NCBI GenBank assembly: GCA_902825985.1 | Contig: CADEDC010000048.1 | Span: 9,136-45,752, forward strand | Direction of reading: 5' to 3' | Length of the DNA: 36,617 bases | Source: an uncultured Acidobacteriota bacterium | GTDB lineage: Bacteria > Acidobacteriota > Vicinamibacteria > Vicinamibacterales > CAVVIG01 | Shown here: in pieces, positions 1 through 36,617 of the stretch | Numbering within the stretch: position 1 is the first letter of the stretch | Layout: the number at the start of each line of letters is the position of its first letter | Notes under the pieces: generated by a model | Database searches by the model: none | What the model was told of the DNA's origin: nothing | What the model saw: the letters and a program-made list of their open reading frames with translations, nothing else | Made by a program: the position numbers and the translations under genes

Positions 1-1655
1 GTCACCCGCATCTCGACGTCGATCGGCACGCAGTTGAGCAGTGTCTCGGTGAACCGCCACTGCCAGACGGCCTCCTCGGCGGCGGACTGGAAATCGGGAT
101 GGGTCGCCTCGACGGTACGCAGTTCCTTGATCGCGCCATCCGTGCCGATCACCGCCTGCATCACGACGCGCCCTTCGACATTCGAGCCGACCATCGATGC
201 CGGGTAGCGCGGACGCGCGTCCGCCACCTTGCGCGGCGGCGTCAGATGACCGCTGTTGGGGCCGGCCGAGCAGACCGCTGGCGATGACGCCGGGCGCGAC
301 GGACGCGGCGGACGCGGCGGCCCAGGGGTCCGGAAGACGCTGATCGTCTCTTCGAGTGACCCGACCGGCAGGGTCACATCGCGGCCCAGGCGCTGCCCGC
401 CGGCGAGTTGCAGGGCGTCGGACACAGCCTTGAACCCGGGGGCGCGCGCGTCCAGCGCGTAGTTGCCGGCCACCAGCCCGAGGAACTCGAAGGTCCCGCG
501 ATCGCTGGACCTGATTTCGTGTTTCGCGCCGCTGGCAAGGTGCGTCACTGTCACGGTGACGTTCGGGACCGTGCCACCCAACTGATCGCGGATCGTCCCG
601 CTGAACGTGGCAAAGGTTGGTTGCGCGGCGACGCTCGAGATCGCCGTCGTCAGTCCGAGACAGAGGGCGGCGATCAGCACGCGCGAGCGGCGCGACATCG
701 GCATCCGGGCGAGCGCAGGGTCGAGCATGGCGGTGACTCTCCTTTCGAGACTGGACGTCCGGGCCATCGCCGGGGCGGGAAGCCACACGCGCGGCCGGCC
801 GAGGGTGCGGGCGAGTGCCAGCAGGTGTGCGGCGTAGTCGGACGGGGCGGTCCCCGCCTGCAGGACCGCGTCGTCGCAGGCGCGCTCGGCTTCGATCTGC
901 AGGCGGGCGCGGGTGAGCCAGGCGAGCGGCGACCACCAGCAGAGGGCGCACAGGACCTGCGCCGCGAGTTGGGCCGCCCAGTCGCCGCGGCGGATGTGTG
1001 CGGCTTCGTGCTCGAGGACGACCCGGATTCGCGCCGCGCTCCAGCCGTCGGCGCCGCGCGGCAGGACGATCGCCGGTCGACGCCATCCCCAGGTGAGCAA
1101 CAGGGAGGGATGGTCGCTCAGCATCAGCACGGTGCGGCGCAGCCGGACGTCGGCAGCGGCCAGGCGCGCGAGCCGTTCGGCCCAGGCGCCGTCGCGAACC
1201 GCGCCGGCGCGCCGCTGCACGACCAGCAACCGGATCAGGCCGACGAGGAGCCTCGTGCACACCGCCCCGGCGCCCAGCAGCCACAGCGAGAGGAACCAGA
1301 CCTCGGCGCCACGCCGTCGTTCGGCCGGGCGCCCGCCACTCGCTGCCGTCGCCCGGGTCGTCACACCGTCCTGCGGGACGAACAGGGTCATCTCGACGCG
1401 TGGCGCCGGCGCGGCCGGCGACGCCGCCGCTGGCGCCCACGACAGCGGCGGCCGGCCGACGTCCCACCCCGGCAGCGTCAGCGTGAGGACCGGCATGGCC
1501 AGCGCCCCGCACACCGTCCACGTCAGCACCCAGTGGCGTAGCGCCGCCGATTGGCGTCGCAGGGCCATCGACACGATCAGGCCGCCGGCCAGCAGCACGG
1601 AGGCGCGGACCACCGCCATCGCGAGGAACGTCGCCAGGGTGACCGCGTCGCTCAT
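1..1655 (-). CDS. BlaR1-like M56 metallopeptidase with carboxypeptidase-regulatory and TonB-like C-terminal domains (partial)
   Basis: Membrane sensor/protease of the BlaR1/MecR1 type, incomplete at its C-terminus because the window ends. From the start (ATG overlapping the blaI-like stop as ATGA) I read 551 codons. Hydrophobic segments lie in the first half. A zinc-protease motif HEAAH is at residues 216-220, followed by the EAERACDDAV helix typical of M56 enzymes, supplying the third zinc ligand. After another hydrophobic stretch ending SVAAQ comes a Cna-B/carboxypeptidase-regulatory-like beta domain (begins FSGTIRDQLGGTVPNV), a Pro/Arg-rich linker (PPRPPRPSRP), and a TonB C-terminal-like domain (ARPRYPASMVGSNVEGRVV). 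Classical BlaR1 ends in a penicillin-binding sensor; here that place is taken by the other two domains, so the signal is probably not a beta-lactam. In the BlaR1 family the protease inactivates the paired repressor on signal; here that is inference from pairing with the upstream gene. Confidence 0.9.
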   Translation of the reverse strand, partial: MSDAVTLATFLAMAVVRASVLLAGGLIVSMALRRQSAALRHWVLTWTVCGALAMPVLTLTLPGWDVGRPPLSWAPAAASPAAPAPRVEMTLFVPQDGVTTRATAASGGRPAERRRGAEVWFLSLWLLGAGAVCTRLLVGLIRLLVVQRRAGAVRDGAWAERLARLAAADVRLRRTVLMLSDHPSLLLTWGWRRPAIVLPRGADGWSAARIRVVLEHEAAHIRRGDWAAQLAAQVLCALCWWSPLAWLTRARLQIEAERACDDAVLQAGTAPSDYAAHLLALARTLGRPRVWLPAPAMARTSSLERRVTAMLDPALARMPMSRRSRVLIAALCLGLTTAISSVAAQPTFATFSGTIRDQLGGTVPNVTVTVTHLASGAKHEIRSSDRGTFEFLGLVAGNYALDARAPGFKAVSDALQLAGGQRLGRDVTLPVGSLEETISVFRTPGPPRPPRPSRPASSPAVCSAGPNSGHLTPPRKVADARPRYPASMVGSNVEGRVVMQAVIGTDGAIKELRTVEATHPDFQSAAEEAVWQWRFTETLLNCVPIDVEMRV

Positions 1656-2041
1656 GTCGAGCCGTCCTTTCGGGCTTTGTCGATCAACGCCGCGATGCGA
1701 TCGAGTTCCACGTCGCTGAGCCGGGCGCCGTCGGCGCCGAGCAGCGCGGTGACGACCTTTTCCGTCGAGCCGTCGAAGAACGTGTCGACGAGATGCCGCA
1801 GCGCCGACCGCCGCGCCGAATGGCGCGGGACCACGGCGGCGTAGACGAAGCGCGGGCCGTCCTCGGTGTGGGTGACATGGCCCTTCCCTTCGAGGATGCG
1901 GAGCTGCGTCCGCACCGTGGAGTCGCTCGGACCGCCGGGCAGGTCCTGCATGACTTCGGCAGCGGTGGCGCGGCCGCGCCGGTAGAGGATGTCGATGATC
2001 TGCCGTTCGCGCCGGCTGAGTGACTGATGCAGTCGTGACAT
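1652..2041 (-). CDS. BlaI/MecI/CopY-family transcriptional repressor
   Basis: A 129-residue winged-helix repressor (penicillinase-repressor family), the usual length for BlaI/MecI. The N-terminal half carries the DNA-binding domain (LSRRERQIIDILYRRGRATAAEVMQDL, then SDSTVRTQLRILEGKGHVTH, the recognition helix and wing). The C-terminal half (RHLVDTFFDGSTEKVVTALL) is the dimerisation region and protease-target zone of the family. The ATG used lies directly below a promoter/dyad region; an upstream reading of the frame adds only low-complexity sequence. The stop overlaps the start of the M56 sensor by ATGA, so the two are probably translationally coupled and form one sensor-repressor unit. Autoregulation through the adjacent dyad is likely by family precedent. 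Confidence 0.93.
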   Translation of the reverse strand: MSRLHQSLSRRERQIIDILYRRGRATAAEVMQDLPGGPSDSTVRTQLRILEGKGHVTHTEDGPRFVYAAVVPRHSARRSALRHLVDTFFDGSTEKVVTALLGADGARLSDVELDRIAALIDKARKDGST

Positions 2042-2095
2042 GTTATTTCCGTAACACTGTGCGAAAAAAATAACAGCGCGGGCGGCGGCTGTCAA
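2041..2095 (-). promoter_or_regulatory. Promoter with dyad operator in front of the BlaI-M56 pair
   Basis: On the minus strand a perfect -35 box TTGACA (2095-2090) is followed after 17 bp by TATTTT (2072-2067) as -10. TGTTATTT (2041-2048) and AAATAACA (2068-2075) are a perfect 8-bp inverted repeat. A third half-site, TAACA at 2052-2056, makes a closer dyad TGTTA-N6-TAACA with the first. The sites cover the region from the -10 to the start codon, the arrangement expected for BlaI-type autorepression. The AT-rich composition stands out strongly from its surroundings. Binding itself is inferred. Confidence 0.72.
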
Positions 2096-2114
2096 GCGCG
2101 ACCGGGCGGCGGGG

Positions 2115-4175
2115 TCAGCGGCCGACGAACGGACGGCGCTGGCGGTAGAGTTCGAGGCGGACGCGAATGGCGTCGCCGGCCGGGCCGCCGCCGGCGAGCT
2201 GCAGGGCCGTTTCGGCGGTCGCCGCCGCCCGCGCGAAGTCGCCTGCCGACGCGTAGGCGGCCGCGAGCACGTCCATGACGCCCGGATCGCGCCCACCGGT
2301 CAACTGGTGCGAGCGTTCGGCCAGCCGGATCGCCTCGCCGGCGTCGCGCAGCGCCGGGTTGCCGCTCGTGGCGAGCACCCAGGCCAGATCCGTCATCGCC
2401 GGCGCCCATTCGGGTCGCGCCGCGAGCGCCGCCCGGTAGTGCGCCAGCGCGGCCGGCAGGTCGCCGCCGTCGCGGCTGAGGAGCGCGAGATTCCGGTGCG
2501 CTTCGGCGTTCGCCGGATCGACGCGCACTGCCTCACCGAAGTGATGGCGCGCCGCCGGCAGGTCGCCGCGCTGCCGGTAGAGGCTGCCGAGATTGTTGTG
2601 CGCCTGCCCGTAGTCGGGGCGCAGCGCCAGCGCCCGCCGCAACTCGGCGATCGCCTCGTCGAAGCGACCGTTCAACGACAGCGCCGTCCCGAGGTTGAAG
2701 TGCGCCGCGGCACTCTCCGGCTGCAGCGTCGCCGACGCGGCGAAGTGCTCGAGCGCCTTGGCCACGTTGCCCAGTTCCAGATACAGCATCGCGGCACTGT
2801 CGCGCAGCGACGCGGTCCGCGGCTCGCGTCCGATCTCGCGTTCGTAGCCGAACGTGTCCTCGGTCAGGATCTTCGGCCGGAAGCCGGCGAGCAACACGTC
2901 ACGATCGCGATCGTCGTGGGTCAGGACCTGGAACCAGACGTCGCCCATCTCGTCGGCCGACCGCTGTCCCCAGAATACGCGCCGCGGCGGGTTCCAGGGA
3001 TTGCGCGGGTTGGCCGCCGAGTTGTCGTAGGTGATCGCCATGTCCAGCCTGGTCCCCTTCGGCAGCGCCAGCGGTGTCGCGTAGCGGTAGACGTCCTGCC
3101 AGCGGAAATCCCAGTCGGCGATTTCGATCACCGGAATCACCTGGCCGCCCGGCAGCGTCGCCGTGGCGCGCACCCGCCGGGCCCGCTGGTGCGCGTGCGG
3201 CTGCACGGCGTGGAGCGTGGCGTCCACCGGCAGCACGAAGGCGTCGCGGATCGTGTGCGCCGCCGCGCCGGCCGGGATGTCGATGTCCTGCTTGCCGAGC
3301 CGCAGCATCGTCGGCGTGCGCTCGGGTGGATCGGCTCCGAAGTACAGGCCGATCTCGGGCTTCACGGGTTCCGGCTTGCCGCTCGGCTGCAAGTGGAGCT
3401 CGATCACCAGGTCGGTGTCGGGCTCGAGCCGCCAGGCCAGCCCCTTCGGCAGCAGCGGCGGCACCTGCCCTGGCGTCCAGCCGAGGAAGTGGCCGTCGGG
3501 ATAGACGGCCGTGTGGGCGATGAGGCCGTCGTAGCCGGGCGCCGGATCGGCGTCATCGAACTGCCGCGACGTCCGCGTCGCGTCGATGCGGATATTCGCG
3601 TGATGGACGACGCGCAGGTTGCCCGGGTGGAACTCGAGCCCTTTCACATAGCGCAACGCCGACGTCGGCAAGGGGATGACGAAGATGCGGAAGACGTCGG
3701 TGCCGTCGGGGCCGAGCGTGAAGCCCTCGGCCGGCGTGACAATCAGGTCGGGCTTGCCCAGCTGCCAGCCGGCAGCGATTGGGGGCGGCGGCAGCGCCGC
3801 GCCGTCCCCTTCCGGCGCGCCGGCCGTCACCCACCGCTGAATCGTCGACAGCTCGGCCTCGGAAAGCCGGTTCGAGCCGACAAAGGTGCCGCTGCCGGCC
3901 GGTTCCGGCTTCCACGGCGGCATGTAGCGCCGCTGCGTGACGTCGACGATCTGCTCGGCATGCTGCCTGACCTGCGCGTAGGTGATGAGCGGAAAGGGCG
4001 CCGAGCCGCCGTCGTGGTGGCAGGCCGCACACCGCGCGTGCAGAATCGGGGCGATGTCACGCGTGAAGGTGACGGACTGGGCGGCGACGGAGCGGGCCCG
4101 GGCGAGGCTGGCCAGCGTCACGACGACGGCCAGCGCCACCCGGGCGCTTCCGCTACCGCGCGAAGTCGGCCACAT
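2115..4175 (-). CDS. Secreted c-type cytochrome / PHM-like copper monooxygenase / TPR protein (paralogue A)
   Basis: A 686-residue exported protein. A signal peptide (ALAVVVTLASL...SVAAQS) leads to a cytochrome-like domain with the haem motif C49-A-A-C52-H53; M85 in YMPPWKPEP may be the axial ligand. Residues about 140-420 resemble the copper type II ascorbate-dependent monooxygenases (peptidylglycine alpha-hydroxylating and dopamine beta-monooxygenase). All six copper ligands can be placed in the family order and similar spacing: H191-H192, H261, H327-x-H329 and M410 in ADEMGDVWF. GWTPGQ and LPKGLAWRL also match that fold. About five TPR units fill residues 455-665. Its start overlaps the redoxin stop by 23 bp, so the two are probably co-transcribed. 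The substrate is unknown. Oxidation with electrons from the fused haem instead of ascorbate is my inference. Confidence 0.88.
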   Translation of the reverse strand: MWPTSRGSGSARVALAVVVTLASLARARSVAAQSVTFTRDIAPILHARCAACHHDGGSAPFPLITYAQVRQHAEQIVDVTQRRYMPPWKPEPAGSGTFVGSNRLSEAELSTIQRWVTAGAPEGDGAALPPPPIAAGWQLGKPDLIVTPAEGFTLGPDGTDVFRIFVIPLPTSALRYVKGLEFHPGNLRVVHHANIRIDATRTSRQFDDADPAPGYDGLIAHTAVYPDGHFLGWTPGQVPPLLPKGLAWRLEPDTDLVIELHLQPSGKPEPVKPEIGLYFGADPPERTPTMLRLGKQDIDIPAGAAAHTIRDAFVLPVDATLHAVQPHAHQRARRVRATATLPGGQVIPVIEIADWDFRWQDVYRYATPLALPKGTRLDMAITYDNSAANPRNPWNPPRRVFWGQRSADEMGDVWFQVLTHDDRDRDVLLAGFRPKILTEDTFGYEREIGREPRTASLRDSAAMLYLELGNVAKALEHFAASATLQPESAAAHFNLGTALSLNGRFDEAIAELRRALALRPDYGQAHNNLGSLYRQRGDLPAARHHFGEAVRVDPANAEAHRNLALLSRDGGDLPAALAHYRAALAARPEWAPAMTDLAWVLATSGNPALRDAGEAIRLAERSHQLTGGRDPGVMDVLAAAYASAGDFARAAATAETALQLAGGGPAGDAIRVRLELYRQRRPFVGR

Positions 4176-4746
4176 AGCATCCCACCGCCTGCGTCCGCGG
4201 CTGACGGACCGGCGTGCCCGCCAGCACCTGCGTCAGCGCATCGGCGAGATCGTGCGTCGTCGCCGCCGGGCGCTCGAGGCCGAGGTTGACGTAGCGATCG
4301 TCGATGCGCCCGCGATACGCGAGCTGGCCGGCGTGTGTGAACACGGCAACTTCCGGCGTGATGCTGATGTCGGCGTGCTTCACGAGGGCGTGCGTCAGAT
4401 CGCGGACCGCATCCACCGGATAGGCGTACGCCTTCAGGTGCTCGCGAATCGCGGCCGGCGTCTCCGCCGGGTTGGGATAGACGAGCGTGAAGCGGACGCC
4501 CTGGGCGGCGAAGCGTTCGTGCAGCCGCCGCACCTCCGGGGCGTAGCGGTTCGACACCGGGCACTCGACGCTCACGAACACGTAGACCGCCGCCTTCACG
4601 CCGGCCGGCAGTTGCAGTGGATCGACCGGAGCGCCGTCCAGCGACTGGACGCGGACCGCTTCGGCGGCGCGCCCGGCGGCCGGCGCGAGGCAGGTCAGAC
4701 CGATGAACAGGATGCAGCGACCGACGACGCGGGTATGGGCGGTCAT
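4153..4746 (-). CDS. Exported redoxin/thioredoxin-fold protein without a CXXC motif
   Basis: A 197-residue protein with an N-terminal hydrophobic export signal (CILFIGLTCLAPAAGRA) and a thioredoxin-like fold: strand AAVYVFVSV, active-site loop ECPVSNRYAPE, and a cis-proline region ITPEVAVF near residue 131. The loop keeps a single cysteine (C62); the second cysteine of CXXC or of the SCO CxxxC motif is absent, with N66 at the SCO position. A C-terminal cysteine, C190 in QAVGCYV, could pair with it. A Shine-Dalgarno GGGAGG lies 9 bases before the ATG. It sits between the two haem/copper paralogues, 26 bp after one and overlapping the other, so a role in their maturation, copper supply or redox cycling is plausible but not shown. 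Confidence 0.85.
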   Translation of the reverse strand: MTAHTRVVGRCILFIGLTCLAPAAGRAAEAVRVQSLDGAPVDPLQLPAGVKAAVYVFVSVECPVSNRYAPEVRRLHERFAAQGVRFTLVYPNPAETPAAIREHLKAYAYPVDAVRDLTHALVKHADISITPEVAVFTHAGQLAYRGRIDDRYVNLGLERPAATTHDLADALTQVLAGTPVRQPRTQAVGCYVADFAR

Positions 4747-4772
4747 GGATTGGTGCCTCCCTCAGCGTACAC

Positions 4773-6836
4773 CTAGCCGATACGGAACCGGCGGCGGCCC
4801 TCGTACAGCGACAGCCGCTCGCGAATCTCGGCGGCAAACCCGGGCAGCCGTGCGCTGGTCGCGACCTGCAGCGCCGCCTTCGCCGTCGCCACCGCTTGGT
4901 CGAACTGCCCGGCCGCGGCGTAGGCGGCGGCAAGCGCATCCAGCACCGCCGGATCCGCCCGGGCCGTGAGCCGCGCCGCCCGTTCGCCGAGCGCCACCGC
5001 CTCGGCAATCTCTTCCGGCGTCGCCGCGACCGCCGTAGCGTAGAGCCACGCCAGGCCGCTCATCGGCGACGCCCAATCGGGCCGCAAGCCGAGTGCGGCT
5101 CGGAAGTGCCGCGCGGCATCACGGTGCTCGCCGCGCGTCGACAGGATGCGACCGAGGTTGTCGTGCGCCTCGGCATTCTCCGGTTTGAGGGCAAGCGCGC
5201 GGCGATAGTGCGGCAGCGCCTCGTCGAGCCGGCCGTTGATGTGGAGCAGTGCGCCGAGGTTGTTCTCGGCATCGGCATGCCGGGCATCGAGCGACACGGC
5301 GCGACGGAACGCCGCGATGGCGTCGTCGAACCGGCGCTGGGCCGACAGCGCAAGACCGAGGTTGTAATGCGTGGCCGCCACCTCCGGCGCGAGCGCAAGC
5401 GACTCGCGGAAGTGCGTCGCGGCGCGGTCGGCCTGGCCTCCCTGCAGGTAGAGCAGCGCGACCGCGTCGTGGCGGCTCGCGTTCGCCGGCTCCTGGGTGA
5501 GCAGCCGCGTGTAGGCCTCCAGGTCCTCGGCCCGCATCTTCGCCGCCACGTCGGTGGCCAGCGCGACGAAGTCGGCCTGCGCGCTCGGCACCAGCTGCAG
5601 CCACAGGTCGCCCATCTCGTCGTTTGTGTTCTGGCCCCATACGACCCGCCGCGGCGGCGTGAACGGATTGCGGACGTTCTCCGCCGAGTTGTCGTAGACG
5701 TAACGCATCGAGATGACCGCGCCGCGCGGCAGCCGCACCGGAGCGGAGTAGCGGTACACGTCCTGCCAGCGGAAGTCCCAGTCGGCGATTTCGATGAGCG
5801 GCATCGTGACGCCGGTCGGCAGGGTGGCCCGCGCCGTCATCTGCCGGCCGAGATTGTGCGCATGCGGCTGGATGGCGATGACGTCGGCGTCCACCGGCAA
5901 CGTATAGCTGTCGGTGATGGCATACGCCGGCTCGCCGGCCGGGATGTCGATCGTCTGGCTGCCGAGCCGCAGGCCGACGGGGGCGCGCACCGGCGCGGCG
6001 TCGGTGAAGTAGAAGCCGACGCTGATCTGCACCGGCTCGGACTTGCCGGTCGTCTGCATGTGCAGTCCGGCAACGAGGTCGCTGTCGCGCTCCAGCCGCC
6101 ACGCCATGCCGTCGGGCGATGGCCGCGGACGCTGTCCCGGCGTCCAGCCGAGCATGTGGCCGGGCGGGTAGCTGGCCGCCTGGGCCATCGAACCTTCGTG
6201 ACCGGGCGTCGAATCGAGCTCGTCCAGACGTCGCGAGGCACGGGTGCGGTCGATCCCGATGTTGGCGTGATGGACGGCGCGGGCATTGCCGGGGCGGAAC
6301 TCGATCGCCTCCACGAAGCGTGCGGCGGGCAGCGGAATCGGCAACACGAACGTGCGGAACACGTCGGGGCCGTCGGCCCGGAGGAGGTACGGTTCCGGCA
6401 TCGTCACGACGAGATCCGGCACGCCGTACTGCCAGCCGCTGGCGAACTGCGGCACCGGCGGGAGGTCGCCGCTGTCGCCTTCGGGGGCGCCGGCCGCCAC
6501 CCATCGCTGAATGACGTCGATCTCGGCGGTGGTCAGGGCGCGCGAGTCGAGGAACTCGCCCTTCCCGGGCTCCGGCTTCCACGGCGGCATCAGCCGGGCC
6601 CGCGTCACGTCGGCAATCTGACGGGCGTGCTGGCGCGCGTCCGCATAGGTCAGCAGACTGAACGGCCCGACCTCGCCCGGGCGATGGCAACTGGCGCACC
6701 GGCTGTGAATGATGGGAGCGACGTCGCGGGAGAACGTCGCCGTCGGTGCTTGTGCGGAAACCGGCGCGACCAGACTTCGTCCGACCATCAGCGCCAGCAG
6801 TGAGGCGCCGCTCGCGCGCAGCGGCGAAATCCGCAT
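4773..6836 (-). CDS. Secreted c-type cytochrome / PHM-like copper monooxygenase / TPR protein (paralogue B)
   Basis: A 687-residue paralogue of the protein two genes downstream with the same layout. A signal peptide ends near PVSAQA. The cytochrome motif is C47-A-S-C50-H51, with M83 in LMPPWKPEP as possible axial ligand. Copper ligands of the PHM/DBM type are H189-H190, H259, H324-x-H326 and M408 (NDEMGDLW). TPR units run from about residue 455 to 655. In the segment around the Met ligand I count 34 identities in 58 aligned residues with paralogue A, so this is an old tandem duplication. The chosen ATG gives a clean signal peptide and has AAGG 9 bases upstream; longer readings of this frame add only low-complexity sequence. 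As the first gene of the set it is probably transcribed from the divergent promoter region at its 5' end. Confidence 0.88.
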   Translation of the reverse strand: MRISPLRASGASLLALMVGRSLVAPVSAQAPTATFSRDVAPIIHSRCASCHRPGEVGPFSLLTYADARQHARQIADVTRARLMPPWKPEPGKGEFLDSRALTTAEIDVIQRWVAAGAPEGDSGDLPPVPQFASGWQYGVPDLVVTMPEPYLLRADGPDVFRTFVLPIPLPAARFVEAIEFRPGNARAVHHANIGIDRTRASRRLDELDSTPGHEGSMAQAASYPPGHMLGWTPGQRPRPSPDGMAWRLERDSDLVAGLHMQTTGKSEPVQISVGFYFTDAAPVRAPVGLRLGSQTIDIPAGEPAYAITDSYTLPVDADVIAIQPHAHNLGRQMTARATLPTGVTMPLIEIADWDFRWQDVYRYSAPVRLPRGAVISMRYVYDNSAENVRNPFTPPRRVVWGQNTNDEMGDLWLQLVPSAQADFVALATDVAAKMRAEDLEAYTRLLTQEPANASRHDAVALLYLQGGQADRAATHFRESLALAPEVAATHYNLGLALSAQRRFDDAIAAFRRAVSLDARHADAENNLGALLHINGRLDEALPHYRRALALKPENAEAHDNLGRILSTRGEHRDAARHFRAALGLRPDWASPMSGLAWLYATAVAATPEEIAEAVALGERAARLTARADPAVLDALAAAYAAAGQFDQAVATAKAALQVATSARLPGFAAEIRERLSLYEGRRRFRIG

Positions 6837-6855
6837 ATATGAAGACCTTACGTCG

Positions 6856-6865
6856 ATGCTAGCAT
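6856..6865. promoter_or_regulatory. Palindromic extended -10, candidate bidirectional promoter
   Basis: The 51-bp gap between two divergent genes contains the perfect palindrome ATGCTAGCAT. On each strand it reads TGC-TAGCAT, an extended -10 (TGn plus TAnnnT). The expected starts would lie about 16 nt before the plus-strand ATG and 13 nt before the minus-strand ATG. No convincing -35 is visible on either side, which fits extended -10 promoters. Function is inferred. Confidence 0.5.
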
Positions 6866-6887
6866 ACGGGCAGACCCTCGGCACCGC

Positions 6888-9086
6888 ATGACACGACCGC
6901 CGCGGCCGAAGCGCGCCGCCCCGCCACACAGCCTGTCGCCCGACCCTCTGCCGGCTGGCGGTTCGTCGGACGGGTTGCCGCTGTGGCTGTTCGCCGGGAT
7001 CATCGCCGTGCCGGCCCTCGCCCTTCGGCTGCTCCACCTCTGGGACATCAAGCAGGCCACGTTCTTCAGCGTCCTGATGGGCGACGCCAGGGCCTACGAC
7101 GCCTGGGCTCAGCGGCTGGCTGGCGGAGACTGGGTCGGCACCGAGGTCTTCTACCAGGCGCCGCTGTATCCGTACTTCCTCGGGGTCATCTACGCGGTCG
7201 CCGGTCACGACCTCCTGCTCGTCCGCGTCGTCCAGGCGCTGCTCGGCTCGGCGTCCTGCGTGCTGCTCGGACTGACGGCCCGGCGGCTGTTCTCGCAGAG
7301 GGCCGGACTCATCGCCGGTGTCGCGCTCGCCGTCTACGCGCCGGCGATCTTCTTCGACGGCCTGATGCAGAAATCGGTGCTCGACGTCTTCTTCATCTGT
7401 CTGTCGCTGTGGCTCATCAGCGGGCTGTCGATCGACCCAGGGCGCACGGCGTCGTGGGTCGCGCTCGGTCTGACGATGGGCGGCCTGAGCTTGACGCGCG
7501 AGAACGCGCTGGCGCTCGTCGCGGTTGTCGGCGTGTGGGCGGCGTTCGGCGTCCGCGCCGCGCTGCCGGTGCGCGGCCGCGCCGCGGCGGTCTTCGCGGC
7601 CGCGGTGGCGATCGTGCTGGTGCCGGTGGCGATCCGCAACTACGCGGTCGGCGGCGGCTTCTACCTGACGACGGCGCAATTCGGTCCGAACTTCTACATC
7701 GGCAACAACCCGGGTGCCGACGGCACCTACGCGTCGCTCCGCTTCGGCCGGGGGGCGCCCGAGTACGAGCGGCAGGACGCCACCGACCTCGCCCAGCGCG
7801 CCGCCGGACGGACACTGACGCCATCCGAGGTCTCGGCCTACTGGACCGACAGGGCGCTCGATTTCATCACCACCCAGCCCGGCCGCTGGTCGAGGTTGAT
7901 GGGCCGCAAGCTGCTGCTGCTGTCGAACGCATCCGAGATGCTCGACACCGAGAGCCAGGAAACCTACGCCGACGAGTCATGGCCGCTGCGCGCCACCGGC
8001 TGGCTCACCCACTTCGGCGTCCTCGTGCCGCTGGCGTTGTTCGGCGCCGTGACCGTCTGGCCGGCCCGCCGCTCGCTGGGGGTCTTCTACGCACTGACCG
8101 GCACCTACGCCGCCAGCGTGCTGGTCTTCTATGTGTTCGCCCGCTACCGCTTTCCGCTCGTGCCCATGCTCGTACTGTTCGCCGCCGCCGGGCTTGCGGC
8201 GCTCCCCGGGTGGTTGCGGGTGACGGCGCGGTCGCGCCTCGTCGCGGTCGCCGGCGCCGTGGTCGCGGCGCTCGTCGTCACCAACTGGCCGGTGCTGTCA
8301 CCGACGCTCATGCGGGCGATCACCGAGACCAACCTGGCGACCGCGCTACAGTCGGAGAATCGCATCGACGAGGCGGTGCGACACTACCAGCGTGCGATTG
8401 CCTGGCAGCCGGACTACGCACCGGCACACAACAATCTCGGGACGGCGCTGCGCGCCCAGGGCAGGCTCGACGATGCGATCGCCACCTACGAGCGGGCGCT
8501 CGCCGTCGCCGCCGACTACCCGGATGCGCACTACAACCTCGCCAACGCGCTGCTCGAGAGGAACCGGCCGGAGCTGGCGGCGCGGCACTTCCAGGTGGCG
8601 CTGCAGTCGATGCCGGATTCCGCCGAAACCCACAACAACCTCGGAATCGCGCTGATGAACCAGCAGCGGTACGACGAGGCAATCGCGGCCTTTCGGGATG
8701 CCCTGACGATTGCGCCGGCATCGACGCAGACGCTGCGCAACCTCGCGTCGGCCCTCGACGCGCGGGGCCATGTCGACGAGGCGGTCGAAACCCTGCAGCA
8801 GGCGATCGCGCTCGACCCGCAGGATGCGGCGGCGCTCTACGACCTCGGCAGCACGATGCTGGAGGCGGGTCAGATGGAAGCGGCGATCGACGCGTTCCGC
8901 AAGGCGCTCGCCATCACCCCACAGTCGGTCGAAGCCCACAACAATCTCGGGATCGCGCTCGGTTCGCTCGGACGGATGGCCGAGGCGGCGGCCGAGTTCG
9001 AGCGCGCCCTCGCGATTCGACCGGACTTCGCCGACGCCAGGCGCAATCTGGAACTGGCCCGCGCCGCCGGCGCCGGCCAGCGGTGA
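6888..9086 (+). CDS. GT-C-type glycosyltransferase with C-terminal TPR domain
   Basis: A 732-residue integral membrane protein. Residues about 30-470 form the many-helix core of the dolichyl-phosphate-mannose/ArnT-like GT-C superfamily, which uses polyprenyl-phosphate sugars. An acidic motif GDARAYDAW (around residues 65-73) lies in the first large external loop, where these enzymes have their catalytic Asp, and FYQAPLYPYFLG and ARYRFPLVPML match the family. After the last membrane helix there are about seven TPR units (residues 485-725, for example YAPAHNNLGTALRAQGRLDDAI). It is transcribed away from the haem/copper-TPR genes across a 51-bp gap. The acceptor is unknown: glycosylation of cell-surface proteins or lipids is possible. 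No strong Shine-Dalgarno is visible. A hairpin follows the stop. Confidence 0.86.
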   Translation: MTRPPRPKRAAPPHSLSPDPLPAGGSSDGLPLWLFAGIIAVPALALRLLHLWDIKQATFFSVLMGDARAYDAWAQRLAGGDWVGTEVFYQAPLYPYFLGVIYAVAGHDLLLVRVVQALLGSASCVLLGLTARRLFSQRAGLIAGVALAVYAPAIFFDGLMQKSVLDVFFICLSLWLISGLSIDPGRTASWVALGLTMGGLSLTRENALALVAVVGVWAAFGVRAALPVRGRAAAVFAAAVAIVLVPVAIRNYAVGGGFYLTTAQFGPNFYIGNNPGADGTYASLRFGRGAPEYERQDATDLAQRAAGRTLTPSEVSAYWTDRALDFITTQPGRWSRLMGRKLLLLSNASEMLDTESQETYADESWPLRATGWLTHFGVLVPLALFGAVTVWPARRSLGVFYALTGTYAASVLVFYVFARYRFPLVPMLVLFAAAGLAALPGWLRVTARSRLVAVAGAVVAALVVTNWPVLSPTLMRAITETNLATALQSENRIDEAVRHYQRAIAWQPDYAPAHNNLGTALRAQGRLDDAIATYERALAVAADYPDAHYNLANALLERNRPELAARHFQVALQSMPDSAETHNNLGIALMNQQRYDEAIAAFRDALTIAPASTQTLRNLASALDARGHVDEAVETLQQAIALDPQDAAALYDLGSTMLEAGQMEAAIDAFRKALAITPQSVEAHNNLGIALGSLGRMAEAAAEFERALAIRPDFADARRNLELARAAGAGQR

Positions 9087-9088
9087 GA

Positions 9089-9113
9089 CGCGGGACGGTC
9101 GTCCCGTCCCGCG
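9089..9113 (+). terminator. Hairpin after the GT-C/TPR gene
   Basis: Perfect 10-bp stem CGCGGGACGG / CCGTCCCGCG with loop TCGTC, starting 3 bases after the stop codon. There is no T-tract, so it may act as a transcript 3'-end structure or a weak terminator rather than a classical intrinsic terminator. Confidence 0.55.
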
Positions 9114-9216
9114 CCCGACGGACTCAGGTGAGCCACCGCATCCCTCCCACTGACATCTCCGACGGGCCGACGGGCCAGTGGACCACCGGCCGAGGATGCC
9201 CCGTCCGGACCGGTCG

Positions 9217-9225
9217 TGCTATAAG
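9217..9225 (+). promoter_or_regulatory. Extended -10 candidate before the SDR gene
   Basis: TGC-TATAAG is an extended -10 sharing its first five bases with the palindrome at 6856. It sits 9 bases before the ATG, which would give a nearly leaderless transcript. It follows a hairpin that closes the previous gene, so a new transcription unit starting here makes sense. No clear -35 was found. Confidence 0.45.
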
Positions 9226-9234
9226 CCAGAAGCA

Positions 9235-10008
9235 ATGGCGACTGTTCAACAGCTGTTCGATCTGACGGGCAAGGTCGCAATCGTGACCGGCGGCTCTCGT
9301 GGGCTCGGGCTCGAAATCGCCGACGGGTTGGCCCAGGCCGGAGCCCGCCTGATGCTCTGCGCCCGTCGGGACGCCTGGCTGACCCCCGCCCTGGCGGAAC
9401 TGCGCGCCGCCGGCTACGACGTGGACGGGCTGGTGTGCGACGTCGCCGATCCAGTCCAGGTACAGGCGGTCGTCGATCGGGCGGTCGCCGGGTTCGGCAA
9501 GGTGGACATCCTGGTCAACAACGCCGGGGTCAGCTGGGCCGATCGGCCCGAAGCCATGGCGCTGGACAAATGGCGGATGGTGATCGACACGAACCTCACC
9601 GGCGCCTTTCTCTTCGCCCAGGCCGCGGCACGCGACATGTTGCTGCGGCAGGACGGCCGCATCATCAACATCTCGTCGATAGCCGGACTGTTCTCGCTGG
9701 TCGGCGGGCCGCACTACGCCGCCTACGCCGCCAGCAAGGCCGGCCTGCTCGGCTTGACCCGGGAGCTGGCCGCCACGTGGGGCCGACAGGGCATCCGCGT
9801 CAACGCCATCGCGCCCGGCTTCTTCCACTCGCGCCTCGCCGATCCGGTGCTGCCGATGGTCGAAGGGACGATTCGGGCGTGCAGCCCGATTCCGCGTGTC
9901 GGCGCCGCCGGTGAACTGAAGGGGACCGCGCTGTTCCTCGCCTCCGACGCGTCGAGCTACATCACCGGACAGACGATCGCGGTTGACGGTGGATGGAGTG
10001 CGACCTAG
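9235..10008 (+). CDS. Short-chain dehydrogenase/reductase (classical SDR)
   Basis: A 257-residue NAD(P)-dependent oxidoreductase of the classical SDR family. It has the Rossmann motif TGGSRGLG (residues 18-25), NNAG (95-98), N120, ISS (146-148) and the catalytic Y164-x-x-x-K168; the C-terminus has the usual YITGQTIAVDGGW. I chose the internal ATG (MATVQQLFDLTGK) because it begins a normal SDR N-terminus; a start 19 codons upstream adds unrelated sequence. The closest families are gluconate 5-dehydrogenase-like and 3-ketoacyl-reductase-like enzymes. It is followed after 13 bp by an acyl-CoA ligase, so a role in oxidising or reducing a hydroxy/keto-acyl intermediate is likely; substrate and direction cannot be told from sequence. 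Confidence 0.9.
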   Translation: MATVQQLFDLTGKVAIVTGGSRGLGLEIADGLAQAGARLMLCARRDAWLTPALAELRAAGYDVDGLVCDVADPVQVQAVVDRAVAGFGKVDILVNNAGVSWADRPEAMALDKWRMVIDTNLTGAFLFAQAAARDMLLRQDGRIINISSIAGLFSLVGGPHYAAYAASKAGLLGLTRELAATWGRQGIRVNAIAPGFFHSRLADPVLPMVEGTIRACSPIPRVGAAGELKGTALFLASDASSYITGQTIAVDGGWSAT

Positions 10009-10021
10009 GCCGTCAAGCGAC

Positions 10022-11716
10022 ATGCCCTCATCCTCGACCGATCGCCCGTGGCTGCGCCACTACGACCCGTGGGCGCCGCATCACCTGTCGTACCTCGCGC
10101 GGCCGCTGACACACATACTCGACACGGCGGCGGCTGAGCAACCGGACGGGATCGCGACGCAGTTCCTCGGCGCCGCGCTCAGCTTCGCGCAGCTGAAGCA
10201 GCAGGCCGACCGCCTCGCCGCCGCGCTGCGCCAACTCGGCGTCGCTGCCGGCGATCGCGTCGGCATCATGCTGCCGAACTGCCCGCAGTACATCGTGACG
10301 GTCTTCGGTACCCTCCGCCTCGGGGCGGTTGTCGTGAACCTGAATCCGACCTACACGCCACGCGAGCTCGGCCTCGCGGCCCGGGATGCCGGACTGTCGG
10401 TGCTCGTGACCCTCGACCGCTGTCTGCCCACCGTCCGGCAGGTGCTCGTCGAGGCACCGATCGGCCGCGTCATCGTGACCGCGCTCACCGACTACGGTCG
10501 GTCGATCGCGGCCGCGCCGGACGGCGACACGGCCGCGGGTCCGGCACTGACCGGTGACGAGCTGGCGTTCAACGCCGTGCTCGCGATGCCGACCGCACCT
10601 CTCGCGGCCGGTCCGGCCGTGTCGCCCGACGACCTCGCGGTGCTGCAGTACACCGGCGGCACCACCGGTGTGCCCAAGGGTGCGATGCTGACGCATGCCA
10701 GCATCTTTGCCAACGTGGAGCAGACGACCGCCTTCATGTATCCGGCCGTCCGGCGGGGCGTCGACCGCTACCTGATGGTGATTCCGTACTTCCACATCTA
10801 CGGCTTCACGGTCGGGATGATGCGCGGACTCTGGGTCGGCGCCACCCAGATGCTGCTGCCGAAGTACGACGCGGCGGAGATGCTGGACGCCATCCGCTCA
10901 TTCCGGCCCGGCGTCGTCCCGGCCGTGCCGACGATCTACATCTCGCTGCTGAGCCATCCGCTGTGCGCGGCATCCGGCCTGGATCGGGTGCGCATGTTCC
11001 ACACCGGCGGCGCGCCGTGCCCGGTCGACGTCATCGAGCGCTTCGAACGGGCCACCGGTCGGCCGTTGAACGAAGGCTACGGTCTGTCGGAGAGCTCGCC
11101 GGTCATCTGCACGACGCCACAGCAGGCGGTGCGCAAGCCCGGCACCGTCGGACTGCCGTTGCCGGATACCGACATCGACATCGTCGATCTCGAGACCGGT
11201 ACCGAGCGCCTGCCGATCGGAGAGGTCGGCGAGCTCCGGGTCGCCGGTCCCCAGGTGATGCGGGGCTACTGGCGGCAGCCGTACGAAACGGCACACGCCC
11301 TGCGGACCGATGCCGCCGGCCGCCGCTGGCTCTACACGGGTGACATCGCACGGCTGGACGACGACGGGTTCGTCACCATCGTCCAGCGCAAGAAGGACGT
11401 CATCATCGTCGATGCGTTCAAGGTCTATCCGTCCGAGGTCGAAGCGGTGCTCACCGCGCATCCCGCGGTCCGGATGGCGGCAGTGGTCGGCGTGCCCGAC
11501 GACTACCACGGAGAGGTGGTGCGGGCCAGCCTCGTCCTCGAACCGGGCGCGACGCTGACCCGCGAGGCGATCGTCGCCCACTGTCGCGCACAGCTCGCAC
11601 CCTACAAGGTGCCGCGGCAGATCGACATCCGCGACGCGCTGCCGACCAGCGCGGTCGGCAAGATCCTGTATCGTGTGTTGCGTGACGAAGCGCCGGCGAC
11701 CGATCCAGCCAGCTGA
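10022..11716 (+). CDS. AMP-forming acyl-CoA ligase (long-chain fatty-acid-CoA ligase type)
   Basis: A 564-residue ANL-superfamily enzyme that activates a carboxylic acid to its CoA thioester through an acyl-adenylate. Visible motifs are YTGGTTGVPKGAMLTH (phosphate-binding loop, residues 210-225), GYGLSESSPV (adenine-binding), YTGDIARLDDDGF (ribose-binding Asp and hinge region) and a C-terminal GK (K547) for adenylation. The start after the SDR stop was preferred to one overlapping the SDR end; neither has a strong ribosome site. Length and motifs match FadD-like ligases rather than acetyl-CoA synthetase. Together with the following hydratase/dehydrogenase fusion and MaoC protein it would feed fatty or aromatic acids into beta-oxidation. 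Confidence 0.92.
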   Translation: MPSSSTDRPWLRHYDPWAPHHLSYLARPLTHILDTAAAEQPDGIATQFLGAALSFAQLKQQADRLAAALRQLGVAAGDRVGIMLPNCPQYIVTVFGTLRLGAVVVNLNPTYTPRELGLAARDAGLSVLVTLDRCLPTVRQVLVEAPIGRVIVTALTDYGRSIAAAPDGDTAAGPALTGDELAFNAVLAMPTAPLAAGPAVSPDDLAVLQYTGGTTGVPKGAMLTHASIFANVEQTTAFMYPAVRRGVDRYLMVIPYFHIYGFTVGMMRGLWVGATQMLLPKYDAAEMLDAIRSFRPGVVPAVPTIYISLLSHPLCAASGLDRVRMFHTGGAPCPVDVIERFERATGRPLNEGYGLSESSPVICTTPQQAVRKPGTVGLPLPDTDIDIVDLETGTERLPIGEVGELRVAGPQVMRGYWRQPYETAHALRTDAAGRRWLYTGDIARLDDDGFVTIVQRKKDVIIVDAFKVYPSEVEAVLTAHPAVRMAAVVGVPDDYHGEVVRASLVLEPGATLTREAIVAHCRAQLAPYKVPRQIDIRDALPTSAVGKILYRVLRDEAPATDPAS

Positions 11717-11736
11717 CCCCGGCGCGATCGCCGGGG
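11717..11736 (+). terminator. GC-rich hairpin after the acyl-CoA ligase gene
   Basis: Perfect 8-bp stem CCCCGGCG / CGCCGGGG with loop CGAT, directly after the ligase stop codon. No T-tract follows. It may partly separate the ligase message from the next gene or stabilise the 3' end. Confidence 0.45.
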
Positions 11737-11809
11737 AACACCGCGTGGCCGGTGCCCGCATGCTGTCCGCACCCGCGACCCCGGCGTGCCGTGTGGGTGG
11801 GCCGCTGCG

Positions 11810-13933
11810 ATGAGCGATTACGTCCGGACCGAGATTCTTGCCCCGGTCGCGCTGCTGACCATCGAGAACCCGCCGGTCAACCTGCTCAGCGACGAGGTCT
11901 GGGAGGCGATCGACCGGGCCGTTGCCGCGGCGGCCGCCGACGCGGCGGTCGGGGCCATCGTGCTCATGGGCGGGGGCACGACGTTCGTCGCCGGCGCCGA
12001 CATCCGCCGGTTCGCCCGGCTGGCGACAATCGACGATGCGATGATGCGGACGGGGTGGACGCATGCGATGCTGCGCCGGCTCGAGGACACGCCCAAGCCG
12101 CTCGTCGCCGCGATTCACGGCCATGCCCTCGGCGGCGGCCTCGAGCTGGCGATGGCCTGTCATTTCCGCATCGCGACGCTGGACGCCCGCCTCGGGCAGC
12201 CGGAAGTCGGGCTCGGCATCATTCCGGGAGCCGGCGGCACGCAGCGGCTGCCGAGACTCTGCGGTCCGGACGTCGCGCTGCGTCTGTGCACCGACGGCAC
12301 ACCGCTGACCGCCGAGCGGGCGGCGCACGCCGGCCTGCTCGATCACATCGTCGCTGGCGATCTCCGGTCGAGCGCGCTCGGCTACGCCCGCGCCAAGGCC
12401 GTGCAGGCGCGGACGCGCAAGACGCGCGAGGTCGTACTGCCGCCGGACGTGATCGACGCCGGGCTCGCCGCGTGCGCGGCGACACGCGCCGGCCTCGCCG
12501 CGACCGCCCGCGGGCGGCGGGCGCCGCTGGCCGCCGTCGACGCCATCGAAGCCGGGCTGCTGATGTCATTCGATGACGGTTCGCTGCGCGAACGCGAAAT
12601 CTTCGCCGCCTGCGTCGTCGCCATCGAAAGCCGGGCGCTGCGCCATCTGTTCTTCGCCGAGCGCGCCGCCGCCCGGCTGCCGGCGGACGTGACGCGCGTC
12701 GGCGCCGCGACGGTCCGCTACGCCGCAGTGGTCGGTGCCGGCACGATGGGCAGCGGCATCGCGATGGCCTACGCCAACGCCGGCCTCCCGGTGGTCCTCA
12801 AGGATGTCGACGGCGCGGCGCTGGATCGCGCCATGACGGCAATCGCCCGGCACTACGAGTCGGCGGTGGCGAAGGGGCGTCTGGAGAGCTACCGCCGTGA
12901 CCGGGCGCTGGCCCTGATCACGCCGACGATGGACTTCGACGAGTTCCCGCAGGTGGACGTGGTCGTCGAGGCGGTCTTCGAAGATCAGGCGCTGAAGGAG
13001 CGGGCGTTCGCCGAGATTGCCGCGGTCACGCGCGAGGACTGCCTGCTCGCGTCGAATACGTCGACGCTGGACATCGATGCGCTCGCCGAGGCCAGCGGCC
13101 GTCCGGCACAGGTCGTCGGCCACCATTTCTTCAGTCCGGCGAACGTCATGACGCTGCTCGAGATCGTGCGCGGCCGGCGGACCAGCGCCGCCGTGCTGTC
13201 GACGTCCCTGGCGATCGCGAGGCAACTCGGCAAATCGGCGGTGATCGTCGGCAACGGCTTCGGGTTCGTGGCCAACCGGATGTTGGCGTACTACCTTCGC
13301 GAAGCCTTGCTGCTGCTCGAGGAGGGAGCGAGCGTCGGACAGATCGATGGGGCGATGACCGCGTTCGGCATGCCGGTCGGCCCGTTCGCGCTGCAGGACA
13401 TCGCCGGCATCGATGTCGGAGCGCGCATCCGCCAGCATCTCGCGGCCGGCGGCCGGACGTGGGCGTCCGGTCCACAATCGCGGCTGCCCGATCAGCTCTA
13501 TCGCATGGGCCGCTACGGCCAGAAGACGAACGCCGGCTGGTACCGCTACGAACCGGGCAGCCGACACCCGATTGCGGATCCGCTGATCGAGCAGCTGGCG
13601 GACGACGCCGCCGGTGCCCGCGGCCTGACACGCGGCGCCGTGGCTGACGACGACATCGTCGCCCGCCTCCTGACGGCGCTGGCCAACGAAGGCGCCCGGG
13701 TACTCGAAGAACGGCTGGCGCAGCGCGCCGCCGACATCGACGTCGCCTACTGTCATGGTTTCGGCTTCCCGCGAGCCCGCGGCGGACCGATGTTCCACGC
13801 GCACACCATCGGCCTCGACACGGTGCTCGCACGGGTCCACGACTACCGGGCGCGGTTCGGCGACTACTGGCAGCCGGCGCCACTGCTCGAGCAGCTGGTC
13901 CGCGAATCCCGCAGCTTCTACGAGGGATCATGA
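11810..13933 (+). CDS. Bifunctional enoyl-CoA hydratase / 3-hydroxyacyl-CoA dehydrogenase
   Basis: A 707-residue beta-oxidation multifunctional enzyme. Residues 1-200 form a crotonase domain with oxyanion-hole region AGADIRRF and both catalytic glutamates, E112 (GGGLELAM) and E132 (GQPEVGLG). From about residue 305 there is an NAD-binding 3-hydroxyacyl-CoA dehydrogenase domain (VVGAGTMGSGIAMAYANAG), with SNTSTLDI and the catalytic His of GHHFFSPA (H439), followed by two C-terminal dehydrogenase helical domains (FGFVANRML; CHGFGFPRARGGPMF). The order hydratase-dehydrogenase matches FadB/FadJ and peroxisomal MFE-1 enzymes. No separate thiolase or acyl-CoA dehydrogenase is in the window, so the remaining steps must be encoded elsewhere. 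One base separates its stop from the next ATG. Confidence 0.94.
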   Translation: MSDYVRTEILAPVALLTIENPPVNLLSDEVWEAIDRAVAAAAADAAVGAIVLMGGGTTFVAGADIRRFARLATIDDAMMRTGWTHAMLRRLEDTPKPLVAAIHGHALGGGLELAMACHFRIATLDARLGQPEVGLGIIPGAGGTQRLPRLCGPDVALRLCTDGTPLTAERAAHAGLLDHIVAGDLRSSALGYARAKAVQARTRKTREVVLPPDVIDAGLAACAATRAGLAATARGRRAPLAAVDAIEAGLLMSFDDGSLREREIFAACVVAIESRALRHLFFAERAAARLPADVTRVGAATVRYAAVVGAGTMGSGIAMAYANAGLPVVLKDVDGAALDRAMTAIARHYESAVAKGRLESYRRDRALALITPTMDFDEFPQVDVVVEAVFEDQALKERAFAEIAAVTREDCLLASNTSTLDIDALAEASGRPAQVVGHHFFSPANVMTLLEIVRGRRTSAAVLSTSLAIARQLGKSAVIVGNGFGFVANRMLAYYLREALLLLEEGASVGQIDGAMTAFGMPVGPFALQDIAGIDVGARIRQHLAAGGRTWASGPQSRLPDQLYRMGRYGQKTNAGWYRYEPGSRHPIADPLIEQLADDAAGARGLTRGAVADDDIVARLLTALANEGARVLEERLAQRAADIDVAYCHGFGFPRARGGPMFHAHTIGLDTVLARVHDYRARFGDYWQPAPLLEQLVRESRSFYEGS

Positions 13934-13934
13934 C

Positions 13935-14420
13935 ATGGCAACCTCACCCAGGGTCTTCACGGCCGACGGGCTGACCGTACGGCTGGGCCAGGAGATCGCC
14001 GTCAGCGACTGGCTGACCGTCGATCAGGCGCGCATCGACCAGTTCGCCGCTGTCTGCGGCGACGACCAGTGGATTCATACCGACCCGGTGCGCGCCGCCG
14101 CGTCGCCACTCGGCGCCACGATCGCGCATGGCTTCCTCACCGTGTCGCTGCTGGCCAGCCTGATGCGCGACACGGTCGGCGTCGACGGGATGGCGACAGC
14201 CATCAACTACGGACTCAACCGCGTCCGCTTCGTGACCCCGGTCAGGGCCGGTGCGCGGATTCGCGCGCGGTTCGTCCCGGCGGCGGTCGCCGCCGCCGGC
14301 GGCGGTGTCCAGGTGACCTGGAGCGCCACCATCGAGCTCGAGGGATCGAGCCGACCGGCGGTGGTGGCCGAGTGGATCGTGCGGTACGGAGACAGCGATC
14401 GTCCGCCGCTGAGGACGTGA
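13935..14420 (+). CDS. MaoC-like (R)-specific enoyl-CoA hydratase
   Basis: A 161-residue hot-dog-fold hydratase. The hydratase-2 motif is clear: D43 in CGDDQWIH and H48 form the Asp/His pair, followed by the GATIAHGFLT helix. The length matches single-domain NodN/PhaJ-like proteins. The start follows the preceding stop by one base, with GAGGG 8 bases before it. Having an (R)-specific hydratase directly behind an (S)-specific hydratase/dehydrogenase suggests handling of branched or hydroxylated acyl-CoAs, or a link from beta-oxidation to (R)-3-hydroxyacyl products; this is inference from context. Confidence 0.92.
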   Translation: MATSPRVFTADGLTVRLGQEIAVSDWLTVDQARIDQFAAVCGDDQWIHTDPVRAAASPLGATIAHGFLTVSLLASLMRDTVGVDGMATAINYGLNRVRFVTPVRAGARIRARFVPAAVAAAGGGVQVTWSATIELEGSSRPAVVAEWIVRYGDSDRPPLRT

Positions 14421-14515
14421 GCCGCAGCGCGGCGGGCCGGCGCGGCGAAACGGCCGTAGAATCGGCGGCGGGGCGCTGGCAGTATTGTTGCCTGTCGCTG
14501 CCGGCGGAGAGACAT

Positions 14516-15181
14516 ATGCAGTCATCGCGAGTCCTTGTCGTCGTCATCGCCATCGCGCTCACGGCGGCGGCCACGCCGGCGTTCGCGCAGCGGGCCCAGG
14601 GGCGTCCGCGTGGCCCGGGTGGCAGCGTCGGTCGCGCCGTGCCGCGCGGGTCGGTCCGTCCGGTTCCGGGGCCGCGCCCGGGCCGTGGCGTCGTGAACCG
14701 GGGCTACCGCGCCGGCTGGCCGGTCTACGGCTACAACGCGTGGGGCTGGGGTGCGCCGTATGGCTTCTACGGATCGGGCATCTACGGCGGCTTTTACTAC
14801 GGTCGGGGCTGGGGCGGCTGGGGGAGTCCGTACTGGGGCTGGGGACCAGGCGTCGGTGTCGCCCCCATGTGGAACGGCTATGGCTACGGCTATGGCTATC
14901 CACCCGCCGTGGCACCCGGCTACGTGGCGGCAGCGCCGGGACGGCTCGACGGCGGCGTCCGCCTCGAGATCGCTGAACGGGACGCCCAGGTTCTGGTCGA
15001 TGGCTACTACGTCGGTGTGGTCGGTGACTTCAATGGTGTGTGGCAGCGGCTCACACTCGACGCCGGACCGCACCGGATCGAGATCCAGCAGGATGGGTTC
15101 GAGCCGGTCTCGTTCGACGTGAATGTCGAGCCTGGACGCACCATCACCTACCGCACGCAGCTCCGGCCGTTGCAGCCGTGA
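14516..15181 (+). CDS. Secreted Gly/Tyr/Trp-rich protein with C-terminal PEGA-like domain
   Basis: A 221-residue exported protein. The signal peptide (SSRVLVVVIAIALTAAATPAFAQ) is clean, and GGAGAG lies just before the ATG. An Arg/Pro/Gly-rich stretch is followed by a low-complexity section, residues about 70-145, dominated by Gly, Tyr and Trp (YGFYGSGIYGGFYYGRGW; YGYGYGYPP). Residues 150-221 form a PEGA-like beta domain (AQVLVDGYYVGVVGDFNG...GPHRIEIQQDGFEPVSFDV). PEGA domains are common in surface-associated proteins, but the exact role is unknown. The Gly/Tyr stretch may be disordered or adhesive. It appears to be a separate unit. Confidence 0.85.
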   Translation: MQSSRVLVVVIAIALTAAATPAFAQRAQGRPRGPGGSVGRAVPRGSVRPVPGPRPGRGVVNRGYRAGWPVYGYNAWGWGAPYGFYGSGIYGGFYYGRGWGGWGSPYWGWGPGVGVAPMWNGYGYGYGYPPAVAPGYVAAAPGRLDGGVRLEIAERDAQVLVDGYYVGVVGDFNGVWQRLTLDAGPHRIEIQQDGFEPVSFDVNVEPGRTITYRTQLRPLQP

Positions 15182-15332
15182 AGTGGCGCCGGGCGCTCGC
15201 CGGGGCCCGCGGTTCACCGCCCGTCCTCGCCCTCGCCCGCCAGCGCATACCCCGCGCGCCGACAGCTCGGCCGTGAGTCAACCTCCCCGCCGGCATGCGT
15301 TTGGCTATGACGCTCGGCCAGGAGGCGACCAC

Positions 15333-15509
15333 ATGCTGCAGATGGCGTTCGCATTTCTGGTGATTGGGCTCATCGCCGCCCTGTTCGGATTCACGACTAT
15401 TGCCGGCGCCTCGATCGCGATCGCCAAGTTCCTGGCCGGACTGTTTCTCGTCCTGTTCCTGATCTTCCTGGTCCTCGGCCTCGTCGCCGTGAGGAAAGTC
15501 GTGGACTGA
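15333..15509 (+). CDS. DUF1328 small membrane protein
   Basis: A 58-residue protein that is almost entirely two hydrophobic helices (MAFAFLVIGLIAALFGF and FLAGLFLVLFLIFLVLGLVAV) joined by a short Ala/Ile loop (TTIAGASIAIAK), ending VRKVVD. The size and pattern are those of the DUF1328/YtjA family of small inner-membrane proteins, whose function is not established. A strong AGGAGG lies about 9 bases before the chosen ATG; longer readings upstream are Arg/Pro-rich and not credible. The 151 bases before it contain no other gene that I can support. Confidence 0.88.
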   Translation: MLQMAFAFLVIGLIAALFGFTTIAGASIAIAKFLAGLFLVLFLIFLVLGLVAVRKVVD

Positions 15510-15533
15510 TCGGCAGACCCGCCTGCGACTACA

Positions 15534-17108
15534 ATGAAGGGTCTCGTTGACCGAGATCCTTCAGTGACTGTCCGACATCGCGCCCTTTCCCCCGTTCGCC
15601 TCGCCGCCATCGGGCTGACGCTCGTCGTCTCGCTCGTCACCGGTCTGTCGGGACAGGCGCCGCTTTCGCTGACCCTCCTGTCGCGCGACAGCCGGCGCAG
15701 TATTCCGTTGACGGTCATCAACGAGCAGGAAATGGTCGCGCTGGACGAGCTGGCGTCCATCTTCCAGTTGTCGGTTCGCGAAGAGGCGGGGGCCGTGACG
15801 GTGACGTCGCGCGGTCGCACCGTCGTGCTGAATCCGGAGCAGACGATCGCGTCCGTGGCCGGCCGGATGATCTCGCTGCCGACTCGACCGGTGCGCCAGG
15901 GCGGTCGCCTGCTCGTGCCGGTCGATTTCATCAGCCGGGCGATCGGCCCGATTACCGAGAGCCGCGTCGACCTGCGCCGCGCGTCGCGTCTGCTCATCGT
16001 CGGCGATCTGAAGGTGCCGCGGCTGACCCTGGTCACCGAGCCATTGACGAACGGCCACCGCCTGACGATAGACGCGGCGCCCCAGACCGGCAGCACCATT
16101 TCGCGGGACGCCGATCATCTGATGATCAGGTTCGAGGCCGACGCGCTGGATGTCGCGATTCCGGCCCTGCCACCGCAGCCGTTCGTGCAGGCCATCCGCC
16201 GCGTCGACGCGGTGACGCTCGCCATCGACCTCGGCCCGCGCTTCAGTTCGTACCGGTCGTCGACGCAGAGCGTGGACGCGTCGACCCGGCTCACGCTCGA
16301 GTTGCTGCCCGCGCCGGCCGACGCGCCGGCCACCGGTGCCCCGGAGGTTCCGGCCGCCACCCCCGGCGCGCCAGCCATCACCGCCGCTCCGCCCGTCGAC
16401 CTGCCGACCTTCGGGCAACCGACCGTGCCGATCCGCACGGTGACGCTCGACCCCGGGCACGGCGGCGCCGACGCGGGGGCGCGCGGCGCCGGTGGACTGA
16501 CCGAGAAGTCGTTGACGCTCGCCGTCGCGAGGCGCGCGAAGGCGGCCCTCGAGGCCCGTCTCGGCTTGCGCGTGCTCCTGACCCGCGACGACGATCGCGA
16601 GGTGCCGATTGACGCCCGCACGGCGGTGGCCAACAACAACAAGTCCGATCTGCTGATCAGCCTGCACGCCAATGCGTCGTTCAGGCCGGAAACGGCGGGG
16701 GCGGCGATTCTCGTGGCCCAGTTTCCCGACGAGGGTCTCGCCCGCGAACTGCTCGAGCCGCACCGCGTGCCGGTGTTCGGCGGCGGCCTGCGCGACATCG
16801 AACTCGTGTTGTGGAACCAGGCGCAGATCCGCTACGTCGACCAGTCGGCGGTGTTCGGCGACGCGCTGCTGCAACAGCTGCAGCCGCGGATTCCCCTGCA
16901 CGCGCGCGCCCTCGATCGTGTCCCCCTGCGGGTGCTCGCGTCGGCGAACATGCCCGCGGTGCTCGTCGAACTCGGCTTCCTCAGCAACAGCGAGCAGGAG
17001 GCCCGGATGGGCGGCGGCGAATTCCAGGGGACCGTCGCGTCGGCGATCGTCGACGCCGTCCTGGCGTTCCGCGAGTACCTGCGCCGCGCCCCCGAGGGCG
17101 AGCGATGA
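15534..17108 (+). CDS. Secreted N-acetylmuramoyl-L-alanine amidase (Amidase_3) with N-terminal stalk domain
   Basis: An up to 524-residue cell-wall hydrolase that cleaves the bond between muramic acid and L-alanine. After a signal-peptide-like helix ([20 protein letters not shown]), residues 45-150 resemble a copper-amine-oxidase-N-like/stalk domain ([11 protein letters not shown]...[11 protein letters not shown]). A beta-rich AMIN-like segment and a Pro/Ala linker follow. The zinc-amidase domain starts near residue 300 with the ligands of DPGHGG (H309), TEKSL and LISLHANAS, and the catalytic E of [10 protein letters not shown]. The start is uncertain: the first ATG overlaps a -10-like TACAAT and has no ribosome site, whereas an in-frame GTG at 15564 gives a more usual signal peptide and lies directly after a hairpin. 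The stop overlaps the next start as ATGA. Confidence 0.92.
15535..15563 (+). promoter_or_regulatory. 12-bp hairpin at the 5' end of the amidase gene
   Basis: TGAAGGGTCTCG and CGAGATCCTTCA form a 12-bp stem with one G-U pair and loop TTGAC. It ends one base before an in-frame GTG and begins inside the -10-like TACAAT (15530-15535). If the GTG is the true start, this is an untranslated-leader hairpin or a DNA-level operator; if the ATG at 15534 is the start, it lies in the coding region. Confidence 0.5.
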
Positions 17109-17677
17109 CGAGCCGCCGGCTGCTGCTCGTCGGCGGTGTGGCAGTGCTCGTCCTGCTGGTTGGCTGGGTGCTCGTGCTGATGCTGCCCGGCTGGATCGCG
17201 CCGCGGCAGTCGTCGGCGGCGCCGGCGACGATCACGGCGGAGCCGGCCGCGCCCGAGCGGAAGATCAAGGCGCGTCTGTTCTTCGTCGCCGCCGACGGCA
17301 GCGGCCTCACCGGCGTCGAGCGCGAGGTCACCTATGGTGCCGATCCGTCGGCGCAGGCGCGGGCGATCCTCGAGGCGCAATTCGCGCCCGCCGAGCCGCC
17401 CGCCGTGACGGCGATTCCCGCCGGCACCACCGTCCGCGGCGCGTTCGTCGCCAACGGCGAGGCCTACATCGACGTCTCGACCGACATCGTCACCGGTCAT
17501 CCCGGCGGTTCGCTCAACGAACAGCTGACCGTCTACACCATCGTCGCGGCCGTGCTGTCGAATCTGCCGGCGGTGACCGGCGTGCAGATTCTCGTGGACG
17601 GCAAAGAAGTCGATACGCTCGCAGGTCACGTCGACCTGCGTCAGCCGCTCGTCAAGAACCCCGCATGGGTTCAGTAG
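17105..17677 (+). CDS. Membrane-anchored GerMN-domain protein
   Basis: A 190-residue protein with an N-terminal membrane anchor ([25 protein letters not shown]), a short Ala/Pro linker and a GerMN-like domain ([22 protein letters not shown]...[33 protein letters not shown]). GerMN domains occur in spore-germination GerM and in many envelope proteins of non-spore-formers; the precise role is unknown. Its ATG overlaps the amidase stop, so the two are co-translated and probably work together on the cell wall. Confidence 0.9.
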
Positions 17678-17691
17678 GTGGGTTCCTGTCT

Positions 17692-18423
17692 ATGAGATCC
17701 GATCAGCGTCCGTCCAACCAGCTTCGCGACACCGCCATCACCCCCCATTACCTGGTGCACGCCGAGGGGTCCGTCCTCATCCAGGCCGGTCAGACGAAAG
17801 TCATCTGCACGGCCAGCGTCGAGGATCGCGTGCCGCCGTTCCTGCGCAACAGCGGTAAGGGTTGGGTCACGGCGGAGTACGGCATGCTGCCGCGCGCCAC
17901 GACGACCCGCATGACGCGTGAAGCGAGCGCCGGCAAGGTCGGCGGCCGGACGCAGGAAATCCAGCGCCTGATCGGCCGCTCGCTGCGCGCCGTCACCAAC
18001 CTGCCGGCACTCGGCGAGCGGACGATCTGGATCGACTGCGACGTCATCCAGGCCGACGGCGGGACGCGGACCGCGTCGATCACCGGCGCGTTCGTCGCCC
18101 TGGCTCTGGCACTCGAGAAGATGCGCGAGCGCGATCAGCTCCGCGCCATTCCGCTGGTCGACTACGTCGCGGCCACCAGCGTCGGCATCGTCGATGGCGA
18201 GGTGCTGCTCGACCTCGCCTACGACGACGATTCCCGGGCCGAGGTCGACATGAACATCGTCAAGACCGGCGACGGCCGTTTCATCGAAGTCCAGGGGACG
18301 GCCGAAGCGATTCCGTTCGGCCGCGAGTCGCTGATCAAGCTGCTCGATCTCGCCGATCACGGCATCGCACAGCTGATCGAGAAGCAGCGCGCCCTCGTCG
18401 GGCATCTGGTCAAGGCGAAGTAG
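17692..18423 (+). CDS. rph: Ribonuclease PH
   Basis: A 243-residue phosphorolytic 3'-5' exoribonuclease that trims tRNA 3' ends, of normal length. Clear family motifs are [16 protein letters not shown] at the N-terminus, [34 protein letters not shown] (the phosphate- and RNA-binding Arg region), [17 protein letters not shown] and [24 protein letters not shown] lies 9 bases before the ATG, supporting this start. It is followed within 2 bases by the ogt-like gene. In many bacteria rph is next to rdgB; here rdgB is about 10 kb away on the other strand. Confidence 0.97.
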
Positions 18424-18425
18424 CC

Positions 18426-18983
18426 GTGGCGGCGCTCGCGTGTGCGCGGCTCGACACGCCAGTCGGCTGGCTGCTCGCCGTCACGAGCGAGCGCGGACTC
18501 TGCGGGCTGCCCTTCGTGGCCGCTGATCCCGACGCGCCGGCCGGCGCGCGCCTGCCGGCGCGGCTGCAGCGGCGGGTCGGCGCGGCGGCACTCGTCGAAC
18601 AGCCGGACCATCCGATTCTGCGCGAGACGCAGGCGTGGCTCACCGCCTACTTCGCCGGCGCGAACGACGGGCCGGCGCTGCCGCCGCTCGACATGCGCGG
18701 CGGCGATTTCGAGCGGGCGGTGTGGCGCAGCCTTCTCGACATTCCGATCGGCACCACGACCAGCTATGGGACGGTCGCCAGGCGCATCGGACATCCGGGC
18801 GCCGCACGCGCCGTCGGCCTGGCCAACGGCGCCAACCCGGTGCCGATTATCGTGCCCTGCCATCGCGTGATCGGCGCGTCGGGTGCCCTGACCGGCTATG
18901 GCGGTGGACTGCCACGCAAGACCTGGCTGCTCGATCATGAACGGCGGCACTGGGGCGCCGATCAGCGCTTCACGTTCGGCTGA
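18426..18983 (+). CDS. ogt: Methylated-DNA--protein-cysteine S-methyltransferase
   Basis: A 185-residue suicide DNA-repair protein that removes alkyl groups from O6-alkylguanine. The active site PCHRV is at residues 144-148 (C145), preceded by FERAVWRSLLDIPIGTTTSYGTVARRIG with the helix-turn-helix arginine-finger region, and followed by GYGGGLPRKTWLLDHE. The start is GTG, two bases after the rph stop; no nearby ATG in frame gives a complete N-terminal domain. It is a single-domain Ogt-type enzyme without an Ada domain. Confidence 0.95.
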   Translation: MAALACARLDTPVGWLLAVTSERGLCGLPFVAADPDAPAGARLPARLQRRVGAAALVEQPDHPILRETQAWLTAYFAGANDGPALPPLDMRGGDFERAVWRSLLDIPIGTTTSYGTVARRIGHPGAARAVGLANGANPVPIIVPCHRVIGASGALTGYGGGLPRKTWLLDHERRHWGADQRFTFG

Positions 18984-19101
18984 GGACCACAGGCGACACC
19001 GCCGCGGCCGCGTCGTACGATGGCGCAATCCCGTGAGGTCGGCGCCCCGCACCGCCACGGCTGCCGGGACGAGCTCGCGCCCACCTGGGCTATGCTCGGA
19101 C

Positions 19102-20379
19102 ATGGTTCGCGACCCGGTTCGCGCGCAGGTGCTGGCCGCCGTCGACGCTTGCACCGATGAGCTGATCGACTTCACCTCTGCGCTCATCAGGATTCCGACG
19201 GTCAATCCGCCGGGCGAGGCCTACCCCGACTGCGCGCATGCCATCGGCGACCGATTGCGGCTCTGCGGCTTCGACGTCGCCTACTTCTGCGCCGACGGCC
19301 GGCCCGAGCATACGACGGCGCATCCGCGCGTCAACGTCGTCGGCCGCCTCCCGGGACGAGTCGCGCGGCCGACCGTGCATCTGAACGGTCACGTCGACGT
19401 CGTCCCGGCAGGCAGCGGCTGGACCGTCGACCCTTTCGGCGGCACCGTAAAGGACGGCCGCATCTACGGCCGCGGCGCGTGCGACATGAAGGCCGGAATC
19501 GCCGCGGCGGTCTACGCCGCGGCGGCGATCCGCCGGGCCGGCGTCACGCTGCAGGGATCGGTTGAGATCAGCGGGACGGTCGACGAGGAAAGCGGCGGCT
19601 TCGCCGGCGTGGCCTGGCTCGCCGAGAAGGGGCACCTGACGTCGCGATCGGTCGATCACGTCATCATCCCGGAGCCGCTCAACGTCGATCGCGTCTGCCT
19701 CGGCCACCGTGGCGCCTACTGGTTCGAGGTCGCGACGCATGGCCGCATCGCGCACGGCAGCATGCCGTTCCTCGGCACCAGCGCCGTGGACCACATGGCG
19801 CAGCTCCTCGACCGCATGCGTCGCGACCTGATGCCGCGCCTGGCGGCGCGGACGACGGCGGTCCCGGTGGTGCCCGACCGGGCGCGTCACGCCACGATGA
19901 ACATCAACGGCATCTCGGGCGGCCAGCCGGTGGACGGCATCCAGACTCCGTGCGTCGCCGACCTGTGCCGCGCGGTCTTCGATCGGCGTTTCCTGCTCGA
20001 AGAGGGGTTCGAGGCGACGAAGCGGGAAATCGTCGGGCTGCTCGAGCAGGCGGCCGCCGACATCCCCGGGTTCCGCTATCAGCTGCGCGACCTCCTGGTC
20101 GTGCACCCGGTGCACACGCCACCGGACTCACCCCTGGTCGCGGCCCTCGATCGGCACATCCACGACGTCCTCGGACGGCCGGCGACCCACGTCGCCAGCC
20201 CGGGCACCTACGACCACAAGCACGTCGACCGGATCGGCGGCATCCGTGACTGTGTCGCCTACGGACCCGGCATCCTCGACCTCGCTCACCAGCCGGACGA
20301 ATGGTGTGGCGTGGACGATTTGATCAACGCGACGAAAGTTCTGGCGCTGGCGCTCTTGACGCTGACGCACTCGGTGTGA
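19102..20379 (+). CDS. M20-family metallopeptidase / ArgE-DapE-like deacylase
   Basis: A 425-residue cytosolic di-zinc amidohydrolase. Metal and catalytic residues are visible: H97-x-D99 in NGHVDVVP, D128 in GRGACDMKAG, E162-E163 in DEESGG, E191 in IPEPL, and a late His near 396 in DLAHQPDEW. The dimerisation (lid) domain occupies the middle (HGRIAHGSMPFLGTSA). The family includes acetylornithine deacetylase, succinyl-diaminopimelate desuccinylase and dipeptidases; I cannot assign the substrate. It begins about 118 bases after ogt, in a gap without another gene, and lies 52 bp upstream of the TonB receptor. It may therefore be the intracellular end of the uptake pathway that follows. Confidence 0.9.
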   Translation: MVRDPVRAQVLAAVDACTDELIDFTSALIRIPTVNPPGEAYPDCAHAIGDRLRLCGFDVAYFCADGRPEHTTAHPRVNVVGRLPGRVARPTVHLNGHVDVVPAGSGWTVDPFGGTVKDGRIYGRGACDMKAGIAAAVYAAAAIRRAGVTLQGSVEISGTVDEESGGFAGVAWLAEKGHLTSRSVDHVIIPEPLNVDRVCLGHRGAYWFEVATHGRIAHGSMPFLGTSAVDHMAQLLDRMRRDLMPRLAARTTAVPVVPDRARHATMNINGISGGQPVDGIQTPCVADLCRAVFDRRFLLEEGFEATKREIVGLLEQAAADIPGFRYQLRDLLVVHPVHTPPDSPLVAALDRHIHDVLGRPATHVASPGTYDHKHVDRIGGIRDCVAYGPGILDLAHQPDEWCGVDDLINATKVLALALLTLTHSV

Positions 20380-20431
20380 CCGCGCCGGCGGGCATCGTGA
20401 TGCGGCCGGCCGCGGCATTCGGAGGGTGAAG

Positions 20432-23400
20432 ATGCGAGGATGGGTACGAGCCGCGGCCGCAGTGCTGCTCGCCGCCTGGTGCGGGGTGCCGCCCGTGTGG
20501 GCGCAGGCCACCGGCACGATCACGGGCGTCGTCACCGACTCGTCGGGCGGCGTCCTGCCCGGTGCGACGGTCGACCTGACCAACCTCAACACGAATGCCA
20601 CCCGAACCGTCGTCACCGATGGCGAGGGGCGCTACACGCTGTTGCTCGTCCAGCCGGGCGCCTACCGCGTCAGGGGATCGCTGGCCGGATTCACGGCGAT
20701 CGAGCGCGGCGACATCGCGGTCACGGTCGAGAGCACGTCGCGCGTCGACCTGGCGCTCAGCGTCGGCAGTCTGGTGGAGGTCGTGGCGGTCACCGCGGCG
20801 GTGCCGCTGGTCGAGACGCGCAGCGGGACGCTCGGCCTGGTGGTCAATCGCGAGCAGATCGTCGAATTGCCGCTGAACGGCCGCAACTTCACACAGCTCG
20901 GCACGCTGCTGCCGGGCGTGCTCGCCCCGCCGGCCGGCCTCGGTGGCGGGGCGGGGGACGCGACGCCCGGCGGCTTCGGCGCTGCGACCTCGGGATTCAG
21001 CGTCAACGGCCAGCGCAATCAGTCGAACAACTTCCTGCTCGATGGTGCCAGCAACAACGATTCGTTCAACACCGGGTTCGTCATGCGCCCGCCGCCGGAC
21101 GCGATACAGGAGTTCAAGATCCTGACCCACTCGTACGGCGCCGAGTACGGCCGCAACGCCGGCTCGGTGGTCAACGTCGTCACCCGCAGCGGCAGCAACG
21201 ATCTGAGCGGCGCCGCCTGGGAGTTCAATCGCGACGACCGGCTGCAGGCCCGCAACTACTTCGCGTCACCGACGCAGCCCAAGCCCAAGCTGAAGCAGCA
21301 TCAGTTCGGCGGTGCCCTCGGCGGCCCGGTGGCGAAGAACACGCTGTTCGGCTTCGGGTTTTACGAGGGCTTCCGCAACACCAGCGGCGTCGTGCAGAAC
21401 TTCGTCGTGTTGAGCGAAGCCCAGCGCCTCGGCGACTTCGGGACGACGACCGTCCGGGATCCGCTGACCGGTGCGGCCTTTCCGAACAACGCCATTCCCG
21501 CCACGCGCATGAGCGCCGCGGCCCGCCGGCTGCTCGACGAGTTCGTGCCGGATGCGAATACCGGTGCCGACCGCTACGTGGTCTCGCCCGATTCCACGGA
21601 CCATCGCGATCAGTTCGGCCTGCGCGTCGACTATCAGCGTTCGGCGAAGCACTCGGTGCTCGGCCGCTACCTGCACAGCCGGACGCACCGCAACGACCCG
21701 CCGACGACGCGGCCGGTCGGCACGGTGGCGAAGGCGGTTCTGCAGGACGCGATGGTCGCCGACACCTACATCGTCGGCTCGACGCTGTTCAACGTCGCGC
21801 GCGTCTCCTACAACCGCATCGGCGCCAGGCCGCAGGCGACCAGCGCGCTCGCCAACGCCGCCTACGGCCTGGACGTCCCGCAGAACCGTCCGGACGCCCT
21901 CGGGCTGGCGAACATCACGGTCAACGGCTTCTTCAGCCTCGGCGACGCGGCGCAGCCGTTCGTCCGCCGCATCAACGAGGTGATCAACATCGCCGACGAT
22001 GTGACCTGGGTCCGCGGCAGACACGCGATGAAGTTCGGCATCGACATCCGGCGCGAGCACATGCTGCTGGCATTCGTGAACCGCCCGAACGGCGACTTCA
22101 CGTTCAATGGCTATGCGACGGGCAACGCGGCGGCCGACTTCCTGCTCGGGCTGCCGTCGCAGTTCCGTCGCGCGACGCGGAACAGCGACCAGGACGGCAC
22201 CGGCTGGCTCTACGCCGGCTTCGCCCAGGACGAGCTCCGCTTGGCCAACCTGACGCTGAACCTCGGCGTCCGCTACGAGGTGGCGATGCCGTTCGTCGAT
22301 GCCGGCGACGCGCTGAACTCGTTCCGGCCGGGCCAGCAGTCGACGCGGTTCCCCGGCGCACCGCTCGGCCTGGTGTACCCCGGGGATGCCGGGGTCGAGC
22401 GCGGCACCTATCCGACCGACCGGAACAACGTGGCGCCGCGCGTCAGCGCGGCGTGGGATCCGACCGCCACCGGCCGCTCGAGCCTGCGCGGCGCCTGGGG
22501 CATCTTCTACGACGCCCTCGCCGGTCAGGGCGACTTCTTCCAGAATGGCGTCCTCGCGCCGCCGTTCACCCCGATTCTGGAAGTGAATGCGCCGCCCGCA
22601 GCGCTGACGTTCCAGGATCCGCTGGCGGCCGTATCGGGCGGCGCCAGCGACTTCCCCGCCGGCCTGATCTTCATTGGCATGGACCGCCACTTCACGTCGC
22701 CGTACGCGCAGCATTACAACCTCACCTGGCAGCAGCAGGTGTGGGACCGCTTCTCGGCGGAAGTCGGCTACGTTGGTGCGCGCGGCTACAATCTGCCAAT
22801 CTTCATGGAAGCGAACCCGGGCCTCCACGTGGCCGGTCAGACGGCGCCCGGGGCGCGCGTCTACCCGGCCTTCAGCCTGGTCCGGCCGACCGTGTCGGCG
22901 GCACGGTCCTGGTATGACTCGCTGCAGGCGAGCGTCCGCATGCGGCCGAGCCGCGGCGTCAACTTCCTGGCCTCGTACACGTTGGGCCATGCGGTGGACC
23001 ACGTGTCGGGCCTGAACATCGGCGGCGAGCAGCGGCCGGTAGACGCCATCGCGATCGGCGACCGGGCGTCCATCGAGCGGGCGCTGGCATTCGAAAAGGG
23101 TGACGCGCTCTTCGACGCACGCCACCGCTTCGTCTTCAGCTTCGGGGCCGCCCTGCCGGCGCCGGCCGCAATGGGCCGGGCCATGACCCAGATGCTCGGC
23201 GGATGGCAGGTGAACGGCATCGTCCAGGCGCAGACCGGCTTCCCGTTCACCGTCTACGATCCGGTCACCAGCATCCGCTACCTGACGAACCGGCCGGACC
23301 AGATCTGCGATCCGAACGCCGACGCGCCGGGCACCGTGGCCCGCTGGTTCGACACGTCCTGTTTCGTCCGCCGGCCGTTGGCGGCGACGGCCGACCCGGG

Positions 23401-23653
23401 GAGCACGCCGCGCAACAGCGTCCGCGGGCCGGGCTTCGCGCGCACCGACCTGTCGGTGTTCAAGACGATCGCGCTGCCGGCACGCCAGACGATTCAGCTG
23501 CGGGTCGAGACGTTCAACATCTGGAACCAGACGCAGTTCCGCAATCCTGGCACCGGCAACACGGGCAACCAGATCGGCACGCCGCAGTTCGGCCAGATCA
23601 CGGCCGCCGAAGACGGGCGCGTCGTCCAGCTCGCTATCAAGTACAGTTTCTGA
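20432..23653 (+). CDS. Oar-like TonB-dependent outer-membrane receptor with carboxypeptidase-regulatory N-terminus
   Basis: A 1073-residue outer-membrane protein. The signal peptide ends near VWAQA. A carboxypeptidase-regulatory-like beta domain follows (TGTITGVVTDSSGGVLPGATVDL, residues about 29-110). Then comes a plug domain (VELPLNGRNFTQLGTLLPG; SGFSVNGQRNQSNNFLLDG; NAGSVVNVVTRSGSNDLSG) and a large beta-barrel. The chain ends RVVQLAIKYSF with the terminal aromatic needed for barrel insertion. GGAGG lies 6 bases before the ATG. Such receptors are very numerous in acidobacteria and import or display unidentified large substrates. Seven bases separate it from the secreted P1 peptidase, suggesting a shared message. 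Substrate is unknown. Confidence 0.95.
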   Translation: MRGWVRAAAAVLLAAWCGVPPVWAQATGTITGVVTDSSGGVLPGATVDLTNLNTNATRTVVTDGEGRYTLLLVQPGAYRVRGSLAGFTAIERGDIAVTVESTSRVDLALSVGSLVEVVAVTAAVPLVETRSGTLGLVVNREQIVELPLNGRNFTQLGTLLPGVLAPPAGLGGGAGDATPGGFGAATSGFSVNGQRNQSNNFLLDGASNNDSFNTGFVMRPPPDAIQEFKILTHSYGAEYGRNAGSVVNVVTRSGSNDLSGAAWEFNRDDRLQARNYFASPTQPKPKLKQHQFGGALGGPVAKNTLFGFGFYEGFRNTSGVVQNFVVLSEAQRLGDFGTTTVRDPLTGAAFPNNAIPATRMSAAARRLLDEFVPDANTGADRYVVSPDSTDHRDQFGLRVDYQRSAKHSVLGRYLHSRTHRNDPPTTRPVGTVAKAVLQDAMVADTYIVGSTLFNVARVSYNRIGARPQATSALANAAYGLDVPQNRPDALGLANITVNGFFSLGDAAQPFVRRINEVINIADDVTWVRGRHAMKFGIDIRREHMLLAFVNRPNGDFTFNGYATGNAAADFLLGLPSQFRRATRNSDQDGTGWLYAGFAQDELRLANLTLNLGVRYEVAMPFVDAGDALNSFRPGQQSTRFPGAPLGLVYPGDAGVERGTYPTDRNNVAPRVSAAWDPTATGRSSLRGAWGIFYDALAGQGDFFQNGVLAPPFTPILEVNAPPAALTFQDPLAAVSGGASDFPAGLIFIGMDRHFTSPYAQHYNLTWQQQVWDRFSAEVGYVGARGYNLPIFMEANPGLHVAGQTAPGARVYPAFSLVRPTVSAARSWYDSLQASVRMRPSRGVNFLASYTLGHAVDHVSGLNIGGEQRPVDAIAIGDRASIERALAFEKGDALFDARHRFVFSFGAALPAPAAMGRAMTQMLGGWQVNGIVQAQTGFPFTVYDPVTSIRYLTNRPDQICDPNADAPGTVARWFDTSCFVRRPLAATADPGSTPRNSVRGPGFARTDLSVFKTIALPARQTIQLRVETFNIWNQTQFRNPGTGNTGNQIGTPQFGQITAAEDGRVVQLAIKYSF

Positions 23654-23660
23654 GATCACC

Positions 23661-24773
23661 ATGCATCGCATTTACTCTGCTTCGCTTGGGCTCGCCGTCT
23701 CGGCCGTGGTCGTCGCGGCGCACGCGCAGGGAGCCGCACCAGCTGGCAAGACCGCCGGCGCGGCCGCCAAGGGGCTCACGGCCGTCCCCGGGATCAAGGT
23801 CGGCCACGTGACGCTGGCGGAACGGCCGACCGGCTGCACGGTCATCCTGGTCGACGGTGCCGGGGCGGTGGGCGGCGTGGCGCAGCGCGGCGGCGCCCCG
23901 GGGACGCGCGAAACCGACCTGCTCGACCCGCTCAACATGGTGGACAAGGTCAACGCCGTGGTGTTGTCGGGCGGCAGCGCCTACGGCCTCGACGCGGCAC
24001 AAGGCACGGTCCGCTATCTCGAAGAGCGCAACATCGGGTGGCCGGTCGGCTCGAGCGGCGTCGTGCCGATCGTGCCGGCCGCCATCCTGATGGACCTCGG
24101 CTTCGGCGGCAACCCCAGGATCCGCCCGACGGCGGATTGTGGGTACCGGGCAGCCCAGGGCGCCAGCGACGCCGCGGTGCCGGAGGGGAACGTCGGCGCC
24201 GGCGCCGGTGCCACGGTCGGCAAGATGGGCCAGGGACGCTCGATGAAGGGAGGACTCGGCTCGGCGGCCGTGGTGCTGCCCAACGGACTCGTCGTCGGCG
24301 CCATCGTCGCCGTGAACGCGGTCGGCGACGTCATCGACCCGAACACCGGAAGGGTGGTCGCCGGCATGCGCACCGAGGACGGCACGAAGCTGGCCGACGT
24401 CCGCACCCTCATCCGCTCGGGTGCGCTCCTGGGCCGTCCGCGTGCCGCCCAGCCCCAGCCCGGCGCAAACACGACCATCGGACTGGTCGCCACCAATGCG
24501 CGGTTGTCCAAGGCCGATGTCAGCCGCATGGCGTTGATGGCCGACGATGGATTCGCGCGCGCGATCAGCCCGGCGCACACCGCCGGAGACGGTGACACGG
24601 TGTTCGCGTTGGCGACCGGGTCCTTCACCGAAGACGTGCCGCTCTCGATGATCGGCGCCCTCGCCGCGGATGTCATGGCCGAGGCGATCGTCAGGGCGGT
24701 CTCCAAGGCGGCGACGCTCGCCGGCGTCCCGGCGGCGGCGCAGTTCGGCACGGTACCGGAGCGACTGAGGTAG
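23661..24773 (+). CDS. Secreted P1-family (DmpA/BapA-like, S58) self-processing aminopeptidase
   Basis: A 370-residue Ntn-type hydrolase precursor. A signal peptide (SLGLAVSAVVVAAHAQ) leads to the P1 domain: GIKVGHVTL, GTRETDLLDP, VVLSGGSAYGLDAAQGT, and GAGAGATVGKMGQG. The expected autocleavage site is GLG-S201 in KGGLGSAAVVL, where S201 would become the N-terminal nucleophile of the beta subunit. Family members such as DmpA and BapA release N-terminal D- or beta-amino acids. The export signal places this enzyme in the periplasm or outside. Two bases separate its stop from the next ATG. The substrate is unknown, but its place after a TonB receptor suggests it processes an imported peptide. 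Confidence 0.93.
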   Translation: MHRIYSASLGLAVSAVVVAAHAQGAAPAGKTAGAAAKGLTAVPGIKVGHVTLAERPTGCTVILVDGAGAVGGVAQRGGAPGTRETDLLDPLNMVDKVNAVVLSGGSAYGLDAAQGTVRYLEERNIGWPVGSSGVVPIVPAAILMDLGFGGNPRIRPTADCGYRAAQGASDAAVPEGNVGAGAGATVGKMGQGRSMKGGLGSAAVVLPNGLVVGAIVAVNAVGDVIDPNTGRVVAGMRTEDGTKLADVRTLIRSGALLGRPRAAQPQPGANTTIGLVATNARLSKADVSRMALMADDGFARAISPAHTAGDGDTVFALATGSFTEDVPLSMIGALAADVMAEAIVRAVSKAATLAGVPAAAQFGTVPERLR

Positions 24774-24775
24774 CC

Positions 24776-26353
24776 ATGCCGGCCCGGCTCGGTCGCCGCG
24801 CGTTCGTGCGGCGGACACTCGCCTTCGCCGTCGCCGCGCCGTGGCCGGCGCTGCGCGCCCAGGCACCCGCCATCGTCACGGCGGCGGGCCGCGCGCCGCA
24901 GATCACGCACGGCGTTGCCGCCGGTGACGTGCACGGTGGCCGCGCCGTCATCTGGAGCCGAGCCGATCGAGCGGCCCGCCTGTTCGTCGAATATGCGACG
25001 ACCGACAGCTTCCGCGACGTCCGGCGCGTGCCGGGGCCGGCAGCCCTGGAAGCATCGGACTTCACGTCACGCGTCGTCCTCACCGAGCTGCCGGCGGGCC
25101 AGCGCATCTTCTACCGGGTCACGTTCCAGAGCCTCTCGGACCGGCGCGCCGTCAGCCAGCCGACGATCGGCAGCTTCACCACGCCGCCGTCCAGAACGGC
25201 GGCGGATCGCTCGGTCACCATCGCGTTCTCGGCCGATACCGTCGGCCAGGGCTGGGGGCTCAATCCCGACTTCGGCGGCCTGCGGCTCTACGACGTCATG
25301 CGCCGCGCCCAGCCTGACGTGTTCATCAATCTCGGCGATACGATTTACGCCGACCAGCCGGTGCAGGCCGAGGTGAGGCTGGACGACGGCACGATCTGGA
25401 GAAACCGCGTCACCGAAGCCAAGTCGAAACCGGCGCAGAGCGTCGACGACTTCCGCGGCGCCTACCAGTACAACCTGCTCGACGAGCACATGCGCCGCTT
25501 CAACGCCGAGGTGGCGCAGCTCGCCCTGTGGGACGATCACGAGGTGCGCGACAACTGGTATCACGGACGCGACATCTCACGCGACGAGCGCTACTCGGAG
25601 ACGAGCGTGGCGCTGCTCGCCGCCCGCGCCCGGCAGGCGTTCCGCGAGTACAACCCGCTGCCGCTCGTCGGCGACGACCCCGAGCGCATCTACCGGTCCG
25701 TCGACCTCGGTCCGACGGTCGAGGTCTTCGCACTCGATCTGCGGAGCTACCGCGGCCGCAACAGCCCGAACCGGCAGCCGAGGCTGGACGGGACGTCGGC
25801 GCTGATGGGACGCGAGCAGCTGGCGTGGCTGAAAACCCGATTGGCGGCCAGCCGGGCGACGTGGAAGGTGATCGCAAGCGATCTGCCCATCGGCCTCGTC
25901 GTGCCGGACGGGCCGACCGATTTCGAAGCGTTCGCCAATGCCGACCCCGGCGCCCCGCTCGGCCGCGAGCTCGAGATCGCCGACCTGCTGCGCTTCATCA
26001 AGACGCAGCGCATCCGCAACACGATCTGGATCACTGCGGACGTGCATTACTGCGCCGCCCACTACTACGACCCGGCACGCGCGCGAATGAGCGAGTTCGA
26101 GCCGTTCTGGGAGTTCGTTGCCGGACCGCTGCACGCCGGCACCTTCGGACCGAATCCGCTCGACCCGACGTTCGGCCCCGAACAGCGATTCATCGGCGTT
26201 CCCGCCGGAATGAAGCCCAATCGGCCGCCGAGCGACGGCTTCCAGTTCTATGGACTGTTCGCCATCGACGCGCGCACGCGGGTGCTGACGGCGACCCTGC
26301 ACGATCTCACCGGACGCGCCATCTACCGCGTCGAGCTGCCGCCGGCCCGATGA
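24776..26353 (+). CDS. Tat-exported PhoD-like phosphoesterase lacking the usual iron-ligand Cys
   Basis: A 525-residue metallophosphoesterase of the PhoD class. The N-terminus GRRAFVRRTL followed by AFAVAA is a twin-arginine signal. An N-terminal beta domain (ITHGVAAGDVHGGRAVIWSRAD...FYRVTF) is typical of PhoD. The catalytic core shows NLGDTIYAD (D188), LWDDHEVRDNW and ITADVHYCAAHYYDP. In Bacillus PhoD an SC motif gives the Fe-binding Cys; here the matching place reads FSADT (S152-A153), so Ala replaces Cys and the metal site may differ. GAGG precedes the ATG by about 6 bases. It overlaps the symporter start as ATGA. It would release phosphate or alcohol from a phosphodi- or monoester outside the cytoplasm. 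Confidence 0.9.
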   Translation: MPARLGRRAFVRRTLAFAVAAPWPALRAQAPAIVTAAGRAPQITHGVAAGDVHGGRAVIWSRADRAARLFVEYATTDSFRDVRRVPGPAALEASDFTSRVVLTELPAGQRIFYRVTFQSLSDRRAVSQPTIGSFTTPPSRTAADRSVTIAFSADTVGQGWGLNPDFGGLRLYDVMRRAQPDVFINLGDTIYADQPVQAEVRLDDGTIWRNRVTEAKSKPAQSVDDFRGAYQYNLLDEHMRRFNAEVAQLALWDDHEVRDNWYHGRDISRDERYSETSVALLAARARQAFREYNPLPLVGDDPERIYRSVDLGPTVEVFALDLRSYRGRNSPNRQPRLDGTSALMGREQLAWLKTRLAASRATWKVIASDLPIGLVVPDGPTDFEAFANADPGAPLGRELEIADLLRFIKTQRIRNTIWITADVHYCAAHYYDPARARMSEFEPFWEFVAGPLHAGTFGPNPLDPTFGPEQRFIGVPAGMKPNRPPSDGFQFYGLFAIDARTRVLTATLHDLTGRAIYRVELPPAR

Positions 26354-27765
26354 ACCTCCACCTCGTCCTCCTGATCGCCTACTCGCTGGCGCTCATCGCC
26401 GTCGGGCTATGGGTCGCGCGGCTGGTCACGACGAGCAGCGACTTCTTCGTCGCCGGACGCCGCCTGAACGCCGGGCTGATCTTCTCCACCATCCTGGCGG
26501 CGAACATCGGCGCCGGATCGACGATCGGCGCCGCCGGCCTGGCCTACCGCGATGGCATCAGCGCGTGGTGGTGGAACGGCTCGGCCGCTCTCGGATCGAT
26601 CGTCCTGGCAGTCTGGATCGGTCCGCGGATCTGGACGATCGCCGCGCGGCACAACCTGTACACGGCGGGCGACTACCTCGAACTGCGCTACGGCCGTGCG
26701 GTGCGCGGCATCGTGGCGTCGATCATCTGGGTCGGCACGTTGTCGATCCTGGCCGGACAGCTGATTGCCGGCGCCGCCGTCCTGACCGTCGTTGCCGGCG
26801 TCCCCCGCTGGTTCGGCACCATCGCGAGCGCCATCGTCATGACGATCTACTTCGTGGCCGGCGGCCTGCTCAGCTCGGCATGGGTCAACGCCGTGCAGCT
26901 CGTCGTGCTGCTCGCCGGGTTCCTGATCGCCGTGCCGATGGTCATCAGCGCGGTCGGCGGATGGTCGGCGCTGGCGGCGGTGACGACGACGACGCCCGGC
27001 TTCACAAACATCCTCTACTCGTCTGGGCCTGGGTCCGGTTTCGCCCTGCTGGCCCTGCTCGGTCCGGCCTTCATCATTTCGCCGGGGCTGCTGCAGAAGA
27101 TCTACGGGGCCGCGAGCGCTCGCACCGTCACGATCGGGGTCGGCGTGCAGGCCGCGGCTCTCGCGGCATTCGCGTTCGTCCCGGTGCTGCTCGGCATGGC
27201 AGCGCGCGTGTCGCACCCCGGTATTGCAGACGCGAATCTCGTGCTGCCGACGGTCCTGGCCGAGCAGCTGCCGCCGGCCATCGGCGCCCTCGGACTGGCG
27301 GCCATCTATTCGGCCGAGGTGAGCACCTGCGACGCGATCCTCTTCATGCTGGCGACATCGCTGTCGCAGGACCTCTACAAGCGCTTCCTCCGGCCCGACG
27401 CCACGGACCGGCAACTGCTCGCCGTGGCGAGGATGGCCTCGGTCGCCGGCGGTGTCGGCGGCGTGCTGCTCGCGCTGCAGTTGCCGACGGTCACGGCGGC
27501 GCTCGGCATCTTCTACTCCCTGCTCGGCGTCAGCCTGTTCGTCCCGGTCATCGGCGGCCTCTACACCCGCCGCGCCGGTGCCACCGAGGCGCTGGCATCG
27601 ATCGCCGCGGGGATCGTCACGCGGCTCGGTGTCCAGTTCAGCACCGGCGGACGCGGCTACGGCTGGCTGGACCCGACGCTGGCCGGCCTGGTTGTCGCAA
27701 CGCTGGCGTTCATCCTGGTTCTTGCGGTTCGAAGACCGGCCCCGGAGTCGATACGCAATGGCTGA
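26350..27765 (+). CDS. Sodium:solute symporter (SSS family)
   Basis: A 471-residue polytopic membrane protein with about 13 hydrophobic helices. The N-terminus (DFFVAGRRLNAGLIFSTILAANIGAGSTIGAAGLAYRDG) is the SSS-family signature region, with the unwound helix that binds sodium and substrate, and YTAGDYLELRYG matches the family. The substrate cannot be predicted; relatives carry sugars, amino acids, carboxylates and vitamins. Both ends overlap neighbours (4 bp with the PhoD-like gene, 8 bp with the SDR gene), so this is the transport step of one operon. Confidence 0.93.
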   Translation: MNLHLVLLIAYSLALIAVGLWVARLVTTSSDFFVAGRRLNAGLIFSTILAANIGAGSTIGAAGLAYRDGISAWWWNGSAALGSIVLAVWIGPRIWTIAARHNLYTAGDYLELRYGRAVRGIVASIIWVGTLSILAGQLIAGAAVLTVVAGVPRWFGTIASAIVMTIYFVAGGLLSSAWVNAVQLVVLLAGFLIAVPMVISAVGGWSALAAVTTTTPGFTNILYSSGPGSGFALLALLGPAFIISPGLLQKIYGAASARTVTIGVGVQAAALAAFAFVPVLLGMAARVSHPGIADANLVLPTVLAEQLPPAIGALGLAAIYSAEVSTCDAILFMLATSLSQDLYKRFLRPDATDRQLLAVARMASVAGGVGGVLLALQLPTVTAALGIFYSLLGVSLFVPVIGGLYTRRAGATEALASIAAGIVTRLGVQFSTGGRGYGWLDPTLAGLVVATLAFILVLAVRRPAPESIRNG

Positions 27766-28546
27766 TTGCTTCCGTCTCGATGGGAAGACCGTCGCGGTCA
27801 TCGGCGCCGGATCGGGTATCGGCGCGGCGTGCGCCAGGACCGCGGCGACACAGGGGGCGCGCGTCGTGTGCCTCGACATCGATGCCGACGCCGCGGCGGC
27901 GACCGCCACGGCCATCACCGGCAGCGGCGGTGCCGCCACCGCAGCCGGGGTGGATGTCACGCACGGCGGCGCGACCGATGCGGTGCTGGCCGGCATCGCG
28001 GCCACACACGGCCGACTCGATGGGGTGGTCTGTACGCCGAGCATCAACGTCCGCAAGGCGCTGCTGCACTATGCCGACGACGAGTTCGATCGGGTCGTGC
28101 ATCTGAACCTGAAAGGCAGCTTCAACGTCGTCCGCGCCGCCGGCCGGGTGATGGTGCCGCAAGGATCGGGCAGCATCGTGATCTTCTCGTCGATCCGCTC
28201 GGTCGTGGTCGAGCCGGGCCAGTCGGTCTATGCCATGACGAAGGCTGGCATCGTCCAGCTGGTCCGCGGCGCCGCCTGTGAGTTCGGGACGTCGGGGGTA
28301 CGGGTCAACGCCCTTGCCCCCGGGGTCGTCGACACTCCGCTGACCGCTCCGATCCGGGCCAATCGCGGCTGGTACGAGGCGTACGCGGCCAAGAGCATTC
28401 TGGGGCGCTGGGCACAGCCGCAGGAGATGGCGGGACCGACCGTGTTCCTGCTGACCGACGCGGCGAGCTTCGTGACCGGCACCGTGCTGTATGCGGACGG
28501 CGGCTGGCTCGCCGCCGATGGCCGCTTCGTTCCCCCGGGCGTGTAG
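27758..28546 (+). CDS. SDR-family oxidoreductase with divergent NNAG motif
   Basis: A 262-residue protein of the classical SDR family. The Rossmann motif GAGSGIG is at residues 16-22, an acidic D40-D42 after the second strand favours NAD, and the catalytic set N117, S144/S145, Y158 and K162 (YAMTK) is intact. The normally conserved NNAG is replaced by CTPSIN, so the adenine-side loop is unusual. The C-terminus (GTVLYADGGWLAADG) is normal. Its start overlaps the symporter stop by 8 bp. It would oxidise or reduce a hydroxyl/keto group of the imported compound; this is contextual inference. Confidence 0.9.
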   Translation: MADCFRLDGKTVAVIGAGSGIGAACARTAATQGARVVCLDIDADAAAATATAITGSGGAATAAGVDVTHGGATDAVLAGIAATHGRLDGVVCTPSINVRKALLHYADDEFDRVVHLNLKGSFNVVRAAGRVMVPQGSGSIVIFSSIRSVVVEPGQSVYAMTKAGIVQLVRGAACEFGTSGVRVNALAPGVVDTPLTAPIRANRGWYEAYAAKSILGRWAQPQEMAGPTVFLLTDAASFVTGTVLYADGGWLAADGRFVPPGV

Positions 28547-28550
28547 GCCG

Positions 28551-29141
28551 TCAGCGGGAGAGCAGGTAGGTCCGCAGCTGCGCGAACGCGGCGGCGCGGT
28601 GGCTGACGTCCGATTTCCGGCGGCCGGCTTCGGCCAGGGTGCAGCCGAAGGGCGGGTAATAGAAGATGGGGTCGTAGCCGAAGCCACCCGTGCCTCGAGG
28701 TTCAGGAGCGATCTCCCCTTCCACGATGCCGCGGGCTTCGAACTGCACCTGATCTGCCTGGACGAATGCCAGTGCGCAGACGAATCTCGCCGTCCGACGG
28801 GCCTGCGGCACGCCGCGCAGGCGGCCGTAGATGAGGGCGAACTTCTCGGGATAGCTGCTGTCGGCGCCACCGAAGCGGGCCGACTCGACGCCGGGGGCTC
28901 CCGCCATCGCGTCAATCTCCAGACCGGAATCCTCGGCGACGGTCGGCAGGCGGGTGGCGGCGGCGTAGTAGTGGGCCTTCTGCCGTGCGTTTTCCGCGAA
29001 GCTCGAGCCGGTTTCGTCGGGTGCCGTCAGACCGGGCCAGTCGGCGAGCGTGACGAGAGCCACCGGCACGCCCGCCAGCATCTCGCGAATCTCGCGCAGC
29101 TTGCCGGCGTTGGTGGTCGCGACGAGCAGCGGCTGGGACAT
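28551..29141 (-). CDS. rdgB: XTP/dITP diphosphatase (RdgB/HAM1)
   Basis: A 196-residue house-cleaning pyrophosphatase that hydrolyses XTP, ITP and dITP to monophosphates, of normal length. Motifs include the N-terminal TTNAGKLREI (residues 9-18), SFAENARQKA, the catalytic DSG (D71) in VAEDSGLEIDA, GGFGYDPIF and the C-terminal SHRAAAF. It is convergent with the SDR gene, the stop codons being 4 bp apart. The upstream gap to the next minus-strand gene is 162 bases and holds a hairpin. Confidence 0.96.
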   Translation of the reverse strand: MSQPLLVATTNAGKLREIREMLAGVPVALVTLADWPGLTAPDETGSSFAENARQKAHYYAAATRLPTVAEDSGLEIDAMAGAPGVESARFGGADSSYPEKFALIYGRLRGVPQARRTARFVCALAFVQADQVQFEARGIVEGEIAPEPRGTGGFGYDPIFYYPPFGCTLAEAGRRKSDVSHRAAAFAQLRTYLLSR

Positions 29142-29184
29142 GTTTGCCAGTCTGGCAGCCGCGCACCGTGCGGTGCAAGGCGGC

Positions 29185-29209
29185 GGGCGGTGACCAGCGG
29201 TCGCCGCCC
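29185..29209. other. GC-rich hairpin upstream of rdgB
   Basis: GGGCGGTGACC and GGTCGCCGCCC form an 11-bp stem with one T/G mismatch (a U-G wobble in a plus-strand transcript; A-C if read from the minus strand) and loop AGC. It lies 44 bp upstream of the rdgB start and about 95 bp after the preceding minus-strand stop. It could be a 3'-end structure of the small gene or part of the rdgB leader. No T-tract is present. Confidence 0.35.
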
Positions 29210-29303
29210 GACGGTTGTGCGGTTGGAACTGGGCCGGAGCGCCGCGGGCTCAGGAGGAGCCTTGGCGACCCGGCGGGGGGAACTGCGGAGTCGGAAGTTC
29301 GCC

Positions 29304-29564
29304 TCAGGCGATTGCGCGCGTCGACGGCGGTCGCAAGGTCGCCTTGACCGGGGTCGCGTGGTCGGCGCGCATGAACGCACCGTCACGCGTCCGGAACAGA
29401 AAGTTGTCCTCGACGAGCGCGCCGAGCAGCGACTCACACGATTGCTGATCGAGGTTCCAGAGCCGTCGGGCTTGCGGCTCGGTCAGCCGTAGTCCGGGCA
29501 TCTCGAGAAACTCGCCCTGCACCCGTCGCAACACTTCGTCGGTTGGGGAATTCCGCGCTGGCAT
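29304..29564 (-). CDS. Small uncharacterised protein, possibly winged-helix-like
   Basis: An 86-residue soluble protein that I do not recognise by name. Its centre (FLEMPGLRLTEPQARRLWNLDQQSCESLLGALVEDNFLFRTRDGAFMR) reads like helix-helix-helix plus a beta wing, resembling a small winged-helix domain: LTEPQARRLWNL and CESLLGALV would be helices and FLFRTRDGAFMR the hairpin. The ATG has GAGG 7 bases upstream, which fixes the start; a longer reading of the frame is low-complexity. It could be a small transcription factor, but DNA binding is only inferred from the predicted shape. Confidence 0.7.
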   Translation of the reverse strand: MPARNSPTDEVLRRVQGEFLEMPGLRLTEPQARRLWNLDQQSCESLLGALVEDNFLFRTRDGAFMRADHATPVKATLRPPSTRAIA

Positions 29565-29780
29565 AGGCAGACCTCGGTTCTTTTTCGCCACCGGGGGAGA
29601 TGCCCGACCCGGAGCAACGCGGGTGCCATGGCCGGTCCACCGCCACGCGCATCCGGTCGTGTGGAATCTCGCCAGAATTCGGCAATGCACGGTCCACCCG
29701 CCGGTGTCCGGCGCGGCGCACATGGCGAGGGCGTCCACTGCACGACAGTCGGTGTAAGGAATTGCGTCAGATGCGGCCGC

Positions 29781-30224
29781 ATGACCATGCCCCGGAACTT
29801 GCATCAGTTCATCGCTATGCAGAATGACAATGAGATCGGCAGCACGGAGTTGAATCTCACGACCCACCGCGCACCGCGCAGCGTGTGGGAACGACGCGGC
29901 TGGAATGGGTCGGCGGAAACCGCACCGGTGGCCCGTCTGCTGCTCGGCGTCGGCGGCGGTGTGCTGGCGATTCAGGGCCTGAAGCGGCGAGGCGTGACAG
30001 GGTCGGTCCTCGTCAGCCTCGGCACGACGCTCGCGTGGTGGGCGCTGACCGGCCGTTCGACGATGCCTGACGTGCGGCGGTGGGCCGGCTCGGCGCGCGA
30101 GCTGCTGCGTGGTGGCGAGGACCGGGTGTCCAAGTCCTCGGAAGAGTCCTTTCCGGCCAGTGACGCCCCGTCGTGGACGCCGGCGACCGGCACCGGCCTG
30201 CGGCGCAATGCCGACGTGCACTGA
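29781..30224 (+). CDS. Small membrane protein with EESFPASDAPSW tail
   Basis: A 147-residue protein in this reading. It has two hydrophobic stretches (VARLLLGVGGGVLAIQGL and VTGSVLVSLGTTLAWWALTG) as in DUF2892-type inner-membrane proteins, then a C-terminal soluble tail containing SSEESFPASDAPSWTPATG. That tail motif recurs in many unrelated small bacterial proteins; its role is not known to me. The start is uncertain: ATG codons at 29781, 29787 and 29817 are in frame and none has a clear ribosome site. The 216 bases upstream contain no other supported gene. The next gene begins 2 bases after its stop. Confidence 0.68.
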   Translation: MTMPRNLHQFIAMQNDNEIGSTELNLTTHRAPRSVWERRGWNGSAETAPVARLLLGVGGGVLAIQGLKRRGVTGSVLVSLGTTLAWWALTGRSTMPDVRRWAGSARELLRGGEDRVSKSSEESFPASDAPSWTPATGTGLRRNADVH

Positions 30225-30226
30225 CC

Positions 30227-31399
30227 GTGCTGCGGGCGTTTCACGTGCCAATCGGCTGGACGGCGCTCGCGAAGCGCACCTGGTCGGAGGTAGTGGCCGA
30301 CAACTGCCTTGGACTCGCCGCTCAGCTGGCCTACTTCTTCTTCCTGGCGCTGTTTCCGGCGCTGCTGTTCATGGTGGCGGTGGTCACCTTCCTGCCGTTC
30401 GGCGACGTGATGGACGCGATGCTGTCGAGCCTCGGGCGCGTCGCGCCGGCGGAGGTGTTGGCGATCGTGCAGGATCAGCTGGCCACGATTGCAGAATCCA
30501 GAAGCGGGGGCCTGCTGACGCTCGGCGCGCTCGGCGCGCTGTGGAGTACCTCGGCGGGCGTCGCCGCCATCATCGACACGCTCAACCAGGTCTACGACAT
30601 CCGGGACGCGCGGCCGTGGTGGAAGGTTCGATTGCTGGCCATCACCCTGACCGTGGCGCTGGCGTTGTTCATGGTCGCGGCGTTCACGCTGGTCATCGCC
30701 GGACCGGCGCTGGCGGAGCGGGTCGCCGACTGGTTCGGGCTGGGCGCCGTCTTCACCTGGACATGGCTGATCGCGCAGTGGCCGGTCATCTTCCTGTTGG
30801 TGACGCTCGCTGTCGCGATCGTCTTCTACTTCGGTCCGGACGCCGAGCAGGAGTGGACATGGATCACACCCGGCTCGGTGGCCGCGACGCTGTTGTGGCT
30901 GCTGGTGTCGGTCGGATTCCGTTTCTACATCACGAACTTCGGCAGCTACAACGCCACCTACGGGACGATCGGCGGCGTCATCGTCCTCATGCTCTGGTTC
31001 TATCTGTCGGCCCTCTCGCTGCTGGTCGGCGCCGAGCTGAACGCCGAAATCGAGCATGCGTCGCCGTACGGCAAGGAACCGGGCGAGAAGAAGCCCGGGG
31101 AGCGCCGGCGCATCGGCCGTCTGGCCGAGCGGCTCTGGCGTCGGCAGGGCCACTCCGGTGCGCTGGTGCCGGTGCCCGCCTCGGCCCTGGTCGCCACCCC
31201 GGAAGCCGTCGGCGGTGGATCGAACTGCGCCATTGATCGCGAGCTGCCGCCAGCCGGCATCGCGGCGCGTCCGGCACGCACCCGCACCAGCGACTGGCTG
31301 CTGAGCGGCCTCGTCCTCGGACAGGCGGCCTTGATGACCTATCGGAAACTGCGGCCCAAGTTCGACCGGATCCGTCCGCGCCGGCCGGCGTCCGAGTGA
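30227..31399 (+). CDS. YihY/virulence factor BrkB family membrane protein
   Basis: A 390-residue inner-membrane protein. The core (NCLGLAAQLAYFFFLALFPALLFMVAVV...LLTLGALGALWSTSAGVAAIIDTLNQVYD...SYNATYGTIGGVIVLMLWFYLSALSLLVGAELNAEIE) is the YihY/UPF0761 family, about six helices; its function is not established. A soluble Arg/Pro-rich tail of about 110 residues follows and includes another possible hydrophobic segment (WLLSGLVLGQAALM). I use a GTG start 2 bases after the preceding stop; an overlapping ATG 54 bases upstream adds sequence unlike the family. Confidence 0.88.
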   Translation: MLRAFHVPIGWTALAKRTWSEVVADNCLGLAAQLAYFFFLALFPALLFMVAVVTFLPFGDVMDAMLSSLGRVAPAEVLAIVQDQLATIAESRSGGLLTLGALGALWSTSAGVAAIIDTLNQVYDIRDARPWWKVRLLAITLTVALALFMVAAFTLVIAGPALAERVADWFGLGAVFTWTWLIAQWPVIFLLVTLAVAIVFYFGPDAEQEWTWITPGSVAATLLWLLVSVGFRFYITNFGSYNATYGTIGGVIVLMLWFYLSALSLLVGAELNAEIEHASPYGKEPGEKKPGERRRIGRLAERLWRRQGHSGALVPVPASALVATPEAVGGGSNCAIDRELPPAGIAARPARTRTSDWLLSGLVLGQAALMTYRKLRPKFDRIRPRRPASE

Positions 31400-31502
31400 C
31401 CGGTCCGCGCGCCGGCCCCCATCCCGGCCACCAGGGCCGTCCGGGCGTCAAAACTTGACACGGTGACGATCCGCGCCTTCCAAGTAGAATGGGCGCGAAG
31501 TG

Positions 31503-33815
31503 ATGGACGCGCTCTTTCAATTCTTCTTCAAGTACCCAGCGTTCGTCTTCGAGCAGGGCGACTTCACCTTCGCCGTGTCAAGGCTGATGACGCTCGTGAT
31601 CGCCGGCGCGGCGCTCGTCGCGCTCGGCACGCTCGCGACGTACCGTCGCGTCCACGGCGGCATGACCCCGCGCGATCGGGTCGTGCTGTTCGGACTCCGC
31701 GCCGCCATCGTCGTCCTGCTGGCGTTCTGCCTGTTCCGGCCCTCGCTGGTGCTGAAGGCAGCGGTGCCGCAGCAGAATTTCCTCGGCATCCTGCTCGACG
31801 ATTCGCGCAGCATGACGATCGCCGACCGTGACGGCCAGACGCGGACGCAGTTCATCAAGGACCAGTTCGGCGACGGGTCGACCGGCTCGGCCGGCGAAGG
31901 CGGCGCCCCCAGCGGCCCGCTGTTCGACGCGCTGTCGAAGAAGTTCGTCCTGCGGTTCTTCCGGTTCTCCAACACCGTCGACCGCGTGAAGGCGCCGGGT
32001 GACCTGCAGTACGCCGGGTCGGCGACGCGGCTCGGCTCGGCGCTCGAACGGGCGCGGGACGAGCTGTCGGGCCTGCCGCTTGCCGGCCTCGTCATGATCA
32101 CCGACGGCGCCGACACGTCGGATGCGACGCTCGACGAATCGCTGGCCAGTCTGAAGGCCCGGTCGGTGCCGGTGTTCCCGATCGGCGTCGGCCGCGACCG
32201 CTTCGATCGTGACATCCAGGTCACGCGGATCGAAACGCCGCGGCACACGTTGAAAGGCACGACGTTGTCGGTCGACGTCGTGATCAGTCATACCGGCTTC
32301 GCCGGCGCGAAGGTGCCGCTGACCGTCGAGGACGAAGGCCGGATCGTCAGTTCCCAAGAGGTGACACTCCCGTCCACCGGCGAGTCGACGACGGTGCGGG
32401 TGACGTTTACGGCGAACGACGCCGGCCCGCGGCTCTTCCGGTTCCAGGTGGCGCCGCAAGCCGATGAACAGGTGACGCAGAACAACACGCGGGACGCGCT
32501 GGTCGAGGTGGCCGACCGCCGCGAGAAGATCCTCTACATGGAGGGCGAGCCGCGGTTCGAAGCCAAGTTCATCCGCCGGGCGGTGGAAGACGATCAGAAT
32601 CTGCAGGTCGTCATCCTGCAGCGGACGGCCGAAGACAAGTACCTGAGGCTCGACGTTGGGAGCCCGGACGAACTGGTCGGCGGCTTCCCGAAGACACGCG
32701 AAGAGCTCTTCAGCTATCGCGCCGTCATCCTCGGCAGCGTCGAGGCGGCGTCCTTTTCTCCCGACCAGTTGCGGATGCTGGCGGACTTCGTCAGCGAGCG
32801 TGGCGGCGGCCTGCTGATGCTCGGCGGCCGCCGGGCGTTCGCCGAGGGCGGCTGGGCCGGCACCCCGGTGGCCGAGGTGCTGCCGGTCGAGATGGAAGCG
32901 GCACCGCGCGGCGCCGGCGCCTACTTCTCGCAGTTGACGGTGAAGCCGACGCGCGCCGGGTCCAGCCATCCGGTCACGCAGCTGCCGGCGGTGAACAAGA
33001 CCACCGGATCGCGCTGGGACGATCTGCCGGCATTGAGCGCCGTCAATGCCATCCGGACGGTCAAGCCGGGCGCGACGGTGCTGCTCACCGGGGCGGACGA
33101 CAACCGGCAGGAACAGGTGGTGCTCGCCTACCAGCGCTACGGGCGCGGCAAGGCGCTGGCCTTGCCGGTGCAGGACTCGTGGATCTGGAAGATGGATGCC
33201 ACCATCGCCGTGGAAGACACGACGCATGCGACGTTCTGGCGTCGGCTCGTCCGGTGGCTGGTGGATGGGGTGCCGGACCCCGTGTCGATCACGACCTCCG
33301 ACCGGGTCGAGCCGGGTGAGCCGATGCGGCTCACCGCCGAGGTCGTGGATCCGGCGTTCGTCGAGGTCAATGACGCCACGGTGGTCGCCCAGGTGACGAC
33401 GCCGTCCGGCAAGATCGTCGACGTGCCCATGGAGTGGAGCGTCACGAAGGACGGCGACTACCGCGCCAACTTCGTCCCTGACGAGCCGGGGATGTACCAG
33501 ATCCGGGCGACGGCGACCCGCACCCAGGGCGACCTCGGTACGAGCACGGTGCACGCGCGGGCGTCGGCCGGGGACGCCGAGTACTTCGACGCCGCGATGC
33601 GCCAGTCGCTGCTCGAGCGCGTCGCCGAAGACACCGGCGGCCATTTCTTCACGGCCGAGAACGCCAACGGGCTGGCCGAGGCCATCAACTTCAGCGGCCG
33701 CGGCGTGACGGTCGTCGAGGAACGTGATCTGTGGGACATGCCGATCATCCTGCTGTGCCTGCTCGCGCTGATCGGCGCGGAGTGGGGCTATCGACGGTCG
33801 CGAGGACTTGCCTGA
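31503..33815 (+). CDS. Membrane-anchored VWA / glutamine-amidotransferase-like protein
   Basis: A 770-residue protein. Two N-terminal membrane helices (about residues 28-48 and 58-78) precede a von Willebrand A domain whose metal site is D99-x-S101-x-S103 (DDSRSM) with a later ITDGADTSD. Beta-rich segments (TLKGTTLSVDVVISHTGFAG) lead to a class I GATase-like domain (KILYMEGEPRFEAKFIRRAVE...LRMLADFVSERGGGLLMLGG). A C-terminal membrane helix (IILLCLLALIGAEWGY) ends the chain. This architecture is common in clusters with MoxR ATPases and DUF4159 proteins, as here. The partner MoxR is three genes downstream. Function is not established; assembly or quality control of envelope complexes is usually suggested for MoxR-VWA pairs. 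Confidence 0.88.
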   Translation: MDALFQFFFKYPAFVFEQGDFTFAVSRLMTLVIAGAALVALGTLATYRRVHGGMTPRDRVVLFGLRAAIVVLLAFCLFRPSLVLKAAVPQQNFLGILLDDSRSMTIADRDGQTRTQFIKDQFGDGSTGSAGEGGAPSGPLFDALSKKFVLRFFRFSNTVDRVKAPGDLQYAGSATRLGSALERARDELSGLPLAGLVMITDGADTSDATLDESLASLKARSVPVFPIGVGRDRFDRDIQVTRIETPRHTLKGTTLSVDVVISHTGFAGAKVPLTVEDEGRIVSSQEVTLPSTGESTTVRVTFTANDAGPRLFRFQVAPQADEQVTQNNTRDALVEVADRREKILYMEGEPRFEAKFIRRAVEDDQNLQVVILQRTAEDKYLRLDVGSPDELVGGFPKTREELFSYRAVILGSVEAASFSPDQLRMLADFVSERGGGLLMLGGRRAFAEGGWAGTPVAEVLPVEMEAAPRGAGAYFSQLTVKPTRAGSSHPVTQLPAVNKTTGSRWDDLPALSAVNAIRTVKPGATVLLTGADDNRQEQVVLAYQRYGRGKALALPVQDSWIWKMDATIAVEDTTHATFWRRLVRWLVDGVPDPVSITTSDRVEPGEPMRLTAEVVDPAFVEVNDATVVAQVTTPSGKIVDVPMEWSVTKDGDYRANFVPDEPGMYQIRATATRTQGDLGTSTVHARASAGDAEYFDAAMRQSLLERVAEDTGGHFFTAENANGLAEAINFSGRGVTVVEERDLWDMPIILLCLLALIGAEWGYRRSRGLA

Positions 33816-33817
33816 TC

Positions 33818-34819
33818 ATGGTCGCTGGTTACTGGTGTGCTTCGGCGCGCGTCGCGCGCCGCTGGCTGCCCGGTCTGCTGACGGCGGTGGCGGCACTGGT
33901 CGCGATGCCCGGCCCGGCGGCGGCGCAGGACACGCACGTCATCGTCATCGTCGGCGTCGGCGGCGACGAAGAGCACTCGACACGGTTCACCACGTGGGCG
34001 GGCGCCGTGGTCGACACGGCGAAGAAACGCGGCGTCGCCGACGCCAACATCACCTATCTGGGTGAGCGGACGGAACTCGATGCGGCCCGGATGCAGGGGC
34101 GATCGACGCGCGAAGCGGTCGTGAAGGCGTTCTCGGACACCGCGGCGCGCGCCCGGGCGAACGACGACGTATTCGTGCTGCTCATCGGCCATGGCAGCTT
34201 CGACGGCCGCACGGCGGCGTTCAACCTGCCCGGCCCCGACCTGACCGCCGACGACTACAAGCCGCTGGTCGACAGGCTGCGCCTGCAGCGGGTGGCGTTC
34301 ATCAACACGGCGAGTTCCAGCGGCGCCTTCCTCGAGCCGCTGGCCGGTCCCGGCCGCACCATCGTGACGGCGACGCGCACCGGCGGCGAGCGCAACGAAC
34401 CGCGGTTCGCCGAGTTCTTCATCGCCGCCTATACCGGGGACGGCGCCGACCGCGACCGCAACGGCCGCGTCTCGGTGCAAGAAGCGTTCGAGTACGCGAA
34501 ACAGCGGGTCACCGCCGAGTACGAGAAGGCGGGGCACCTGCTGTCGGAGCACGCGTCGCTGAACGACGGCGCCGACGGCAAGCTCGCGGCGATGCAGTTC
34601 CTGGCGCCGCAGCGGTCGCGCTCCACCGAGATGGCGAACGCCGATCCGGCGTTGCGCGCCATGGTCGAGCAGCGCGACGCGCTCGAACGCGCCGTCGCCG
34701 AGTGGCGCCTCAAGAAGGACAGCATGGATCCGGCGGCGTACGAGGCGCAACTCGAGGTTCTGCTGACCGACCTGGCGCTGAAGACGCGGCAGATTCGTGA
34801 CGCCGAGGCCAAGAAATGA
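33818..34819 (+). CDS. Secreted caspase-like fold protein with Ser in place of the catalytic Cys
   Basis: A 333-residue exported protein (signal LLTAVAALVAMPGPAAAQ). The strand-loop DDVFVLLIGHGSFDG carries the His-Gly (H125-G126) of clan CD peptidases (caspase/C13 types). The following FINTASSSGAF has the position of their D-x-C-x-S-G motif, but the Cys is replaced by Ser166. A DRDRNGRVSVQEAFEYA segment resembles the calcium-loop-like section common in bacterial caspase-fold proteins. The C-terminal 70 residues are helical and charged, possibly coiled coil. It starts 2 bases after the VWA gene and overlaps DUF4159 as ATGA. Catalytic activity is doubtful; it may be a scaffold within the MoxR-VWA cluster. 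Confidence 0.78.
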   Translation: MVAGYWCASARVARRWLPGLLTAVAALVAMPGPAAAQDTHVIVIVGVGGDEEHSTRFTTWAGAVVDTAKKRGVADANITYLGERTELDAARMQGRSTREAVVKAFSDTAARARANDDVFVLLIGHGSFDGRTAAFNLPGPDLTADDYKPLVDRLRLQRVAFINTASSSGAFLEPLAGPGRTIVTATRTGGERNEPRFAEFFIAAYTGDGADRDRNGRVSVQEAFEYAKQRVTAEYEKAGHLLSEHASLNDGADGKLAAMQFLAPQRSRSTEMANADPALRAMVEQRDALERAVAEWRLKKDSMDPAAYEAQLEVLLTDLALKTRQIRDAEAKK

Positions 34820-35574
34820 GGACCGTGGTCGTCGCGCTGGCCATGCTCGCCGGCGCGGCGGCGCTGGCCGCCGGCCAGAGCCTGCGGTTCGGCGTCCGGG
34901 CCCACCCGGTCGAGCCGAATCCGGCCTACGACGGTCAGTTCACGTTCGTCCGGCTCCGCTACGGTCCGCCGCTCGCCATGGTGTCGCAGCGGGTTCCGTG
35001 GTCGCACGACTACCCCGACGGCGAACGGCACTTCATGCAGATCATGAACGAGATCACGAATCTGCATCCGAAAGTCCGTGAATCGAGCGTGATGGGACTG
35101 GACGACCCCGATCTCGGCCGCTACCCGGTCGCCTACATGGCCGAACCGGGCTTCATGTTCCTGACCGACGAAGAGATCGTCGGCTTCCGCAACTATCTGC
35201 TCAAGGGCGGCTTCGTGATCTTCGACGACTTCGCCGAGGACCGCGGCGGCTGGGCGGGGTTCGAGCGCACCTTCCAGCGCATCCTGCCGGGGGTGCGCTT
35301 CTACGACCTCGAACCGTCGCACCCGATCTTTCATGCCTTCTTCGAGATCGATTCTTTTGATATCGTGCCGCAAATGTACGACATCGGGCGGCCGATCTTC
35401 CGCGGCGTCTACGAGGACAACGACCCGTCGAAACGGCTGATGGTGATGATGAACTTCAACACCGACATCTCGGAGTTCTGGGAGTTCTCCAGCAGCGGAC
35501 TGCTTCCCATCGCCGACACGAACGAAGCCTACAAGCTGGGTGTGAACTACATCATCTACGGCATGACGCACTGA
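34816..35574 (+). CDS. DUF4159 exported protein
   Basis: A 252-residue protein with a signal peptide (VVALAMLAGAAALAAGQS) and a DUF4159 domain: FTFVRLRYG, DYPDGERHFMQIMNEITNL, EPGFMFLTDEEIVGFRNYLLKGGFVIFDDF and SHPIFHAFF are characteristic. The fold is GATase-like and the function is unknown. It overlaps the caspase-fold gene by 4 bp and is followed by the MoxR ATPase after 25 bp, so it belongs to the same operon. DUF4159 proteins are frequent in MoxR clusters. Confidence 0.93.
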   Translation: MRTVVVALAMLAGAAALAAGQSLRFGVRAHPVEPNPAYDGQFTFVRLRYGPPLAMVSQRVPWSHDYPDGERHFMQIMNEITNLHPKVRESSVMGLDDPDLGRYPVAYMAEPGFMFLTDEEIVGFRNYLLKGGFVIFDDFAEDRGGWAGFERTFQRILPGVRFYDLEPSHPIFHAFFEIDSFDIVPQMYDIGRPIFRGVYEDNDPSKRLMVMMNFNTDISEFWEFSSSGLLPIADTNEAYKLGVNYIIYGMTH

Positions 35575-35599
35575 GCCACCGAGACAGGAGACCCGACCC

Positions 35600-36617
35600 G
35601 TGACCGAACCGCACATCGTCGATCTCGACTCGCCCGACGACATCGCGCTCGCCGACCGGATGAATGCCGGCCGCAAGGCGATCATCGCGGAGCTGAGCAA
35701 GCGCATCATCGGGCAGTCCGACATCATCGAGCTCGTCCTGCAGACGCTGTTCGTCGGCGGCAACAGCCTCATCGTCGGCGTGCCCGGGCTGGCGAAGACG
35801 CTGCTCGTCGCCACGCTGGCCCAGGTGCTCGACCTCAAGTTCAATCGCATCCAGTTCACCCCCGACCTGATGCCGTCGGACATCACCGGCACCGACATCA
35901 TCCAGGAGGACACGCACACCGGGCGCCGTCAGATGGTGTTCGCCCCGGGACCGGTGTTCGCGAACATCGTGCTGGCGGACGAAATCAACCGGACGCCGCC
36001 GAAGACCCAGGCGGCCCTGCTCGAGGCGATGCAGGAGCACCGCGTGACCATCCAGGGGCGTACCTACACGCTCGAGGAGCCGTTCTTCGTTTTCGCGACG
36101 CAGAACCCAATCGAGCTGGAAGGCACCTACCCGCTGCCCGAGGCACAGCTCGACCGCTTCATGTTCCACATCGTCATCGACCATCCACCGGAACACGAGG
36201 AGCTCGAGGTCGTGCGCGCGACGACGGCGATCGTCGATCCGCACTACGACCGGACGATCAGCGGGCCGGATCTGGTGGCGTTCCAGCGCCTCGTGCGGCG
36301 GGTGCCGATCGCCGATCCGGTGCTGAAGTATGCGCTGTCGCTGGTGCGGACCAGCCGGCCGAAGTCGCCGCAGGCGCCCGAGTCGGTGAAGAAGTGGGTG
36401 CAGTTCGGCGCCAGCGTGCGCGCCGCCCAGTACCTCGTCCTCGGCGCCAAGGCGCGTGCCTTGACCAGCGGGCGCTATCACGTCAGCTTCGACGACGTGA
36501 AGGCGGTCGCGCACCCGGTGCTGCGCCACCGCGTCCTGGTGAATTTCCGCGCCGAGTCGGAAGGGATCACGACCGACTCGATCATCGACGAATTGCTGCA
36601 GCGCGTGCCGGTGCCGG
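35600..36617 (+). CDS. MoxR-family AAA+ ATPase (partial)
   Basis: The first 339 codons of a MoxR ATPase; the window ends just before its natural C-terminus. GTG start with AGGAG 9 bases upstream. Walker A GVPGLAKT is at residues 60-67 and Walker B LADEINR has D127-E128. MPSDITGTDI, FAPGPVFANIV, LLEAMQEHRVTI and ATQNPIELEGTYPLPEAQLDRF are the classic MoxR signatures. MoxR ATPases act as chaperones that couple ATP hydrolysis to maturation of VWA-containing partners; the VWA protein encoded three genes upstream is the obvious candidate. A DUF58 gene would be expected next, beyond the window. Confidence 0.97.
   Translation, partial: MTEPHIVDLDSPDDIALADRMNAGRKAIIAELSKRIIGQSDIIELVLQTLFVGGNSLIVGVPGLAKTLLVATLAQVLDLKFNRIQFTPDLMPSDITGTDIIQEDTHTGRRQMVFAPGPVFANIVLADEINRTPPKTQAALLEAMQEHRVTIQGRTYTLEEPFFVFATQNPIELEGTYPLPEAQLDRFMFHIVIDHPPEHEELEVVRATTAIVDPHYDRTISGPDLVAFQRLVRRVPIADPVLKYALSLVRTSRPKSPQAPESVKKWVQFGASVRAAQYLVLGAKARALTSGRYHVSFDDVKAVAHPVLRHRVLVNFRAESEGITTDSIIDELLQRVPVP

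Follow-up and report, generated by a model that had tools for sequence, protein, structure and literature searches.

Paired PHM/DBM-like copper proteins with a fused c-type cytochrome domain and a partner redoxin, encoded in one operon of an uncultured Acidobacteriota bacterium

Two paralogous genes of an uncultured Acidobacteriota soil bacterium, here called gene A and gene B, are packed together with a redoxin gene into a tight operon and encode predicted exported proteins in which a c-type cytochrome domain precedes a copper domain of the peptidylglycine/dopamine monooxygenase (PHM/DBM) type and a series of TPRs follows it. The explanation that best accounts for the unit as a whole, and that we consider fairly probable, is that these proteins are periplasmic dicopper monooxygenases with a built-in haem electron relay and a partner redoxin. 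To our knowledge, the textbook uncoupled dicopper enzymes PHM and DBM are known almost entirely from animals, where they serve in the production of peptide hormones and noradrenaline. Their two coppers lie about 11 A apart, and both the exchange of electrons between them and the identity of the reductant have long been debated. Bacterial matches to the Pfam models of Cu2_monooxygenase are already present in public annotation, so the occurrence of the copper domain in bacteria is not new in itself. The open-licence literature, the only literature covered, yielded no description of a cytochrome c-PHM protein from bacteria, and this absence is therefore weak evidence of novelty. With a bacterial, haem-fused version, electron entry could be followed spectroscopically and the mechanism studied in a soluble system, and C-H hydroxylases could be drawn from a new source.

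Operon organization and protein architecture

The operon lies on the reverse strand of the window, i.e. the whole stretch of 36,617 nucleotides that was analysed, and consists of gene B (positions 4773-6836, 687 aa, with its ATG at 6836), the redoxin gene (4153-4746, 197 aa) and gene A (2115-4175, 686 aa). The extent of this unit (2115-6836) had been given correctly in a preliminary description of this DNA. A gap of 26 bp lies between B and the redoxin gene, and the last 23 bp of the latter are shared with the start of A. All three proteins begin with signal-peptide-like N-termini by direct reading of the sequence, from which their export and a periplasmic location are predicted; an exported redox operon, as had been proposed earlier, is supported. 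Within the operon, no substrate-specific gene and no obvious electron donor besides the redoxin was found.

Over their whole length, A and B share 52% identity, and their architecture is the same. In B, a signal peptide (about residues 1-30, as read from the sequence) is followed by the c-type cytochrome domain (about residues 34-125), which carries the haem motif C47-x-x-C50-H51 and a probable distal ligand, M83, in MPPW. The PHM-like double jelly-roll (residues 139-438) contributes two sets of copper ligands, H189, H190 and H259 on the one hand and H325, H327 and M408 on the other, and leads into a TPR superhelix (residues 434-682). The equivalent residues of A are C49, C52 and H53 of the CXXCH motif, M85, and the copper ligands H191, H192 and H261 together with H327, H329 and M410, again with TPRs behind. 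The placement of TPRs behind the copper domain, also part of the preliminary description, is well founded, as the TPRs of both A and B score far over the Pfam cut-offs; apart from them, only the redoxin exceeds its Pfam cut-off in this operon.

The divergent neighbour of B (6888-9086, forward strand) encodes a PMT_2 mannosyltransferase-like membrane protein with C-terminal TPRs, and in several relatives B is likewise preceded by a divergent gene of comparable size (726-787 aa, matched by position and length). Directly behind A, the reverse strand encodes a BlaI-type repressor (1652-2296) and a BlaR1-like peptidase of family M56 (3-1655) to which CarboxypepD_reg and TonB_C domains are fused; this pair might regulate the operon. 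Beyond it, just outside the window, lies a third, short cytochrome c-PHM copy with a partner protein (C48:7508-8890, L128).

The copper domain

Homologues were sampled from 79 loci of public genomes and about 30 places in the bacterium's own genome, and the main alignment comprises 105 proteins with 25-63% identity. The model of B built from this alignment reaches a pLDDT of 93.9 and a pTM of 0.88, residues 1-17 being the sole segment with a pLDDT below 50. Residues 139-438 of the model superpose on PHM with a Z score of 22.1 (266 residues, rmsd 3.2 A; E value of 2.5e-11 in Foldseek) and the model superposes on DBM (4ZEL) with a Z score of 21.3; TPR proteins make up the rest of its strong structural matches, in keeping with residues 434-682. 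TPR proteins also dominated the sequence-based searches of the PDB: A alone retrieved TPR proteins only among the matches listed, and a profile including the TPRs behaved likewise, so the copper part was searched alone. Against the whole PDB, the family profile of this part matched PHM/PAM chains only, with a best E value of 7.1e-9. In the resulting alignment, the HH motif falls on H107/H108 of PHM, the single H on H172 and HxH on H242/H244; DEM is aligned on the DEM of PHM M314 in a separate short piece that is weak alone. Among the Pfam models, PF03712 (Cu2_monoox_C) reaches 20.0-21.8 bits in B against a cut-off of 23, and in the relatives it is matched in 36/71 and PF01082 in 10/71 cases, with a best E value of 1.1e-8.

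Conservation points in the same direction. H259, H325, H327 and M408 are invariant in 105/105 proteins, H189 and H190 are each retained in 104, and N383 and N387 (B numbering) never change either; the alternative of chance motif matches was rejected on account of this retention of the copper ligands. The position equivalent to Q170 of PHM is less uniform, with Q in 61 of the 105 relatives, G in B and E in A. As modelled, B has the PHM/DBM fold and all of the copper ligands, and the clustering of the six ligands in space follows from its superposition on PHM; copper is presumed to be loaded at both sites. The preliminary description had proposed a PHM/DBM-type copper domain with two jelly-rolls and six ligands in PHM order. 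Both jelly-rolls are present in the model of B, the ligand order is borne out by the ligand-on-ligand alignment to PHM, and the domain assignment is upheld by the family profile, the model and the conservation of the ligands.

The cytochrome domain and its link to copper

C47, C50, H51, M83, P84, P85 and W112 never change among the 105 proteins, and residues 34-125 of the B model are helical, with helices at 35-46, 64-69, 71-80 and 103-114. M83 lies 32 residues past the haem histidine, within an MPP motif. Small c-type cytochromes often carry their distal methionine at such a position, and M83 is accordingly the probable distal haem ligand. Pfam's Cytochrome_CBB3 model scores 17.4 bits in the window proteins, with a cut-off of 27. 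The N-terminal domain combines the CXXCH motif and the conserved methionine with a small helical fold and a predicted export, and thus has the attributes of a class I-like c-type cytochrome. The c-type haem domain that had been postulated in front of the copper domain is in this way supported by motif, model and conservation; covalent attachment of haem is what the motif indicates, and its loading is presumed.

Upstream of 114 of the 116 full copper domains a CXXCH motif is present, and the other two belong to reading frames that are cut at the start; this sampling was seeded from the haem-copper family itself, and haem-free bacterial PHM relatives could exist elsewhere. Within the family as sampled, haem and copper have therefore not come apart. 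Since the haem is never lost in the family, its function as a built-in donor of electrons to the copper sites is plausible.

The partner redoxin

The third protein of the operon matches the Pfam Redoxin/AhpC-TSA model with 33.0 bits (cut-off of 26.6) and has a thioredoxin fold of the 2CVB/2YWI type, with 3U5R as a further relative in both sequence and fold. Its invariant C62 is located in a CP[IVL]xN motif and its C-terminal C190 in a GC motif, and 34 redoxins keep C62, P63, Y68, D116, P131, Y144, G146, D149, G189 and C190. The closest solved relatives are 2CVB from Thermus and 2YWI from Geobacillus, the latter of which shares the C-terminal GC motif. Unlike these two, the redoxin of the window is predicted to be exported and is linked with a cytochrome-copper enzyme, either in an operon or by fusion. 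In 14 relatives, mostly from Planctomycetota, Armatimonadota and Poribacteria, a redoxin is fused ahead of the cytochrome-copper core in one chain, and in 16 cases counting A, from Acidobacteriota and one Latescibacterota record, a redoxin gene lies directly upstream of the core; the A orthologues of other Acidobacteriota are also located directly behind such a gene. Fusion and gene order thus mark the redoxin as part of the cytochrome-copper unit, and it provides the strongest functional lead. Its role may be that of a thiol reductant, a caretaker of copper or disulfides, or a peroxide scavenger.

Comparison with known copper monooxygenases

By fold and ligands, A and B fall into the PHM/DBM superfamily, and within it they stand outside both PHM proper and DBM. 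The double jelly-roll and the six copper ligands in the same order are common to them and PHM, which is part of PAM. The differences are the c-type cytochrome fused in front and the TPRs behind, and, in comparison to PAM, chains that have no lyase (PAL) domain. R240, N316 and Y318, which we take from the established PHM structures to be the residues that bind the peptide carboxylate, correspond in the profile alignment to Q323, D410 and W412 in B and are variable among the relatives. As these peptide binders are not conserved, the substrate is probably something other than a glycine-extended peptide, and it probably differs between paralogues; peptide amidation was rejected as a function because the PHM substrate residues are absent. 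Moreover, A and B contain no cysteines besides the CXXCH pair, which excludes the disulfides of PHM. DBM and MOXD have the same copper core, and DBM likewise possesses an extra N-terminal domain. In DBM, however, this is a DOMON beta-sandwich, whereas A and B carry a helical c-type cytochrome: no Pfam match to DOMON was found in either protein, and residues 34-125 of B are helical with a CXXCH motif. Haem or PQQ enzymes also feed an exported copper monooxygenase in LPMO systems, where the donors are cellobiose dehydrogenase or quinoproteins. Here, the likeness is one of analogy only, as copper fold and site differ and the haem of A and B is fused to the dicopper enzyme itself.

Proposed mechanism and alternative explanations

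In the favoured explanation, A and B would act as exported dicopper monooxygenases with the PHM/DBM fold and a covalently fused c-type cytochrome. The haem would most likely pass single electrons from a periplasmic pool to the His3 copper (H189/H190/H259 in B). In this role it would stand in for ascorbate or for DBM's DOMON module, and candidates for the electron pool are other cytochromes, quinoprotein dehydrogenases and the partner redoxin. The His3 copper would then feed the His2Met copper (H325/H327/M408), which would activate O2 and hydroxylate a C-H bond; the substrate would be something other than a glycine-extended peptide. Electron entry at the first site and O2 activation at the second are assigned by homology with PHM, and we infer the direction of electron flow, the monooxygenase activity and the nature of the substrate. 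The redoxin would act on the same cytochrome-copper unit, while the TPR tail, in line with the general use of such repeats as docking sites, could dock partners. Weighing against this explanation are the sub-threshold Pfam scores of the cytochrome and copper domains in the window proteins, the replacement of the PHM Q170 equivalent by G in B and by E in A, and the lack within the operon of a substrate-specific gene or of an evident electron donor apart from the redoxin.

Electrons might also flow in reverse. The coppers would then oxidise a substrate, or act as reductants of O2, nitrite or peroxide, while electrons would leave through the haem to the respiratory chain, making the proteins an oxidase, reductase or peroxygenase instead of an ascorbate-type monooxygenase. 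Sequence cannot tell the direction of electrons, c-type haem is commonly an acceptor, and the nearby quinoprotein dehydrogenases and the redoxin also suit an oxidising chain or the handling of peroxide. Even so, we regard this as unlikely, given that the full His3 and His2Met set is that of PHM/DBM monooxygenases, the methionine is kept without exception and the copper-domain profile matched no solved non-PHM enzyme. A loss of catalysis, with A and B serving as copper-binding, sensing or scaffold proteins organized as a TPR hub, appears highly improbable. In its favour, the TPR tail suggests binding, and the genes behind A encode a BlaI-type repressor and an M56 protein of BlaR1 type that carries a TonB_C domain. 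Nearly all of the 105 relatives, however, retain all ten metal-site residues despite identities of 25-63%, while the PHM substrate residues vary, as is typical of an active enzyme family whose substrates change.

The remaining alternative concerns the redoxin and is compatible, as a sub-case, with the dicopper monooxygenase explanation. The redoxin could be a working reductase whose C62/C190 thiols reduce the haem or the copper, or maintain copper in its reduced form for loading, in a chain that runs from thiol to haem to copper with A as the immediate partner. The invariance of both cysteines in the 34 redoxins is in keeping with this idea, as are the direct fusion of the redoxin to the front of the cytochrome in three further phyla and, in Acidobacteriota, its location immediately ahead of the A-type copy. 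Set against this, neither the B-type nor the short paralogues possess their own redoxin, and the nearest solved relatives (2CVB, 2YWI, 3U5R) were deposited as uncharacterised or thioredoxin-like, which leaves a reductase function possible and somewhat doubtful.

Family history and genomic context

The haem-copper family spans several phyla and is widespread in bacteria. About 30 cytochrome c-PHM copies are present in the bacterium's own genome, and the distribution within the same order is patchy: at an E value of 1e-15, no copy is found in 15 of 25 genomes, whereas several carry 12 to 28. A-type and B-type proteins form separate clades that are common to several species (99 and 97% SH-aLRT). 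The pair is therefore old, and a recent tandem duplication of A and B was rejected on these supported clades; the earlier view of two diverged copies around a redoxin is correct and describes an arrangement that is conserved in other Acidobacteriota. In these relatives, the recurring order is B, often a gene of TonB-receptor size (1026-1089 aa), redoxin and A, and a 1053 aa example of the intervening gene was confirmed as an Oar-type receptor. The short copies without TPRs split from the long TPR/redoxin clade in the tree (99%; midpoint root only).

Many of the short copies are accompanied by an exported, uncharacterised protein with a length of about 270-360 aa. Of its 20 genomic copies, 17 are located no more than 1 kb from a core (p about 3e-24), and examples from the bacterium's own genome (L110:6609-7409, forward strand; L128:6402-7496, reverse strand) show at most a weak PKD match. 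We regard this protein as a dedicated partner of the short copies. Oar-type TonB receptors are found within 3 kb of 9 of the 30 cores (at most 2.9 expected, p 0.0014) and PQQ dehydrogenases near 7 of the 30 own cores (up to 1.8 expected, p 0.0015), and all of these neighbour statistics are somewhat generous, as paralogues are treated as independent and two copies may share one neighbour. The PQQ-dependent dehydrogenases, located at L110, L113, L114, L115 and L127 and in some cases fused to a cytochrome c domain, are a possible electron source or next step of a pathway.

It is quite conceivable, as a tentative generalization, that the family constitutes an ascorbate-independent general platform for extracellular or periplasmic oxidation, built on dicopper monooxygenases with their own haem donor. 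This reading would take in the fused redoxin of three phyla, the expansion to about 30 copies per genome, the paired exported partner proteins, the TonB receptors and the quinoprotein dehydrogenases. The expansion of paralogues suggests that Acidobacteriota of soil and groundwater possess a capacity for oxidation that has gone unstudied.

Elsewhere in the window, an Oar-type TonB-dependent receptor (PF25183) is encoded at 20426-23653 on the forward strand, followed by genes for an S58 peptidase and a PhoD-like phosphatase. Members of the family also occur in records titled Bordetella parapertussis, Kuenenia and Nevskia (L087, L102 and L088, respectively), of which L087 clusters closely with a sequence from Bryobacterales and probably represents a bin with a wrong name.
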